Source: Tautonia plasticadhaerens (GTDB lineage Bacteria > Planctomycetota > Planctomycetia > Isosphaerales > Isosphaeraceae). Taken from it: a stretch of 64,000 nt of DNA. Below, piece after piece: positions 1 to 64,000 of the stretch. The notes under the pieces are model-generated. The model had not been told where the DNA came from. It searched no databases and worked only from the letters and a program-made list of their open reading frames with translations. Positions within the stretch are counted from its first letter, which is position 1, and each line of letters begins with the position of its first letter. The translations under genes and the position numbers were made by a program. The stretch is taken from the NCBI RefSeq assembly GCF_007752535.1, contig NZ_CP036426.1:3038001-3102000 (forward strand). Reading direction: 5' to 3'.

Positions 1-1800
1 GCCGCCGAGCTGGAAGCGGATGGCGGCGGGATCTCGCAGGACGGTCGGCTCGTCGCCGAGCTTGAAGGCGACCACCGGGGAGGGGGAGGAGGACTCGCGG
101 GGGCCGGTGAGTACCGTGGTGATGCCGCCCCTTCGGGCGACGGCCACGGCGGGGTCGCCGGAGACGAGCCGCTCGCCGAGCTTGGTCTCCAGCGAGACGT
201 TCGTCCGGGACGGGCCGCCGAAGTCCCGGTCCTCCTCGTCGTCCTCGATGATGATCGGGAAGGGGCCGAGCACGATCGTCGAGGAGGTCGCGGAGGGCGG
301 GCGGCTTGAGAGCGGGCCGCCGAGGCCGAGGTCGGCGGCCAGGTCGAGCAGGCCGGGGGTGACGACGGCATCCTCGAAGACGAAGACCTCGGCGTCGATC
401 GGCGCGGAGGCATCGGGGCCGACCCCCCGGATCATGCCGCCCTGGACGACGATCGTGGGGGCCTCGACCGTCGAGCCGTCGCCGAGCTGGGCGGAGCCGG
501 CCCGGATGACGGTAGCCTTCGACTCCGGGTCGGCCGACCAGGAGCGTCGGCCGGAGACGTAGACCTCCCGGACCCGGGAGTGGAGGTCGAAGGGGTCTCC
601 CGAGAGGACGACGAAGTCGGCGTCCTTGCCGGGGGAGAGGGTGCCGACGCGGTCTCCCACGCCGAGCAACTCGGCGGGGGAGGCGGTGACCATCCGGAGG
701 ACCTGGGACTCGGAGAGGTCCCCGGCGGTGAACTGGCCGGCGAGGAAGAGCAGGTCGCCGAGGTCGGCGTCGGTCGCAGGGACGATGGCCACGGGGATCC
801 CCGCGTCGACCAGGGAGGCGGCGTCCTCCCAGGGCTCGGTCGGCTCGGGGTCGCCGGGGGAGGGGACCGGCAGTTCGGTCACCTCGCCGGGCCGGAACCG
901 GGCGTCGAGCACGACGCCGTCGACGAGGCCGGCCCAGGAGTCGAGCCGGCCGAGGAACGGGGACAGGTCGAGCGGGTTGACGAGAAGGAGCCTCAGGTCG
1001 AATTCCCGGGCCAGCGCGAGGGCGGCCCGGATCTCGGAGGCGCCCGGGGCGGTGACCCGGAGTCGGCCGGTGTCGTCCAGGGCGGCGGCGAGGGGGCCGA
1101 GCAGCGGGTCGGTCCCCCCGGCCGGGTCGTCGGCCCGGGCGGCCCCGATGAGCGACCGGAGCCCGGCGACGGCCCCGGCGAGGCTGGAGGCGAGCTGCGG
1201 CTGGGTCGGGTCGATGGGCCGGTCCCGAGAGGCGAGCCGGGGGGGAGGCTCGTAGATCCGGGGAGGGTTGAGCGCCTCGGGGGAGAGCAGGATCCGGAGG
1301 TCCCCCTCGGGGTCAAGCGTCCGGTCGGCCGGGTCCGGCCCGTCGAGCTTGACGACGGCCCCCCGGCCGGGCATCAGCCGGCTGCGGCCGGGGCTGAGCT
1401 GCACGCTGGTCACGCCCCCGGAGAGCGGTCCGTCGAACTCGGCGAAGGGGTCGAAGCCGTCGATGGCGCGGACTTCGGGGGTCAGCGCCCGCTCGTCGTC
1501 CTCCCGGACGGCCCCCAGGCCGGTCTCGGCCGCGACGAGGCCGGGGATCAGGACCGCCGAGCTGCCGAGGTCGACCTCCCGGGCCGTCTCCGGCACCTCC
1601 ACCTCGGCCTGATCGCCGACGGCGACGACCCGGCCGTCGGCGACGACGAGCACCGCGTCCTCGATCGGCGGGCCGTCTCCGGTCCAGAGCCGGCTCGCCC
1701 GGTAGGCGACCGCCTCCTCGGGGGGGGCGGCCGTCGCCGGGGGGACCAGGGCCGCGACGACGATGAGCAGGAGGAGGGGGAACGGGGCGGGGCGGGACAT
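1..1800 (-). CDS. secreted amidohydrolase-like protein (3' end beyond window)
   Basis: Reads leftward off the window edge, so only the first 600 codons are seen. Residues 1-24 form a signal peptide (leucine-rich core, then PPATAAP), so export is expected. Two amidohydrolase-like halves follow. Each opens with a small beta-sandwich segment and a PGL turn (IPGLV near residue 85; TPGLL in the second half). The first half ends with the SPGKDADFVVL signature near residue 393. At the PGL turn, where active amidohydrolases have HxH, this protein has no histidine, and the visible 600 residues contain almost none. Catalysis by the usual binuclear metal site is therefore unlikely. The fold assignment is good, the function unknown. 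It is the last of four tandem paralogues read in the same direction. ATG at 1800 is chosen because the signal peptide starts there. Confidence 0.75.
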   Translation of the reverse strand, partial: MSRPAPFPLLLLIVVAALVPPATAAPPEEAVAYRASRLWTGDGPPIEDAVLVVADGRVVAVGDQAEVEVPETAREVDLGSSAVLIPGLVAAETGLGAVREDDERALTPEVRAIDGFDPFAEFDGPLSGGVTSVQLSPGRSRLMPGRGAVVKLDGPDPADRTLDPEGDLRILLSPEALNPPRIYEPPPRLASRDRPIDPTQPQLASSLAGAVAGLRSLIGAARADDPAGGTDPLLGPLAAALDDTGRLRVTAPGASEIRAALALAREFDLRLLLVNPLDLSPFLGRLDSWAGLVDGVVLDARFRPGEVTELPVPSPGDPEPTEPWEDAASLVDAGIPVAIVPATDADLGDLLFLAGQFTAGDLSESQVLRMVTASPAELLGVGDRVGTLSPGKDADFVVLSGDPFDLHSRVREVYVSGRRSWSADPESKATVIRAGSAQLGDGSTVEAPTIVVQGGMIRGVGPDASAPIDAEVFVFEDAVVTPGLLDLAADLGLGGPLSSRPPSATSSTIVLGPFPIIIEDDEEDRDFGGPSRTNVSLETKLGERLVSGDPAVAVARRGGITTVLTGPRESSSPSPVVAFKLGDEPTVLRDPAAIRFQLGG

Positions 1801-1965
1801 GGGCAATCTCATGCTCATGGTGCGGTGGCCCGGGGCGGTGGGTGATCGATCGCGGAGGGCGGGAGGCGGCTGCCGGACGCGGCCGGGCCGGGGCCTCGAC
1901 GCCCGAGGGTCGTCCGATCCGGGTTCGACGCGCCCTCGGCCCGGCCAACCGTCGTCATCGGCCAA

Positions 1966-3351
1966 TCAATCCTCGCCGGCGTCGTCCCCGATCGGCCGGA
2001 GCAGCTCCTTGAGCCGGGAATCCTCGTCTCGTCGGTAGACGACCCGGCCGTCGACGATGGTGGTGTCGACCCAGGTGCCGAGCTTCAGGGGCTCGCCGGT
2101 GAGGATGACAATGTCGGCGTCCTTCCCCTCCTCGATCGAGCCGACGAACGCGTCGATGCCGAGCATCCGGGCCGGGCGGAGGGTGAGGGCCTCCAGGGCC
2201 TCCTCCGGGGGCATGCCGTACTTCACGGCGGTGGCGGCCTGGTACCAGAGGTAGCTCGGGCCGAGGCTGGTGGCCGAGAACGAGGAGACGCCGGAGGCCT
2301 GGAAGGTGATCGGCACGCCGGCCTCCCGGTAGATGCGGGGCAGGACGATCCGCTCGTCCTCGTCGGTCCGGGGGTCGGTCTCCCAGAAGACGAGGTCGGG
2401 GTCGAGGACCACCGGCTCGTCCCGGCCGGCGACCAGGTCGACGGCCTTGTAGCAGTCCCGGCCGAGGATGAGCGTGGCGTCGAGTTTGTACTCGTCGATG
2501 AGTCGGAGCGCCTGGGGCACGTCCATCGCCTGCTCGCAGTAGACGAAGGCGGGCAGCTCCCCCTTGAGCAGCCGGACGAGGGCCTCGCGCTGGGCGTCGG
2601 GCTCGGTGTCCTCGGCCGAAGGGTCGGGTGAGTCCCCCTCGTCGTCCTGCTCCTCGTCCTCCTCCTGGGGGGCATTGGCGTCTCCCTCGTCATCGCCTCC
2701 CTCCTCCTCGTCCTGCTCTTCGTCGGCCTCGGCCCTGGCGGCCTCGGCCTTCTTCTCCTCGAGGGACTTCATGTAGCGGAGGGTCTCGTCCAGCTCCCTC
2801 CGGAGCCGGGCGAGATGGCCCATCCGGCTGGAGGAGCCGGAGGGGCGGAGGGAGATCTTCAGGGCGGCGTCCCGGCGGAGAACCATGTCCTCGGCGAAGG
2901 TGCCGGAGGTCTTCACCACGGCCGACTTGCCGCCGAACATGGTGCTGTTGCCGGGGATGGCGTGCGCGGTGGTCACGCCGTTGCGGCGGGCCTCCTCGAA
3001 GTAGGTCGCGTTCGGGTCGATCGCGTCGACCACGCTGACGAACGGCACGTTCGGGTTCACCTCGTTGGCCTGCACCAGCGGCTCGGGGCTGTGCGGCTCG
3101 ACGAACCCGGGCAGCACGACCTTGCCGGTCGCGTCGATCACCCGGGCCTCGATCGGGATGTCCAGGTCCTCGCCGACGGCCTGGATCGTGCCGTCCCGCA
3201 CCAGGATCACGCCCCCCTCGATCGGCTCGCCGACGACCGGGATGATCCGGCCCCCCTTGATCGCGAGCTGGTCCTGCGCCGATGCGGCCGGGGCCGCGAG
3301 GGCGAGGGCGAGTACGGCCGCGAGTCGCGTCACGTGATGATTCGTCGCCAT
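1966..3351 (-). CDS. secreted amidohydrolase-like protein with acidic insert
   Basis: 461 residues. Signal peptide about 1-25 (LALALAAPAASAQ). The PGF turn near residue 80 reads PGFVEPHSPEP, so only one of the two HxH histidines remains. The paralogue motif GVTTAHAIPGNSTMFGG follows, then a coiled stretch and a strongly acidic, low-complexity insert (roughly residues 203-253, runs of Glu and Asp). The C-terminal sandwich carries the GKDADIVIL signature. Family knowledge: intact relatives include imidazolonepropionase-type hydrolases. Inference: a non-catalytic or re-purposed periplasmic protein. It lies 7 bases downstream of the next paralogue, so the two are probably co-transcribed. Confidence 0.8.
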   Translation of the reverse strand: MATNHHVTRLAAVLALALAAPAASAQDQLAIKGGRIIPVVGEPIEGGVILVRDGTIQAVGEDLDIPIEARVIDATGKVVLPGFVEPHSPEPLVQANEVNPNVPFVSVVDAIDPNATYFEEARRNGVTTAHAIPGNSTMFGGKSAVVKTSGTFAEDMVLRRDAALKISLRPSGSSSRMGHLARLRRELDETLRYMKSLEEKKAEAARAEADEEQDEEEGGDDEGDANAPQEEDEEQDDEGDSPDPSAEDTEPDAQREALVRLLKGELPAFVYCEQAMDVPQALRLIDEYKLDATLILGRDCYKAVDLVAGRDEPVVLDPDLVFWETDPRTDEDERIVLPRIYREAGVPITFQASGVSSFSATSLGPSYLWYQAATAVKYGMPPEEALEALTLRPARMLGIDAFVGSIEEGKDADIVILTGEPLKLGTWVDTTIVDGRVVYRRDEDSRLKELLRPIGDDAGED

Positions 3352-3358
3352 GTCGGGC

Positions 3359-4618
3359 TCAATCCTCCTGCGGCTGCGACGGGTCGGGGCGGGGGAATCG
3401 GATGGTGCCGTCGACCATCACCCAGCGCACGGCGGTGGTGAATTCGAGCGGGTCGCCGTCGAGCGCGACAAGGTCGGCGTCCTTGCCGGCGGCGATGCCG
3501 CCGAGCCGGTCGTCGACGCCGAGCACCCGGCTCGGCTCGATCGTGATCGCCCGCAGGGCGGCCTCCCGGGGCAGCCCGAACCGCGCGGCGAACCGGGCCT
3601 GCTCCAGCAGGTCGCCGCCGGAGAGGGCGACGGGCACGCCGGCCTCGTGCAGGATCCCGGCGACGTTCCAGGCCAGCTCCGTGCGCTCCGGGCCGTAGGG
3701 CCCGTTGACCCGGAGGGCCCCGAGCACGACCGGCACCCGGGCCGAGGCGAGCACGTCGGCCACCTTGTACGCCTCGTGCCCGCCGAGGATCGTCGGCGCG
3801 TAGCCGAACTCTCCGGCCAGGCGGAGGACGGTGAGGATGTCGTAATCGGTCCGGCTGATCGCCAGCACCGGCCGGCCGCCGGCCATCGCCTCCCGGAGGG
3901 GCTCGTAGGGGTCGCCGTCGGAGGGGAGGGTGACGTCGGGGTCGGGGTCGACTCCCCGGGCGGCCCGGGCGAAGGACTCCCGGAGCAGGCCGACCACGCC
4001 CATGCGGTTGGTCGGCTGCCGGACGTAGATCGAGTCGGGCCGGGTCCGGGACCGGTTCCGGGAGGCCGGGTCGGAGCAGACGGAGATGACCAGGCCCGCA
4101 TCCGGCTCAACCACCCGGGGCTCCCCGGGGGGCCCGGCGGTCTTGACCACCGCGGCCAGGCCGGGGACGACGTTGTCGCTCGACGGGATGATCCCCCCGG
4201 CGGTCGAGCCGCCGGCGAGGGCCTCGGTGAAGGCCCGGGAGGACCAGTCGATCGCCGGCAGCGGGCTGAACCGGGGCGTGACCTCCCGGGTGACCTCGGC
4301 CGACGGCCCCGACACTCCGTTGGGCAGGTCGACGTCGACGAGGCCGGGGATCAGGGTGGCGTCCGCCCCCAGGTCGATGACCGTCGCCCCCTCGGGGGGG
4401 TCGATCGAGGCGGCCACCTCGGCGATCTTGCCCCCGGAAATCAGCACCGCCCCCGGCGAGAGCGGGCCGGCCTCGACCGTCTCCACCGTCCCGGCCCGGA
4501 CCAGCACGTCCCCCTCCTCGGCGGCCGCCCTCGGGTTGGGGGCCAGGGCCAGGGCCAGGACGAGGGCCAGGGCGATCGGCGAGGCGGGACATCGGCCTTC
4601 GGTGCGTCGAGGTCTCAT
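3359..4618 (-). CDS. secreted amidohydrolase-like protein
   Basis: 419 residues from the ATG at 4618. The reading frame is open further upstream, but this start places a hydrophobic signal segment (ALALVLALALA, ending AAA) at residues 15-34. The turn reads IPGLVDVDLPNG: no HxH, and only two histidines in the whole protein. The GGHEAYKVAD motif in the middle and the GKDADLVAL motif near the C-terminus are shared with the neighbours. A single amidohydrolase-like half, unlike the two-half proteins on either side of the cluster. It follows the 900-residue paralogue after a 70-base gap in the same direction. Confidence 0.78.
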   Translation of the reverse strand: MRPRRTEGRCPASPIALALVLALALAPNPRAAAEEGDVLVRAGTVETVEAGPLSPGAVLISGGKIAEVAASIDPPEGATVIDLGADATLIPGLVDVDLPNGVSGPSAEVTREVTPRFSPLPAIDWSSRAFTEALAGGSTAGGIIPSSDNVVPGLAAVVKTAGPPGEPRVVEPDAGLVISVCSDPASRNRSRTRPDSIYVRQPTNRMGVVGLLRESFARAARGVDPDPDVTLPSDGDPYEPLREAMAGGRPVLAISRTDYDILTVLRLAGEFGYAPTILGGHEAYKVADVLASARVPVVLGALRVNGPYGPERTELAWNVAGILHEAGVPVALSGGDLLEQARFAARFGLPREAALRAITIEPSRVLGVDDRLGGIAAGKDADLVALDGDPLEFTTAVRWVMVDGTIRFPRPDPSQPQED

Positions 4619-4688
4619 GGTGCGGCTCTCGGGTTCGACCGATTCCTGTACGGGGGCGGGCGATCGTCGGTTCGGGGTCGGCTCCGGC

Positions 4689-7391
4689 TCAGGGGAGGAG
4701 TTCCCCGTCGACGACGACGGCCAGCGGCCGGCACGAGAGGTCGAGCGGAGAGCCGTCCCAGACGACGAGGTCGGCCGGGGCCCCGGGCCGCCAGGGGCCG
4801 GTCGGCGCGTCGGCATCGTCGTTCGGGCCGATCGCGTTGAGCCCGACGGCCAGGGCGTCGAGCGCCGACCCCCGGGGCAGGCCGGCGGCGACGGCCGAGG
4901 CCGCCAGCAGCCGGAGCGGCTCGGCGTCGTCGGCGGCGAACAGGACGCGGGCCCCGGCCTCGGCCGCCGAGACGACGGCGGCCATGCGACGGGTCGCCTC
5001 GGGCCCCGGCCCCATCGGTCGGAGGACCAGCGCCAGCCCCGAGCCCTCGGCCAGCCGGGCTACCCGATCGGGGAAGTCCTCGATCGCCCCGGGGCCGACG
5101 AGGACGGGGCAGATCTCCAACTCCTCGGCCAGGTCCAGCGCCGCCTCGACCTCCGCCGGCCGGTCGACCTCGAAGAAGGCGACGCACTCCCCGCCCCGGA
5201 GCCGGTCGGCCCGACCCCGGCGGACGGCGTCGAGGCGTTCGATCGCCGGATCGGAGAGGTAGTAGCCGGGCTGGCGGCGGGCGCTCGGGTCCTCGCCCCC
5301 CTCCAGGCCGAGGAACTCCCGGAGCAGGGCCACCTGGCCCGGCAGGCTGGCCGGGTAGCGGTCCTCGTTGCGGGCCGAGGCCGACAGCACGAGGTCCATG
5401 CCGAGCACCGGGTCGATCACGGGGTCGGCGGCCGGGCCCAGCCGGACGGCCCCCACCGCGCCGGCGACCACGTTGACCGCCGCCGGGGCGAAGCCAATGC
5501 GGAGCACGCCGCCCCGGGCCAGCTCCCGGACGGTCCGGCCGGTCGGGTCGAAGGCGTCGACCGCCCGGAGGAACCCGGCGTCGGCCCCGGCCACCTCGGC
5601 CGCGGCCCGGCCCTGGCCGAACGTGCCGAAGGCCGAGGTCAGGCCGGGGGTGACGACCGCGTCCCCCACGTCATACGCCGGGATCTCGTCGTCCTCCTCG
5701 ACCGATTCCCCGGCGGCGACGATCGTCCCGTCGGCCACCGAGACCGCCCCGGGGGCGATCGAGCCGCCCGGGCCGAGCAGGCGACGGGTCCGGATCACGA
5801 ACCGGCGGGGGAGCCGATCGGGCAGCTCGGCGTCGACGACCGCCACGGACTCCTCGGCGACCGGATCCACCTCGGGATTCCGGTAGACGACCTCGCCGCC
5901 GGAGACGACCAGCGCGATGGGGGAGGCCGGGTCGATCGGGTCCCCGGCGAAGGCGACGAGGTCGGCCCGGAGGCCCTCGGCGATCGAGCCGAGCTCGTCT
6001 TCGAGGCCGAGCACCTCGGCGGCCCCGGCGGTCAGGGCTCGGAGCACCCGGTCCCGGGGGACGCCCCGAGCGACGGCCGCCGCGTGGACCCGGAGCAGGG
6101 CGGAGTCGGCCGGCCGTTCGCCGTACGAGCCGATCGCCCATCGGCTGTCCTCGGCGAGCAGCCCGGCCGGCCAGTCCCGGGCGCGGTCCCGGCGGTAGAC
6201 GGGCGTATCCCCCAGTTCGAGGACCGGGCCGAGCACCATCGGCGTCCGGCGGTTGACCAGCTCCTCCCGGGCCGAGCCCGGGTCGCTGAGCCCCTCGACG
6301 ATGAGCGTCAGCCCCTCGAACTCCTCGACCAGGGCGAAGGCGTTGCGAAGGTCGTCCTCGCGGTGGGCTTCGATCCGGAGGGGCACGGTGCCGTCGAGCA
6401 GGCCGACGAGGAATTCCTTCGTCTCGTCCCGTTCGGGCTCCTTCGGAGGTTCAGAGGGCGCTTTGCCGCCCTCGTCCTTCTTCGCGGCGGCCTCGTCCCC
6501 GGACGGCTCGTCGTCCTCCTCGGGATCCTCCTCCTCCTCCTCGTCCTGGAGGGGGGAACCGCGCGAGGTGGAACCGGGCTCGGAAACCCCGTCGTCCTCA
6601 CCCTCGCCGTCGCCCTCGACGGGGTCGTCTTCCTTGCCGTCGTCTTCGCCTTCCTCGCCGTCGCCTTTCTTCGCGTCGGCCTCGCCGTCCGTCTCCTCGG
6701 CCTCCTTAGCCTCCTTGGCCTGGGCCTCGTCGTACTTCTTCTTCGCCTGCTCGTACTTCTCCCAGTCCTCCTTGTACTTCTTCACGCTGTCGAGGGCCCG
6801 CTTGAGCTGCTCGAACTGCTGATAGCGGAGGACGGAGTTGGCCGAGGCATTGTTGACGCCGAGGGCGGCCTGGACGAAGGCATCGGCCCGGATCGTCAGG
6901 TCCTCCACCGTCCCCCCCGGGCCGACCCGGAGCACGGCCCCCCGGCCGCCGAAGAGGCCGGAATTGCCCGGCTGCACGGCGACGGCCGTCACGCCGGATC
7001 GGGCCACGTCGAGCCAGTCCTCGGCGTAGGGATCCACGCCGTCGAGGATGTCGAGCGAGCCGTCGTCGCCCCCGTCCCGGCGCGATTCGGGGGGCAGCCA
7101 GAGGACGCCCCTCGCGTCGATCAGGCCGGGCGTGACGACCAGGCCGGAGAGGTCAACCCGATCGGCCCCCTCCGGGATCTCGACGTCGGGACCGACCGCC
7201 TCGATCCGGCCGTCCCGGACCAGGATGGTCCCCTCGATTTCCCCGGAATCGGCCTGGGTGAGGATCCTCCCCCCCACCAGCGCCAGGACCCCGGGTTGAT
7301 CGGCCTCATCCGAGATCGCTCCCCGGGGGAGGGAGAGGAGCATGGGGAGGAGGAGACACGCGAACGTCCGGCGCAAATTCGGCATCGGCAT
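4689..7391 (-). CDS. two-half secreted amidohydrolase-like protein, 900 aa
   Basis: First gene of the amidohydrolase-like cluster. From ATG 7391 it begins MPMPNLRR and a signal peptide (FACLLLPMLLSLPRGAIS). Half 1 (about 25-510) has the turn TPGLIDARGVLW without HxH, a GVTAVAVQPGNSGLFGG motif, a Lys/Tyr-rich helical stretch, and about 90 residues of acidic low-complexity sequence (around 255-345). Half 2 (about 530-900) repeats the architecture with the turn TPGLTSAF, again without HxH. The protein ends in a normal sandwich strand (PADLVVWDGSPLDL). The duplicated halves suggest internal gene duplication or fusion. A second in-frame ATG at 7385 is equally possible. Confidence 0.78.
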   Translation of the reverse strand: MPMPNLRRTFACLLLPMLLSLPRGAISDEADQPGVLALVGGRILTQADSGEIEGTILVRDGRIEAVGPDVEIPEGADRVDLSGLVVTPGLIDARGVLWLPPESRRDGGDDGSLDILDGVDPYAEDWLDVARSGVTAVAVQPGNSGLFGGRGAVLRVGPGGTVEDLTIRADAFVQAALGVNNASANSVLRYQQFEQLKRALDSVKKYKEDWEKYEQAKKKYDEAQAKEAKEAEETDGEADAKKGDGEEGEDDGKEDDPVEGDGEGEDDGVSEPGSTSRGSPLQDEEEEEDPEEDDEPSGDEAAAKKDEGGKAPSEPPKEPERDETKEFLVGLLDGTVPLRIEAHREDDLRNAFALVEEFEGLTLIVEGLSDPGSAREELVNRRTPMVLGPVLELGDTPVYRRDRARDWPAGLLAEDSRWAIGSYGERPADSALLRVHAAAVARGVPRDRVLRALTAGAAEVLGLEDELGSIAEGLRADLVAFAGDPIDPASPIALVVSGGEVVYRNPEVDPVAEESVAVVDAELPDRLPRRFVIRTRRLLGPGGSIAPGAVSVADGTIVAAGESVEEDDEIPAYDVGDAVVTPGLTSAFGTFGQGRAAAEVAGADAGFLRAVDAFDPTGRTVRELARGGVLRIGFAPAAVNVVAGAVGAVRLGPAADPVIDPVLGMDLVLSASARNEDRYPASLPGQVALLREFLGLEGGEDPSARRQPGYYLSDPAIERLDAVRRGRADRLRGGECVAFFEVDRPAEVEAALDLAEELEICPVLVGPGAIEDFPDRVARLAEGSGLALVLRPMGPGPEATRRMAAVVSAAEAGARVLFAADDAEPLRLLAASAVAAGLPRGSALDALAVGLNAIGPNDDADAPTGPWRPGAPADLVVWDGSPLDLSCRPLAVVVDGELLP

Positions 7392-7624
7392 CGTCTTTCG
7401 GTCGGCGCAACGATGTCGGGAGGGCGGGGCGTCGGGGCGGAGAGGAGGGGTCGACGGCACCAGCCTTCATTCGTTCTTCTATCATAGCGAGCAAAACAGG
7501 CAGGATGGGAGGTTTTTCCCGAAGTTTTCGCCACAGGGGTCGAGGGGGGAACCGGCCGACCTCGTCCCTCCCCGAGTGTCATCGCGGGCCGCGTGGGGCC
7601 CGGCCACCTGGCACAATCATCCGA

Positions 7625-10600
7625 TCATCGACGATCGGCGTCCCCCTGCGACCCCGAGTCGGCATCCGGCTCGGGCCGGGGGCCCGAGACCGAGAGCCGA
7701 TGGCCCTGCCGCTCCAGGCGGCCGGAGGCGATCAGGGCGTCGACGACGGCCGAGACGCGGTCTCGGGCCTCGTCGGTCGTCCGGGGGAACCCGAGCAGGC
7801 GGCAGACGGCGGGGGGGAGGTCCTCGGGGGCGATCCGGAAGGCGTCGGCCACGATCCGCTCGACGGCGGCGGAGAGCTCCTCGGCGCAGACGTATTCGAG
7901 CCTCCTGGAGGAGGAGGGGAGGGCGGATCGGTCCCGGGGCTCGGGCCGTCCCAGGTCGCCCGGCCAGAGGAAGGCGCCCTGGCGTCGGATCGGGCCGTTG
8001 TCCCGGAACGGGGAGGAGGCGGCGCGCTCGATCGCCTCCTTCGGCTTGCCGGCCAGCCGCCTCAGGCCGATCGCGTCGGCCAGCCGACGCACCACCTCCG
8101 CCTCGTGCACCGGGCCCTCGACCCGGACGACCTCGCCCACCCACTCGGCGAGCCGGTCGGGGGCCAGGGCGGCCGGGTCGGACTCGTCGGGCCCGATCTC
8201 CAGCCTCGCCATCGTGTAGGGCGGCAGGGCGGACAGCTCCGGCCCGGCCTCCTCGGCCCGAACCTCCCGGGAGATCGACGCCGGGAGGGGGGCCGAGGGC
8301 ACGTCGACCGGCCCGTCGTCGTCCCGATCGACCATGAGCACGAGTTCATCGCACTTCCCGCCGGGGTCGTGCCACCAGTCGGGCGACCAGGCGTGCGCCA
8401 GCCGCCAGCCGAGGCCACGGAGAACGCCCGGCCGGATCCGGTCGCGGTCCCGGGCCGACCGGGGGGCGTCGTACGAGGGGCCGTCGCAGAGCACCCCCAG
8501 CCGGTAGCGGCCGGGACGGTCCGGGTCGACCACCGCCAGATCCACCCGGGATTCCTCCGACCCCAGCCCCCGGACCACCTCGAACCCCTCCGCCCGGAGC
8601 GTCCGGGCCACCTCCTCCTCGAAGCCCGAGCCGACCCCGGGGGAGGCCCCGGGGCGGCCCTCGTCGCCGTCCAGCTCGCCCAGTTCGGCGAACCGGAGGA
8701 ACGTCCGGAGGGCCCGGACCCCCCGGGCGGCCGACCGGCCCGATTCGAGATCCGAGCCGCGCAGGTTCGTGAACACCTCGCAGCGCAAGCGGGCCCGGGT
8801 GATCAGCACGTTGAGCCGACGCTCGCCCCCCTCGCCGTTGAGCGGGCCGAAGTTCATCGACACCCGGCCCCCGGCGTCCCGGCCGTAGCCGACGCTGATG
8901 AAGATGGCGTCGCGCTCGTCCCCCTGCACGCTCTCCAGGTTCTTGACGAAGAAGGGCTCGGGCCCCTCCTCGGCGAAGTACGGCTCGCACGACGGGTCAT
9001 CGCGCCGGAGCCGCTCCAGGCGTCGGCCGATGGCCTCGGCCTGGGCGGCGCTGAAGGCGGCCACGCCGAGGGTGAGACGGCGATCGGCCGGCTTCTCGAG
9101 CTGGTCGCGGGCGAACGCCATCGCCGCCTCGGCCACCGCCTGCGCCTCGTCCGGGTTCGTCCGGGATTTGCCCCGGTCGTAGGCCGTCTCCGGCAGGCAC
9201 CGGAGGACCAGGCCGCGCTCCGACCGGTCGCGCTCCGGGCCGGGGAAGACGACGAGCCGGCCGTCGTAGAACTCCCGGTTCGAGACGGCGATCAGCGATT
9301 CGTGACGGCTCCGGTAGTGCCATCGGAGCATCCGGCGGGGCGCCCCCTGGGCCAGGAACAGGCCGAGGATGCTCTCCAGGGCATCCGACGCGAGCGAGCC
9401 CCCGTCGTCCTCCTCGTCGACATGCTCGTCCCCGGCGGTCAGGCGGTCGAAGAAGGTGGTGGGGGGGAGCTGGCGATCGTCCCCGACGACGATCGCCTGC
9501 CGGCCCCGGAGCAGTGCGCCCAGGGCGTCGACCGGCCGCACCTGGCTCGCCTCGTCGAAGACGACCAGGTCGAAGGCGAGCTGCCCCGGCTCCAGGTAGG
9601 CGGCCACCGAGAGCGGGCTCATCAGGAAGACCGGCTTGACCGCCTGCACCGCCCGGCCCGCCTGGGCGAACAGGACGCGGAGCGGCAGGTGCCTCGTCTT
9701 CTTCTCCAGCTCCCGGCGGAGCACGGCGAGGTCCCCGGCGAGTGCCTGGTGCCTCGGCAGCCTCGACCAGTGCTCGCCCGCCGCCCAGGCCCGGTTGTGG
9801 CCCAGCACGGCCACGTCCAGCGCCCCGAACCGCTCGGCCATCGCCTCGTGGTCGCCCCCCGAGAAGGAGCCGAGCGCCGGCCGCTCCCGGGCGGCCCGGT
9901 CGAGCAGGGCCTCGGCCCATCGGGCCCGGAAGGCGGTCGAGAGCAGCCGGGGGGCCTCGGGCCAGCTCCGGGCCGCCTCGACCACCGCCCCCATGCCCGC
10001 CTCCCGGCAGCTCGACGCCCGCTGATTGACCAGGGCGACGGCGTGCAGCTCCTCCGCCCGGTCGCCGGTCGCGTCGATCCGACCCTGCAACGCGTCGAAG
10101 GGGAGCGCCGACCAGTCCGAGGACGGGCTCGCGGCGGGACGGTTTCCCGGCTCTCCCTCCGGCCGGATCTCGCCGCCGGAGGGGGGCAACCCGGCGAAGT
10201 CGGCCAGCGCCCGGAGGGCGGCCCGATGGGCCTCGATCGCCCCTCGGAGGCGGTCGGCCAGCGGGAGGGACCGGCGGATCACGTCGTCGTCGTCGAGCGA
10301 CTCGATCGCCCCGACCGGCAATCGGCCGGATCGGACGTCGTCCCGGACCCGCCGGGCGAACCGGGCGACCTCGGCCAGCTCGGCGAAGTCGGACTCCTCC
10401 TTCCGCCAGCGGCTCCCGAACAGTCGGGCCGCCGTGCAGGAGTGCTCGACGATCGCCGCCCGATGCCGCCGGGCCTCCATCACCGCGTCGATCAGCGCGA
10501 GCCGGTCGATTGGCGCCTTCGGCGGCTCGACCCGGCAGAGCGTCCCCAGGCGGAAGACCGCCCGGCGGTGCCGGGCCGAGGCCCATCGCGACCACCACCG

Positions 10601-12460
10601 GCGGCCGACCGTGTTGAAGGCCTCCCTCGTGTCGACGAGGTCCCGATCCCACGCCTCCGGCAGCAACACCGGGTCATACGAGGCGTGGAGCGAGGCGAAC
10701 GCCGAGCCGGCGGCGAGCAGGTCGTCCAGGTCGCGCCCCCGGTCGTCCCAGGCCGGGTCGTCGAGCGGCAGGTCGACCGGGATCCCCCCGCCGGGCAGGG
10801 GCCGGACGGCTTCCGCCATCGCCTCGGCGCCGGCGAGGTCGATCGGGGCCGGGACGCCCAGCGATTCGGCCAGGGCGGCGGCGGCCGACCGGAGGTCCTC
10901 GGTTGCCCGGCGGGCGGCCCCGGCCCGACGAGAAAGCTCGGAGCGGTCGGAAGGGGTCCAGAGCGATCGGGACGACCGGAGCATCGGGTGGTCGGGCGGC
11001 AGGCGCAGGTCGGCCAGCCGGGCCCGGAGCTGCTCGACCATCAGCTCTCGCTCCCGGAACTCCGGCGCCGACCAGTCGGCCATGCCCGGCACGTCGATCG
11101 GCGGCGGCACGGCCTCCCCCAGCGCGTCCCGCTCCCGGAGGAGGATGCCCGCCGCCTCGTGGGGGCTGACGCCGCTGGATCCGACCGGCGTGTTGACCGC
11201 CCCGGCGAACGTGTTCAACCGGCCCCGGAGGTCTCCCAGGACCTTCGCGTCGTCCTCGGCGGCCCCCGTCCGGGGGCGGCCGAGCTGGAGCGTCCGGCGC
11301 AGCTCGTCGAGCACGTCCCGCTTGCGGGTCCGGTTGCTGTGCAGCTCCAGGCAGGCGGCGCCCAGGCCGACGGCGTCGAGCCTCCGGTGCACCACCTCCA
11401 GGGCCGCCGCCTTCTCGGCCACGAAGAGCACCGACCGGCCCCGGCCGACGGCCTCGGCGATGAGGTTGGCGATCGTCTGGCTCTTGCCCGTCCCCGGAGG
11501 CCCCTGGATGACCAGCGTCCTGCCCTTCGAGGCGTCGACGAGCGCGAGCATCTGCGAGCCGTCGGCGTCGAGCACCGGACGCACGTCGAGCGGGCCGAGC
11601 CTGGCGTCGAGGTGCTCCTCGTCGCCGATCGTCGGCTCTCCCTCGTCTAGCCCCTCGCCGAGCAGGCCGGAGAGGACCGGGTGCGACGACGGCCCGGAGC
11701 CCTCGGGCCATCGGGTCGCGTCGAGGTCCCGGTACATCAGCAACCGGCTGAACGAGAAGAAGCCCAGCGCCGCCGCCTCTCGGTCGACCTTCCAGCCCTT
11801 CTCCCCCGACACGGCGGCGTCGACCGCGTCGAAGTAGGAGACCGGGTCGAGGTCGTCGGCCCCGGGGATTTCGGGCAGCTCGATGCCGAAGCCGGCCCGG
11901 AGGCGCTCGGCCAGCGAGAGGTTCGTGCCGAAGTCCTCGCCCGTATACCGGGCCCGGAAGCGGTCCCGGGCGTTCGACCTCCCCAGGGCCACCGGCAGCA
12001 GGATGAGCGGGGCGAGGACGCTCCGGCCGTTGCGCTCCTCCGACCACCGGAGCATCCCCAGCGCCAGGAACAGCGTGTTGACGCCCAGCTCCTCGACCGA
12101 GCCCCTCGCCGCCGCGTCGATGGCGAGCAGGCGGTCCTGGAGCTGGTCGGCGGGCACGTCGGTCTGGAGGTTCAAGTCGGTCGGGTCGGCCGGGGGGAGT
12201 TCGAGCCCGCCGTTGGGCGGCTCGCCGTGCGACGACTCACCCTCGTCCTCCGGCCCGGGGCGGTCGGGGGCGGGGTCGAACGCCATCCGCTTCCCCTCCC
12301 GGACGAGGATGCGGACGACCTCCGCCGGCGACTCGCCGACGATCGTCAGGCCCCGACGCCTCGGGCGATAGTTCAACAGCGGGTTGCGCAGGCTCAAGTC
12401 GAGCAGGGCGAGGCGGTCGGCGTCGAGCCGGTCGGCGATCACGGCGGGGGAGACGGGCAT
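7625..12460 (-). CDS. large SF1 helicase with DUF4011, Vsr-like nuclease and DUF3320
   Basis: 1,611 residues. The N-terminus (LLDLSLRNPLLNYRP) is typical of DUF4011. Walker A GPPGTGKSQTIANL is near residue 317. Walker B is VVFDEASQ near 962, followed by the UvrD/Upf1-like motif VGDDRQLPP. The helicase C-terminal half (RSRHESLI, then LNVLITRAR) follows. At about 1280-1380 a REase_MTES_1575-type, Vsr-like nuclease segment is visible (RVDLAVVD, LGVLCDG). The C-terminus (1410-1475) matches DUF3320 (PYTMARLEIG). Members of this family are large predicted DNA/RNA helicase-nucleases often found near defence genes. A role in nucleic acid surveillance or phage defence is inference. No partner gene is adjacent: cytidine deaminase lies upstream, the amidohydrolase-like cluster downstream. 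Confidence 0.88.
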   Translation of the reverse strand: MPVSPAVIADRLDADRLALLDLSLRNPLLNYRPRRRGLTIVGESPAEVVRILVREGKRMAFDPAPDRPGPEDEGESSHGEPPNGGLELPPADPTDLNLQTDVPADQLQDRLLAIDAAARGSVEELGVNTLFLALGMLRWSEERNGRSVLAPLILLPVALGRSNARDRFRARYTGEDFGTNLSLAERLRAGFGIELPEIPGADDLDPVSYFDAVDAAVSGEKGWKVDREAAALGFFSFSRLLMYRDLDATRWPEGSGPSSHPVLSGLLGEGLDEGEPTIGDEEHLDARLGPLDVRPVLDADGSQMLALVDASKGRTLVIQGPPGTGKSQTIANLIAEAVGRGRSVLFVAEKAAALEVVHRRLDAVGLGAACLELHSNRTRKRDVLDELRRTLQLGRPRTGAAEDDAKVLGDLRGRLNTFAGAVNTPVGSSGVSPHEAAGILLRERDALGEAVPPPIDVPGMADWSAPEFRERELMVEQLRARLADLRLPPDHPMLRSSRSLWTPSDRSELSRRAGAARRATEDLRSAAAALAESLGVPAPIDLAGAEAMAEAVRPLPGGGIPVDLPLDDPAWDDRGRDLDDLLAAGSAFASLHASYDPVLLPEAWDRDLVDTREAFNTVGRRWWSRWASARHRRAVFRLGTLCRVEPPKAPIDRLALIDAVMEARRHRAAIVEHSCTAARLFGSRWRKEESDFAELAEVARFARRVRDDVRSGRLPVGAIESLDDDDVIRRSLPLADRLRGAIEAHRAALRALADFAGLPPSGGEIRPEGEPGNRPAASPSSDWSALPFDALQGRIDATGDRAEELHAVALVNQRASSCREAGMGAVVEAARSWPEAPRLLSTAFRARWAEALLDRAARERPALGSFSGGDHEAMAERFGALDVAVLGHNRAWAAGEHWSRLPRHQALAGDLAVLRRELEKKTRHLPLRVLFAQAGRAVQAVKPVFLMSPLSVAAYLEPGQLAFDLVVFDEASQVRPVDALGALLRGRQAIVVGDDRQLPPTTFFDRLTAGDEHVDEEDDGGSLASDALESILGLFLAQGAPRRMLRWHYRSRHESLIAVSNREFYDGRLVVFPGPERDRSERGLVLRCLPETAYDRGKSRTNPDEAQAVAEAAMAFARDQLEKPADRRLTLGVAAFSAAQAEAIGRRLERLRRDDPSCEPYFAEEGPEPFFVKNLESVQGDERDAIFISVGYGRDAGGRVSMNFGPLNGEGGERRLNVLITRARLRCEVFTNLRGSDLESGRSAARGVRALRTFLRFAELGELDGDEGRPGASPGVGSGFEEEVARTLRAEGFEVVRGLGSEESRVDLAVVDPDRPGRYRLGVLCDGPSYDAPRSARDRDRIRPGVLRGLGWRLAHAWSPDWWHDPGGKCDELVLMVDRDDDGPVDVPSAPLPASISREVRAEEAGPELSALPPYTMARLEIGPDESDPAALAPDRLAEWVGEVVRVEGPVHEAEVVRRLADAIGLRRLAGKPKEAIERAASSPFRDNGPIRRQGAFLWPGDLGRPEPRDRSALPSSSRRLEYVCAEELSAAVERIVADAFRIAPEDLPPAVCRLLGFPRTTDEARDRVSAVVDALIASGRLERQGHRLSVSGPRPEPDADSGSQGDADRR

Positions 12461-12726
12461 CGTTCGGTCGCTCTCGGTCGGGTTCGTTCGGGCCGCCGGA
12501 TTGATGGGGCTCGATCGTCGAAGCGGGCCGGCCAGGTCAGGGGCCGGCCCTCGCGAGGAGGTCGCCGACGACGAGGAAGCTCCCCGAGGGGAGGGGCACC
12601 ATCACGGCAAGCAACGCGTCGGAGACCACCCGCATCCGCCCCCCTTCGACGGCACTCCGAGGGGAGCTGCGCCGGCGTCCCTCCCGTCATTCTCATCCAT
12701 CCGCAATGCCTCGATCGCCCGGATGT

Positions 12727-13143
12727 TCACCCGGCGAGGTCGCTCGGGCCGAACGCATCCGGCAGCAACTCGGAGAGGGGTCGTCGGATGAGGTCGGGGC
12801 CGTCGCATGCGCAGATGATCTCCGCCCCCGGTCCGAATTCGTAGACCACCTGGCGGCAGGCCCCGCACGGGGCCGTCGGCGAGGGGGTCGGCGTGAAGAC
12901 GACCACCGCCCGGATCGACCGCACGCCGCGTGCCACGGCCCCGAAGACCGCGACCCGCTCGGCGCAGGTGGTCAGCCCGTGCGAGGCGTTCTCGACGTTG
13001 CAGCCGGCGACGATCTCGCCGCCCTCGCCCAGCACCGCCGAGCCGACCGCGAAGCCGCTGTACGGGCAGTAGGCCGACCCGCTTGCCTGCCGGGCCAGCG
13101 CGATCATCCGCTGCAATGTCACGTCGTCCAGCCCGTCGGGCAT
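12727..13143 (-). CDS. cdd: cytidine deaminase
   Basis: 138 residues, the normal length of the small homotetrameric class. Zinc ligands and catalytic glutamate are visible: TCAERVA (C60, E62) and PCGACRQ (C93, C96). The substrate-binding segment YCPYSGFAVG (residues 25-34) precedes a conserved GCNVENAS (48-54). It deaminates cytidine and deoxycytidine to uridines for pyrimidine salvage in the cytosol. The ATG at 13143 gives the family start. Nearest neighbours are unrelated in function. Confidence 0.95.
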   Translation of the reverse strand: MPDGLDDVTLQRMIALARQASGSAYCPYSGFAVGSAVLGEGGEIVAGCNVENASHGLTTCAERVAVFGAVARGVRSIRAVVVFTPTPSPTAPCGACRQVVYEFGPGAEIICACDGPDLIRRPLSELLPDAFGPSDLAG

Positions 13144-13230
13144 GGCGAGCTCCCTCCGCCGGCCGGGGGGCCGGGAGCATCATCCTACCCGCCAGGCCGG
13201 CGGAGGGCGATCCCGGGCGGGGATCTCCGG

Positions 13231-13305
13231 ATCTCGCGCAGGGACGTGGGGCCTCGGGGAACTCGAGGGAATCGCCCCGCGCCCCTCCTCGGCCCTGCGC
13301 GAGAT
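13231..13305. repeat. 13-bp perfect inverted repeat, 49-base loop
   Basis: ATCTCGCGCAGGG at 13231-13243 is the exact reverse complement of CCCTGCGCGAGAT at 13293-13305. It sits just past the stop of the sulfite/nitrite reductase gene and before cdd, both read leftward. It could form a long stem-loop in the read-through transcript (terminator or mRNA 3' stabiliser). No T-run follows. Confidence 0.5.
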
Positions 13306-13312
13306 CGGCCCG

Positions 13313-15082
13313 CTAGGCCTCCGCCCCTTCCGCGGCCAGCGCCTCGACGCCGACCCGGTGGCAGTAGTCGCCGAACGACTCGCCCGGCCCCCGCTCGACC
13401 TTGAAGCGGGTGAAGACGGGGACCAGCTCGTCGACGATCCGCTCCAGCGGGACGTAGTCCTTGTAGACCACGTTCAGGCGGTCTCCCTGGACCCTGCCGC
13501 CGAGGAAGATGGTGTAGGTGCCGGGGCCGGGGGAGCCGTCCGGGTTCTTCGAGGCCCCCCGGCCGACGAGGCCGATGTCGCAGTTGTAGGGGCGGGCGCA
13601 GCCGTTGGGGCAGCCGGTCATGTGGACGCTGTACCGCTCCTCCTCCAGGCCGAGTCGGGCCATCGCCTCCTCGAACTGGCCCATCACCGCGGGGAGCACC
13701 CGCTCCGACTCCGTGACCGCGAGGCCGCAGGTCGGCAGGGCCGGGCAGGCCATCGCCCAGCGCCGGACGGTCGAGGTCTCCTCGGCCGAGGCGATCCCGT
13801 ACTCCTCGAGCCAGGCATTCACCTCGTCCTTCCGATCCGGCGGGATGTCCGTCAGGATGATCGACTGCAGGCAGGTCAGCCGGGCCGGCGAGCCGAACCG
13901 CTCGAAGTAGGCGCGGAGGCCGCTGGCCAGCCTCAGGTCCCCCTCGTCCTTGACCCGGCCGTTCTCGACCGGGATGCCGAGGAACCAGTTGCCGTCCCCC
14001 TGCTCGTGCCAGCCGAGGTGGTCGTCGACCTCGGTGATGGGCAGGTCCCTGGGCGGCGTGAGGGGCTCGCCGAGGTACTCCTCGACCTTGGCCTTGAAGG
14101 CGTCGATCCCCCAGTCGTAGATGACGTACTTCAGCCGGGCCCGCTTGCGGTCCCCCCGGTCGCCGAAGTCGCGTTGGACCTTGAGGACCGCCTCGCCGAC
14201 CCGGAGCGCCTCGGGGCGGGGCACGTAGCACAGGTCGACCGCCACGGCCGGGAACGTCTTCTTGGCGCTGGGCGTGGTGCCCATGCCCCCGCCGACGACG
14301 ACGTTGTAGCCGACGACGTGGCCGCCCTCGACGACGGCGATGTAGCCCAGGTCGTTGGCGTAGACGTCGGTGCAATTGTCATCCGGCAGGGCGAAGGCGG
14401 TCTTGAACTTGCGCGGCATGTAGGTCTTGCCGTAGAGCGGCTCGACCGCGTCGTCTCCGGCGGTGGGGACCAGGGCGGGTTGGGGCCTGGGGGCGTCGGG
14501 GTTGTCGATCTTCTCGCCGTCGAGCCAGATGTCCCAGTAGCTCGACGACCGGGGGGCGAAGTGGGCGGCGAGCCGGGCGCAGTCCTCCTGCATCTCGGCG
14601 TGGACCGCGTCGTGGACCGGCGCCGGGCAGCACAGGACGTTCCGCTCCACGTCGCCGCAGGCGGCTAGCGTGTCGAGCAGCGTCTCGTTCACCTTGCGGA
14701 TCGTGGACTTGAGGTCCTGCTTGAGGATGCCGTGGAGCTGGAACTCCTGGCGGGTCGTGATCCTCAGCGTCTCGTTGCCGACGGCCCTCGACAGCTCGTC
14801 GCAGGCGAGGTACTGCCGGGCGTCGATCCGGCCCCCCGGGATCCGGACCCGGACCATGAACGAGTAGGCCGGCTCCTGCCCCTCGCGGCGGAGCTGCACC
14901 CGGGTGTCCCGGTCGTCCTGCTGGTAGGAGCCGTGGAACTTGAGGATCTGCATCGCCTGCTCGCCGACCGAGGCGCCGTCCGCGTTGACCTCGTCGATCA
15001 GCGGGAGCTTCAGATACTGGCTCTCCAGCTTCAGGGCCTCGACCTTGCTCCGCTTCGGTGCGCCGTTGCCGCCGGTGCTCAC
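13313..15082 (-). CDS. siroheme [4Fe-4S] sulfite/nitrite reductase
   Basis: 589 residues from GTG 15082, chosen because GGAGGGGG lies 6-7 bases upstream. The frame is open further but that part is uncharacteristic. The ferredoxin-like half-repeats are visible (ILKFHGSYQQDDRD; RITTRQEFQLHGI), and the four cluster ligands are C446 and C452 (ACPALPTC) and C491 and C495 (GCPNGC). It reduces sulfite to sulfide, or nitrite to ammonia, with six electrons. The NirA/CysI families are hard to separate by eye. No flavoprotein subunit is adjacent, so a ferredoxin donor is plausible. The promoter and palindrome upstream suggest control by a repressor. Confidence 0.9.
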   Translation of the reverse strand: MSTGGNGAPKRSKVEALKLESQYLKLPLIDEVNADGASVGEQAMQILKFHGSYQQDDRDTRVQLRREGQEPAYSFMVRVRIPGGRIDARQYLACDELSRAVGNETLRITTRQEFQLHGILKQDLKSTIRKVNETLLDTLAACGDVERNVLCCPAPVHDAVHAEMQEDCARLAAHFAPRSSSYWDIWLDGEKIDNPDAPRPQPALVPTAGDDAVEPLYGKTYMPRKFKTAFALPDDNCTDVYANDLGYIAVVEGGHVVGYNVVVGGGMGTTPSAKKTFPAVAVDLCYVPRPEALRVGEAVLKVQRDFGDRGDRKRARLKYVIYDWGIDAFKAKVEEYLGEPLTPPRDLPITEVDDHLGWHEQGDGNWFLGIPVENGRVKDEGDLRLASGLRAYFERFGSPARLTCLQSIILTDIPPDRKDEVNAWLEEYGIASAEETSTVRRWAMACPALPTCGLAVTESERVLPAVMGQFEEAMARLGLEEERYSVHMTGCPNGCARPYNCDIGLVGRGASKNPDGSPGPGTYTIFLGGRVQGDRLNVVYKDYVPLERIVDELVPVFTRFKVERGPGESFGDYCHRVGVEALAAEGAEA

Positions 15083-15168
15083 AAGCCCCCTCCGTCCGTT
15101 CGGTTCGCTCGACCCGGTCGACCGACGCCCGCACGATCCCTTCGTGGCAGGTCGCCAATCTTCAGTTG

Positions 15169-15187
15169 GTTCATGATCATCGTGAAC
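15169..15187. promoter_or_regulatory. 19-bp near-palindrome, candidate operator
   Basis: GTTCATGATCATCGTGAAC: the two 9-base arms match at 8 of 9 positions around a central base. It lies immediately downstream of the predicted -10 box for the sulfite/nitrite reductase gene, over the expected transcription start. This is the position of a repressor operator. The regulator is unknown and not encoded nearby. Confidence 0.5.
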
Positions 15188-15194
15188 AATACCC

Positions 15195-15223
15195 ATTCTA
15201 GTGCGAACGTCCCGGCGGATCAA
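15195..15223 (-). promoter_or_regulatory. sigma70-like promoter of sulfite/nitrite reductase
   Basis: On the minus strand TTGATC (15223-15218) and TAGAAT (15200-15195) are separated by exactly 17 bases. They match the consensus -35 in 4 of 6 positions and the consensus -10 in 5 of 6. Predicted start near 15188, giving a leader of about 100 bases to the GTG at 15082. Confidence 0.5.
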
Positions 15224-15327
15224 TCGCGATCGGGCGGGTCCCCGGCCTGTGACGGGGTCGCCCCCGGCGGTAGACTCGGTCGGACGCCAATCGGACCCGG
15301 CCGCCGACCCCTGGGGATCTCGACCTG

Positions 15328-15870
15328 ATGGGCAGCTACCGGCTCGAAGGGCCCAAGCCGGCCCGGATGTACGAGGTGATCCTGCCGAAGAAGCTGGGCT
15401 ACTACGGCAAGATCGAGGAGGTGCTCGAGGACCTCTTCGACGAGCGGGCGATCCGGTCCGTCCCCTTCGTGCAGCGGCAGATCGCCGAGGCCCGGGATCG
15501 GGATGCCGGCTTCGACGAGGACGCCTGGATCCGGACGCTCTGCGAGGCATCCCGGGGCTACTCGATCTACGAGATGGACGGCCGGTACCTCTCGGCCGCC
15601 GGGCCGATCGACGAGCGGGTGCTCGTCTTCCGGTTCATCTTCCACAACCCGGCCGAGCCCCCGCCCTCGAACTCGGCGCTCCGCACCGACTTCCTCGCCG
15701 CGTCGCTGGAGGTCGTCAACTTCCTGGTCGCCCACCGCTTCGCCGAGGAGCTGGGCGTCGAGGAGGAGATCTGGTTCCTCGAATACACCGAGCCCCGGCT
15801 GGCCATCTGGCGGAAGGTCGACGACGCCGCCACCGGGGCCGACCCACCCGCATCGGAGGCCGACCGGTGA
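15328..15870 (+). CDS. conserved hypothetical protein, 180 aa
   Basis: Not recognised. A soluble, mixed-charge protein with many aromatic residues and no signal peptide or membrane segment. It starts MGSYRLEG. Its last codons overlap the start of the DinB gene (GTGA), so the two are translationally coupled. It is read divergently from the sulfite/nitrite reductase gene across a 245-base regulatory region. Confidence 0.7.
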   Translation: MGSYRLEGPKPARMYEVILPKKLGYYGKIEEVLEDLFDERAIRSVPFVQRQIAEARDRDAGFDEDAWIRTLCEASRGYSIYEMDGRYLSAAGPIDERVLVFRFIFHNPAEPPPSNSALRTDFLAASLEVVNFLVAHRFAEELGVEEEIWFLEYTEPRLAIWRKVDDAATGADPPASEADR

Positions 15871-16367
15871 CCCTCGACGTCTTGATCGACCGCTTCGAGA
15901 ACGGCGGGCCCCTGCTGGCCTACTCCATCACGAACCTCTCCCGGGAGCACGAGCTGGCCAGGCCCGGGCCCGGCGCCTGGAGCGTCGCCGAGCTGGTCGT
16001 CCACATGCTCGACAGCGACCTCGTGGGCGCCGACCGCATCAAGCGGGTCATCGCCGAGGACAGCCCGACGCTGCTCGCCTACGACGAGAACGCCTGGCTC
16101 GCCCGCCTCGGCTACGAGGACCTCCCGGTCGAGGAGGCGGTGAGCATGTTCTTGGCCAACCGCCGCTGGGTCTCCCGGATCCTCAGGTCGCTGCCCGAGG
16201 CCGACTTCTCCCGGGCCGGCGATCACACCGAGAAGGGGCGTGTGACCCTGGCCGAGCTGGTCCGGGGCTACGTCGGCCATCTCGACCACCACCTGAAGTT
16301 CCTCTACGCCAAGCGAGGGAACCTCGGCATGGCGGTCTACCCCAGGTACAGCTACGCCCTGGAATGA
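15867..16367 (+). CDS. DinB-family protein
   Basis: 166 residues from GTG 15867, which overlaps the preceding stop codon. The four-helix DinB/YfiT pattern is visible: PGAWSVAELVVHMLDSD in the first helices (WSV..VVHM) and GYVGHLDHHLKFLY near the end, giving the histidine triad (H50s plus HLDHH) that binds a divalent metal. The family includes thiol-dependent transferases and many stress-induced proteins of unknown substrate. The coupling to the unknown upstream protein suggests a joint function. Confidence 0.85.
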   Translation: MTLDVLIDRFENGGPLLAYSITNLSREHELARPGPGAWSVAELVVHMLDSDLVGADRIKRVIAEDSPTLLAYDENAWLARLGYEDLPVEEAVSMFLANRRWVSRILRSLPEADFSRAGDHTEKGRVTLAELVRGYVGHLDHHLKFLYAKRGNLGMAVYPRYSYALE

Positions 16368-16399
16368 GGCCGGGGTCGGGACGGGGCCGGGGCGCGTCC

Positions 16400-17224
16400 T
16401 CACCCCCGGCGTTTCCGGCCGGGGGGGCGGGATCGGCGAGGGGCCGGGCGGGACTCCCCGGTGGCTTCCAGGGCGTCGAGTTCCTCCCAGGGTCCCCGGC
16501 TGACGAACTCGGGAAGCGGGAGGGAGTCGACCGCGGCCCTGATGTCGGGGCCCTTCAGGTCGTCCCGCCGGGTGCCGACGCCCCGGAAGACCGGCAGGTC
16601 CCGGCTCCTGGCGAGGATCTCGCGCCGGGAGCGGCCCTCGGGGGCGTCGGGCCAGGGCCCGGCCTGCTCCCGGAACGTGAAGAAGGAGGGGGCGACCGAG
16701 GCGACGTACTCCCAGTACTCCGGGCTGTCGGTCTGGACCACGAACAGCCCGCCGGGCCCGAGCACGCGGTGGACGTGCTTCAGGAACGCCGGGGTGATGA
16801 GCCGGAACCGGGCCTCCTTCGGGTCGTGGTAGGGCTGGGGGTGGTAGATGTGCACCTCGGCCACGCTGCCGGGGGCGACGTAGGACCTCAGGAACGACTG
16901 CGCGTCCTTCACGATCACCCGGACGTTGTGCAGGCCCCGCTGGTTCGCCCGCTTGGTGGCGTACCGGACGACCGCCGGCACGAGGTCGACGGCCACGTGG
17001 TCGTGGTCGGGGCGGCTCAGGGCGCTGAGCAGGGTATACCGGCCGTTGCCGCAGCCGAGGTCGAGGACCACCGGCGCCTCCCGGCCGAAGATCGCCGCCC
17101 AGTCGAGCGGCCCCTCCTCGGGGGGCGGCAGGCGCTTGATCGCCGTCCGGGCCCACTCGGACTCGGGGAGGATGCGGCCGGGGATCGGCACGCCGAACTC
17201 GGTTTCGATCGGGTCTTGGCTCAT
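16400..17224 (-). CDS. trmB: tRNA (guanine-N7-)-methyltransferase
   Basis: 274 residues. The class I SAM fold opens with VVLDLGCGNGRYT. The TrmB hallmark VAEVHIYHPQPYHDPKEARFR-type segment (HIYHPQPYHD) and LVVQTDSPEY-type substrate residues (FVVQTDSPEYW) are present. It forms m7G46 in the tRNA variable loop. The C-terminus is Arg/Pro-rich and longer than in E. coli TrmB. Converges tail-to-tail with the DinB gene, 32 bases apart. Confidence 0.93.
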   Translation of the reverse strand: MSQDPIETEFGVPIPGRILPESEWARTAIKRLPPPEEGPLDWAAIFGREAPVVLDLGCGNGRYTLLSALSRPDHDHVAVDLVPAVVRYATKRANQRGLHNVRVIVKDAQSFLRSYVAPGSVAEVHIYHPQPYHDPKEARFRLITPAFLKHVHRVLGPGGLFVVQTDSPEYWEYVASVAPSFFTFREQAGPWPDAPEGRSRREILARSRDLPVFRGVGTRRDDLKGPDIRAAVDSLPLPEFVSRGPWEELDALEATGESRPAPRRSRPPGRKRRG

Positions 17225-17291
17225 GGGACTCAGATCTCACGCAGGGTCGCGGAGACGCGGAGGAGAGACGGAGGAGAAGACTCGGGCATCG

Positions 17292-18773
17292 TCACTCTTT
17301 CTCCCGTCTGCGCTCCGCGTCGTTGCGGACCCGTGTGGGATCTTCCTTCGCTGGCGAGGGCACTCGGTTCATCGTGTAGTGGGAGATGTCCGGCTCGGCG
17401 CCGGGCAGGTCGGCCCGAATCTCGTAGATCCGGCCGGGGATCAGCGGCTCCCTCACGGCGAGCCGGACCGATCGGGCATCGTCGCCGGGGGAGACCGAGG
17501 CCACGGAGAGCGGCTCGACGTCCGTCGGCGGCGAGTGGTACGAGCCCTGGAACTCGTGATGATACCGGCGCAGCGAATAGCGGGCCGGGTCCAGGGCGAG
17601 GTCGGGGTCGGGCGGCTCGGCGAGGAACCGCAGGGTGAAGCCGTCCGGCTCAGCATTCGCCTCCAGGATGCCGAAGGCGGGCTGCCCGGTCGGCCGGACC
17701 CGGTAGATCGCCCCCTGCTCGGCCTCTCCCCCCCAGGAGGGCTCCCGGATGCTGCCGACGTAGAGCGTGCCGTCGGGGGCGAACGCCAGGGTCAGCGGGC
17801 CGAGCAGGCCGCCGAGGAAGGGGTAACACGCCCCCTGGATCTGGCCGTCGACCTCCTCCAGCGTCGCCCTCAGGATGAACCGGTGGTTGTACTCGCAGAG
17901 GACCAGCTGGCCCTCCAGGGGCCCGAACTCCCCCCCCGTCTCCGCGAACGCCAGGCCGTTGACCGACCGGGCCCAGGGGTACGGGATGAGCACTGCGGGG
18001 GTGTACGGCTCGGCGTCCTCGGGCCCCGAGGGCGGGTCGGCCTGGCTGGGGTAGCCGTACCAGTGGCCGGGCCGGAGGACGTTGATCTCGCAATTCGTCT
18101 TCTGCTGCCCCTGGTTGTCGGTGAAGAAGACGAGGCCGTCTCGGGAGCGAGTCGCCCAGCCGGTCGGGTAGCGGAGCCCCCCGGCGAGGACCTCGACCGA
18201 GCCGTCGTCCGGGTCCACCGCAATCGCCTTGCCCCGGAGGTGGTGACGCCCTTCCACCGATCGTTCCCGGACGTCGTCGGTGACGGGGCTGACGACGTAC
18301 GAGCCGTCGGTCCATCGGGCGATCCCCGTAGTCCAGTCGTGGTGGTCCCGGGTCACGTCCCAGGCGTCGGTGACGGTGGTCCAGCGCTCGGCCCAGCCGT
18401 CCCCGTCGTCGTCGGCCAGGCGAAGCAGGGCCGACCGGGTGGAGATGACGACCTCGTCCCCCTCGACCGCCATCCCGAGCGGCCAGTGCGGCAGGGTGCC
18501 GGCCCATCTCCGGTAAGTCTCGGGGATGCCGTCGCCGTCCTCGTCGACGACGAGCAGCACGTCGCCGTCCATCGAGCCGACGACGAGCGTCCCGTCCGGG
18601 CGGACGGCCATGCAGCTCGGCAGCACGTCAGCCGGCAGCGGCAGGCGGTCGGCGAGATACCCGGACGCCTCGGGGCCCTGGCCCGTCGCAGGGCAGGCGA
18701 GGGCCGCGCCGAGCAACAGCACCGGGGCGAGCGCCGCGATTCGATGGCCGATCCTCAATGCTCCGTCCCCCAT
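17292..18773 (-). CDS. secreted six-bladed beta-propeller, sugar-dehydrogenase-like
   Basis: 493 residues from ATG 18773 (MGDGALRIGHR), giving a signal peptide ending near ALACPATG. The body is a beta-propeller of the PQQ-dependent glucose/sorbosone dehydrogenase type found in many planctomycete membrane-bound dehydrogenases. Repeated blades read AVRPDGTLVVGSMDGD, DGDGWAERW, GLRYPTGWATR and LAFAPDGTLYVGS. No CxxCH heme motif is present, although many relatives carry a fused cytochrome c. The residues that would bind PQQ cannot be judged by eye, so the substrate is unknown. ATG 18809 would be an alternative start. Confidence 0.7.
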   Translation of the reverse strand: MGDGALRIGHRIAALAPVLLLGAALACPATGQGPEASGYLADRLPLPADVLPSCMAVRPDGTLVVGSMDGDVLLVVDEDGDGIPETYRRWAGTLPHWPLGMAVEGDEVVISTRSALLRLADDDGDGWAERWTTVTDAWDVTRDHHDWTTGIARWTDGSYVVSPVTDDVRERSVEGRHHLRGKAIAVDPDDGSVEVLAGGLRYPTGWATRSRDGLVFFTDNQGQQKTNCEINVLRPGHWYGYPSQADPPSGPEDAEPYTPAVLIPYPWARSVNGLAFAETGGEFGPLEGQLVLCEYNHRFILRATLEEVDGQIQGACYPFLGGLLGPLTLAFAPDGTLYVGSIREPSWGGEAEQGAIYRVRPTGQPAFGILEANAEPDGFTLRFLAEPPDPDLALDPARYSLRRYHHEFQGSYHSPPTDVEPLSVASVSPGDDARSVRLAVREPLIPGRIYEIRADLPGAEPDISHYTMNRVPSPAKEDPTRVRNDAERRREKE

Positions 18774-18934
18774 TCCCCCGGTCGTTCGGGCTCCCGATCG
18801 TCTCCTCATTCTTGCCGACCGAGGCCGGATCGGACAAGCGAGGCGATCCGGGGCAGGGGCGTCGTCGGGTATGATGGGCGACGACGACGACACACCGATG
18901 AAGCAAGCCGAGCCCGAATCCCGGAGCCCCGACC

Positions 18935-19285
18935 GTGGCCGATCAGCCGAACGTCCTGCACGCCCTGTCCGACCTCGTCGCCGATCGCAAGGCGAGCCCG
19001 CCGGCCGGGCGGTCGTACATGGTCTCGCTCCTGAACGGCGGCGTCCCGAAGATTTCGGGCAAGATCACCGAGGAGGCCGCCGAGGTCGTCGAGGCGGCCG
19101 ATGAGCCCGGCGACGAGGGAAAGTCCCACCTCGTCAAGGAGGTGGCGGACCTCGTCTTCCACTCGATCGTCCTGCTGGGCTGCCGGGACCTGCCCTGGTC
19201 GGAGGTCGAGGCCGAGCTGGGACGTCGGTTCGGCATCAGCGGGATCGTGGAGAAGGAGTCGAGGGGCAATGGGGAGGCGGGCTGA
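18935..19285 (+). CDS. hisE: phosphoribosyl-ATP pyrophosphohydrolase
   Basis: 116 residues from GTG 18935. An all-alpha NTP pyrophosphohydrolase with the MazG-like metal site KITEEAAEVVEAA (helix 1 EExxE) and HLVKEVADLVFHSIVLL (ExxD). GRSYMVSLLNGG is the typical HisE N-terminal strand. It hydrolyses PR-ATP to PR-AMP, the second step of histidine synthesis. It stands alone, away from other his genes, and is followed by a SUI1 gene after 59 bases. Confidence 0.93.
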   Translation: MADQPNVLHALSDLVADRKASPPAGRSYMVSLLNGGVPKISGKITEEAAEVVEAADEPGDEGKSHLVKEVADLVFHSIVLLGCRDLPWSEVEAELGRRFGISGIVEKESRGNGEAG

Positions 19286-19344
19286 TCGCCCCTCCCCCGC
19301 GTCCGCCACCGATCACCCGCCAGTTCATTCGAGGAGCCCCGCCG

Positions 19345-19704
19345 ATGGGCCGACTCTTCGCCGGCACCCAGTGGGACCGCCCCCCGCATTGCGAACGCTG
19401 CGGCGCCCCGGAATCCGAGTGCTCCTGCCCGCCCCCCGGGCCCGCCCCCCCCGAGCGGGTCGACCCCTCGACGCAGACCGCCCGGATCCGGGTCGAGAAG
19501 CGGCCGAAGGGGAAGATGGTGACCACCGTCCGGGGGCTCGACGCGCGGGGGAACGACCTGCCCGCGCTGGCCGCCCGGCTCAAGGCGGCCATCGGCGGCG
19601 GCGGCACGGTCAAGGACGACGGCACGATCGAGGTCCAGGGCGACCACCCCGACCGCGTCGAGGCGATCCTCGGCTCGATCGGCTACAAGACGAAGCGTGG
19701 CTGA
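19345..19704 (+). CDS. SUI1/YciH-type translation initiation factor
   Basis: 119 residues. The N-terminus carries four cysteines (CERC, CSC: a small zinc-ribbon-like knuckle at residues 16-28). The C-terminal 70 residues match the SUI1 domain (RIRVEKRPKGKMVTTVRGL; GGGGTVKDDGTIEVQGDH). Bacterial YciH proteins resemble eukaryotic eIF1 and act in start-codon selection; their physiological role is poorly known. GAGGAGC lies about 7 bases before the ATG. Confidence 0.9.
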   Translation: MGRLFAGTQWDRPPHCERCGAPESECSCPPPGPAPPERVDPSTQTARIRVEKRPKGKMVTTVRGLDARGNDLPALAARLKAAIGGGGTVKDDGTIEVQGDHPDRVEAILGSIGYKTKRG

Positions 19705-19713
19705 GCCCCTCCC

Positions 19714-20055
19714 ATGAGTCCCCCCACCCTCCGGCCCGCGCGGATCACCGCCGTCGGGCTCGCCTCGGTCGTCCTGGCCTGGCAGGCGGGCAACGCCGCG
19801 GCCGGTCGCTTCGTCCACCCGTTCCTCGTCGCCGACCTCGTGGTGTCCGCCTGGCTGCTGCTGGCCTCATGCTGGCCGGGCCGGAGAGGGGCGTCGGCGG
19901 CCCTGCTCTCGGGTTTCGGCGCGATGCTCGGCGTCTTCCTCTCGGCCGTCACCGGCCGGATGCTCTCGGGGGCGTTCGACGCGGGGACGGTCGCCGCCGC
20001 CCTCGGGATGGCGCCAAGCGTGATCGGCATCGCCCTGGTCACCCGGGCGGATTGA
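19714..20055 (+). CDS. small integral membrane protein
   Basis: 113 residues, not recognised. Three or four hydrophobic helices: about 14-32 (GLASVVLAWQAGNAAAG), 36-54, 62-82 and 90-108. No catalytic motif. It starts 9 bases after the SUI1 gene, so co-transcription is likely. A terminator-like hairpin follows at 20138. Confidence 0.65.
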   Translation: MSPPTLRPARITAVGLASVVLAWQAGNAAAGRFVHPFLVADLVVSAWLLLASCWPGRRGASAALLSGFGAMLGVFLSAVTGRMLSGAFDAGTVAAALGMAPSVIGIALVTRAD

Positions 20056-20137
20056 CCCGCCCCTCGATGTCTCCCGGGGCCATCGAATCTCAGGCTCTTG
20101 CTTGCATCCGGTGAAGCAAATCATTCTGATTGGAAAC

Positions 20138-20171
20138 GCCGTGTCCTGAACGCACGGCCGGATATTTTTTT
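20138..20171 (+). terminator. Rho-independent terminator
   Basis: A GCCGTG/CACGGC stem (20138-20143 with 20153-20158) and a 9-base loop are followed, after CGGATA, by seven T (20165-20171). It would end the hisE-SUI1-membrane protein unit. A second small stem (TTGCTT/AAGCAA, 20098-20119) lies just before. It ends 24 bases before the next start codon. Confidence 0.55.
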
Positions 20172-20195
20172 GAACCATAGACCCGGGGCCCGTCA

Positions 20196-21155
20196 ATGCG
20201 ACGCACAGTCCGGATTCGCTGGATCTCCGCGTTCTTCCTCGTCGGCCTGCTGATCGTCGCCGCCTTGGTGGCAGTGCTCCGCCCGGAGGACGGCAAGGGC
20301 CTGATGGCCCGCACACTGGGCGGGGACGACCGGACGTCATCGCTGCTCCGGATCGAGACCGATCCAGCCAACCCATTCTCGGTAGGCCGCCCCGACCGGG
20401 AGGAAGTCGACGCCCTCCTCCAGACCCAGGTGCAGCTGATCACCAGCCCGAGCGTCCTCACCGTGGCCGCATCGGATCGAGAGGTCTCCAGCCTGGAGTT
20501 CGTCAAGCGGTCGGGCGACGCCGTGGAGGCCATCCGGGATCACCTGGAGGTCAGGATCCTGGAAGGGTCCTCACTCGTCGAGGTCGCGTCCCGGGGCCTC
20601 CCCCCGGACGAGGGGGCGATCGTCGTCAACGCGGTCGTCGATGCCTTCCTCAGGGAAGATGCCACGTGGGCCGACGCGAGGAATCGGAATTCGATCATGC
20701 GGCTTGAAGCGTACCGCGAGGAGTTGGAGACGAAGGTCGAGGCCCTCTCGCAGTCTCTCGACGATGCCCGGAGGACCTCGGTCGCCCCGGATCGCCCGCC
20801 GGTCGACCGGGCGATCATCGAGGCCGACCTACTCGATTGCCTGGGCCAGTTGCGCCGCGTCCGGCTCGATCGGGCCGCCCTCCAGGCCGGGCCGGACGGG
20901 CCGGGAGTCGCGGAGGGGTCGTCGACGGAGATCGAGGCATTCAAACGGCAGGAAGCCCTGCTCATCTCCGAGCGAGACCGGATGGCCTCCCTGCTCGCCG
21001 AGTCGGACGAGGCCCTCGCGGCCGAGAGCCGGAGGCGGCCCGAGCTGGAACACCACCTGGAGCTGAAGCGTCGAGTCGACGACCGGATCGAACGACTCGA
21101 ATACGAGAGCCGGGGCTCGGCCCCGATCCTCATCATCTCCCGGGCGAGCCCCTGA
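20196..21155 (+). CDS. Wzz-like chain-length/polysaccharide co-polymerase protein
   Basis: 319 residues. One N-terminal membrane helix (ISAFFLVGLLIVAALVAVL, 10-28) leads into a Wzz-type periplasmic fold: LLQTQVQLITSPSVLTVAA, then EVRILEGSSLVEVASRGLPPDEGAIVVNAVV. A long coiled coil follows at about 150-290. The second C-terminal membrane helix and cytoplasmic kinase domain of the classical proteins are absent, so this is a one-helix variant. No glycan cluster adjoins it. Base composition is somewhat lower in G+C than the neighbours. Confidence 0.6.
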   Translation: MRRTVRIRWISAFFLVGLLIVAALVAVLRPEDGKGLMARTLGGDDRTSSLLRIETDPANPFSVGRPDREEVDALLQTQVQLITSPSVLTVAASDREVSSLEFVKRSGDAVEAIRDHLEVRILEGSSLVEVASRGLPPDEGAIVVNAVVDAFLREDATWADARNRNSIMRLEAYREELETKVEALSQSLDDARRTSVAPDRPPVDRAIIEADLLDCLGQLRRVRLDRAALQAGPDGPGVAEGSSTEIEAFKRQEALLISERDRMASLLAESDEALAAESRRRPELEHHLELKRRVDDRIERLEYESRGSAPILIISRASP

Positions 21156-21187
21156 ACCCACCCGGGCGGACGCGACCCGATCCGGTC

Positions 21188-22273
21188 TCAGCGCCGGGGG
21201 GCCAGGATCCAGGGGCCGGTCGGGGGCAGCAGGTGGCGGCCGAGGTAGCGGTAGGCCTCGTCCTGGTTGTCCCTGAAGTAGTGGATCGAGTGCGATTGTA
21301 GCGGGGCGGTCGCCAGCTCGACGTGGACCCCCCGGGAGGCGGCGAGCCAGGCGAAGGAGAGCGCCTGGGCGTCGAAGTTCCAGTTGTCCCGGCCGCCGAA
21401 GTGGCAGAACATCGCCAGCTCGCCGGGCTCCAGGTCGGTCGTGAACAGCAGGTCGGCCGGGTTGAGGGCCCGGATGATCTCCGTCACCTCGGGGCCGCTG
21501 CCGAAGACCGGCTCGATGTACTTCCTCGCCCGGGAGCGCCGGAGCCCGAAGTAGAAGACCGCGTAGACCTCCTCCGGGTCGTAGTACTCCTTCCAGCGGT
21601 AGCTGGCCGGGCTGAAGTCCTCCCGGGGGCCCTTGGGCCGGGCGTCGTCGTAGCGGATGTTCACCGGGGAGGCCAGCGTGGCGACCGCGCCGAAGAGGTC
21701 TCGGCGGCGGATGGCGATGCTCATCCCGCCGAAGCCGCCCCCCGAGAGGCCGAGGATGGCGTGTGCCTGCCGCTCCGGCCGGATGGAATAGTGCCGGGTC
21801 ACGAACGGGAGGACCTCGCCGACGAGGTGGTCCTCGAAGCGGCCTCCCCGGCCGTTGACGAACAGCGAGTGCGGCTCCCCGGTGCGATTCTCCCCGGAAT
21901 AGAGGCCGTCGGGGCAGGCGACGACGACCGGGGGCATCTCCCCCCGGAGGATCATCCGGTCGAGCCGGACCAGGGCCGGCGAGCCGAGGAAGACGTGCTC
22001 GTCGACGTACCCCATGTGCAGCCAGAGGATCACCGGATACGACCGCCTCGGGTCATAACCCGGGGGCGTGTAGACGTACAGGTCTCTCGGGCGGCCGAGG
22101 ATCGGGGAGTGGAGCCGGCGGTCGGCGCTGTGGTTCTGGGTGTAGTCGTCGACATGGCCGGAGAGCCGGTGATTGACCCAGTCGATGTTCACCAGGTCGC
22201 GGAACTGCGCGTGGGAGGATCCGGCCCCGATCAGCAGGACCATCGCCGCGATCGGGACTCGCCACCTGCGCAT
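21188..22273 (-). CDS. secreted alpha/beta-hydrolase (esterase D-like)
   Basis: 361 residues from ATG 22273 (MRRWRVPIAAM), with a signal peptide ending SSHAQ. The core is of the esterase D/feruloyl-esterase type: LYVYTPPGYDPRRSYPVILWLHMG, nucleophile elbow LGLSGGGFGG, and a C-terminal HSIHYF histidine. A long lid with YRWKEYYDPEEV separates strand and acid. Expected to hydrolyse an ester outside the cytoplasm; substrate unknown. Confidence 0.75.
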   Translation of the reverse strand: MRRWRVPIAAMVLLIGAGSSHAQFRDLVNIDWVNHRLSGHVDDYTQNHSADRRLHSPILGRPRDLYVYTPPGYDPRRSYPVILWLHMGYVDEHVFLGSPALVRLDRMILRGEMPPVVVACPDGLYSGENRTGEPHSLFVNGRGGRFEDHLVGEVLPFVTRHYSIRPERQAHAILGLSGGGFGGMSIAIRRRDLFGAVATLASPVNIRYDDARPKGPREDFSPASYRWKEYYDPEEVYAVFYFGLRRSRARKYIEPVFGSGPEVTEIIRALNPADLLFTTDLEPGELAMFCHFGGRDNWNFDAQALSFAWLAASRGVHVELATAPLQSHSIHYFRDNQDEAYRYLGRHLLPPTGPWILAPRR

Positions 22274-22371
22274 GATCGACCCTCGAAATCCTTCCGGGGC
22301 GACGCGACCCCCCGACCCCGAGCGGCGGGAGCCCATCCGGTATCATCCATCGGCCGGCCGACCCGCCGACT

Positions 22372-23046
22372 TCAGTCGATCGCCCCGGGCCGTCCGACCC
22401 GGCCCAGGGCGGACCGGGCCGCCGAGACGACTTCGGGGACCTCGGCCATGCCGCCGGCCCCCACGTCCCCGCAGGCCAGGCGCTTGGAGATCGGCGCCAC
22501 CAGCGAAAGGCCGGGGGCGTGGCGGTCGAAGACCGCGGTCGCCTCGTCGAGCGTCCAGGGGCCCGGGGGGCCGCCGTCCCCCCGGTCTTCGAGCAGGAGC
22601 CGGAGGTGGCGTCGGGTGACGGGGCTGTCCCACATCAGGGTGTTCATCGCCGGGGCGAGGACCACCGGCCGGGAGAATTCCCAGGCGCGGAACAGGCAGG
22701 TGAGGCAATTGTCGCTCAATCCGAGGGCGAACTTGCCCAGCGTGTTGGCGTCGATCGGCGCGACGACGAGCAGATCGGCCCAGCGTCTCAGCTCGATGTG
22801 CAGGACCGGGTCGTCGCGCCGCCAGCGGTCGAAGGCCCATTCGTCGGCGTCCCGGTAGAGCGGGCCGCCGAGGCGGAGGGCGTCGTCCTCGTCGGGGGGG
22901 CCGAGGTCGGCCGGGTCGAAGAACTTCAGGGCCGCCTCGGTGGCGACCACGCGGACGGCGTGGCCGTCGGCCCGCAGCGCCGCCCGCAGCGTCGGGGTGC
23001 GGAGCGCGGCGACGGAGCCGGTCACTCCCAGGATGATCCGGGCCAT
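22372..23046 (-). CDS. coaC: phosphopantothenoylcysteine decarboxylase (standalone CoaC)
   Basis: 224 residues. An HFCD-family flavoprotein with ILGVTGSVAA at the N-terminus, the catalytic-loop segment HIELRRWADLLVVAPIDANTLGKFA, the PxMNxxMW motif (APAMNTLMW) and the substrate-clamp motif RLACGDVGAGGM. It decarboxylates phosphopantothenoylcysteine to 4'-phosphopantetheine for coenzyme A. In most bacteria this domain is fused to the CoaB synthetase. Here the CoaB part is absent and must be elsewhere. An 81-codon gene precedes it by 69 bases. Confidence 0.85.
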   Translation of the reverse strand: MARIILGVTGSVAALRTPTLRAALRADGHAVRVVATEAALKFFDPADLGPPDEDDALRLGGPLYRDADEWAFDRWRRDDPVLHIELRRWADLLVVAPIDANTLGKFALGLSDNCLTCLFRAWEFSRPVVLAPAMNTLMWDSPVTRRHLRLLLEDRGDGGPPGPWTLDEATAVFDRHAPGLSLVAPISKRLACGDVGAGGMAEVPEVVSAARSALGRVGRPGAID

Positions 23047-23115
23047 CGGGGGGGCCTCCTGTCCCGCTCCGCGACTCGGCCGGCCGGGGGGCCGACGACT
23101 CGCCCCGTCCCGCGC

Positions 23116-23361
23116 TCAGCGGCACTCGGCCGTGAGCGGGGCCATGGTCTCGTTGACGGCCTCGGAGAGGCGGCTGAGCAGGTCGCGGTGCAGCTGGCGG
23201 TATTCTCGGCGGGTGAGCAGCAGGCGCTCGTGGGCGCGGCGGGTGAGCAGGGCGGCGACGGCCTTCAGGTCGGCCTCGACCAGCCCGGTGAGCTCCTCGA
23301 ATTCCGGGGGCAGGCTCAGCTCGGTCACGGGGGCGGTCGACGTGTCGCTGGGGCAGGACAT
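23116..23361 (-). CDS. small helical hypothetical protein, 81 aa
   Basis: Not recognised. Predicted mostly alpha-helical, with a heptad-like leucine pattern at residues 22-72. Expression signals are unusually good for this window: AAGGAGG lies 7 bases before the ATG, and a hairpin and a TTGACT box lie upstream. Probably co-transcribed with coaC. The genomic place resembles that of rpoZ beside coaBC in other bacteria, but the sequence is not omega-like. Confidence 0.6.
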   Translation of the reverse strand: MSCPSDTSTAPVTELSLPPEFEELTGLVEADLKAVAALLTRRAHERLLLTRREYRQLHRDLLSRLSEAVNETMAPLTAECR

Positions 23362-23743
23362 CTCAAACCCTCCTTGGCTGGGACCTCCGCGGCGGCACGG
23401 ACTCCCCGTGCCTGATGAACACGATTAGCCGCGAGGAGGTCGCCAGTCAAGACTCGAATGGTGCTCGGTTCCGTCGTGATCGGCGATCCGAGCGGTGCAA
23501 GGCGTATGCCGGGCGACGGCTCGCCCGGCCTCGATCGTTCACATCTGCACCCGTACGCGGCGGGGACGGCCCCGTCGCTCGGGGGGTTCTCGGCGTCTCG
23601 GGAGGCCGAGCCCTCGGCGGGCGCCTCGGGCGGACGGCCTCGGGGAGGGAGGTCCGGCTCGGCACGTGACCGGTTCAGGCGTCATTGTATGCAACGGCGT
23701 CAAGGCCCGTGCGTGACGCCCATTCGGGGATCTCGGGGGGGGC
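23362..23743. other. gene-free stretch
   Basis: 382 bases between the 81-aa gene and the Mrr-like gene. Short open frames here are Arg/Pro-rich and uncharacteristic. Apart from the promoter and hairpin at its left end I see nothing. Confidence 0.5.
23394..23450 (-). promoter_or_regulatory. putative promoter and leader hairpin of the 81-aa gene
   Basis: On the minus strand TTGACT (23450-23445) is followed after 17 bases by the weak -10 TAATCG (23427-23422). In the leader, GGCACGG/CCGTGCC (23394-23400 with 23406-23412) forms a 7-bp stem with a 5-base loop. Only the -35 is a strong match. Confidence 0.3.
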
Positions 23744-24604
23744 TCAGAACCAGGCCGGCTCGGGCTCCTTCACCGCGCCGGGGCCCATCGCCTCCCGGAC
23801 CAGCTCGACGAGCCTCGGGCCGTCGACCAGCTCGATGGGGTGATCGGCGGCGAACCGCTCGGCGGCCAGGGAAAAGGTCTTGGTCGTGACGAAGAACCCC
23901 TTGTGGCTGCCCGAGTGGTGGATCGTCCCCAGGAACTTCTGCAGCTCGGGAGACCCCACCACCCCCTTCTTGTGGTACTTGCACTGTACGACGCCACGGA
24001 GCCCCTGGCGCTCCACCTTCAGGTCGATCCCCTCGTCGCCGGTCCCGCCGACCCGGTCGACCGCGAAGCCGATCGCCTCGAACAGCTCGGCCACGAACTC
24101 CTCGAACCCCTCGGGGGTCAGGCCGTCGAGCTGGGCGAGCTTCAGGTCGGCCCGGCGGGCCTGGAGCCGCAGCCGCTCGGCCTTCTCCCTCGCCTCGGCG
24201 ACGGCCTCCTGGATCGCCTTCCGCCTCCGCTCCACCTGCGGCCCCTCGGGCCCGGACAGCGTGCCGGCGTAGCGCTCGATCTTGAACAGGACGTTGCGGA
24301 TCGTGTTGTCCAGCCTCGCCCGCTCGGCCCGGGTCAGCTGGTTCTCGAACCGCCGGAAGACGGCGTACTCCAGGTGCTCGAACGCCCCCTCCAGCTCGGC
24401 CTCCGACCGGATCGCCGGCGCCTCGTCGTTGTACGAGACGCTCGTCCAGAGCATCCCCTGATCGGGTCGGCCCCGGCCCCGGGCGCCCGGCTCGGCGGGC
24501 GGGGCCGGGGCCCCGGCCCGCGTCCCGGGCGGCCCGGCCTCGGCGGCCCGGGCGCGGAACCATTCCAGCATCAGCTCGGCGCACTGAGGTCCCAGGCACT
24601 CCAT
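23744..24604 (-). CDS. Mrr-like restriction endonuclease-fold protein
   Basis: 286 residues. The C-terminal third is an Mrr_cat domain with the PD-(D/E)xK core: TPEGFEEFVAELFEAIGF, GGTGDEGIDLKV (the catalytic D), VQCKYHKK (QxK) and VGSPELQKFLG. A coiled coil rich in Arg, Glu and Ala (about residues 105-165) precedes it, and the N-terminal 50 residues are Gly/Pro-rich. Related proteins cleave modified or foreign DNA. There is no methylase or helicase partner beside it. It could equally be a housekeeping nuclease. Confidence 0.82.
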   Translation of the reverse strand: MECLGPQCAELMLEWFRARAAEAGPPGTRAGAPAPPAEPGARGRGRPDQGMLWTSVSYNDEAPAIRSEAELEGAFEHLEYAVFRRFENQLTRAERARLDNTIRNVLFKIERYAGTLSGPEGPQVERRRKAIQEAVAEAREKAERLRLQARRADLKLAQLDGLTPEGFEEFVAELFEAIGFAVDRVGGTGDEGIDLKVERQGLRGVVQCKYHKKGVVGSPELQKFLGTIHHSGSHKGFFVTTKTFSLAAERFAADHPIELVDGPRLVELVREAMGPGAVKEPEPAWF

Positions 24605-24854
24605 CGGTCGGTGCGGCTCCTCGGGTCTCGATCGTCGCTCGACCGGGTCGTCGGGGGGGCCGGGCCCTCCCGGCCGGTCGATCCGCTGCCCTCGGCCGGG
24701 GGCGATCCGTCCGCCCCCAGGGAGGCCCCATCATAGCCGAACCGCCGGCCGGATCCACCGGCCGCCGGCCTCGTCGACGAACCGGGAGGGGACGGCCGAG
24801 GGCCCTCGGCCGACGGGAGGGGCGATCCCCCCCGCCATCGGGTCTCCCGACGGC

Positions 24855-26450
24855 TCAGGCCGAGGGTTCCCCCCCCAACCCCTCCGCCGCGCGGGCGAAT
24901 GGGGCGCCGCCCGGGTCGGCCAGCTCGGGGTCCTTCTGGGCGCCGGGGACGCCGAGGATGTCGTCGAAGGGGTCGGGGTCGCGGCGGGCGGAGACGTCCC
25001 GGACGGCCCGGTCGAGCCGCCGCTGGACCACATCGAGCAGGAAGTGGAACAGGAAGGTGAAGGTCAGGGCCGACCCCACGGCGGCGACCCGGGGGGGGCC
25101 GAACCCGACCTCGAACGCCGGCCCGGCGTCCTCCATCAGGCCGGTCGAGATCATGATCCCGGCCAGCGGGCTCAGGGCCGCCGAGGTCAGGGAGGCCTGC
25201 GGGTCGAACTGGCCGGCGGCCAGCCCCCCGGCGATCACCAGGGGGACGATCCAGGCGAAGAAGAGGAACAGGGCGAAGAGGGTGTGGCCATGCTTCCTCA
25301 TGTAGAGCTGCGCCGCCTGGAGCCCGAGCCCGACGTAGGCGATCGTCAGGACGCCGATGGCGATCGTCTGCGAGTAGGCCGAAGGCCCCCCCCGCTCCCG
25401 GCCCTCGACCACCTCCCAGGCGACCGTCGTCCCCAGCAGCACGACGGCGCAGAGCACGAAGAGGGACAGGCGGTTGGCCCCCGGGTCGGCCCAGGGGCTC
25501 GGCCGCTTCCGGCCCATCCGGATCGCCCGGCGGAGGCCCTTGATGTACTCGCTGCGGTCCGGGGTGACCGTGACGGCCAGCAGGATCGCCACGAAGACCA
25601 GGGCGTAGAGCAGGCTGACGACGAGGAAGTCGTACCCCCGGAGCGACCACGTCACCCCGAGCACCAGGGTCACGATCGTGACCAGGAACGCGATCGCCTG
25701 GGGCTTGGAGAAGAGGTGGATCCGGTCGGAGCGCATCCGCCGGACCGAGGGGATGAACAGGAAGCCGATCAGGATCGCTTCATACGCGACCACCAGGACC
25801 ATCCAGGGCACCGGCAGGCCGAAGAAGCGGATCGTCGCCATCTGGCCGGCGAGGTCGAACAGGAAGAACTGGATGCCGAAGAAGATCCCCTGGCCCATGA
25901 ACAGGCCGAAGATGACCAGGCCGATCAGGCCCCGGTTGCCGGCCTTGGGCTTCTTGCTGACCATCGCCCCCAGCAGCGTGAGCGTGTGCACCAGCCAGGC
26001 GGCCAGCAGCAGGGGGAACTCGAAGGCCGCGAGCCCCTGCCAGCCCACGGGCCCGATCACGGCCAGGAAGATCGCGAAGGGCATCGTCAGCAGCGTCAGC
26101 CAGTATTCCAGCAGCGGCGCCCCGAAGAAGAAGCCGATCGCCAGCCACAGCGGCGGCACCGGGGAGACCCGGTGGAAGTCGAGGATCCCGCTCTCCCTCG
26201 CCCCCCCGACCGACCCGCCGATCTCCCCCGCACCGGCGAAGACCAGCGCGACGACCTGGAGCATGATCACCATGGTCAGGGGAGTCGTGCCGAGCAGCCC
26301 GTTCTGCTGGTAGAAGACCCAGCAGATGACGGCGCAGAGCGTCACCACCACGATCGACCAGGGCACCACCCGGTTGCGACGCAGCCGGGACCGGGAGTGC
26401 TTGGTCAGGATCGGGTTGTCCAGGACGATGTCGAGCACGCCGGCCATCAC
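24855..26450 (-). CDS. ABC-2 type exporter permease
   Basis: 531 residues with about 12 membrane helices (first 29-50, WSIVVVTLCAVICWVFY). The first half has the ABC-2 pattern seen with gliding or Nos-type exporters (GGARESGILDFHRVSPVPP). The C-terminal 50 residues are soluble and acidic. The start overlaps the ATPase stop codon: GTG 26450 gives a 4-base overlap and ATG 26447 a 1-base overlap. It forms an exporter with the preceding ATPase; the cargo is unknown. Confidence 0.8.
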   Translation of the reverse strand: MMAGVLDIVLDNPILTKHSRSRLRRNRVVPWSIVVVTLCAVICWVFYQQNGLLGTTPLTMVIMLQVVALVFAGAGEIGGSVGGARESGILDFHRVSPVPPLWLAIGFFFGAPLLEYWLTLLTMPFAIFLAVIGPVGWQGLAAFEFPLLLAAWLVHTLTLLGAMVSKKPKAGNRGLIGLVIFGLFMGQGIFFGIQFFLFDLAGQMATIRFFGLPVPWMVLVVAYEAILIGFLFIPSVRRMRSDRIHLFSKPQAIAFLVTIVTLVLGVTWSLRGYDFLVVSLLYALVFVAILLAVTVTPDRSEYIKGLRRAIRMGRKRPSPWADPGANRLSLFVLCAVVLLGTTVAWEVVEGRERGGPSAYSQTIAIGVLTIAYVGLGLQAAQLYMRKHGHTLFALFLFFAWIVPLVIAGGLAAGQFDPQASLTSAALSPLAGIMISTGLMEDAGPAFEVGFGPPRVAAVGSALTFTFLFHFLLDVVQRRLDRAVRDVSARRDPDPFDDILGVPGAQKDPELADPGGAPFARAAEGLGGEPSA

Positions 26451-27376
26451 GAGAGCTCCTTGGCGCCGACCTTCAGGAAGAGCTCCTCGAGCCCTTCCTT
26501 GCGACGGCCGAACGAGGCCACCCGCACCCCCGAGCCGACGAGCGACGCGAGCAGCCCGGCCGCCTGCTCGGCGTCGCCGTGGTACGGGACCTCGAACGTC
26601 CTGCCGTTGACCCGCTCGACCCCCGAGGCACCCGGGTCGGCCTCGACGACCCTCCGCAGCTCGTCGGCCCCGTCCAGCACCTCGATCACCAGCACCCCGG
26701 CCCCCAGGACCCGGTCCCGGACCGCGTCGACCGTGCCGCTGACCACCATCCGGCCGCGTTCCATGATGGCGACCGACGTGCAGAACTCCGTCATCTCGGC
26801 CAGGATGTGCGAGGAGATCAGCACGGTCTTCCCCTCGCTCGCCAGCCTCCGGAGGATGTTCTTCAGGTCGATTCGCCCCCTCGGGTCGACCCCGCTGGAC
26901 GGCTCGTCCAGCAGCAGGACCTTCGGGTCGGGGATCAGCGTCTTGGCCAGCATCGCCCGCTGCCTCATGCCCCGGGAGAGGGTGGCGACGAATTCGTCCT
27001 TCTTCTCCATCAGGCCGACCAGTTCCAGGGAGCGGTCGACCACCCCCGGCCGCTCCTTCCGGGGGATGAAGTAGCTGTTGGCGAACAGGTCGAGGAACTC
27101 CCAGACCTTCAGGTCGTCGTACATCGGCGGGAAGTCGGGCATGAAGGCGACCACCTTGCAGGCGTCCCGGGGCCGCTCCCTCATGTCGACGCCGGCGAGG
27201 TCGATCTGACCGTAGGTCGGCTCGATCAGCCCGAGGATCGCCCGCATCGCCGTCGTCTTGCCGGCGCCGTTGGGGCCGATCAGCCCGCAGACCTCCCCCG
27301 GCCCGACCTCCAGCGACAGGTCGTGCACCGCACAGACCGTGTCGTAGTCGACCCGGAGGTCCTTCACGTGGATCAT
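26447..27376 (-). CDS. ABC transporter ATP-binding protein
   Basis: 309 residues. Walker A LIGPNGAGKTTAMRAI (about residues 34-49), signature LSRGMRQRAMLAKTL, Walker B KVLLLDEPSSGVDP and the H-loop ISSHILAE are all present. The C-terminal 80 residues form the DrrA-like accessory domain. The nucleotide-binding half of a two-gene ABC-2 exporter, overlapping the permease gene. Confidence 0.93.
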   Translation of the reverse strand: MIHVKDLRVDYDTVCAVHDLSLEVGPGEVCGLIGPNGAGKTTAMRAILGLIEPTYGQIDLAGVDMRERPRDACKVVAFMPDFPPMYDDLKVWEFLDLFANSYFIPRKERPGVVDRSLELVGLMEKKDEFVATLSRGMRQRAMLAKTLIPDPKVLLLDEPSSGVDPRGRIDLKNILRRLASEGKTVLISSHILAEMTEFCTSVAIMERGRMVVSGTVDAVRDRVLGAGVLVIEVLDGADELRRVVEADPGASGVERVNGRTFEVPYHGDAEQAAGLLASLVGSGVRVASFGRRKEGLEELFLKVGAKELS

Positions 27377-27501
27377 GCGTCCGCTCCCGACCGATTCAAG
27401 ACCGCCGATCGCCGCCGCTACGGTATGGCGGCCGGGTGTTGCTGTCCATAGGATGACGGGCGTCGCCCTCCCGACCGGATCCGACCGCCGGAGCCCTCGC
27501 G

Positions 27502-28419
27502 ATGAAGCTCGGCTTCAACACGGCCATCCTCCCCGACCTCTCGCTGGAACAGGTGCTCGACGTCGCCGCCGAGCAGGGCTTCTCCTGCGTCGAATGCTGC
27601 TGCTGGCCCCCCGGCAAGGCCGAGCGCCGCTACGCCGGCGTCACCCACATCGACGTGACCGCCCTGGACGCCGACGGCATTAAACGGATCGGGGATCTCT
27701 GCGCGTCGAAGGGGGTTTCGCTCTCCTCGCTCGGATATTACCCCAACGTCCTCCAGGCCGACCGCTCCCAGGCCGAGCTGGAGATCGCCCACACCCGGCG
27801 GGTCATCGAGGCCTCGGCGGCTCTGGGCGTGAACGTCGTCACCACCTTCGTCGGCCGGGACCCCGGCCTCTCGATCGACGAGAACTGGCCGAGGTTCCTG
27901 GAGGTCTGGCGCCCGCTGGTCTCCCTCGCCGAGGACAGGGGGGTGAAGATCGGCATCGAGAACTGCCCGATGATCTTCACCCGGGACGAGTGGCCCGGCG
28001 GCAAGAACCTGGCCAGCACCCCCGCCATCTGGCGTCGGATGTTCGGCGACATCCCCAGCCCCGCCTTCGGCCTGAACTACGACCCGTCGCACTTCATCTG
28101 GCAGATGGTCGACTACATCGCCCCGATCTCCGAATTCAAGGACCGCCTGCACCACGTCCACGCCAAGGACGCCCGGATCGACCGCGCCCTCCTGAACGAG
28201 CACGGCATCATGGGTTACCCGAACCTCTGGCACACCCCCAAGATCCCGGGCCTGGGCGAGGTCGACTGGGGCCGGTACTTCGGCGCCCTCTCCGACGCCG
28301 GCTACGACGGCCCGGTCGCCATCGAGGTCGAGGACCGCGCCTTCGAGGGCGCGCTGGACAAGCGCAAGGAGTCGCTGATCATTGCCCGCCGCCACCTCAT
28401 CCAGTTCCTCGCCGGCTGA
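27502..28419 (+). CDS. xylose-isomerase-like TIM barrel (sugar phosphate isomerase/epimerase)
   Basis: 305 residues. AP-endonuclease-2 barrel with the divalent-metal ligands of the ketose 3-epimerase group: E153 (GIENCPM), D194 (NYDPSHF), the HVHAKD histidine and the last glutamate in [10 protein letters not shown]. No signal peptide. It likely isomerises or epimerises a sugar or inositol derivative; the substrate is unknown. It is read divergently from the ABC ATPase gene and overlaps the glycosyltransferase gene by 38 bases. Confidence 0.88.
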
Positions 28420-29473
28420 GCCGGACGGGCCGCCGATCGACCTGTCGGTCCTGATCCCCGTGAAGGACGAGGCCGAGAACGTCGGGCCGCTCCACCGGGA
28501 GATCCTCCGGGCGATGGGGCCGATCCCCCTGCGCTTCGAGGTCATCTTCGTCGACGACGGCTCAACCGACGGCACCGCCGCCCGACTCCGGGAGATCCAG
28601 GCGGCCGACCCGGGGCACGTCCGGGTCGCCTTCCTCCGGACCAACTGCGGGCAGACCGCGGCCCTCTCGGCGGCGATGGACCTGGCCCGGGGGGCGGTGC
28701 TCGTGCCGATGGACGGCGACGGCCAGAACGACCCGGGCGACATCCCGAGGCTGCTGGAGAAGCTCGACGAGGGCTTCGACGTCGTCTCCGGCTGGAGGAA
28801 GGATCGGAAGGACACGCTGCTGACCCGCAAGGTCCCCTCCCGGATCGCCAACCGGCTGGTGGCCCGGCTCTCCCGGGTCCCGCTGCACGACTTCGGCTGC
28901 ACGCTCAAGGCATATCGGCGGGAGGTGCTCCGGGGGGTCCGGCTCTACGGCGAGATGCACCGGTTCATCCCCGTCTTCGCCTCGTGGCAGGGGGCGAGGG
29001 TGGCGGAGTTGGTCGTCAACCACCGGCCCCGGAGGTCGGGCCGGACCAAGTACGGGCTGGGCCGGACCTTCAACGTGGTGCTCGACCTGATCCTGATCCG
29101 CTTCTACCAGAGCTACGCCCAGCGGCCGATCCACTTCTTCGGCCGGGTCGGGCTGTATGCCGTGGCGCTGAGCTTCGGGTCGTTCGGGCTGATGCTCTTC
29201 TACAAGTATGCCTACCCGGCGCTCGGTTTCCCCAACAAGGACTTCGTCGAGACCCCGCTGCCGCAGGTGGCAATCACCCTCTTCCTGGCCGGCGTCCAGA
29301 TGATCGTCACCGGGGTGGTGGCCGAGATGGTGATGCGGACCTATTACGAATCCCAGGACAAGCCGACCTACCTGCTCGGCGAGGTCCTCCAGTCGGCCGC
29401 CGAGGCGGGCTCCGACGCCGACGCCGCCCCGATCACGGGCGGGCGGCCGGGGCCGGGTCGGACTGTCGGGTGA
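28382..29473 (+). CDS. family 2 glycosyltransferase with C-terminal membrane helices
   Basis: 363 residues. A GT-A domain of the DPM1/DPG-synthase type ([25 protein letters not shown]; catalytic [12 protein letters not shown]) is followed by two membrane helices (about 255-275 and 290-320). Such enzymes put a sugar on polyprenyl phosphate at the inner face of the membrane. No ATG is available: TTG 28382, inside the upstream gene, is the first usable start and gives a 38-base overlap. The next possible starts would cut the first strand. The 3' end overlaps the convergent flippase-like gene by 41 bases. Confidence 0.85.
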
Positions 29474-30482
29474 CCGGGTACGAGCCGGCCGCCGAGGCCG
29501 GCGGCGCCTCCTGGGTCAGCGACCGGACCTGCCGGGCGTTGGCGAGGTAGACGAACAGGGCGATCAGCGAGCCGAGGTACTGGGCGACGTGGAAGGCCAT
29601 CATCGTCAGCGCCCCGCCGTCGTAGTCGGCCAGCTTGAACAGCACGTCGCTGATCTGCTCCGAGACCCCCAGCGCCCCGAACGGCAGCGGGATCGCCGTG
29701 CTGAAGAGCACCAGCGGCACGATCAGGAAGTGCTGGGCCAGCCCCGGCACGACCGGGAAGATCGACCGGCCGATGATCATGAACGCCAGGACGTTGAGCA
29801 CGTGGGTCAGGGCCGACATCACCACCGTCGCCACCACCACGTCCATCCGTTTGCGATAGGTCGAGCCCATCACGGCCAGCTCGTGGAGCATGTGGGAGAG
29901 CCGTCGCCGCTTCGAGAACCTCGTGGCCAGCGGCCGGTAGAGCGGCGGGGCGAAGGCGACGGCCATCACCGCGGTCACCGCGACGGTCAGGAACACCGCC
30001 GCGCCGATCAGCCGGCGGACCGGGGGCTCGACCGACTGCCAGGAGAACGCCCCCACCACCACCGCCAGCACAAACATCCCCAGCAGGCCGATCAGCCGGT
30101 CGATCGCCACCGAGGCCGCCGCCTGGGTCTTGCGGGACTGCTCCTTCATCAGGTAGGCCGCCTTGACGAAGTCGCCCCCCACGGCTCCCGGCACGACCAT
30201 GTTGAACAGGAGGCCGATGAACCCCAGCCGCAGCGCGTCCCGCACCCGGAACGGCAGGCCGAGCGCCCGGACCAGGAAGTACCAGCGGATGAAGGCGAGG
30301 ATCACCCCGGCGAAGTACAGGCCGAAGCCGACGGCGAACAGGCCGAAGTCCGGCCGGCGTCGGAGCACCAGCTCGATCTGGTCCCGATTGGCCCACAACG
30401 CCAGGCCGAGCAGCCCGAGGCCCAGCCCCAGGCGGAACAGGTAGCCCAACAGCAGTCGGGCGGATCGGGTGGCGGGGCTCAT
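29433..30482 (-). CDS. lysylphosphatidylglycerol synthase TM-region (flippase-like) protein
   Basis: 349 residues from ATG 30482. Eight or nine membrane helices and the UPF0104 pattern: RWYFLVRALGLPFRVRDAL, then FNMVVPGAVGGDFVKAAYL, and PFGALGVSEQ near the end. These proteins are proposed lipid translocases or regulators lacking the MprF synthase domain. Convergent with the GT2 gene and divergent from the GT39-like gene, so all three may serve lipid-linked sugar handling. Confidence 0.85.
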   Translation of the reverse strand: MSPATRSARLLLGYLFRLGLGLGLLGLALWANRDQIELVLRRRPDFGLFAVGFGLYFAGVILAFIRWYFLVRALGLPFRVRDALRLGFIGLLFNMVVPGAVGGDFVKAAYLMKEQSRKTQAAASVAIDRLIGLLGMFVLAVVVGAFSWQSVEPPVRRLIGAAVFLTVAVTAVMAVAFAPPLYRPLATRFSKRRRLSHMLHELAVMGSTYRKRMDVVVATVVMSALTHVLNVLAFMIIGRSIFPVVPGLAQHFLIVPLVLFSTAIPLPFGALGVSEQISDVLFKLADYDGGALTMMAFHVAQYLGSLIALFVYLANARQVRSLTQEAPPASAAGSYPVTRQSDPAPAARP

Positions 30483-30559
30483 GCGGCTCCTCGAACATGG
30501 CTGGACGACGACGATCGGGGGACGATGCCCGCCGGTCGGGGAAACGTAGTGGAGGGACG

Positions 30560-32071
30560 ATGAAGTGTCAACCTGACCCGCCGGCCCCCGGCGGCCGGGC
30601 CGACCGGTCCGGGCTGATCCTGGCGTTGATGATGGCAGGCTTCCTCGCCTGGCAGGTGCCGCTCTTCTACCGGATCCGGGCCGGCCAGGACGAGGACTTC
30701 TACGGCGTCCCCGGGATGATGATCCTGCGGTCCGGCCTGCCGACGATCCCGTACCTCCCCGCCCGGGACCCCGGGTCGGTCTTCTACCGGGCCGACGAGG
30801 CCCTCTACACCCTCCCCCCCCTGGGCTTCTACCTGGAAGCGGCGGTGCACCTGGTGCTGGGGGACGGACTCGGGCCGGCGAGGGTGTCCTCGGCGGGCGC
30901 GGGGATGGCGGCGGTCGCCCTCGTCTGGAGCCTGGCGGGACGCTGGTCCGGGTCGGCCCGGGGGGCGTTGCTGGCAGCCGCCTCCTACGTGTTCTGCCGG
31001 GCCTTCCTCTTCCCGAGCACGACCGCCCGGCCGGACATGGCCGCCATCGCCTTCGGCCTGGGGGCGATCTGGTGGACGGCCCGGGACGGCCGGCGGTGGC
31101 GGGAAGTGACGCTCGGCGGCCTCTGCTCGGGCCTGAGCCTGCTCTGCCACCCGATCGGCCTGGTGCCGACGGCCCAGGTGGGGCTGGCGCTGCTGATCGG
31201 GGCGGGGTCCTGGCGGAGGAAATTGGGGAAGGCGGGCCTCTTCGGCCTGGCGAGCCTGACGGCCTTCGGGCTCTGGCTGCCGATGATCGCCCTGCACCCG
31301 GACCTCTTCCGGATCCAGTTCGGCGGCAACGTGCTCGGCCGGGCCGGGCCGGGGCTCGGCCGGACGCTCCTGGGGCTGCCCGGGGTGGTCGCCTACCAGG
31401 CCCGGCAGTTCCTCGACCACGTGGGGCCGATCCAGGCGGGCCTGTACGGTGCGGGGATGACCTGGGCGTCCCGGGAGGCACTCCGGGGCGACGCCCGGAT
31501 GAAGAGGGTGGCTTACCACGCGGCGTCGGCCTCGATGCTGCTGGTGCTGTTCATGGGCCGGCACCACATCCGGGATTATTACGGCTACCCGGCCGCCCTG
31601 CTGGGTGTGACGGTCGGCCTGGGCCTGGACCGCGCGGCGGGCCTGCTCGACGGCCGGCTGGGGCGTCGGGCGGCGTCGGCGGTCGCGGCCGGCGCGCTGG
31701 GCCTGGCGCTGGTGCCGGGGTCGGGGCTGAGGGTCCTGGCGGCGCATCTGGGTCACTGGGACGATCCGAACTACCGGGTCGAGGTATTCGCCGACCGGAT
31801 CCTCGCGGACATCCCCCCGGGGGCGCTCGTCGCCGCCGACGGGTCCCTGGTGCTGGAGTTCTTCGAGCGGGGCCACCCGGTGGTCGAGGCGCTGGTCGAC
31901 CCGTTCTTCTTCGACGTCCGATCCCAGCCGTTCGACTATGCCGTCTTCGGGCCGGTCGGGCTGGAGCAGGCGAGGCCGGGGATCGAGGGGCTCGAACTGG
32001 TCAGGACCTACGGCGACCGGGCCGACCCCTTCGGGCATTACGCGGAGCTGTATCGCCGGAAATCGGAGTAG
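30560..32071 (+). CDS. GT39/ArnT-like membrane glycosyltransferase
   Basis: 503 residues from ATG 30560, which has GGAGG 4 bases upstream. About 10 membrane helices. The first periplasmic loop has the GT-C acidic motif (GQDEDFYGVPGMM; YRADEALYTLPPLG). A second loop carries STTARPDMAAIAF. These enzymes move a sugar from polyprenyl phosphate to a lipid or protein acceptor on the outer face, which fits the GT2 donor-forming enzyme nearby. Confidence 0.8.
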   Translation: MKCQPDPPAPGGRADRSGLILALMMAGFLAWQVPLFYRIRAGQDEDFYGVPGMMILRSGLPTIPYLPARDPGSVFYRADEALYTLPPLGFYLEAAVHLVLGDGLGPARVSSAGAGMAAVALVWSLAGRWSGSARGALLAAASYVFCRAFLFPSTTARPDMAAIAFGLGAIWWTARDGRRWREVTLGGLCSGLSLLCHPIGLVPTAQVGLALLIGAGSWRRKLGKAGLFGLASLTAFGLWLPMIALHPDLFRIQFGGNVLGRAGPGLGRTLLGLPGVVAYQARQFLDHVGPIQAGLYGAGMTWASREALRGDARMKRVAYHAASASMLLVLFMGRHHIRDYYGYPAALLGVTVGLGLDRAAGLLDGRLGRRAASAVAAGALGLALVPGSGLRVLAAHLGHWDDPNYRVEVFADRILADIPPGALVAADGSLVLEFFERGHPVVEALVDPFFFDVRSQPFDYAVFGPVGLEQARPGIEGLELVRTYGDRADPFGHYAELYRRKSE

Positions 32072-32098
32072 GCCGACGGCCCGCGCCGGCTCCCGATC

Positions 32099-32854
32099 TC
32101 AGCACGCCCCCTCCTCGCCGGGGGCGTGCTGGAGGTGGCGGAGCAGGGCCTCGGCGTCGAACCGGGAGATGCCGAGCGAGGCGGCGAGGGCGAGGTCGTC
32201 GAGGCCGGATTCGACCGGGCGGAGGACGTGGGGGATCAGGCTGCGGAGTCGATCGGGCAGCTCGGGGGCGGGGGAGCGGCGGCGGTGCTCCCCCCAGGGG
32301 TCGCCGAGGCCGACGAAGTGGGAGTCCAGCCAGTAGGCGCGTCCCCCTTCCCGGAGCAGTCGGGCGAACCAGGCCTCGAAGCTCGGGGCGATGATCCGGG
32401 GGGGGAGGCCGGTCAGGTCGTCCCCGGAGGCGAAGATGGGGGCGTCGCCGCAGGGGACCCAGCGGTAGGCCAGGTCGATGCAGATCGTCTCGGCCTCGTT
32501 CGGGTTGCCCAGCTCGAACCAGCTCTCGGGTTGGACGATCAGGCCGGGGACCCGGGCGAAGGGGACCATCGGGCCGATGGCGGCGATCGGGTGGACGGCC
32601 GGGCCGGACTCGGGGTAGAAGCCGTCGGAGCGGCGGAGCCAGGCGCGGAGCCCCCGGGGCAGGCAGAAGCCGTGGCGCCGCTCCCAGTCGTCCAGCGCCC
32701 GGGGGTCGGCGGGGGGCCGCAGGGTGGCCGAGGCCGGGCCGATGGCCGAGAGCGCCTCCGGGGGGGGCAGCCACGAGGCCGGCACGCCGGCCTCCAGGGC
32801 CCAGCCCCCGACGGCCTCGTCTAGTTTATCCGAGGTCGCGACGATCGGGCTCAT
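32099..32854 (-). CDS. SMI1/KNR4 (SUKH) family protein
   Basis: 251 residues. LDDWERRHGFCLPRGLRAWLRRSDGFY is the SUKH signature (E-R-G-LP...L...NG). The beta-rich centre (FELGNPNEAETICIDL) fits. SUKH proteins are frequent immunity proteins against contact-dependent toxins, but also occur alone. No toxin gene adjoins. The ATG overlaps the miaB stop by 4 bases, so the two are coupled. Confidence 0.8.
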   Translation of the reverse strand: MSPIVATSDKLDEAVGGWALEAGVPASWLPPPEALSAIGPASATLRPPADPRALDDWERRHGFCLPRGLRAWLRRSDGFYPESGPAVHPIAAIGPMVPFARVPGLIVQPESWFELGNPNEAETICIDLAYRWVPCGDAPIFASGDDLTGLPPRIIAPSFEAWFARLLREGGRAYWLDSHFVGLGDPWGEHRRRSPAPELPDRLRSLIPHVLRPVESGLDDLALAASLGISRFDAEALLRHLQHAPGEEGAC

Positions 32855-34326
32855 GAGAGGGCGGCCTCCGGGCCCGGGCTCGGGGCCGATTCCGTGGTCA
32901 GGACCCGGCCGAAGAGGGTGACCGCGCTGACGTCCTCGACCACGACCGGCAGCAGGTGGCCGGCTTGGCGGCGGTTGCCGGTGAAGACGACGATCCGGTC
33001 GCAGGTCGTCCGGCCGGTCATCTGGGTGACGCCGCCGGGGCCGTCCGACTCCCCCTGCCGGCCGGCCGCCTTGCTCGGGCCCTCGACGAGGACCTCGACG
33101 GCCCGGCCGACGAAGGGGAGGTTGTCCTCCCGGCAGATGGCCGTCTGCTCGGCCAGGAGGAGGCCGTTGCGCCGCCGCTTGACCTCCTCGGGCACGTCGT
33201 CGTCGAACCGGTCGTCGGCCTTGGTCCCGGCCCGGGGGCTGTACTTGAAGATGAACGAGTTCTTGAACCGGCTGCGGCGGACCAGCTCGACGGACTTGCC
33301 GAAGCTCTCCTCGGTCTCGCCGCAGAAGCCGACGATGAAGTCGCTGGAGACGGCGACGCCCGGGACCGTCTCCCGGATCCGGGCCATCATCTCGTCGTAC
33401 TGGTCCACGGTATAGAGCCGCTTCATGCGTTTGAGGACCGCGTCGCACCCGCTCTGCGCGGGGACGTGCAGGTAGCGGCTGGCCTTCGGCAAATCCCGGA
33501 CCGCCTGCAGCAGGTCGTCGGTCATGTCCAGGGGGAAATTCGTCACGAACTTGAGCCGGAGCAGGCCGTCGAGGTCGTGCAGGGCGGCGAGCAGGTCGGA
33601 GAGGCGGGAGGTCCGGCCGTCGCCGTGGTTGTACTTGTAACTATTGACCGTCTGGCCGAGCAGGGTGATCTCCCTGACCCCCTGGCCGACGAGGCGGCGG
33701 GCCTCCTCGACGATCAGTCCGGGCGGCCTCCCCTGCTCGGGCCCCCGGACGGAGGGGACGATGCAGTAGGTGCAGAACTTGTCGCACCCCATCTGGATCC
33801 GGACGAACGCCTGGAAGGGGGTGGCGCCCCGGGGGGTGGGCTCGGCGGGGCCCCGGTCGGGGTCGAAGGTGGGGAAGGAGTCGAGGACCTCCAGCGTCTT
33901 GCCGGCGTTGCGGGCGAGGGAGACGGCCAGTTGGGGCCGGCCCTCCCGTTTCGCCGCCTCCAGCAGCTCGGAGACCCGGCCGAGCTGGCCGGGCCCGGCG
34001 ACCACGTCGACGTGCGGGGCCCGGTGGAGGATCTGCTTCTGGTCCTTCTGGGCCATGCAGCCGAGCACGCCGATCGAGACGTCGGGGCGACCCCGTTTGA
34101 GGTGCTTGATCCGGCCCAGGGCGCTGTAGATCTTGTCCTCGGCGTGCTGCCGGACCGAGCAGGTGTTGTAGAGGATCGTGTCGGCCTGGCCGGGGTCGTC
34201 GGTCAGCTCGTACCCCTCGCTCCGGAGTTGGGAGACGACCAGTTCGCTGTCCAGGACGTTCATCTGGCAGCCGACGGTCTCGATGTAGAGCTTCTTGGAG
34301 GGGAGCGGGGGCGCCGGGTCCGACAT
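32851..34326 (-). CDS. miaB: tRNA-2-methylthio-N6-dimethylallyladenosine synthase
   Basis: 491 residues from ATG 34326 (MSDPAPP). The three family cysteines of the N-terminal UPF0004 domain (TVGCQMN, NTCSVR, LGCMAQ) and the radical-SAM motif GCDKFCTYCIVP are intact. A TRAM domain follows (VEVLVEGPSK to VVVEDVSA). It methylthiolates i6A37 of tRNAs reading U-starting codons. TRAM contains an extra about 15-residue insert (QGESDGPGGVT). Confidence 0.95.
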   Translation of the reverse strand: MSDPAPPLPSKKLYIETVGCQMNVLDSELVVSQLRSEGYELTDDPGQADTILYNTCSVRQHAEDKIYSALGRIKHLKRGRPDVSIGVLGCMAQKDQKQILHRAPHVDVVAGPGQLGRVSELLEAAKREGRPQLAVSLARNAGKTLEVLDSFPTFDPDRGPAEPTPRGATPFQAFVRIQMGCDKFCTYCIVPSVRGPEQGRPPGLIVEEARRLVGQGVREITLLGQTVNSYKYNHGDGRTSRLSDLLAALHDLDGLLRLKFVTNFPLDMTDDLLQAVRDLPKASRYLHVPAQSGCDAVLKRMKRLYTVDQYDEMMARIRETVPGVAVSSDFIVGFCGETEESFGKSVELVRRSRFKNSFIFKYSPRAGTKADDRFDDDVPEEVKRRRNGLLLAEQTAICREDNLPFVGRAVEVLVEGPSKAAGRQGESDGPGGVTQMTGRTTCDRIVVFTGNRRQAGHLLPVVVEDVSAVTLFGRVLTTESAPSPGPEAALS

Positions 34327-34528
34327 CGTCAGGCTCCGGTCCGCCGGGACGACCACCCGGCGGATCTTGGGGCGAAGGGCGATGGGGTGCCGGGCCGCGA
34401 CGGGGCCGGCAATTCGCCCATTCTAACTGGGAGGGCTGGGGTTTGGAAACGTGACTCCGCGGTCCTCGGGGGCGTCCGGGCCGGAGGGGGGGCGGGGTGG
34501 GGATTCGGGCGGGATCATCCCTGGCGGG

Positions 34529-34550
34529 TACCGGCCGGCGGGGGCCGGTA
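34529..34550 (-). terminator. stem-loop after fmt
   Basis: TACCGGCC/GGCCGGTA gives a perfect 8-bp stem with a 6-base loop, 11 bases past the fmt stop. There is no U-tract, so it may be a Rho-dependent stop or a stabilising hairpin. The rest of the 234-base gap to miaB shows nothing. Confidence 0.4.
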
Positions 34551-34560
34551 TCCATCGACT

Positions 34561-35562
34561 CTACGAACTCTCCCCGGCCGGGGCAACCGGACTTCCCGGG
34601 GAATCCGGCCCGAGCAGATCCCCGGGCTGCACGGCGTGGCCCCGCAGGAACTCGGCGGCGGGCATCGCCTTCCTGCCGGGGACCTGGAGCGTGACGAGCC
34701 GGACGGCCCCGGACCCGGCCGCCACGTCGAACCCCGAGGGGCCGGCGGCGATCACCCGGCCCGGCTCGCCGACGCCGTCGATCGCCATCGCCCGGTGGAC
34801 GATCAGCCGGACGGGCGGCTTTCCCGGGCCGGAGGGGTGCCAGTGGGTCGAGGAGGCCGGCCAGGGCTGCATGGCCCGGACGAGGTCGTGGATCCGGCGG
34901 GCCGATCGGGACCAGTCGATCACGCCGGATTCCTTGCGGAGCTTCGGCGCCTTCGTGGCGAGGGCCGGGTCCTGGGGGATGACCTCCGCCGCCCCGGCGG
35001 CCAGGGCGTCGACCGCCTCGACGACGAGCGGGGCTCCCAGCCGGGCGAGCCGCTCCTCCAGCTCCCCGGCCGTCTCGTCCGGGCCGATCGGCGTGCGGGC
35101 CACGGCGATCATCCCCCCGGCGTCGACCCGGGGGGACATGGCGATGACCGTAACCCCGGTCTCCGACTCCCCCTCCTGGATCGCCCGGGCCACCGGGGCG
35201 GCCCCCCGGTACTTCGGCAGCACCGAGCCGTGCAGGTTGATCCCCCCCCGGGGGGCCGCCCCCAGCAGCTCGGCCGAGAGGATCTGGCCGTAGGCGGCCG
35301 TGACCAGCAGGTCCGGCCGCATCGACCGGATCAGCTCGACCCCCTCCGGCGCGTTCACGTCCTTCGGCTGCTCCACGCGGACCCCGAGGCGGACGGCCTC
35401 GGCCTTGATCCGGCTGGGGATCAGCTCCTGCTTCCGGCCCTGGGGCCGATCGGGCTGCGTGACCAGGGCCACGACCTCGTGCCCGGTCTTCAGCAGGGCC
35501 AGGAACGTCGGCAGGGCGAAGTCCTTGGTCCCGAGCATCACGAGTCGGAGCGGCGGGGGCAT
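34561..35562 (-). CDS. fmt: methionyl-tRNA formyltransferase
   Basis: 333 residues. Formyl-THF binding Rossmann domain with N109, H111 (GINLHGSVLPKYRG) and D147 (SPRVDAGG), the catalytic triad. The specificity loop TQPDRPQGR is present, and a C-terminal OB-like domain follows from about residue 215. It formylates initiator Met-tRNA. It follows the deformylase gene in the same direction, the classic def-fmt pair. Confidence 0.95.
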   Translation of the reverse strand: MPPPLRLVMLGTKDFALPTFLALLKTGHEVVALVTQPDRPQGRKQELIPSRIKAEAVRLGVRVEQPKDVNAPEGVELIRSMRPDLLVTAAYGQILSAELLGAAPRGGINLHGSVLPKYRGAAPVARAIQEGESETGVTVIAMSPRVDAGGMIAVARTPIGPDETAGELEERLARLGAPLVVEAVDALAAGAAEVIPQDPALATKAPKLRKESGVIDWSRSARRIHDLVRAMQPWPASSTHWHPSGPGKPPVRLIVHRAMAIDGVGEPGRVIAAGPSGFDVAAGSGAVRLVTLQVPGRKAMPAAEFLRGHAVQPGDLLGPDSPGSPVAPAGESS

Positions 35563-35614
35563 GGAGCGATTCCGGAGGTGCGGGAGTGTTCGAATCCGGG
35601 GCGGGGTCGACGGC

Positions 35615-36295
35615 TCAAAGCTCGGGGACCTGGGGGGGCGCCTCCGATCCCTCGGCGGCGAGCCCGTCGGGCTCCGGGGGCGGCGGCGGGCCTTCGAGCA
35701 CCTCCGGGGGGACGACGCCGAGCCCGGCCAGCTCGACCACGCGACGTTGCATCGCCTCGTCGTCGGGCCAGAGGCCGCCGGCCTGCGCCTTGCGGAAGGC
35801 CTGCTCGATCTCCCGGAGCTTGGCGGCGTTAGCGGCCCGGACGGGGGGGTCGAAGCGGTCGGTGATCAGGGTGCCGTCGAGGTGGTCGTGCTCGTGCTGG
35901 ATGGCCCGGCTGAGCAGGCCGTCCACGTCCTCCTCGATCGCCCGGCCCTGGAGGTCGAAGGCCCGGAACCGGATCTTCTTGCTGCGACGGACCTTGCCGT
36001 AGAGGGTCGGCAGGCTGAGGCAGCCCTCCTCCTCCTCGACCACCGACTCCCGCTTGAGGATCTCCGGGTTGATGAAGACCCGCTCCTGGTCGGGCTGCTC
36101 CGGGTCGCCGGTCACGTTCAGGACGAAGAACCGGAGCGGCAGGGCGACCTGGTTGGCCGCCAGGCCGATCCCCTTGGCCTCGTACATCAGGCCGAACATC
36201 TGGCGGACGGCCGCCCGCACGAGGTCGTCGATCCGGCGGACCGGCGTGCTCTTGTGGCGCAGGGCGGGGTGGGGGAAGGTCACGATCCGAAGCAC
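35615..36295 (-). CDS. def: peptide deformylase
   Basis: 226 residues from GTG 36295 (LRIVTFPHPAL, the usual start). Three motifs are visible: GIGLAANQ (42-49), EGCLS (90-94, Fe ligand C92) and HEHDH (134-138, ligands H134 and H138, base E135). The C-terminus extends about 50 residues beyond a standard enzyme and is Pro/Glu-rich (EGPPPPPEPDG). It removes the N-formyl group from new proteins. Confidence 0.94.
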   Translation of the reverse strand: MLRIVTFPHPALRHKSTPVRRIDDLVRAAVRQMFGLMYEAKGIGLAANQVALPLRFFVLNVTGDPEQPDQERVFINPEILKRESVVEEEEGCLSLPTLYGKVRRSKKIRFRAFDLQGRAIEEDVDGLLSRAIQHEHDHLDGTLITDRFDPPVRAANAAKLREIEQAFRKAQAGGLWPDDEAMQRRVVELAGLGVVPPEVLEGPPPPPEPDGLAAEGSEAPPQVPEL

Positions 36296-36975
36296 GACGG
36301 CACTCCCGGGCGGGCTCGACTCGGTGCGGTCTGATCTGGGACGGGAGATTATAGGCGGTCGGGCCGCCTCCCCGCCACGCCGGAACGGGGCCCGGGCGCG
36401 GGTCGGTGCGCCGACGGGGTGGGGGCGAGTTTGTTTGCCGACAAGGGGTTGCGCCGAGCAAATGGCTTCGCTCCGCGAGACGCGCACCGGGACGGTGCGC
36501 ACCGGCCGTCGGCCGGACCGTTCTTGAAGACGCAGTGAAATCCCCGTTCGGGTCGAGGAGCGGTTGCCCCGTACCGGATTCGGCCGGGCGCGGGTCGGTG
36601 CGCCCGCGGAGGATCCGCGAGTTCTTGACGTGGAAAGGACTTGCGCCGAGCAAATGGCTTCGCTCCGCGAGGAGCGCACCGGGGAGGCGCCTTGGGTCTC
36701 CGACTCCCCGGAACAGCCGCCCTCGACGACGCCTGGGTCGCGTCGCAAGCGTCGGGGGTGCATCGATCGTTCGAGATGCCAAAGAGCAGCGTCGCCGGGA
36801 TGGCGACGCCCGGTTGCGTCGACCGGGATCCTCCTCGGCCGGGCGGATTCCCCGGGCGACGGGGCCGTCGCGCGATCGGGACTCGGGAAATCCCGACACC
36901 GAAATCATCGTGAAAATCGAGGGCGGCAGTCACCAATTCTTCGGGGGGCCCGTTGCCGGCGGGGTGGGTTTCGGG
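36296..36975. other. 680-base intergenic region with repeat
   Basis: No gene is supported. Open frames here are repeat-derived. It holds the 192-base-spaced direct repeat described separately and two tight hairpins after the first copy: GCGCACC/GGTGCGC (36482-36500) and CCGGCCG/CGGCCGG with a single-base loop (36502-36516). Confidence 0.6.
36394..36672. repeat. two-copy direct repeat, 192-base spacing
   Basis: Copy A is 36394-36480 and copy B 36586-36672. Two blocks are identical: a 19-base block (36394-36412 and 36586-36604, starting GGGCGCGGGTCGG) and a 31-base block (36449-36479 and 36641-36671, containing GCCGAGCAAATGGCTTCGCT). The sequence between the blocks is similar in length but diverged. 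No flanking target duplication or transposase is visible. Possibly a dispersed non-coding repeat family. Confidence 0.7.
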
Positions 36976-38199
36976 TCAGTCGGAGAGGCGATCACCGAGG
37001 GTCGAGAGGTCGCCCTCGACGAGATGCCCCTCCGGGTCGATGAGCAGGACGGTGGGGAAGCCGTCGAGGGAGTAGCTCGACCAGGAACGGAGCGAGGGGT
37101 CGATCAGGACCGGGAACGGGAGATCCTTGCCGTCCCAGACGTGCTCGACGAACGGCCGGAGTCGGCGCTCGAATTCGGGGACCGTGGCGACCTCGCCTTC
37201 GGTGTCGATGAAGACCGAGAGGACCTGGAACCGGTCGAGGCGATCCCCGTGTTCCTCATGGAAGGCGATCAGCTCGGGCATGTGGTCGATCAGGCAGGAG
37301 GGGCAGTCGAATCCCCAGAAGACGATCAGCACCCACTTGCCGGGGAAATCCCAGGGCTGGGCGTCGGCGTCGATCCCCCGGCCGGCGACGGCCTCGATCC
37401 GAGGGGGGCGTCGGCCGTAATGCTCCCGATAGTCGCCCGAGAACCCGTCGGCGGCGGCCTCGGCGATCTGCTGCTCTCGGGGCGGGACGGGGGAGAGCGT
37501 GAGCGTGCCCAGGTCGACCTCGGGCTCGGCCCCGGTCAGGTGGATCGAGGGGGCGTCGAGCACTCGGACGTCGATCACGTCGGACTCGGCTTCGCTGATC
37601 CCGTAGGCGTTGAAGCGGTAATCGCCGGGCGGCAGGAGCATCTCGAACTCCGAGGAGAACGAGCCGCAACCGGCCACCCGGGTCGAGTCGACCGGGCGAG
37701 TCGGGTCGTCGGGCAGCATCGTATAAATGTGCGTCCAATCGGGCCGGCCGCCGCCGGGCAGCGCCATGCGGCCCCGGACCCGGACGAGGGGGCGGAGGCG
37801 GATCTCGATCGGCTCATCGCCGAGCCCCCCGACGGGGATCAGGCCGACGGCCCCCCGACGCCGATCTCCGTCGAGCACCAGGACGTGATGCGTCCTCCGG
37901 CCCAGTTCCAGGAAAAATGCCCCGTCGTCGTCGGTGGCGGTCAGGGTGCTGGATGAGGGCTCCATCCGGCCGAGGTCACCCCAAAATCGCCGGAGTTCCT
38001 CCGGGTCCGAGAGGTCGAAGGCCGAGCCGTCCGGCTTGCGGTGCGAGCCGTTGGCGAACCAGTACGGGGCGACCTCGGCGCCGGCCACCGGCGTCCCCGA
38101 CTCGTCGACGACGCGGCCCCGGAGCGTCCGGCCGCCGTCGTCCGGGACGACCGCAGCGGAGGCCAGGGCGATCAGGGCCAGGGTCGATCCGATGCTCAT
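36976..38199 (-). CDS. carboxypeptidase-regulatory domain plus TlpA-like thioredoxin protein
   Basis: 407 residues from ATG 38199; signal peptide about 1-19. The N-terminal TLRGRVVDESGTPVAGAEV is a CarboxypepD_reg beta-sandwich. Residues about 270-400 form a TlpA/ResA-like thioredoxin fold with WGFDCPSCL (CPSC in place of CPPC) and a cis-Pro loop (DGFPTVLLID). Probably a periplasmic thiol-disulfide oxidoreductase. The domain pair is common in planctomycetes. Divergent from the ABC ATPase gene. Confidence 0.8.
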   Translation of the reverse strand: MSIGSTLALIALASAAVVPDDGGRTLRGRVVDESGTPVAGAEVAPYWFANGSHRKPDGSAFDLSDPEELRRFWGDLGRMEPSSSTLTATDDDGAFFLELGRRTHHVLVLDGDRRRGAVGLIPVGGLGDEPIEIRLRPLVRVRGRMALPGGGRPDWTHIYTMLPDDPTRPVDSTRVAGCGSFSSEFEMLLPPGDYRFNAYGISEAESDVIDVRVLDAPSIHLTGAEPEVDLGTLTLSPVPPREQQIAEAAADGFSGDYREHYGRRPPRIEAVAGRGIDADAQPWDFPGKWVLIVFWGFDCPSCLIDHMPELIAFHEEHGDRLDRFQVLSVFIDTEGEVATVPEFERRLRPFVEHVWDGKDLPFPVLIDPSLRSWSSYSLDGFPTVLLIDPEGHLVEGDLSTLGDRLSD

Positions 38200-38432
38200 G
38201 GTCTCGTCCCGACTGGGTGTGCGTCCCGAGGGGGATTGATGGCGTGGATCGCCGATCCAGGCCGCACTCTGACAGATGTCATCGCCCAACACAAGACAAT
38301 TGCCCGAGGATCGCCGACGACCGACGCGGGCGGGAGTCGGGTGCCTTGAGGGCCGAGGGCGGCGGGGGAATAATGGCGACGGCGGCGATCGGCCGTCGGC
38401 ACGTCTTCAATGGCGGGATCCCGGGTCCGGGC

Positions 38433-39419
38433 ATGATCGACGTCGAGCAGCTCTCCAAGCGATACGGGTCCGTCCGGGCGGTCGAGGGCGTCAGCTTCTC
38501 GGTCGGCCGGGGCGAGGTCGTCGGCTTCCTCGGCCCGAACGGGGCGGGCAAGTCGACCACCATGCGGATGCTGACCACCTACCTGATGCCCACCAGCGGC
38601 CGGGCCCGGGTCGCCGGGCTCGACGTGCTGGACGAGCCGAGGGAGGTCCGGCGCAAGGTCGGGTACCTGCCCGAGGTCGTGCCGATCTACCCCGAGATGC
38701 GGGTCCGGGAGTTCCTCCGGTATCGCTCCAAACTCAAGGACGTGCCCGGCAGCAGGCGTCGGGCGGCGATCGACGACGCGATCGAGATGACGGGCCTCGC
38801 CGACGTGGCCCACCGGGTGACCGGGAACCTGTCGAAGGGGTACAAGCAGCGGGTCGGGCTGGCCGACGCGCTGTTGAGCGACCCGGACGTGCTGATCCTG
38901 GACGAGCCGACCGCCGGGCTGGACCCGATCCAGATCGGCGAGGTCCGGGAGCTGATCCGGGAACTGGGCCGGCGGCACACGATCCTCCTGAGCACGCACA
39001 TCCTGCCCGAGGTCGAGGCGGTCTGCGGCCGAGTCATCATCATCGCCAGCGGCCGGATCGCGCTGGACGAGCCGCTGGATCGACTCCGGGCGGGCCGTGC
39101 CGTCGAGGTGGAGGTCCGGGGGCCGATCGACTCGGTCCGGGGGGTTTTGGAGACGACCCCGGGTGCGGGGGGCGTCCGGAAGATCGCCGTGGAGGGTGCG
39201 GCGGCCGGGGACCCGGGGGTCTGCGGCTTCGAGGTCCGGTCCAAGGACGAGTCGGCCGTCGAGGCGCTCCGGGAACTGATCGCCGCCCGGGTCGTCCAAA
39301 ACGGGTGGGCGCTGCGGAGGCTGGACCTGTCGCGGTCGACGCTGGAAGAACGGTTCGTCAGGGCGGTCCGGGATGCGGTGGTGGTCGACCACGGCGGCAA
39401 TTCGGGAGAGGCAGCGTGA
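38433..39419 (+). CDS. gliding-type ABC exporter ATPase (GldA-like)
   Basis: 328 residues from ATG 38433; an in-frame ATG at 38373 would add 20 residues. Walker A FLGPNGAGKSTTMRML, signature LSKGYKQRVGLADALL, Walker B DVLILDEPTAGLDP and LSTHILPEV are present, with a C-terminal accessory domain. First gene of a four-gene set (ATPase, permease, GldG-like, DUF4340). Related sets serve gliding in Bacteroidetes, but elsewhere export unknown cargo. Confidence 0.92.
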   Translation: MIDVEQLSKRYGSVRAVEGVSFSVGRGEVVGFLGPNGAGKSTTMRMLTTYLMPTSGRARVAGLDVLDEPREVRRKVGYLPEVVPIYPEMRVREFLRYRSKLKDVPGSRRRAAIDDAIEMTGLADVAHRVTGNLSKGYKQRVGLADALLSDPDVLILDEPTAGLDPIQIGEVRELIRELGRRHTILLSTHILPEVEAVCGRVIIIASGRIALDEPLDRLRAGRAVEVEVRGPIDSVRGVLETTPGAGGVRKIAVEGAAAGDPGVCGFEVRSKDESAVEALRELIAARVVQNGWALRRLDLSRSTLEERFVRAVRDAVVVDHGGNSGEAA

Positions 39420-39795
39420 TGGATCGTCGAGGGGGCACGCGGCCTGGCTCCTCATCGCTCGCCTCCCGTTCGAGGGGAGGCGGCCGATGCGGGGAGACCG
39501 GGCCTCGGCTCCGAGACCGGCCCCCCTCACCCGGGCTGCGCCCACCCTCTCCCCCGCAGGCGGGGGCGAGGGACCGAATCCGTCCCCCTCTCCCCACGAG
39601 TGGGGAGAGGGTCGGGGTGAGGGGGCGGTTCGTACGACGCCGGGCCTCGCGATGCATCGAAGCCCCCCTCGCCCGGCCTCCGGCCACCCTCTCCCCCGAG
39701 GACGGGGGAGAGGGTCGAAGAAATTGATTCCGAGACGAGCACCTGGGCCGCAGGGCAGCCACTCGAACCTCATCTGAAGGCGAACGAACGATCCC
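39420..39795. repeat. hairpin-rich palindromic spacer inside ABC operon
   Basis: 376 bases without a gene. Three stems share the CCCTCTCCCC/GGGGAGAGGG theme: 39586-39597 with 39600-39611 (12 bp, 2-base loop), 39686-39698 with 39703-39715 (13 bp, 4-base loop), and an imperfect one near 39545-39572. The phrase CCCTCaCCC...CTCTCCCC repeats in both orientations. It resembles the G+C-rich intergenic palindromes scattered through many genomes. Lying between ATPase and permease genes, it may attenuate or stabilise the transcript. Confidence 0.7.
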
Positions 39796-40560
39796 ATGAG
39801 ACACGTCCCCGCCCTGGTCCAGCGCGAGGTCTCGTCGTACTTCCTGAGGCCGATGGCGTACTTCGTCCTGCTCGGGTTCCAGGTCATCGCGATGCTGGAC
39901 TTCTTCCAGCTCGTCGAGCTGCTGAGCGACCCGAGGTCGGTCTTGTCGTTCTCGGGGCAGCTCAACCCGATGAACTCGTACGTGGCGGGGAGCTGGATGT
40001 TCTGGGTGGCGCTGCTGGTGGCGGTGCCGGCCCTGACCATGCGGCTGATCGCCGAGGAGCGGCGGACGGGGACGATCGAAGGGCTGATGACCGTGCCGGT
40101 CACCGAGGCGGAGGTGGTGATCGGCAAGTGGATCGGCGGGGTCCTGATGTACCTGGCCCTGCTCCTGCCGTTCGCCATCTACCTGCCGTTCCTGGCGAGG
40201 GTCGGGGAGTACGCGCTGGACCCGGAGCCGTTGATCTCGCTGGGGATCGGCCTGACGACGATGGGGATGATGTTCACGAGCATCGGCATCGCCTTCAGCG
40301 CGGCGACGAGGAACCAGGTGGAGGCGGCGGTGGGGACGTTCGTCGTCCTGCTGTCGTTGCTGCTGATCACGGTGGTCAACCAGGTGGTGGGGCCGAGGCC
40401 GGGGTGGGCGGAGGCGGTGTCGTTCCTGTCGGTGTACGTGCAGCTCTCGGAGTTCGCCTCGGGGCGGCTGGACCTGCGCGTGGTGGCGTTGCACCTGTCG
40501 GTGACGGCGTTCTCGCTGTTCCTGGCGGTGAAGGTGCTCGAAGCACGCAGGGAGAGCTGA
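39796..40560 (+). CDS. ABC-2 permease (GldF-like)
   Basis: 254 residues, six membrane helices. The N-terminus VQREVSSYFLRPMAYFVL and the loop RLIAEERRTGTIEGLMTVPVTEAEVVIGKW are hallmarks of the GldF/NosY-type permease. Works with the ATPase upstream. Stop to next start is 4 bases. Confidence 0.9.
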   Translation: MRHVPALVQREVSSYFLRPMAYFVLLGFQVIAMLDFFQLVELLSDPRSVLSFSGQLNPMNSYVAGSWMFWVALLVAVPALTMRLIAEERRTGTIEGLMTVPVTEAEVVIGKWIGGVLMYLALLLPFAIYLPFLARVGEYALDPEPLISLGIGLTTMGMMFTSIGIAFSAATRNQVEAAVGTFVVLLSLLLITVVNQVVGPRPGWAEAVSFLSVYVQLSEFASGRLDLRVVALHLSVTAFSLFLAVKVLEARRES

Positions 40561-40564
40561 GGCG

Positions 40565-42370
40565 ATGGGCAGTCGGGTGCTCGAACTGCTGGGGAGCGAG
40601 GCGGCGGCGGTCGCCGGATTGGTGGTCGTGGTGGCGCTGGCCCTCTACTGGTTCCTCCGGGGGGCGCCGCTGGGGCAGTCGGCCGAGCAGGAGCGCGACG
40701 CCGAGGCCCCTCCCGCGCGATACCGGGACCGGATGGCGGCGGCGACGACCCTGGGCGTGCTGGGGATCGCGCTGGGGGCCTACGTGGCGCTCCGGTTCGG
40801 GGTGCCGCAGTCGATCGCCGTGTTCGCGATCGCTTTCGGCGTCCTGCTCCTGACGATGCGGTCGAACCGGCCGCATCGGCACGCCAGCCCGAGCCTCCGC
40901 CGCATGGCCCGCTTCGCCGACGCGACGATGACCGGCGCCCTGCTGGCCGGGGTCCTGATCGTCGGCAACGTGCTGGCGTTCACCTACGGCGGCCGGCCGA
41001 TCGACCTGTCGCTGGACCGCTCCTACAGCCTGGAAGCCCTGACGATCACGCAGCTCGAGGGCCTGGAGGAGCCGGTGACGTTCACCGTCTTCTTCGGCGA
41101 CGGCGAGTTCGGCCAGGTGGACCGCGTCCGCCAGTTGCTCCAGCTCTACAAGGACGAGGCGCCGGACCGGGTCACGATCGAATACCTCAATGCGTTCGGC
41201 GAGCCCGACCGGGCCCGGGACCTGGCCGATCGGGTGCCCGGCCTGGCGTTGACCGAGGGGGGCGGGGTGCTCGTCTCCTACGGCGAGGGGGACGAGGTCC
41301 GGCACATCATCGTCCGCAACGCCGACATGTTCGCCGCCGAGCTGCCCCAGGACCCGGGGTCGGGCGTGGTGGCCGAGACCTCGTTCCTGGGGGAGGCGGC
41401 GTTGACCACGGCCCTGATCCGCCTGAAGCAGGGGGAGCAGCCGATCGTCGCCTTCACCACCGGCCACGGCGAGCCGTCGATCGACGCGATGGACCCGAGG
41501 AGGCCGGGCCTTGGGCAGCTCCGGGCCCGGCTCGAATCGGTGGGGATGAAGGTGGTGGCCTTCAACCCCGCCGGCCAGGTGCCGGAGGGGGCCTCGGTGG
41601 TGGTGGTCGGGGCGCCCGAGGAGACGATCGGCCCGGAGGTGGTGGCCCGACTCCGGGGGTTCTCCGACACGGGGGGGAGGCTGCTGGTGATCCAGGGGAA
41701 CCGGACGCCGAGCGGCCTGGAAGCGTGGCTCTCGGAGTGGGGCGTCGGGATCGGCGAGGGCCGGGTCGTGGACCCGGCGTTCAACTTCCGGGGCAGGCCG
41801 GACTGGCCGCTGGTGGCGATCGAGCCGGGGCCGAGCAACCACCCGATCGTCGCCCCCCTGGAGCGGCTGACGGTGCTGATGCCCCGCCCGGCGCCGATCG
41901 GGGCGAAGTCGGGGGCCGAGATGCCCGGGGCCCTGCTGGTGACGCCCTTGCTGCGGACGGGCCGCGACTCGTTCGTCGAGTCGACCCCCGAGGCGGGCCC
42001 CCCCGAGCGCGACGCCGAGGCGGACCTGCCCGGCCCGATCGTGGTGGCCGCCGCCGTGGCCGACCGCCCGTCTCCCCGGGATCGTGAGGCCGAGCCCAAT
42101 CCCCGGCTCGTCCTCATCTCCAGCCCGGAGGCGGCCGACAACCCGATCGTGGCCTCGACGGGCGTGGCGAACCTGGACCTGGTCGTCAACGCGGTGGGGT
42201 GGCTCCAGGACCGTCCGGACCTCGTGTCCATCGCCCCCCGCACCTACACCGCCCGGGTGCTCAAGGCCGGGCCGAACCTGAGGGCCAAGCTCGTGCTGCT
42301 GCCGACGCTGCTCTCCGTGTCGGTCCTCATCGGCCTGGGGATGGCGACGTACATGGCCCGTCGGGAATGA
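40565..42370 (+). CDS. GldG-like ABC transporter auxiliary protein
   Basis: 601 residues. Three N-terminal membrane helices (13-31, 60-78, 108-130), then an extracytoplasmic domain of the ABC_transp_aux type. DLSLDRSYSLEALTITQLEGLEEPVTFTVFF is the typical opening and GHGEPSIDAMDP lies in the glutamine-amidotransferase-like part. A C-terminal helix (LLPTLLSVSVLIGLGMATY) anchors it again. Fusion of GldG with membrane helices is usual in this operon type. Confidence 0.87.
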   Translation: MGSRVLELLGSEAAAVAGLVVVVALALYWFLRGAPLGQSAEQERDAEAPPARYRDRMAAATTLGVLGIALGAYVALRFGVPQSIAVFAIAFGVLLLTMRSNRPHRHASPSLRRMARFADATMTGALLAGVLIVGNVLAFTYGGRPIDLSLDRSYSLEALTITQLEGLEEPVTFTVFFGDGEFGQVDRVRQLLQLYKDEAPDRVTIEYLNAFGEPDRARDLADRVPGLALTEGGGVLVSYGEGDEVRHIIVRNADMFAAELPQDPGSGVVAETSFLGEAALTTALIRLKQGEQPIVAFTTGHGEPSIDAMDPRRPGLGQLRARLESVGMKVVAFNPAGQVPEGASVVVVGAPEETIGPEVVARLRGFSDTGGRLLVIQGNRTPSGLEAWLSEWGVGIGEGRVVDPAFNFRGRPDWPLVAIEPGPSNHPIVAPLERLTVLMPRPAPIGAKSGAEMPGALLVTPLLRTGRDSFVESTPEAGPPERDAEADLPGPIVVAAAVADRPSPRDREAEPNPRLVLISSPEAADNPIVASTGVANLDLVVNAVGWLQDRPDLVSIAPRTYTARVLKAGPNLRAKLVLLPTLLSVSVLIGLGMATYMARRE

Positions 42371-42452
42371 GGACGGGCCGGGCGAGACGGGCGGGGAACT
42401 CCGCCGACGACCTCCATCGAGCGAGCTCGAACCACGACGGGGCCGGACGATC

Positions 42453-44792
42453 ATGGGCAAGCGGAGCACGATCCTACTCCTCGTCCTGTTCTTCGGGGGC
42501 CTGGGCGCGCTCTGGTGGGCGAGGACGGCGGACCTGCCGACCGCGGCCGAGCGCCAGGACATGGCGGGGCGGGTCCTGCCGGGCTTGATGAGGGTCGAGC
42601 CGGGGGAGATCGCCCGGATCGAAGTGGAGGATCCGTCCGGGGAGGGGGCCCTCGTGGCGCTGGAACGCCGGGGCCCGGAGGGCTGGCAGGTGGTCGAGCC
42701 GATCGAGGCGATGGCCGACGCCCGGCGGGTCGAGGTGCTGGTGAACAACCTCCGGGAGCTTCGCAAGGCGGCCGAGGCCGGCGAGGTGACCGGAGACCCG
42801 TCCCGGTTCGGCCTGGAGCCGCCCGCCCGGCTGGTCCGGCTCTACCGGGCGGGGGACGACGAGCCGGTCGCCACCCTGGCCCTGGGGGACGAGCTGGAGC
42901 GACTCCGGTACGTGCAGCCCGAGGGCGGCCCGGTCACCCTGGCCGACACGCTCCGCGTCGAGCCGGATTCCGTCGACCCCGACGAGTGGCGGGAACGGGG
43001 GCTGTTCGACATCTATTCCTATGACGTGAAGTCGATCGACGTGACCGGCCCCGATCGCCGCCTGGGCGTGGCGCTGGAGGGCGGGCGGTGGCGGGTCGTC
43101 GAGCCGTTCCGGGCCCCCGCGAACGCGGAGGCGGTCAACGGACTGCTCGCAGACCTGGCCGAACTGGAGGCGGTGGCCGGGCCGGAGGGGTTCGCCGCCG
43201 AGGACGTGGGGGACCTGTCGGAGTTCGGCCTCGACCCGCCGCGGGCGACGATCACCCTGGTCCCGGCCGGGCTGACCGGGTCGGACGCGCCGCAGACGGC
43301 CCACCTCGGCGGGTCGCCGGAGGGCAGGGATGACGTCCTCTACGCGCGTCGGGAAGGGCAGGACGACGTGCTGCTCGTCCGGGCGCGGGGGGTGGCCGAC
43401 GTGGGGAGCGACCCCCGGGCGATCCGGAGCCGCAAGGTCGTCGACTCCCGGCCCGAGGAGGTGGTGGCGCTGCGGATCGAGGCCGACGGCGTCGAATACC
43501 GGCTGGCCAAGGGCCCGGCGGGCTGGAATGTCGTCTCCCCCGACGAGGGCACGGCCGACGCGGTGGACGTGTCGACGCTGCTGGAGACGATCACGACGCT
43601 GGAGTCGGCCGAGTTCTTCCCGAGCGATCAGGTGACCGGCTCCGGGCTCGACGAGCCGACGGCGACCTTCGACCTCTGGGTGTCGGAGTCGGGGGGCGTC
43701 CCGGAGACGCCGTTCGCGTTCGAATCCGACCGGCCCGCCGACGTCTCGCTGGCGATCGGCCGGTATGACGCGGGCACGAAGCTCGTCTACGGGCAGCTCG
43801 GGGGGGACGAGGGCACGGTGCTGGCGCTGCCGGAGACGGCCCGACGCGCGATCCCCGAAGGGCCGCTGGCGCTGCGGGACCGGACGGTGGTCCGGCAGGA
43901 CCCGAGGGCGGTCCGCCGGGTCGAGATGGACCGCGCCGGCCGCTCGCTGGCGCTCGAACGCCCCGCGACCGACGCCGCCGGCCCCGGGGCGGCGACGGCG
44001 TGGCAGGTGGTCGAGCCGAAGCCGGCGGCGGCCGACCGGCTGGCGGCGACGATGCTCGTGGACGCCCTGGCCCGGCTGAGGGCCGAGCGGGTCGTCGCAT
44101 CGGAGGCCGGGGACCCGTCGACCTACGGGCTGGACGACCCGGCGGCCCGGGTCTCGTGGGAGGCCGACTCGGGAGAGGAGTCCCGGACGACGCTGGTCGT
44201 CGGCGGGTCCGTGCCCGATCGGCAGGGCGAACGGTACGCGCGCCTGGAAGGCCGGCCCGGGGTCTTCACCGTGGGACCGAAGCTGCTGGCCCTGCTGTCG
44301 GCCGAGTTCCGGGACCGGAGGATCCTCGGCTTCGCCCCCGACCAGGCCGACCGGCTGGTCGTCCGGGGCGACGGGGCCGAGCTCGCCTTCGAGAAGTCCG
44401 AGGGAGCCTGGCGGCCCGAGGGGGGGGGCGGATCCTGGCCGACCGGCTACGACGAGGCGAAGGTCGAGGCGACGATCGCCGCCCTCTCGACCCTGACCGC
44501 CGACCGGATCGTCCAGGACGACGGTCCGATGCCCGAGGGTTCGGCCCTGGAGCCGCCGGCCCGGGAGGTCGAGGTCCGGATCCAAACCGTCGAGGGCGAG
44601 CAATCGGCCACCATCCGCCTCGGGGCCCGGCTCGGCGAATCCCGGTTCGCCGCGATGGGGGACGGGGGGCCGGGCGCGGCGTTCCTGGTCCCGGCGGAGC
44701 CGTTCGACCTGCCGATGCCGGCCCCGGGGGGCGGGGAGGGATTGCCGGAGGACCCGTTCGAGCGATCGGGCGGGGGCCCGGACCTCGAATGA
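42453..44792 (+). CDS. DUF4340 repeat protein
   Basis: 779 residues. An N-terminal membrane anchor (STILLLVLFFGGLGALWW) is followed by about five copies of the DUF4340 unit, each ending in a turn of the form FGLDPP: DPSRFGLEPP, LSEFGLDPP, GSGLDEP, DPSTYGLDDP and GSALEPP. The family usually has one or two copies per protein. Extracytoplasmic partner of the GldG-like protein, last gene of the operon. Function unknown. Confidence 0.88.
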   Translation: MGKRSTILLLVLFFGGLGALWWARTADLPTAAERQDMAGRVLPGLMRVEPGEIARIEVEDPSGEGALVALERRGPEGWQVVEPIEAMADARRVEVLVNNLRELRKAAEAGEVTGDPSRFGLEPPARLVRLYRAGDDEPVATLALGDELERLRYVQPEGGPVTLADTLRVEPDSVDPDEWRERGLFDIYSYDVKSIDVTGPDRRLGVALEGGRWRVVEPFRAPANAEAVNGLLADLAELEAVAGPEGFAAEDVGDLSEFGLDPPRATITLVPAGLTGSDAPQTAHLGGSPEGRDDVLYARREGQDDVLLVRARGVADVGSDPRAIRSRKVVDSRPEEVVALRIEADGVEYRLAKGPAGWNVVSPDEGTADAVDVSTLLETITTLESAEFFPSDQVTGSGLDEPTATFDLWVSESGGVPETPFAFESDRPADVSLAIGRYDAGTKLVYGQLGGDEGTVLALPETARRAIPEGPLALRDRTVVRQDPRAVRRVEMDRAGRSLALERPATDAAGPGAATAWQVVEPKPAAADRLAATMLVDALARLRAERVVASEAGDPSTYGLDDPAARVSWEADSGEESRTTLVVGGSVPDRQGERYARLEGRPGVFTVGPKLLALLSAEFRDRRILGFAPDQADRLVVRGDGAELAFEKSEGAWRPEGGGGSWPTGYDEAKVEATIAALSTLTADRIVQDDGPMPEGSALEPPAREVEVRIQTVEGEQSATIRLGARLGESRFAAMGDGGPGAAFLVPAEPFDLPMPAPGGGEGLPEDPFERSGGGPDLE

Positions 44793-44829
44793 CGCCCGGC
44801 GGACGCGGGATGGCGGCCGGGGGGCCGGC

Positions 44830-46404
44830 TCAGGTGGCGTCGACGCGGCGGGGGACGGCACGGCCGGCGGTGTCGGCGGAGGGGTCGTCCCCCTGCTCGT
44901 GGTACTCGGCGTCGGTGTTCACGCGCCAGGTGTCATACGAGCCGAGGCCGAGGATGTTCCGCGCGGCGAGCAGCGCGGTCATCATCGAGTGATCCTGGTT
45001 ATTATATTTGTGCATGCCGTTGCGGCCGGCCAGTTCAAGGTTGTCGAAGCGGTCGAGCCAGCCGCGGACGACGGCGACGCGGTCCCGGTAGGTCTCGTCG
45101 TAGACGGGATACGCCTTGGGCATCCGGACGACGCAGCCGTCGACGACCGAGGAGGCGGGGATGAGGCCCATGGCGGCGATCTCCCGGCGGCCCAGGGCGA
45201 TCAGGTCGGCGTCGGGCATGGTCCAGAGGTCGTCCCCCTCGAAGCAGAAATACTCCAGCCCGAGGCTGGAGGTGGTGGGGTCGGGGACCATCTCCGGGGA
45301 CCAGTTCTTGAAGTTCTGGATCCGGCCGACCCGGACGCCGGGCTCGTGGACGTAGATCCAGGTGTCGGGGAACGTCTCGGGCCGGTCGACGATGAGGACC
45401 ACGGTGAGGAAGTCTCGGTAGCGGAGGCCGCCGGCCGCCTGCCGGACCTCGTCCGGGGCGGGGGGGCTCATGGCGGCGATCAGGTGGCGGATCGGCAGCG
45501 TCGAGATGAAGTGCCGGCCGCGGTATTCGGTGGCCCGGCCGTCGCGGTCGCGGGAGACGAAGGCGGTGATCGAGCGGCCGTCGTGCTCGATCCGGTCGAC
45601 CCGGCGGCCCAGGTGGACGGCCCCGCCGGCCTGCCGGACGCGATCGGCCGCCGCCTCCCACATCTGGCCGGGGCCGAGCCGGGGATACTTGAACTCCTCG
45701 ATCAGCGTCTTGACCACCTCTCCCCGGCCGGGCCGGCCGACCTTCAGGGCGTTCAGCGCGGCGCCGATGAGGCTGAGGCCCTTGATCCGCTGGGCCGCCC
45801 AGTCGGCCGAGATCTCCGAGGTGGGCATGCCCCAGACCTTCTCGGTGTAGGTCTTGAAGAAGATCTCGAACAGGGTGCGGCCGAATCGGTTGACGATCCA
45901 GTCCTCGAAGCTGCGCTCCGGCTCGACGGGGCGGAGCCGGGCCTTCAGGTAGCTGGCGAGGATGCGGGCGGACTTGATCGGGCCGAGCTTGAGCAGGGCG
46001 TCGACGGGGCGGAGCGGGTAGTGGAAGAACTTGCGGTCGTAGAAGATCCGGCTCAGGCGGGGGCGGCGGAGCAGGTCGCCGCCGAGGATCTCGTCCCAGA
46101 AGGCGTTCACCTCGGCACTCTTGGAAAAGAAGCGGTGGCCGCCGATGTCGAAGCGGTAGCCCTTGTAGACGTCGGTCCGGCTGATACCGCCGACGCGCTC
46201 GGGGTCGGCCTCGACGACGACGCAGGGCCGGCCGTGCCGGGTCAGCTCGAAGGCGGCCGTCAGGCCGGCCGGGCCGGCGCCGGCGATGACCGCGTCGAAG
46301 GACTCGACGACGGCCGGCTCGCCCTCGGGGCGGTCGACCCGCTGCCAGCGGTGCGGAGGAAGGTCGCTCCGCGTCGTCGCGGGCCTCGGCTGATCGCTGC
46401 CCAT
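44830..46404 (-). CDS. UDP-galactopyranose-mutase-like FAD oxidoreductase
   Basis: 524 residues from ATG 46404. Rossmann FAD site VIAGAGPAGLTAAFEL, then DIGGHRFFSKSAEV, the flavin/UDP-sugar motif of the Glf and protoporphyrinogen-oxidase-like group. YTEKVWGMPTSEISADWAAQRIKG and NGMHKYNNQDHSM are typical of planctomycete and archaeal UGM-like proteins. Function could be sugar mutation or desaturation; not decidable by eye. Last gene of the long minus-strand run, 298 bases after the HEPN-like gene. Confidence 0.8.
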   Translation of the reverse strand: MGSDQPRPATTRSDLPPHRWQRVDRPEGEPAVVESFDAVIAGAGPAGLTAAFELTRHGRPCVVVEADPERVGGISRTDVYKGYRFDIGGHRFFSKSAEVNAFWDEILGGDLLRRPRLSRIFYDRKFFHYPLRPVDALLKLGPIKSARILASYLKARLRPVEPERSFEDWIVNRFGRTLFEIFFKTYTEKVWGMPTSEISADWAAQRIKGLSLIGAALNALKVGRPGRGEVVKTLIEEFKYPRLGPGQMWEAAADRVRQAGGAVHLGRRVDRIEHDGRSITAFVSRDRDGRATEYRGRHFISTLPIRHLIAAMSPPAPDEVRQAAGGLRYRDFLTVVLIVDRPETFPDTWIYVHEPGVRVGRIQNFKNWSPEMVPDPTTSSLGLEYFCFEGDDLWTMPDADLIALGRREIAAMGLIPASSVVDGCVVRMPKAYPVYDETYRDRVAVVRGWLDRFDNLELAGRNGMHKYNNQDHSMMTALLAARNILGLGSYDTWRVNTDAEYHEQGDDPSADTAGRAVPRRVDAT

Positions 46405-46702
46405 GCCGGACTCCCCATCCCTGAGGACTCCGCGGCTCGGCCCGGTTCGGTACGGTCCCGCTCCCGGCCACCGCGAGGTTGTCCCGTCCCCGGACGGGCC
46501 GGGGCGCGTTGGCCTCGGGCCGGCTCGGGGTCGGATCGGTGTTCTGGCAGATCCGGCCGATCCGGTCAAGGCCGGACGAGGGAGGAGGAGCTCACGCGGA
46601 GGTGGAGGAGTCGCGCGCGAGCGGCCGCGAGCGGCGGAGACGAGAGGAGGGGAGGGGGGATGGACCGAGGGTCGGGCCGTCCCGCGCGGCGGCGTCCTAC
46701 GC
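46405..46702. other. gene-free stretch
   Basis: 298 bases between the HEPN-like and UGM-like genes. Purine-rich on the plus strand (GAGGAGG-type repeats, 46578-46660), hence a pyrimidine-rich leader for the UGM-like gene. No clear promoter. Confidence 0.4.
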
Positions 46703-47125
46703 CTACGCGGGCGGGTTGAGCAGCTCCAGGGTCCGCCGGGCGAACGAGGAGGCGGCCTCGACGGCCTGGTCGGGGGGGAGGGTGAGGCGCTGGGCCCGGC
46801 CGAAGTCGAGCAGGTGCCGGGCGTCGAGCAGGCCGGTGCGGACGTAGAGGGACTCGCAGGCGAGCAGCAGGCAGCCGAGGCCGGCCTCCCGGTAGCCCCG
46901 GGCATAGACGAGGGCGCGGAGGCAGCAGAACATCGCCTGGTAGGCGAAGAGGCAGGTGTCGGCCGGGTCCACCTCGGGGCTGTTGAGCAGGTCGGCCGCG
47001 GCCTGGAGTCGGTCCCCCGACCGGGAGAGCAGCTCGCCGACGAGGTCGGCCGCCGAGTCGTCCCGGGAGAGGTAGGGGCCCTCAAGGCACTTCTCGAAGG
47101 TATTGACGATCGCCATGACGTTCAT
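46703..47125 (-). CDS. HEPN-like helical protein
   Basis: 140 residues from ATG 47125 (a second ATG at 47116). All-alpha pattern of the HEPN superfamily: SGDRLQAAADLLNS, then FAYQAMFCCLRALVYARGY, a second long helix, and RTGLLDARHLLDFGRA with an Arg-His pair. HEPN proteins are often RNases of toxin-antitoxin systems, but the canonical RxxxxxH spacing is not clear here and no MNT antitoxin is adjacent. It follows the rhomboid gene by 23 bases. Confidence 0.55.
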   Translation of the reverse strand: MNVMAIVNTFEKCLEGPYLSRDDSAADLVGELLSRSGDRLQAAADLLNSPEVDPADTCLFAYQAMFCCLRALVYARGYREAGLGCLLLACESLYVRTGLLDARHLLDFGRAQRLTLPPDQAVEAASSFARRTLELLNPPA

Positions 47126-47148
47126 CCGTTCGGGAGGGGGCGGGGCGC

Positions 47149-48912
47149 TCAGGGCCCCGGCTCGGGGGGGGCCTCCGAGGTCCGGAAGCGGTCGAGGAAG
47201 GCGCCCCGGAGGGCCCGGTAACGGGCCAGCTCGGCCTCGCTCTCGGCCCGGGAGGGGTTGAAGCCGCTCGGGCCTTCGATCGGCGACGGATCCTCCGGCT
47301 TGGCGAGGTAGCGGTCGAGGGCGACCATCGCCCGGCGGAGCGCGTCGACCGAGGAGGAGAGGGCGTCCCGGATCTCGACCAGGTCGGGGTCGGCGGCGGG
47401 GATGCGGGCGACGGCGTCGCGCTCCTCCTCGGCCCGTGAGATCAGGCCGGAGAGTTCCGCCCGGGCGTCGGGCAGGGCCAGCTCGGAGCGGTCGACGCGG
47501 CCGATCAACGCGTCGAGCCGGAGGTTGGTCTGCTCGAATTCCAGGCGAAGGGGGTCGAGTTCCCCGGCGAACTCGTTGTAGATGCGGATCGACTCCCGGG
47601 CCAGCGCGACGCGGACCTCGGCGTTGCGGAGGACCTGGCGGTCGAGGACGACGGCCGCGACGGTGAGGGCGGCGGCGATGACCAGCCCTCCGGCGAGCTG
47701 CCGGGGCAGCCCGGCGGTCGGCCGGGGGACGGGCCAGGGGCGCTGGAGCAGCAGGCCGGCGAGGAGGCCGGAGACGAGGCCGCCGAGGTGCGCGGCGTTG
47801 TCGATGCCGGGGATCGCCAGGCCGAAGAGGGTGTTGTAGAGGACGAAGGCGACCACCCCGCCCCGCATCCGGACCAGGACCTGGGCCGGGATCGCCGTCC
47901 GGTGCGAGACGAGGAACGCCCCGAGGCCGCCGATCAGCCCGAAGATCGCCCCCGAGGCGCCGACGCTGACGACCCGGGGGTGCCACCAGGCGCTGGCCAT
48001 CGCCCCCCCCAGCCCGGCGGCGAGGTAGAGCAGGGCGAACCCGGCGTTGCCGTAGAGCCGCTCGATCAGCGGCCCGGCCCGGTACAGGACATACATGTTC
48101 AGGCCGATGTGGATCAGGCCGCCGTGCAGGAAGACCGAGGAGAGCAGCCGCCAGGTCTGGCCGTCGAGCGCGACCAGGACGCCGACGTTGCCCCCCCAGG
48201 CGATCAGGTCGGGCACGGTCGGGTCGATCGCGGAGACGCCCGAGGCGATCATCGCCAGGTAGACGAGCAAACAGGACGCGACGATCAGGTAGGTGACCAC
48301 CACCCGGGGGGTGGCGGTCATCACGTCGGCCTGGAAGGAGCGGACCTCCCCCCCGGCCCGGTGCATGGCCTGGGCCTGCCGGACGACGTGGCCGATCTCG
48401 GCCCGGGAACATCGGAGGGCGTCGGGGGTGGCGGAGCCGGCGAGGTCCCCGGAGTGGCGGGCCCGGCCGATCGTCGAGAGGACCCCGGCGAGGGCGTCGA
48501 CCGGCCCGGGGGGGTCGAAGCCCCCGAGGGGGACCTCCCGGCCGCCGCCGAGGTCGAGCGCGGGGTCGGGGGCGCCGGTCACCCGGACGGCCCCGCGCAG
48601 TTCGTCGAACGACAGGGACGAGCCCGGCCGGGCCGTTGCCCGGGCGGGCACGTCGGAGGGCCAGCAGAGGCGTCGTGAGGTGATCGCGCAGCCGGGGACG
48701 GGGCCCGTCGGGCCGGGCCGCTCGACGAGGGCCAGCAGCAATTCGTCGGGCCGGGGACGGAGGTACGAATCCAGGGCCCGCACGACGGCCTCGGCCGAGA
48801 GCCGGGGGGCGACGTAACAGTGCGGCAGCCCTTGCAGGGGCTGGCAGGCGGCCAGGGCGAAGATCTCCCAGGCGTCGACCTCGTCGGGGGATTCGGGGTC
48901 GTCGTCGTGCAC
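47149..48912 (-). CDS. rhomboid intramembrane serine protease with N-terminal extension
   Basis: 587 residues. About 200 soluble residues come first. The rhomboid core (205-395) has N272 (HIGLNMY), the nucleophile S320 (GASGAIFG) and H375 (AAHLGG), so the site is intact. The C-terminal 190 residues carry one more helix and a charged coiled region (about 420-585). Cuts membrane proteins within the bilayer. Its place 42 bases after nuoN suggests co-expression with complex I. Confidence 0.88.
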   Translation of the reverse strand: MHDDDPESPDEVDAWEIFALAACQPLQGLPHCYVAPRLSAEAVVRALDSYLRPRPDELLLALVERPGPTGPVPGCAITSRRLCWPSDVPARATARPGSSLSFDELRGAVRVTGAPDPALDLGGGREVPLGGFDPPGPVDALAGVLSTIGRARHSGDLAGSATPDALRCSRAEIGHVVRQAQAMHRAGGEVRSFQADVMTATPRVVVTYLIVASCLLVYLAMIASGVSAIDPTVPDLIAWGGNVGVLVALDGQTWRLLSSVFLHGGLIHIGLNMYVLYRAGPLIERLYGNAGFALLYLAAGLGGAMASAWWHPRVVSVGASGAIFGLIGGLGAFLVSHRTAIPAQVLVRMRGGVVAFVLYNTLFGLAIPGIDNAAHLGGLVSGLLAGLLLQRPWPVPRPTAGLPRQLAGGLVIAAALTVAAVVLDRQVLRNAEVRVALARESIRIYNEFAGELDPLRLEFEQTNLRLDALIGRVDRSELALPDARAELSGLISRAEEERDAVARIPAADPDLVEIRDALSSSVDALRRAMVALDRYLAKPEDPSPIEGPSGFNPSRAESEAELARYRALRGAFLDRFRTSEAPPEPGP

Positions 48913-48954
48913 GGGGCTCGTCCTCGGCTCGGCACCAGCAGGTGGGAGGAAGGG

Positions 48955-50631
48955 TCAGGGCAGGGGGGGCGCCTCGGGCCGGCTCGGCGCCGCGGAGGCG
49001 GGGCCTGGGACCTCCGGCGGGGGCAGGGTGATGGCGAGCATCGCCCCGGCGGCGGCCCGCATCGACTCCACCAGGGGGGCCGGGTAGAGGCCGAATCCGA
49101 CCGCCACCAGCGACGCCAGGGCGATCGGCCAGGCGATCCCCCGGGGGGCGGGGGCGGTGCCAACCGCCGGGCCGCCGGGCTCGGGGCGCCTCAGGAACAT
49201 GGCGCGGAGGACCCGGGCGTAGTAGAAGGCCGAGATCACCGAGTTCACCAGGGCGACGACGACCAGCACCAGCAGGGTCGTCCGGGCGTCCGAGTCGGCG
49301 TTGAGCACTTCCATGAACATGTAGAGCTTGGCGAAGAACCCGGCCAGGGGGGGGACGCCGATCAGCGAGAGCATCAGGACGACGATGCAGGCCGCCAGGC
49401 CGGGGGACCGGTACCCGAGGCCGTCGAGGTCGTCCAGGTCGTCCCGCCCCCGGTCCCGGGCGAGCCAGGCGGCCGCGGCGAAGGCGCCGACGGTCGTCAG
49501 GCCGTAGATGACGAGGTAGAAGAGGACCGAACCGGCCGTCTCGGGGGCCGAGGGGCCGGTCCGGGTCGTCACGGCCGCCGCGAGCAGCCCGACGAGGATG
49601 TATCCGGCGTGGGCGATGGAGGAATAGGCGAGCAGCCGCTTGAGGTTCCGCTGCGCCATCGCGGCGAGGTTGCCGTAGGTCATCGTCACGGCGGCGATCG
49701 CGCCGACGATCAGCACCCAGCCGCCGTCCCCCACGCCCCCCACGGCCCCGGCCCAGGGGCCGAAGGCGTGGAGGAAGACCTTCATCAGGGCGATCACCCC
49801 GGCGATCTTCGAGCCCGAGGCGATGAAGGCGGAGACGGGGGCCGGGGCCCCCTCGTAGGTGTCGGGGGCCCACTGGTGGAAGGGGACGGCGGCGAGCTTG
49901 AAGCCGAAGCCGACGAGCATCAGCAGCACGGCGGTGGCGCCGATCACGTCCCCGGCGAGGCCGGGGGCACCGGACCCGCCGGCCCGGTCGAGCAGGACCT
50001 TGCGGACGCCGTCGAGGTAGGTGGTGCCGGTCAGGCCGTAGACGAGGCTCAGGCCGAACAGGAAGAGCGCCGAGGCGACCGAGCCGTAGACGAAGTACTT
50101 CATCCCCGCCTCGGCCGACCGCCGTTGCGACTTCTCGAAGGCGGCGAGCAGGTAGAGGCAGATGGTCATCAGCTCCAGGCTGAGGAAGAGGATGAGCAGC
50201 TCCTCGGCGGCGACCAGCAGCATCATCCCCACGGCCGACCAGAGCAGCAGGGCGAAGTAGGCCCCCCAGTGCTCGGTGAACTCCCAGGCCATCGACATGC
50301 CGACGACCATCGCCAGCAGCACGGCGATCAGGCCGTTGAAGGAGAGGGTGAGGAGGTCGGAGGCGAGGGTGCCGTAGAAGATCGTCGGGTCGGGGTCGGC
50401 ACCCACGTCCCCCGGGCCGGCGAAGGCCGGGGCGAGCAGGAGGGCGAGCACGCCGAGCGGCCCGAGCAGCGCCAGGCCGCCGAGGGCCGTCCGCCGGGCC
50501 TCCCCCGACCGGCCCCGCATCAGGCCGACGTCGACGAGCAGGACGACCAGGCCCCAGAGCGTCAGCAGGATCTCGGGGGCGAGGGACCAGAGGTACTCCG
50601 GGTCGATCGGCCGGGCGGCGGAAGGGGGCAT
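48955..50631 (-). CDS. nuoN: NADH-quinone oxidoreductase subunit N
   Basis: 558 residues, about 14 membrane helices. Antiporter-like core with the proton-channel lysine and glutamate context (LELMTICLYLLAAFEKSQRRSAEAGMKYFVYGS; SGSKIAGVIALMKV). Longer than E. coli NuoN by about 70 residues, mainly at the loops and the Pro-rich C-terminus. Proton-pumping subunit at the middle of the membrane arm. Confidence 0.94.
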   Translation of the reverse strand: MPPSAARPIDPEYLWSLAPEILLTLWGLVVLLVDVGLMRGRSGEARRTALGGLALLGPLGVLALLLAPAFAGPGDVGADPDPTIFYGTLASDLLTLSFNGLIAVLLAMVVGMSMAWEFTEHWGAYFALLLWSAVGMMLLVAAEELLILFLSLELMTICLYLLAAFEKSQRRSAEAGMKYFVYGSVASALFLFGLSLVYGLTGTTYLDGVRKVLLDRAGGSGAPGLAGDVIGATAVLLMLVGFGFKLAAVPFHQWAPDTYEGAPAPVSAFIASGSKIAGVIALMKVFLHAFGPWAGAVGGVGDGGWVLIVGAIAAVTMTYGNLAAMAQRNLKRLLAYSSIAHAGYILVGLLAAAVTTRTGPSAPETAGSVLFYLVIYGLTTVGAFAAAAWLARDRGRDDLDDLDGLGYRSPGLAACIVVLMLSLIGVPPLAGFFAKLYMFMEVLNADSDARTTLLVLVVVALVNSVISAFYYARVLRAMFLRRPEPGGPAVGTAPAPRGIAWPIALASLVAVGFGLYPAPLVESMRAAAGAMLAITLPPPEVPGPASAAPSRPEAPPLP

Positions 50632-50683
50632 CGGCGGGGTCCAATCGATCGGTGGGTTCGAGGCCGGTGGTCCGGGATCCGGC

Positions 50684-51016
50684 TCAGCCGGCCATGCTGT
50701 CGAATCGGTCGACGTCGGCGGCCCGCCAGCGCCGGTAGCAGAGCAGGATCAGGGCGACCCCGACGGCGACCTCCGAGGCGGCGATGGTGATGACGAAGAT
50801 CGCCAGCATCACGCCGGGGATCGGCCCGCCCTCTGGGCCCGGGGCGTCCCCGAACCTCCAGAAGGCGACGAGGTTGATGTTGGCCGCGTTGAGCATGATC
50901 TCGATGGCCATGAGCACGGCGATCGCGTTGCGGCGGGCCAGCACGCCGAACAGGCCGATGGCGAAGCAGGCGGCGGCGAACAGCAGGAACCAGCTCAGGG
51001 GGACGTCGCCGCTCAT
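50684..51016 (-). CDS. nuoK: NADH-quinone oxidoreductase subunit K
   Basis: 110 residues, three membrane helices. Conserved glutamates in AIEIMLNAANINLVAF and in helix 3 (IAASEVAVGVALIL) are in place. The ATG overlaps the nuoJ stop by 4 bases. Confidence 0.95.
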   Translation of the reverse strand: MSGDVPLSWFLLFAAACFAIGLFGVLARRNAIAVLMAIEIMLNAANINLVAFWRFGDAPGPEGGPIPGVMLAIFVITIAASEVAVGVALILLCYRRWRAADVDRFDSMAG

Positions 51017-52755
51017 CGCGCGATCCTCTCGGCGGGGGTGTCGGTCTCGTCGGCCTCGCCCCCGATCGGGGAGGGCCCCGCCCCGTCGTCCTGCCGGGCC
51101 AGGACGATGGCGCCGACCAGGGCGGCCGTCAGCAGCAGCCCGGCGACCTCGAAGGGGACGACGAATCGGGTCATCAGCTCGTCGCCGACGGCCCGGGGCA
51201 TGTCGGCGACCGCCGAGGCGGCCACCGAGGCCGTGGTGGCCGGGACGGTGGCGGCGGCACCGGCGTCGAGGTCGAGGAAGGTGACCGGCCCGCCGGCCGG
51301 CGCCAGGACCAGCGGCATGTTCTCGGCCCCGGCCCCCAGGCGGACGGCCCGGCCGGGGGTGACCCGGGTCGACCCCCGGAGCGGAGGTCCGTCGTCGGCC
51401 CGGGGGCCGAACCCCCAGACGAGGAGCGAGGCGTCGACCGGGGCGTCTCCGGCGGCCGGACCCGGGTCGGCCTCGGCCATCGAGGCCGGGCCGACCAGGG
51501 CGGCGACCCGGCCGATGCCGGTCCCCAGCGCCACGGCGATCGGCACGCCCTCCAGATCCTCGGCGGCGAGGACCTCGGTGCCGTCGGTGGCGTCGAAGAC
51601 CCGGAGGTCCCAGCGCCCCGGCTTGCCGCTAATGAGCGAGGCGACGGCCGCCAGCGGGCCGGGGGGCAGGTCGGGGCCCAGACCCTCGGCCGGGGGCCGC
51701 GGCGGGGCCGGCGCGGAGGCCGGCATGCCGGGCCCGGCCATGCCGACCGGGGTGCCGGCGCCCTGCACGGGGCGGGGCGCCGGGGTCAGGCCCACGGCCG
51801 ACGCGGCGATCGGGCGGCCGGGGGGGGCGGCGGGGACGCTCGACGCGAACTCCCCGGTCGACGGGTCCAGGACCCGGGCGCGACGATCGGCCCCGAGGGA
51901 GACGAGCCGGCCGTCGGGGGCGAAGGCCAGGGCGCGGATCGGGCCGTCGTGGGCGGGGATCTCGACGGGCTCGGGGCCGTCCCAGAGGCGGACGATCCCG
52001 TCGGCCCCGCCGGCGGCGACGAGGCGGCCGCCCTCTTCCACCGGCCGCTCCGGCCCGACGGCCAGGGCCGAGATCCGCCCCGGACGGCCCCCGGATCGGG
52101 AGAAGGCCGGGAGGCGTCGGGCGACGTCCCAGGAGAGGACGCCGCCCCGGTCGTCGGCCGAGGCGACGATCGCGCCGTCGACGCTGAAGCCGACGGCGGT
52201 CGGCCGGCCGGCGGCCTCGTCGGTCGGGAACGAGGCGACCTGTCGGCCGACGGGCGTCCGGAGTCGGACCCGGCCGTCGAGGTCGATCGAGGCGACGAAC
52301 CGGCCGCTGGGGCTGTAGGAGAGGTCGGCCGCGCCGGGGCCGCCGACCGGGGGGTTCACCCCCCCGGGCCGGGAGACGGTGCGGGCCCACGACTGCTGGC
52401 CCGGCCGGCCTCGCTCGGCCGAGATCCCGTAGAGCAGCACCCCGAGCACCCCGAGGGCAACGACGGCGACCGGGATTTTCCGGGCCCAGTGGCCGCCGGT
52501 CGTCTCGTCCCCCTGGATGTTCCGGGTGAGCATGATCCCGAAGAGCAGGAGGATCGAGACGGCGCCGATGTAGACGAGCACCTGCATCGCCGCCAGGAAC
52601 TCGGCCTCCAGCAGGACGAACTGGGCGGCGACGGCGAAGAAGAAGGCGACCAGGAACAGCGCCGCGTGGACGAGGTTCTTCGCCAGGACCGTGCCCAGGG
52701 CCGTCAGCAGGCCGACGGCAGAGACGATCAGGAAGATCAGTTGCATGGCGCTCAC
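51013..52755 (-). CDS. nuoJ: NADH-quinone oxidoreductase subunit J with inserted WD40-type propeller
   Basis: 580 residues; ordinary NuoJ has about 170-200. Residues 1-112 are four normal helices, including the helix-3 pi-bulge segment VLVYIGAVSILLLFGIML. Residues 530-553 (FVVPFEVAGLLLTAALVGAIVLAR-type helix 5, with PFE) are also normal. Between them, about 115-520, lies a WD40-like propeller. Clear blades: LSYSPSGRFVASIDLDGRV (145-163), VGFSVDGAIVASADDRG, LVAAGGADGIVRLWDG and LAFAPDGRLVSLGADRR. A Pro/Gly-rich stretch (306-365) and three weaker blades follow. Positive residues after helix 3 (TRN, ARK) place that loop inside, so the propeller should be periplasmic. Start GTG 52755 has GGAGG 7 bases upstream; ATG 52746 is the alternative. 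The frame is uninterrupted. Confidence 0.92.
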   Translation of the reverse strand: MSAMQLIFLIVSAVGLLTALGTVLAKNLVHAALFLVAFFFAVAAQFVLLEAEFLAAMQVLVYIGAVSILLLFGIMLTRNIQGDETTGGHWARKIPVAVVALGVLGVLLYGISAERGRPGQQSWARTVSRPGGVNPPVGGPGAADLSYSPSGRFVASIDLDGRVRLRTPVGRQVASFPTDEAAGRPTAVGFSVDGAIVASADDRGGVLSWDVARRLPAFSRSGGRPGRISALAVGPERPVEEGGRLVAAGGADGIVRLWDGPEPVEIPAHDGPIRALAFAPDGRLVSLGADRRARVLDPSTGEFASSVPAAPPGRPIAASAVGLTPAPRPVQGAGTPVGMAGPGMPASAPAPPRPPAEGLGPDLPPGPLAAVASLISGKPGRWDLRVFDATDGTEVLAAEDLEGVPIAVALGTGIGRVAALVGPASMAEADPGPAAGDAPVDASLLVWGFGPRADDGPPLRGSTRVTPGRAVRLGAGAENMPLVLAPAGGPVTFLDLDAGAAATVPATTASVAASAVADMPRAVGDELMTRFVVPFEVAGLLLTAALVGAIVLARQDDGAGPSPIGGEADETDTPAERIAR

Positions 52756-52783
52756 GGTCGGGCCTCCGCCGGGATCTCCGCAC

Positions 52784-54091
52784 TCATCGCGACGCCCCGA
52801 GGCGGCGGGGGGCGGGGGACGGGGGACGGCCGCCCCGACTCGCCCCGTCCCGCCCGACCACCGGCGCCGGGCCCCCCGCCCGGGAGAGCCGGAGCAGTCC
52901 CGAAAGCGTCAGGATCAGGGCCGGCAGCAGCACGAGCCAGCCGATCAGGGGGCGATCGCGGCGGATCGTCAGCTCCAGCCAGGCGGCCGAGGCGATGACG
53001 TTCACCAGGCTCAGCGGGATCAGCACCTTCCAGGCGAGGTTCATCAGCCGGTCGACCCGCATCCGGGGCAGGGTCGCCCGGACCCAGAAGACCAGGAAAA
53101 TGAACAGCGAGACCTTCGCCGCGAAGACGCCGATGAGCACGAGGTTGACGAGGATGACCGAGTCGATCGACCCGAGCGGCCAGGCGGTGAAGGGCAGGGT
53201 GCCGCCGCCGAGGAACAGGGCGGTCGCCAGGCAGGCGATGCCGAAGATCGCCAGGTACTCGGCCAGGAAGAAGAGGCCGAACCGCATGCCGGAATATTCG
53301 GTGTGGTAGCCGGCGATGATCTCGGACTCGGCCTCGGGCAGGTCGAAGGGGGCGCGGTTGGTCTCGGCGATGCTGGAGATCGTCAGGATGACGAAGCCGA
53401 ACAGGCCCGGCGGCGAGAACAGGAACCAGCCGTGTTCGAGCTGGGCGTTGAAGATGCCCACCAGGCTGAGGCTGCCCGCCCAGAGGATCACCGGCACCAT
53501 CGAGATCACCTGGGGGATCTCGTAGGAGACGAGCTGCGCGACGCCCCGCATCGAGCCGATCAGGGCGAACTTGTTCCGGCTCGACCAGCCGGCCAGGAAG
53601 ATGCCGAGCACCGAGAGGCTGGCCGCGGCCACCAGGTACAGCAGGCCCGAGGCGGTGTCGACCGCCGCCAGGCCGGGATACCACCGGCCCTCGGGCCCCG
53701 GCTCGCCGAACGGGACGACGTCGGGGCGGGTCGAGGTGACGCCGAAGGGGATGACCGCCAGCACCAGGAACGAGGAGACCAGCAGGATCACCGGCGCCAG
53801 GACGTGCACGGCCGCGTCGGCCGCCCGGGGGACGATGTTCTCCTTGGTCAGCAGCTTGAGCAGGTCGGCGATCGGCTGGAGCAGCCCGAAGGGGCCGACC
53901 CGGTTCGGGCCGATCCGGTCCTGGAACCGCCCGGCGAGCTTCCGCTCGGCCAGCACCACGTAGGCCACGATCAGCGGGAAGACCAGGGCGAAGACCAGCA
54001 GCCAGGAGGCCCAGTACACCCAGGGCGGGCCCGACAACTCGGCCCTAGCCTGGGCGAGCAGCAACAGGCCCGGGACGATCGGCGGATTCAC
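52784..54091 (-). CDS. nuoH: NADH-quinone oxidoreductase subunit H
   Basis: 435 residues. Quinone-site loops are conserved: ERKLAGRFQDRIGPNRVGPFGLLQPIADLLKLL and AETNRAPFDLPEAESEIIAGYHTEYSGM. About 100 residues longer than E. coli NuoH, with an extra C-terminal helix (GWLVLLPALILTLSGLL) and a Pro/Arg tail. A roughly 30-residue extracytoplasmic insert follows helix 2 (PDVVPFGEPGPEGRWYPGL). Confidence 0.95.
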   Translation of the reverse strand: MNPPIVPGLLLLAQARAELSGPPWVYWASWLLVFALVFPLIVAYVVLAERKLAGRFQDRIGPNRVGPFGLLQPIADLLKLLTKENIVPRAADAAVHVLAPVILLVSSFLVLAVIPFGVTSTRPDVVPFGEPGPEGRWYPGLAAVDTASGLLYLVAAASLSVLGIFLAGWSSRNKFALIGSMRGVAQLVSYEIPQVISMVPVILWAGSLSLVGIFNAQLEHGWFLFSPPGLFGFVILTISSIAETNRAPFDLPEAESEIIAGYHTEYSGMRFGLFFLAEYLAIFGIACLATALFLGGGTLPFTAWPLGSIDSVILVNLVLIGVFAAKVSLFIFLVFWVRATLPRMRVDRLMNLAWKVLIPLSLVNVIASAAWLELTIRRDRPLIGWLVLLPALILTLSGLLRLSRAGGPAPVVGRDGASRGGRPPSPAPRRLGASR

Positions 54092-54174
54092 GGGTCAGTC
54101 TCCCTCAAGCTCGGCCAATGGCGCCCGGATCGGGCCGGGGCGACCCACCCCCGTCGGGCGGCCATCCCGGCCGG

Positions 54175-54546
54175 TCAGACCCAGCGGAGGTCCCCGGCCG
54201 CCCAGGCATAGACCAGCGCCGCGGCCAGCAGGACCAGGAAGCTGACCATCTCGACGAGCACCAGCAGCCCGAAGCCGGCCTCGGCCAGGCCGAGGTAGCT
54301 GACCGCCCACGGGTAGAGGAAGACCGTCTCGATGTCGAACACGACGAACAGCAGGGCGAAGATGTAGTACTGGACGCGGAACCGGATCCAGGTCTCCCCG
54401 GTGGTCCTCACGCCGCACTCGTAGGTCTCCCCCTTCTCCCCCGACCGCTTGCTGGGCGCGATCAGGGCGACCACCACCAGCGGGGCCACCGCGAAGGCGA
54501 CCGCCGCCAGCAGCAGCAGGCCGATGAAGCCGTAGTTGGGGATCAT
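54175..54546 (-). CDS. nuoA: NADH-quinone oxidoreductase subunit A
   Basis: 123 residues, three membrane helices. The conserved loop KGETYECGVRTTGETWIRFRVQYYIFALLFVVFDIETVFLYPWA contains the quinone-site cysteine and the DIE acidic pair. Normally the first nuo gene; here it follows nuoI and a small unknown gene. Confidence 0.95.
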   Translation of the reverse strand: MIPNYGFIGLLLLAAVAFAVAPLVVVALIAPSKRSGEKGETYECGVRTTGETWIRFRVQYYIFALLFVVFDIETVFLYPWAVSYLGLAEAGFGLLVLVEMVSFLVLLAAALVYAWAAGDLRWV

Positions 54547-54607
54547 CTCGGGCGGTCCCTCGGTCGTCGCGTCGCGTGGGTCGGGGTCGGGCCGGTCCGG
54601 GCCGGCC

Positions 54608-54913
54608 TCAGACCGGCCTGGGGGGAGGGCCGCCGGCGACCTCGGGGGCGGCGCCGGCGATCGCCTCGACCCGGGTATTGCCGTCGAGGGCGACCTCGGT
54701 GATCGAGCCGTCGTCCTGGCGGAGCCGGAGGGTCGGCTGGTGGCAGTAGAGGGCCTTGCCGCCCATCTCCATGCCGCCGACGGGGCGGAGGCCCTCCCGC
54801 TCGACGGTGCCGACCGTCTCGGTCATCCACCGGCGGTGGCCGACCCGGACGTACTGCACGACGCGGACCCGGGTGCCGGGCTCGTAGTTCGGCGGGGGGG
54901 GCTTCAGGAACAT
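54608..54913 (-). CDS. hypothetical beta-barrel-like protein inside nuo operon
   Basis: 101 residues from ATG 54913. Not recognised. Short alternating strands (GTRVRVVQYVRVG; TETVGTVEREG; PTLRLRQDDGSITEVALDG) suggest a small SH3/KOW- or PilZ-like barrel. A Pro-rich N-terminus, no signal peptide and no cysteine pair. Lies between nuoI and nuoA, so an accessory role for complex I is possible but unproven. Confidence 0.6.
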   Translation of the reverse strand: MFLKPPPPNYEPGTRVRVVQYVRVGHRRWMTETVGTVEREGLRPVGGMEMGGKALYCHQPTLRLRQDDGSITEVALDGNTRVEAIAGAAPEVAGGPPPRPV

Positions 54914-54964
54914 CGACGCACTCACCTCTCGGGATGGCGTGGAGATCGTAATCGGCCCGACCGG

Positions 54965-54982
54965 CCCGGGCAAGGGCCCGGG
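54965..54982 (-). other. hairpin between nuoI and the 101-aa gene
   Basis: CCCGGGC/GCCCGGG forms a 7-bp stem with a 4-base loop in the 148-base gap. No U-run. It may set the relative level of the downstream half of the operon. Confidence 0.35.
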
Positions 54983-55061
54983 ACCGGCGCCGGGCCCGGC
55001 TCCGTCGGGCCCATTGTAGCCGGTCGGGCCCAGGATTGTCCCCTCGACTCGGCCGGGTGAC

Positions 55062-55823
55062 TCAGGCCCCGGCCGGCTGGGGCTCGGAGGCGGCGGCCTT
55101 CGCCTTCTGGAGCCTTTGCTCCTTCTTCCTCGCCACCTTGGCCCGCTCGGCGGCCTCCTCGGGGCTGGACCAGGCCTCGGGGTGCGTCCGGGCGTAGTAG
55201 GCGCTGGAGACGAGGAGGTCTTCGAGCGAGTAGACGTGCGACCGGTGCCGCTCGTAGTTCGACAGCTCGAAATTCTGGTCCATCTTGATGGCGTCGAACG
55301 GGCAGTACTCGGCGCAGAGGCCGCAGTTCATGCAGACGTCCATGTCGATGTAGAACTCCTCGGGGAGCGGCACGACGGTCCCCCGGGCGCTCTTGGCCTG
55401 GACCATCCAGATGCACTGCGGCGGGCAGACCTTCGCGCAGATGTTGCAGCTGGTGCAGCGGACGTTGCCGTCCTCGTCATCGAAGATGAGCACGGGGAGG
55501 ACCCGGGAGCGTTCCCGGGTGGGCAGGCGTTCGTCGGGGTACTCGACGGTGAAGAGGCCCTCGGTGGTCGGCCCCTGGTCGACGACCGGCCCCTTGCGGT
55601 GCTCGGGGCGGTTCCACCAGAGGTCGATCGGCAGGTCGCCGCCCCCCCTCCGCTTCAGGGTCGCCCCGTGGCCGACGGTGAACGTCCGGACGAACCGCCG
55701 GAGGGTCACGAGGTGCCCGACGATCATCCCCCGGCCGTACGGCCAGATCCCCACGACCGCCGAGATCGCCGATCCGACCGGCCCGAAGAACCCGCCGCCA
55801 TTCCGCCTTGTCTCGCTCGCCAT
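55062..55823 (-). CDS. nuoI: NADH-quinone oxidoreductase subunit I
   Basis: 253 residues from ATG 55823. Two [4Fe-4S] motifs (N6a, N6b): C123, C126, C129, C133 (CTSCNICAKVC) and C164, C167, C170, C174 (CMNCGLCAEYC). N-terminal amphipathic helices precede. The C-terminal 60 residues are charged and Ala-rich (KKEQRLQKAKAAASE). It starts 13 bases after xisI. Confidence 0.95.
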   Translation of the reverse strand: MASETRRNGGGFFGPVGSAISAVVGIWPYGRGMIVGHLVTLRRFVRTFTVGHGATLKRRGGGDLPIDLWWNRPEHRKGPVVDQGPTTEGLFTVEYPDERLPTRERSRVLPVLIFDDEDGNVRCTSCNICAKVCPPQCIWMVQAKSARGTVVPLPEEFYIDMDVCMNCGLCAEYCPFDAIKMDQNFELSNYERHRSHVYSLEDLLVSSAYYARTHPEAWSSPEEAAERAKVARKKEQRLQKAKAAASEPQPAGA

Positions 55824-55836
55824 TCCAATCAACCTT

Positions 55837-56172
55837 TCACGCCACGGCGAATCCGGTGTGCTGTCGGAGTTCCGGAGACTTGAAGCCGAGGACGATGCGA
55901 TCCTTCGGGATGCCGGCATCCAGCAAATCCTGGGCGATGCCGTATTCGATGCCGTCTCGCTGGATCCAGATCTTGCCGCCGATCAGGTCGACCTGAGTGA
56001 CAATCTCGTTGATCCGACGATAGCCATCCCAACCGGAGTGGATGAGCAGATATCGGTCTCGTTCGCGGTCGAAGACGACCTCGCTCGCGACCGGCTGCCG
56101 CTCGGTCGCCGGGCTGGCGAGGTTCGACAGGACCCGCTCGATGACCTCTCGATCTCGGTTCAAGTCTTCCAT
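55837..56172 (-). CDS. xisI: XisI-like protein
   Basis: 111 residues. Matches the XisI family: VFDRERDRYLLIHSGWDGYRRI, then VDLIGGKIWIQRDGIEYGIAQDLLDAGIPKDRIVLGF, the typical end. Originally named as controlling factors for excision of the cyanobacterial fdxN element; the biochemical role is unclear. Overlaps xisH by 13 bases. A hand count of 55861-55920 gives about 62% G+C, against about 73% in 57001-57060 of nuoBCD, which suggests later acquisition. Confidence 0.9.
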   Translation of the reverse strand: MEDLNRDREVIERVLSNLASPATERQPVASEVVFDRERDRYLLIHSGWDGYRRINEIVTQVDLIGGKIWIQRDGIEYGIAQDLLDAGIPKDRIVLGFKSPELRQHTGFAVA

Positions 56173-56576
56173 CGGAGGATCGTCTCCGTGTTCGGGTCGA
56201 AGCTGATCAAGGAGATGGCGTACCTCTCGATCACGACCTGGCCGATCGGCTCGAGGAACAGGCCTTCGGCAACCTCCTGTGGGATTGCCAGATAGAGCCG
56301 GCGGCCCGGATCGACCCGTTCCAGCAGCGTGAGATAGACGCAGTATTGCCCCAGCGCCGTCTCGAAGTCTGCAAGTTCCGAGGCTCCGACAAAGCTTTTG
56401 ATCTCGACCGCAATCCGCTCCCCCTCTTTCTCGGCGCTGATCAGCCGTTCGGCCGCGAGGTCGACGAACGTATTCCGCCCACCCCATTTGATCGTGAACG
56501 GATCGTCGGTGATCGTCCAGCCGTCCTTGAGCAGGGCGTTGCGGACGGTGTCGTGGTAGAAGTCCCGCGCCGGCAT
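56160..56576 (-). CDS. xisH: XisH-like endonuclease-fold protein
   Basis: 138 residues. Family opening MPARDFYHDTVRNALLKDGWTITDDPFTI. PD-(D/E)xK-type residues are visible: VDLAAE (D) and AVEIKSF (ExK), followed by FETALGQYCVYL. The pair XisH-XisI is widespread in cyanobacteria and often mobile. Family knowledge gives a nuclease fold; activity is not proven. It begins 14 bases after the nuoBCD stop, in the same direction. Confidence 0.9.
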   Translation of the reverse strand: MPARDFYHDTVRNALLKDGWTITDDPFTIKWGGRNTFVDLAAERLISAEKEGERIAVEIKSFVGASELADFETALGQYCVYLTLLERVDPGRRLYLAIPQEVAEGLFLEPIGQVVIERYAISLISFDPNTETILRWKT

Positions 56577-56590
56577 CGCTCACGCCCCCC

Positions 56591-59296
56591 TCACCGGTCG
56601 ACCTCCCCGAGGACGATGTCCAGGCTGCCGAGGATGCCGACCACGTCGGCGACCGTGTGGCCGAGGCACATGGCCTCCAGCGCCGTGAGGTTGATGAAGC
56701 TGGGGCTGCGGACGTGGTAGCGGTAGGCGGTCGGGCCGCCGTCGGCGACGATGTAGTAGCCGAGTTCCCCCTTCGCGTTCTCGACCCGGGAGTACGCCTC
56801 GCCGGCGGGGACCTTGATCTGGTAGCTCTTCTTGCCGGGGAGGATCGGCCCCTCGGGCAGGGCGCGGAGGGCCTGCCCGAGGATCCGGACGCTCTCCCGC
56901 ATCTCCCGGAGGCGGACGTGGTAGCGGTCGTACACGTCCCCGCCGGTGGCGGTCACGACGTCGAACTCGAAGCGGTCGTAGATGGAGTAGGGGGCGGCAC
57001 GTCGGATGTCGTAGGGGACTCCCGACGCCCGGAGGACGGGGCCGGCGGTCGAGAAGGCGATCGCCTGCTCCCGGGAGAGGACGCCGATGCCCCGGGAGCG
57101 GTCCTTGAGGATCTCGTTCTCCGAAAGCAGGGCGTCCAGCTCGTCGATCTTGCGGCCGAGCCGGTCGTTGACGATCGCCGAGCAGCGGTCGACCCAGCCG
57201 GGGGGGAGGTCGAAGGCGACGCCGCCGAAGCGGAAGTAGTTGCACATCATCCGGCTGCCGGCGGCCCACTCGAAGAGGTCGAGGATCAGCTCGCGCTCCT
57301 CGATGGCGTAGAGGGCCGGGGTGAAGAAGGCGCCGAGGTCGTTCAGCAGGAAGCCGATCGACCACATGTGGCTGGCGACCCGGTTCAGCTCGGCCATGAT
57401 GACCCGGATGTGCTCGGCCCGCTCGGGGACCTTCGCGTCGTCCCCCATGAGCTGCTCGACGGCCAGGGCGTAGCCGTGGTTGTTGAGCATGGAGGTGAAG
57501 TAGTCGAGCCGGTCGGTGAACGGGAAGTTCATCAGGAACGTGTTCCGCTCGCCGATCTTCTCGTGATTGCGGTGCATGTAGCCCATGACGGGCTTCAGGC
57601 CGACCACCGTCTCGCCGTCGACCCTCAGGTTCATCCGGAAGACGCCGTGGGTCGAGGGGTGCTGGGGCCCCATGCTCAGGACGAACTGCTCGGTGTCCAG
57701 CTCCTGGACGTCGACGCCGGTGCCCCGGGGCATCTGGCCGAAGCCCTTGGCGTCGGCGGCGGGGTCGAGGCCGTCCCAGCCCCGGAAGCCCTTCGGGATC
57801 TTGACGTTCGAGCCGAAGGGGTTGAACTCCTCGGCGCGGTGGTGCTGCCCCCGGCCCTCCTCGATCCGGCTGGGGAAGACCTTCGCGGGGCCCTCGTAAT
57901 AGGGCTCCAGGAAGTCCTTGCGGAGCGGGTAGTAGGCGAAGCCTTCCCACATGAGGATGCGGGTGAGGTTCGGGTGCCCGGAGAACCGGACGCCCATCAT
58001 GTCGTAGGCCTCTCGCTCCTGGAAATCGGCCCCGGGCCAGACGCCGATCACCGAGGGGACCTCGCCCTCGCCCTCGGCCTCGGCGGCGCGGACCCGGAGC
58101 TGGATCAGGGAGCCGGGGGAGGCAGTGCTGTCGAGGTGATAGGTCAGCTCGATGCAGTCCTCGTAGTGGACGCCCTGCAGGCTGGCGAGGTAGTCGTAGC
58201 GGATCGGGTTGCGGTCCCTGAGGAAGGACGAGACGTCGAGCAGCTTCCCGGCCGGGACGAGCAGGGCGGCCCGGACGACGGTGGCGGTCCCCTCGCCGAA
58301 TTCGGAGTCGAGCCGACCGGCCAGGTCCTTCAGGCCGTCGTCGCCGAGCCAGACGAGAGTCGGGCGGCTCGGGGCGACCCTGGCCTTCCTCGACGGCCTG
58401 GCGGGGGCCTTCTTCGCGGCCGTCGCGGCGGCCCCCTCGGGGACGGCCTCCCCGCGCGACTTCGCCCGGATCAGCTCGATCTTGCTCATGGCCCGGCCCG
58501 AGGGGGCGGCGGCGGATTCGGCCTGTCCGTCGGCGGCCTCCTCCGCCTCGGGGACCTCGGGGCGGGGGGCCGGGATCAGGGCGGGGCGGGGGAGGGTGGC
58601 CTCCCGGGCCTCGGTCAGGCCGGCGGCGGTGCGCTCGGCGGTCAGCTCCAGGGTCCGGACGTCGATCAGGTCGGGGCCGAGCACCGGCACGGGCACGTCC
58701 CGGTTGGCGTCCGGGTCGTACCAGGGGGTGTTCCCCTTGCGGCCGATCGCGGGGATGTCCAGCTTCTCGCCGTCGATTTTCCGCTGCAGGGTGATCAGCC
58801 CGTGCAGCAACGCCTGGGGGGTGGGGGGGCAGCCGGGGACGTAGACGTCGACCGGGAGGTACTTGTCGATGCCGGAGACGACGTTGTACCCCTCCTTGAA
58901 CGGCCCCCCGCCGCTGGCGCAGGCCCCCATGCTGATGACGTACTTCGGCTCGGGCATCTGGTCATACAGCCGGGCGATCATCGGCATCATCGTCTTGGTG
59001 ACGGTGCCGGACACGATCATCACGTCGGCCTGCCGGGGGCTGCCCCGGAAGACCTCGGCCCCGAACCGGGCGATGTCGAACCGGGAGCTGGCCGTGCAGA
59101 TCATCTCGATGGCGCAGCAGGCCAGGCCGAACCCCAACGGCCAGAGGGCCGACCGTCGCCCCCAGTTGTAGACCGTGTCGACCATGCCGAGCAGCTTGTC
59201 CCAGCTGGTGACCAGGACGTGCCGCTCCAGCTCGGCCTGCAGGGCCGGGTCGATGGGGATGGTCCACTCGGGGCGGGCGGTCGAGGGGGTCGGCAT
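56591..59296 (-). CDS. nuoBCD: fused NADH-quinone oxidoreductase subunits B, C and D
   Basis: 901 residues in one uninterrupted frame from ATG 59296. NuoB (about 15-210) has the N2 cluster ligands C60, C61, C126 and C156. A flexible Ala/Glu/Lys-rich linker (215-310) follows, holding an in-frame Met (270, GRAMSKIEL) that could serve as an internal start for a CD product. NuoC (312-480) ends with [13 protein letters not shown]. NuoD (535-901) has the quinone-site GPQHPSTHG (543-551) and the normal end VLGEVDR. CD fusion is common; B-C-D fusion is rarer. Heads the long minus-strand unit. Confidence 0.93.
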
Positions 59297-59454
59297 GGCG
59301 GTGGCCCTGGCTCGGTCGAGGGGCGGCGGGGCCCGAGGACGCCCCGGCCGATCGGGGTCGGTCGGGGGTCGTCGGCTTCGGCGGGATGGCCCGGCGGGGC
59401 GTCCCGGCCCGCCTTCCCTCTGCGGACACGGGAGCGTCGGCCTCGGTGCGCGAA

Positions 59455-59483
59455 TTGTAGACGGCTCGCCGGGATCAAACCAG
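59455..59483 (-). promoter_or_regulatory. putative promoter of the nuo operon
   Basis: On the minus strand TACAAT (59460-59455), a 5 of 6 match to the -10 consensus, is preceded after 17 bases by the weak -35 TGGTTT (59483-59478). The leader to nuoBCD would be about 150 bases. Confidence 0.35.
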
Positions 59484-59525
59484 CCGTTCCCTTCCCGGGG
59501 AGGGCCCGCCGACGATAATAGCGTC

Positions 59526-59828
59526 ATGCGACCGCGGCCCCTGCAGGTGAGCGTCTCGGCCCTGATCCTCGTCGTGGCCGGCCTGGCCCTGAACCTCTGG
59601 CTCTTCCGCTTCGGCATGCTCGCCGGGATCCTCGGCCTGAGCCTGACCAAGCACGTCGCCATCGCCTGGCTCTGCCAGGTGCTCGGCGTCGACCGACGGC
59701 CCCGCCCCGGCCCCGGGGGGGGCCGGGACGGCATCCGAGGCGGGCCGGGCCCGACCTCCCTGGGGCCGACCGCGGTGCCCGCCCCCGGGCCCGGGTCCCG
59801 ACGCGACCCCGGACCCGCCCGGATTTAG
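59526..59828 (+). CDS. small membrane protein, 100 aa
   Basis: ATG 59526. Two hydrophobic helices (about 8-30 and 33-52: [35 protein letters not shown]), then a 45-residue Gly/Pro/Arg tail. Similar small two-helix proteins are frequent in planctomycetes; not assigned. Divergent from nuoBCD; a GATAAT box lies 8 bases before the ATG, so the transcript may be nearly leaderless. Confidence 0.55.
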
Positions 59829-59896
59829 GTGGGCGCCGATCGCCAGGCCCGCTACAGTACCGCCGCGGGGCAAGGACGCCCCGAGGAGGATCGCCG

Positions 59897-60280
59897 ATGC
59901 CGACGGATCGCGACGGCACGCTACTGCTCGTCGAGGACGAGGACCTCCTGCGGGGCCTCGTCTCCCAGTTCCTGCGCATCTCCGGCTTCGCGGTGGTCGA
60001 GGCCGCCGACGGCCGGGAGGCCCTGCGCCGGATCGAGGAGGACGGGCCGTTCGACCTCGCCCTGGTCGACCTGAACCTGCCACACTGCTCGGGGGTCGAC
60101 GTCTGCCGACGCCTGCTCGGCCGGTGGCCCGGGCACCGGGTCATCATCTGCAGCGCCGCGATCGTCGGCGAGAACGAGGCCGCGCTGCGAGGGCTGGGGA
60201 TCGACCACTACCTGACCAAGCCCTATCACCCCGAGAACCTGCTGCAGCAGGTCTCCCGGAGGCTCTCGGCCGTCGCCTGA
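59897..60280 (+). CDS. single-domain response regulator (CheY-like)
   Basis: 127 residues, receiver domain only. Acidic pocket E13/D14 (LVEDED), phospho-acceptor D58 (ALVDLNLP), switch S86 (ICSAA) and K108 (YLTKPY) are all present. No output domain and no kinase gene nearby. Probably relays a phosphate signal to a partner elsewhere. CGAGGAGG lies 7 bases before the ATG. Confidence 0.9.
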   Translation: MPTDRDGTLLLVEDEDLLRGLVSQFLRISGFAVVEAADGREALRRIEEDGPFDLALVDLNLPHCSGVDVCRRLLGRWPGHRVIICSAAIVGENEAALRGLGIDHYLTKPYHPENLLQQVSRRLSAVA

Positions 60281-60429
60281 GCCCGCCCCCGGGCCCGCTA
60301 GGCAACCCCTCGGCCGCTCGGTTAGAATGCGCGCCGGATCGAACGGCCGTCGCCCGCCCCCCCCGGACGCCCCCGGCCCCGGGCCCGCGCCGACCGCCCC
60401 GCCATCGCCCCGGACGAAGGATCACGCCC

Positions 60430-60951
60430 ATGGCCGGCAAGCCGCAGAATCGCCTGGAGTTGCGCCGCCAGTACGAGGCCGCCGAGGACCTCGATCCGGT
60501 CGAGGACGACGCCGGCGCCGTCATCGACGAGGTCGATGAGGACGAGGAGGAACGCAAGCCCAAGAAGAAGAAGCCGGCCCCCAAGAGCAAGGCCAAGTCG
60601 ACCAAGGCCGCCAAGCCCACCGCCCGGATGCGGATCGTCTGGAACGTCGTCAACGACGCCTTCAAGACCGTAGGGACCTTCGAATACGCCCAGAAGGCCG
60701 AGGCCGAGGCGAAGGCCGAGGAACTCAACGCCAAGGGCAAGGGCACCTTCTTCGTCCAGAAGGCCAAGGAGCCGATGCCCGACGACGCCCCCGGCCTGGG
60801 CGCCTCGATCTCCCGGACCACCGCCCCTCCCCCCAAGGCCGTCACCCTCGAGCCCGAGCCCGAAATCGAGGCCGAGGCCGAACCCGAGGACGAGGAGGAC
60901 GAGGCCGAGGAGGAAGACGAGGACCTCGACGAGGACGACGACGAGGATTGA
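60430..60951 (+). CDS. protein with Lys-rich and acidic tails around a small globular core
   Basis: 173 residues, not recognised. An acidic stretch (15-41) is followed by a lysine/alanine block (44-63, KPKKKKPAPKSKAKSTKAAK), then a core of about 50 residues (RMRIVWNVVNDAFKTVGTFEYAQKAEAEAKAEEL) and a tail of about 40 Glu and Asp. The core resembles small planctomycete proteins of unknown role. The basic block could bind nucleic acid. Charge segregation is extreme. Confidence 0.65.
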   Translation: MAGKPQNRLELRRQYEAAEDLDPVEDDAGAVIDEVDEDEEERKPKKKKPAPKSKAKSTKAAKPTARMRIVWNVVNDAFKTVGTFEYAQKAEAEAKAEELNAKGKGTFFVQKAKEPMPDDAPGLGASISRTTAPPPKAVTLEPEPEIEAEAEPEDEEDEAEEEDEDLDEDDDED

Positions 60952-61967
60952 GTCGGGCCGAGGCCCCGCCCCCCGTCCCACCCTCCCCGGACGCCCGAGG
61001 CCGACCGGACCGCCCTCGACGGTCGGCCCACCACCCCGAGCCCGGTCGATGATCCGTCCCGGGCCGCCCCTCGGGCCCGAGTCGGGGGGCATCCGGGTGC
61101 CGCTCCACCGCCCTGCCGGCCGGCCGGGTCGATGGCCCGTGGCCGGCCCGACGGGGCGGCGGGCTGATCCGGGATCGCGATGAGTCCGGCCGCCCCGGGT
61201 CGGGGTGGCCGGGATGGAGCAGAGCGATCCCCGCCAGCCGAAGGGTCCGCGATCCGAACGATTCGACCTGAGAACAGCGATCGCCGATCAGACGTGATGC
61301 CGGCGTCGCCTTCGAGTATCATACGACGGGGGGACCCGCCGCGCCCGAACCGCCGGTCGCTCCCGGCCGGGAGGGGTTCGAAGGCGTCCCGGACCTCGAG
61401 CCCTCGAGGGTTGGTGCCTTCCGGCACGAGCCCCTCGTCCTCCATGGGCCGGAGGGACTCCGCCTTCGCCTGCTCGCGGCCCTCGGCCTTCGAGGCCGCT
61501 CGCCCCCGGCCGATCCCCGATGCCTCCCGGGAGTAGGGCCCGGATAATGGGCAATTCTCCCGAATGCCAAGTGTCCCGGAATCCTTCTTCCGTCCCCTGA
61601 CCACCGTCTCGGTCCCCTCCATCGCCCTCCCGAACCCAGCCTCCCGCCGCATCACCTCGCCGGTCGGTCCGGCCCGATCCGGCATCTCCCGAGCGCCAGT
61701 CGCCCGCCCGATCGCAGCGGTGAGCCGATCCGCCGTCAGCCTGCTCTGCGGGATCGGCTCGGGCGACCGTGTCGCCCGGCCCGAGTAGGCCAACGACTAC
61801 GAGCCCCAGGCCGGTCCGTACCGGTGACGATCGTGTTGCCGGTCCCGAGCCCGATCCCGCCCGATGAACCTGGCGACGACTCGCCGCATCCATCATGGTG
61901 GGGGGACGAGCCGAAGCCCGCCGGCGTCTGCTGCCGGGTCGTCCGTCGGTCGGCCCCGCCGGGGAGG
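60952..61967. other. 1 kb gene-free region
   Basis: No frame shows codon bias, a family motif or a start with a ribosome site. Some local inverted repeats exist (CCTCGAG/CTCGAGG at 61394-61409). It may be decayed sequence or regulatory DNA. The right neighbourhood is a decay zone. Confidence 0.5.
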
Positions 61968-61973
61968 ATGGCC

Positions 61974-62768
61974 GTGGAACCGCTGCTGCTCGTGGGCCTC
62001 GACCCGCCCGAGTCCGCCGAACTCTGTCGCCGCCTCGACCGGCCCGTGCTGGCCTTCGAGACCCAGCCCCGCATCCGGGTGGACCGGGGGAGCCTGCTCG
62101 TCGAGCATCCCCGGTTCATGGGCCACTTCGTCCCCGTCGAGCGGGTCGCCTACCACGCCATCTTCGGCGACGACTTCGACTTCCTCGCCGCCCTGGCCCT
62201 CTGGGGCGGGCCGTGCCTGCCCGGCGCCCGTGGCATGATGGACCTGCGGCTCCGGTTACCCGGCCTGGTCCGGGCGCTGGCGGTCACCCGCTTCGGCGGC
62301 ATCGCCAGGGGCTACGCCGACCGGGGGACGACCGTCGCCGCCGGGGGGCCGACGGTCGCCAAGTGGGGCAATTGGCATTGCGGCGAGGACAAGGCCCGCT
62401 TCGACGACGCCTGGACCGCCGAGGTGCCGACGCTCTTCGAGCAGTTCGTCGAGGGGGAGGCCGTCCGCATCGTCCTGGTCGGCGAGCACCCCTGGCAGGC
62501 TCGCATGGCGGGCGAGGGCTGGCTGAAGTCGATCCACGACCCGAGGGCCGCCTTCATGCCGATCGACCCGGAGCTGCTCGACGACGCCCGGAGGCTGGCC
62601 CACCATTTCGGACTGGCGAGCGTCGGCGTGGACTACATCGTGGCCCCGGACGGCGGGCGATATCTTCTGGAGGTCAACCACGTCCCCAACGTGACCGTCT
62701 TCCCGGAGGTCCGAGAGGCGTACCTGGATCTGGTCGCCCGCTGGGCGGGCGAGCCGGCGTCGGACTGA
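61974..62768 (+). CDS. ATP-grasp (RimK-like) family protein
   Basis: 264 residues from GTG 61974. GGGGAGG at 61961-61967 is 6 bases from this GTG but directly abuts the ATG at 61968, so the GTG is preferred. The ATP-grasp elements are VAKWGNWHCGEDKARF (nucleotide lysine), FEQFVEGEAVRIVLVG and the metal-binding end YLLEVNHVPNVTVF. These enzymes form amide or thioester bonds via acyl phosphates. Substrate unknown; no carrier-protein gene adjoins. Confidence 0.8.
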   Translation: MEPLLLVGLDPPESAELCRRLDRPVLAFETQPRIRVDRGSLLVEHPRFMGHFVPVERVAYHAIFGDDFDFLAALALWGGPCLPGARGMMDLRLRLPGLVRALAVTRFGGIARGYADRGTTVAAGGPTVAKWGNWHCGEDKARFDDAWTAEVPTLFEQFVEGEAVRIVLVGEHPWQARMAGEGWLKSIHDPRAAFMPIDPELLDDARRLAHHFGLASVGVDYIVAPDGGRYLLEVNHVPNVTVFPEVREAYLDLVARWAGEPASD

Positions 62769-62789
62769 ATCATCGAACGGAGCCCGGCA

Positions 62790-63134
62790 TGAGCACGCTT
62801 CAACGACTGGCCGACCGGGGCCTGGTCAAGACGCCGAGGTGGCTGCCGGGCAACGTCCAGTATGAGACGATCATGGGAAGCGTACCGGCGGGGCGAATGG
62901 ATCTAAAGAGCGGCTGAGACAATAGTTCGCCGAGAAGGAGTCGCAGCTGGAGCGGGCCTACGCCGAGAGCACGCTGCGGGCGACCCCGACGAGCCGAGGA
63001 TCAGGACGCGGCTCCTGGCCGCCTTCGAAGATCACTACGGGAGCCTGGAGGGCTGCGTCGTGGACCCCGACCGGGCGGTCGTGGCCCTGCGGAACATCCA
63101 GGCCGAGCTGGGGCGGGTGCGGGACTTGCTATGA
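62790..63134 (+). pseudogene. broken PF10127-type nucleotidyltransferase, first of a pair
   Basis: The first 31 codons (MSTLQRLADRGLVKTPRWLP to YETIMGSV) match the N-terminus of DNA-polymerase-beta-like nucleotidyltransferases. The reading then diverges before the SxxD catalytic segment and stops at 62917. Downstream the C-terminus survives in other frames: QLERAYAESTL near 62946, then after a frameshift RTRLLAAFEDHYGSLEGCVVDPDRAVVAL to a TGA at 63134. So the catalytic middle is deleted and the end is frameshifted. The stop still overlaps the next ATG by 4 bases, a relic of coupling. Confidence 0.75.
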
Positions 63135-63460
63135 CCGGGAGCGTGACGGCGGACGCCCTGGAGCGGCTGAGACGAGCGGTGGCCCGGCAGCCGTACCCGC
63201 TGGTCTTCGCCACGGTCGGCGGGGCGCCCCCCTACGGCTTCCCCTCGCCCGACTCGGACTACGACCTGCGGGGCTGCCACGTCCTGCCCCTGCGGGAGGT
63301 CGTCGGCCTGGGCACGGGCCGGGAGACGGTCGAGGCCTCGGCGAATGACGGCGGCCTCGAGCTGGATCTGGTCACGCACGACGCCCGCGAGTTCTTCGGC
63401 CTGCTACTGTAGAAGAATGCCTACATGCTGGATCAGCGGTCCTCGCCGTCTGCCGGACGG
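63131..63460 (+). pseudogene. broken nucleotidyltransferase, second of the pair
   Basis: 93 codons, from MTGSVTADALERL to VTHDAREFFGLLL, cover the N-terminal third of a polymerase-beta-like fold, with PYGFPSPDSDYDLRG as the intact metal site. A TAG at 63410 then interrupts. Translation past it continues the family sequence (KNAYMLDQRSSP, where relatives have a KNGYVLEQLLSP-like text) before homology is lost near 63460. A nonsense mutation plus 3' loss. A short product retaining the active-site Asp pair could still be made. Confidence 0.75.
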
Positions 63461-63496
63461 GCCGGACGATGGTCGCCAACAATGGGAGGGTGAGAG

Positions 63497-63670
63497 ATGC
63501 CCAGGAGCGTCCCGAAGAGCGGCAAGCGGAATCGCCCGAAGACCGTGTACAAGGGCAAGCGGTATCTCTGCGCCATCTGCCGCAAGCGGAGCCCGAAGCC
63601 GGTGAAGACGCCCGCCCCGTGGTATTGCCCGAAGTGTCTTGCCGAGCGGGAGGAGCACCGGGCTCAGTAG
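63497..63670 (+). CDS. small zinc-ribbon protein, 57 aa
   Basis: ATG 63497 with GGGAGGG 6 bases before it. The protein is very basic at its N-terminus (KSGKRNRPKTVYKGKRY) and has two CxxC pairs (LCAIC and YCPKC), 20 residues apart, so a single treble-clef or ribbon zinc site is likely. It may bind nucleic acid or ribosomes; no family recognised. Its stop overlaps the end of the convergent broken gene. Confidence 0.65.
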   Translation: MPRSVPKSGKRNRPKTVYKGKRYLCAICRKRSPKPVKTPAPWYCPKCLAEREEHRAQ

Positions 63671-64000
63671 GCCCCCGGCCCCGCCCACCGCTCCCCGAGG
63701 TATCGACGCCCCTCGGCCACGCCGCTGGTCCACTCCACGTCGATCCGGATCCGCTCGTGCTCCCGGACGACCCGGTAACGAAGCCTGCCCGCTCGCCGAG
63801 CCGGGCCCTGGACTCGCCCAGGGCCTTCGCCGAGAGGTCCAGGACCGTGACGTACTCGTACCCCTCGTCCAGCAGGTCGTCCGCCAGCGTCGAGGCCCCG
63901 CCGCCCACGTCGATGATCCGCCCGTCCCGGCCGATCCCGCTCGCCCGGATCAGCTCCAGCGAGAACTGGAGGCGGGGCCGATACCAGCTGACCTCGGTCG
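63664..64000 (-). pseudogene. broken SAM methyltransferase joined to a foreign C-terminus (5' end beyond window)
   Basis: The minus strand enters with a class I methyltransferase N-terminus: WYRPRLQFSLELIRASGIG, motif I IIDVGGGASTLADDLLDEGY, then TVLDLSAKALGESRARLGERA. Homology stops near 63785. The continuing frame (to 63372) is low-complexity and runs antisense through the zinc-ribbon gene. One frame over, a convincing C-terminal piece appears (RYRVVREHERIRIDVEW, then EGRRYLGERWAG) and ends at the TGA at 63664. The two halves are probably remnants of different genes joined by deletion. Confidence 0.6.

Follow-up and report, generated by a model that had tools for sequence, protein, structure and literature searches.

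In Tautonia plasticadhaerens, NuoJ, a core membrane subunit of respiratory complex I, carries a large in-frame insertion with four WD40 blades in the loop between its fourth and fifth transmembrane helices (loop 4-5). Complex I keeps its core subunits highly conserved, and what is added to them normally comes as separate subunits or short tails. The gene lies within the 64,000-nucleotide stretch of DNA analysed here, which we call the window. The same architecture occurs in all four Tautonia genomes sampled, with purifying selection on the insert in the closest species pair, and the orthologues measured from other genera of the family have a short loop. With a probability of about 0.5, we suggest that the insert is a covalently attached periplasmic accessory domain with a scaffold or docking role. 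A domain of ~375 residues in NuoJ of all four Tautonia genomes, together with the inserts of other lineages, suggests that the periplasmic face of the proximal arm can be rebuilt while the core is kept. The use that complex I makes of this face thereby becomes testable, and NuoJ loop 4-5 would be a natural site for tagging or tethering the complex.

The NuoJ core and its interruption

As the first-pass annotation of this DNA had stated, nuoJ is one open frame of 580 residues. It is read from a GTG start on the minus strand. The gene and its parts are as follows:

51013..52755, minus strand: NuoJ with inserted WD40 domain, 580 aa, GTG start (open frame; PF00499 and PF00400)
52420..52755, minus strand: NuoJ helices 1-4, residues 1-112 (PF00499 profile positions 2-99; hydrophobic segments; 84-97% identity across the genus)
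52336..52419, minus strand: conserved loop flank ahead of the insert, residues 113-140, AERGRPGQxSW...RPGGVNP (75-96% identity within the genus; W...RP common to most short-loop relatives)
51841..52335, minus strand: four WD40 blades, residues 141-305 (Pfam; repeat model; AlphaFold2 pLDDT mostly 67-85; Foldseek match to WDR5, E 4e-10)
51664..51840, minus strand: Pro/Ala/Gly-rich variable linker, residues 306-364 (12% identical columns in the four species; several indels)
51211..51663, minus strand: C-terminal part of the insert, residues 365-515, possibly three degenerate blades (conserved strip 366-385; repeat and PDB searches without match)
51088..51210, minus strand: NuoJ helix 5 and flank, residues 516-556 (PF00499 profile positions 102-146; 88-100% identity in the genus)

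The NuoJ/ND6 family PF00499 matches the protein at E 1.3e-35 (122.7 bits against a cut-off of 33.2), and the match is split in two, at profile positions 2-99 and 102-146, with WD40 repeats in between (PF00400, E 2.2e-13; 50.5 bits against a cut-off of 27). Hydropathy exceeded 1.6, our threshold for a transmembrane segment, at residues 1-29, 19-57, 46/51-80, 90-115 and 529-555, which corresponds to five helices, and both helices 1-4 and helix 5 are intact, as had been proposed. These five helices and the PF00499 match are common to this protein and to NuoJ/ND6 (Nqo10), as is the place of the gene between nuoH and nuoK, which is expected for subunit J. The NCBIfam equivalog for NuoJ was not reached (best 111.9 bits against a cut-off of 154); since a relative with a short loop, the Planctomycetota MAG RYN_438 (L034), likewise falls under this cut-off with 106 bits, the insert is not the cause of the miss.

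The chance that the frame stems from misassembly, from two genes fused by a frameshift or from the decay of nuoJ is negligible. A sequencing artefact joining two genes had been named as a possible refutation, and it is itself refuted by the same in-frame insert in four Tautonia genomes, none of which has an internal stop. Both loop flanks are kept, the core is strongly conserved, and the T. plasticadhaerens ElP genome has been published as complete (9,395,224 bp, with a chromosome of 8.67 Mb and five plasmids, one of 0.14 Mb; PMC7716859).

Four WD40 blades and a divergent C-terminal part

Residues 141-305 clearly form four WD40 blades, according to Pfam, a repeat model and structure prediction. 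Pfam matched both WD40 and PF00499 in all four Tautonia species. The repeat model started from blade 4 of the four inserts and was rebuilt iteratively from the genome's other WD40 proteins. In the window's NuoJ it located repeats at residues 143-166, 186-211, 242-259 and 269-298 (domain E 1.4e-5 to 5.7e-12), and it recovered these four in each of the three other species as well, the third repeat being the weakest (7.8 to 13.8 bits). Moreover, at a threshold of E 0.001 a profile of the four inserts matched 536 different PDB sequences, and the 60 matches listed are WD40 or designed propeller proteins. A chance WD40 match in GC-rich sequence is ruled out by Pfam, the PDB profile search, the repeat model and the fold match. 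Blades 1-4 show no conspicuous binding site.

Structure prediction agreed with these assignments for the first part of the insert. AlphaFold2, run on the insert alone from a single sequence, gave a best model of mean pLDDT 48 (the other four of five reached 36-39), in which pLDDT was mostly 67-85 over residues ~147-306 (with two dips to 53-54) and below 50 nearly everywhere else. Foldseek matched this model to WDR5 at E 4e-10 over 168 columns, with a TM score by query of 0.34 because the rest of the insert model is unfolded, and VIA-align on Foldseek's list aligned blades 1-4 with a WD40 domain at Z 18.8 (163 residues, rmsd 3.1). A model of all 580 residues (mean pLDDT 45, pTM 0.24, with residues 179-245 also below 50) was too poor for use. 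Structure prediction had been put forward as a check on the propeller: blades 1-4 came out WD40-like, but the models are weak and leave the rest of the insert below 50 pLDDT.

Neither the WD40 repeat model nor a comparison of one half of the insert with the other detected a significant repeat in residues 365-515, and a profile of this part from three of the four species found nothing in the PDB better than E 1.1. Seven blades, sought by comparing the two halves, therefore received no supporting repeat signal. A WD40 domain is by definition a closed propeller, usually of seven blades, and four are supported here. Of the blades first described, the four clear ones stand (141-305), whereas the up to three weaker ones would have to lie in 365-515, so that a complete propeller is not supported and a count of seven is a guess. 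It is conceivable, though we think it rather unlikely, that the insert is not one propeller at all, with blades 1-4 making up a WD40 sheet that is open or partly formed, and an unrelated domain at residues 365-515. The lack of repeat or fold signal in 365-515 and its pLDDT below 50 speak for such an arrangement, but its length of ~150 residues and the strands predicted there at low confidence would fit three blades, and blades 5-7 could be degenerate. The number of blades is independent of whether the domain acts as a scaffold or docking surface or is simply tolerated.

Distribution in Tautonia and its family

PF00499 was searched in 45 genomes of the family, which is the whole order as sampled, and is present in all 45. 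The T. plasticadhaerens genome holds a second nuo cluster (~C1:6.199-6.211 Mb) with an ordinary NuoJ, and sorting by match length assigned the window's type of NuoJ to 35 genomes (four Tautonia and 31 others) and the second-cluster type alone to 10. WD40 repeats split the PF00499 match in all four genomes of Tautonia. Between reference positions 112 and 522 there are 388-409 residues in the four Tautonia genomes and 29-44 residues in every one of the 29 orthologues measured from other genera; the remaining two of the 31 (G001 and G035) match PF00499 unbroken. The edges of the loop are kept in Tautonia as in most relatives, with W...RP ahead of the insert and ADMPRAVGxE behind it, and the MAG L034 combines the same operon order with a short NuoJ loop. 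The part without counterpart in short-loop relatives spans residues ~141-515, or ~375 extra residues. The insertion is in frame as first described, and narrower than the 51196-52413 (residues 115-520) assigned to it then.

The conservation check suggested in the first-pass annotation thus found the insert throughout Tautonia and a short loop in other genera. Short loops in close relatives had been named as grounds for rejection, but presence of the insert in all four Tautonia genomes points to a lineage-specific gain and not to an error. In a tree of the core only (35 rows, loop left out), the four Tautonia rows group with support 98/95, which requires one change; 14 of the 32 inner branches have support below 80, and the sister group of Tautonia is therefore not fixed by this tree. 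Together with the short loop in 29 of 29 orthologues, the distribution fits a single gain of the propeller in the Tautonia ancestor. We also considered a recent copy of a WD40 gene from the same genome and found no close donor among the 150 of 192 candidates that were scored, the best other WD40 match having 39% identity over insert positions 38-211 of 415. Separately, genome G005 has a Gly/Pro-rich insert in its second-cluster NuoJ, with 163 residues between the match pieces.

Large loop 4-5 inserts elsewhere in Planctomycetota

NuoJ loop 4-5 is an insertion hotspot for large lineage-specific domains in Planctomycetota. PF00499 is found in at least 266 of 297 genomes of the class and in 58 of the 74 genomes that make up our phylum sample. 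In family f3 the PF00499 match is split in 31 of the 46 genomes sampled, its pieces lying 109-265 residues apart. Four of 61 sampled genomes of family f2 have a match ending near profile position 99 and a loop of ~150-205 residues; two of the four show both pieces (187 residues apart in G302, 145 in G301). In the phylum sample, the pieces are 348 residues apart in G367 and 231 in G360, and G387 has a loop of ~175 residues. The short loop ascribed to known NuoJ/ND6 proteins therefore holds for the 29 family orthologues and for the PDB chains (162-252 aa in 18 of 19 matches), which lack the ~375 extra residues of Tautonia, but not for the phylum, where inserts reach 109-348 residues.

These inserts occupy the same place as that of Tautonia and differ from it in that those examined lack WD40 signal. 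A Pfam scan of eight large-loop planctomycete NuoJ proteins returned NuoJ alone above cut-off, and among 22 rows, including two with short loops, the WD40 repeat model gave no hit better than E 0.15. An all-against-all comparison of loops yielded three groups of several rows, namely Tautonia (with L034), 13 f3 rows with second-cluster rows, and four f2 rows, while G367, G360, G387 and one short-loop row stayed ungrouped; the compared loops include flanks, so that rows are possibly joined by their flanks alone. Since the f3 rows examined fall with NuoJ of the second cluster, theirs is a separate event from that in Tautonia. The residues A/E/L/K/R/Q/M make up 0.41-0.55 of the 13 f3 loops and G/P 0.09-0.14, against 0.36-0.39 and 0.21-0.27 in the Tautonia loops. 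The loci of other planctomycete families with large loop inserts lacking WD40 signal are L059 to L062 and L065 to L080, the one in L077 reaching ~390 residues with a His/Asp-rich stretch.

Conservation and selection

Between Tautonia species, the insert is 79% identical in the closest pair (G040/G041) and 42-52% identical elsewhere. Helices 1-4 are 84-97% identical, which indicates that the NuoJ core is still selected. In the closest pair, the insert has a pN/pS of 0.32 and helices 1-4 have one of 0.05; of the differences within the insert, 51, 31 and 112 lie at first, second and third codon positions, respectively (p 1e-12). Wider pairs gave insert pN/pS values of 0.74-0.87, a poor estimate (insert GC3 0.80-0.96), and a codon-position bias that was weak in four pairs (p 0.002-0.04) and absent in G000/G042 (p 0.43). 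Invariant columns amount to 79% in helices 1-4, 32% in blades 1-4, 12% in the linker, 48% in residues 365-425 and 11% in 426-515; the best conserved stretch of the insert is the strip at 366-385, GPLxAVASLxSGxPGRWxLR. Taken together, the frame kept in four species, the codon bias and the pN/pS of the close pair suggest that the insert is translated and selected, yet far less constrained than the core.

This lower constraint bears on the main rival to an accessory role, in which a permissive loop would have taken up a module from among the many WD40 genes of the genome, and selection would act only to preserve its fold and prevent it from interfering (constructive neutral evolution). Such a tolerated passenger is a tentative but serious alternative. 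The same loop holds other domains in many planctomycetes; 70 other WD40-type matches in the genome (up to E 1, often several per gene) are possible donors; and the insert evolves much faster than the core and than the rhomboid protein encoded beside nuoN, for which identity between the window and G040/G041 is 56-59% as against 42-45% for the insert. However, all four Tautonia species have kept the insert, the close pair shows purifying selection on it, and within it the strip at 366-385 exceeds the remainder in conservation.

Predicted membrane side and role

E. coli NuoJ has five helices with its N-terminus out and its C-terminus in (PMC4604451), an arrangement that places loop 4-5 in the periplasm. 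The propeller loop of Tautonia would by homology face the same side. It had been placed there on account of an inside-positive loop after helix 3, and the side is retained although the charges agree in part only: loop 3-4 has three K+R, loop 1-2 one and loop 2-3 none, but the first flank of loop 4-5, with four K/R against one D/E, is a poor fit to the simple inside-positive rule. A sixth, marginal hydrophobic segment in the insert of the window protein (~403/404-422) scores 1.69, just above the threshold, and might be taken to mean that the domain is cytoplasmic or partly membrane-crossing and acts on the quinone or peripheral-arm side. We consider this highly improbable given the E. coli topology and the scores of the counterpart segment in the three other species (1.41, 1.35 and 1.28, against 2.16-2.26 for helix 5).

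Under the accessory-domain reading that we prefer, a WD40 beta-propeller domain would have been inserted once into loop 4-5 of a working NuoJ, in the Tautonia ancestor. The NuoJ core would fold into the proximal membrane arm as usual and carry the propeller out to the periplasmic surface near NuoA, NuoH and NuoK, if the topology is that of E. coli. There the propeller would most likely behave as an accessory subunit with a covalent link to the core: as a rigid scaffold or docking surface, it would stabilise this side of the complex or keep a periplasmic partner in place. A bolder version, which we regard as doubtful, treats loop 4-5 as a standing landing site at which each lineage builds its own periplasmic module, that of Tautonia being a complete, partner-binding WD40 propeller that ties complex I to an envelope or respiratory protein. 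If true, the insertion of a domain into a core subunit would have given these bacteria a counterpart to the supernumerary subunits that mitochondrial complex I carries on its intermembrane-space side.

Blades 1-4 resemble bacterial WD40 propellers (PkwA of Thermomonospora curvata, 5yzv; 2ymu) in sequence and predicted fold, whereas the Tautonia domain sits in a polytopic membrane subunit and its last ~150 residues are unrecognisable. Planctomycetes are reported to be enriched in WD40 proteins (PMC5587647). In E. coli, too, core subunits of complex I have lineage-specific additions, a NuoG loop of 94 residues and C-terminal tails, which stabilise the complex (PMC8357420); those extensions are on the peripheral arm, while the Tautonia insert belongs to a membrane subunit and is predicted to be periplasmic. 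Fused subunits CD and BCD are covered in a survey of prokaryotic complex I (PMC12361115), whose main text does not mention NuoJ, insertion, WD40 or planctomycet. In line with the first-pass annotation, which knew of no described case, we found no description of a WD40- or propeller-bearing NuoJ in the literature searched, which covered few subscription papers.

Operon and genome context

The other complex I genes of the window are:

48955..50631, minus strand: NuoN (PF00361; TIGR01770, E 2.7e-110)
50684..51016, minus strand: NuoK, overlapping the nuoJ stop by 4 bases (PF00420, E 7e-24)
52784..54091, minus strand: NuoH (PF00146, E 1e-111)
54175..54546, minus strand: NuoA (PF00507)
55062..55919, minus strand: NuoI, a 4Fe-4S protein (Fer4 families; assigned by its place among the nuo genes)
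56591..59734, minus strand: fused NuoB-NuoC-NuoD (PF01058, PF00329 and PF00346 in one frame; the listed start is probably too far upstream)

The operon runs nuoBCD (fused), XisH gene, nuoI, a 121-aa gene, nuoA, nuoH, nuoJ, nuoK and nuoN, and the best NCBIfam match of the fused frame is subunit B/C/D, under its cut-off. The XisH gene (PF08814) and a second frame after it, which we take to resemble XisI, occupy 55837-56576 (minus strand) between nuoI and nuoBCD; the relatives' stretches L034-L037 have no XisH match, with L036 covering the place only in part. Pfam and NCBIfam scans gave no match for the 121-aa gene between nuoA and nuoI (54608-54973, minus strand), which lies at the equivalent place in the other three Tautonia loci (72-75% identity) and in L034 (69%), and whose product is possibly an accessory protein of this complex I. 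Directly after nuoN is a rhomboid-family gene (47149-48912, minus strand), which adjoins nuoN in the three other Tautonia loci as well. The window's operon is without nuoL and nuoM, for which an antiporter-type gene pair elsewhere on the chromosome (C1:1735991-1739161) is a candidate. NuoF-type genes number three in the genome, one of them in the second nuo cluster.
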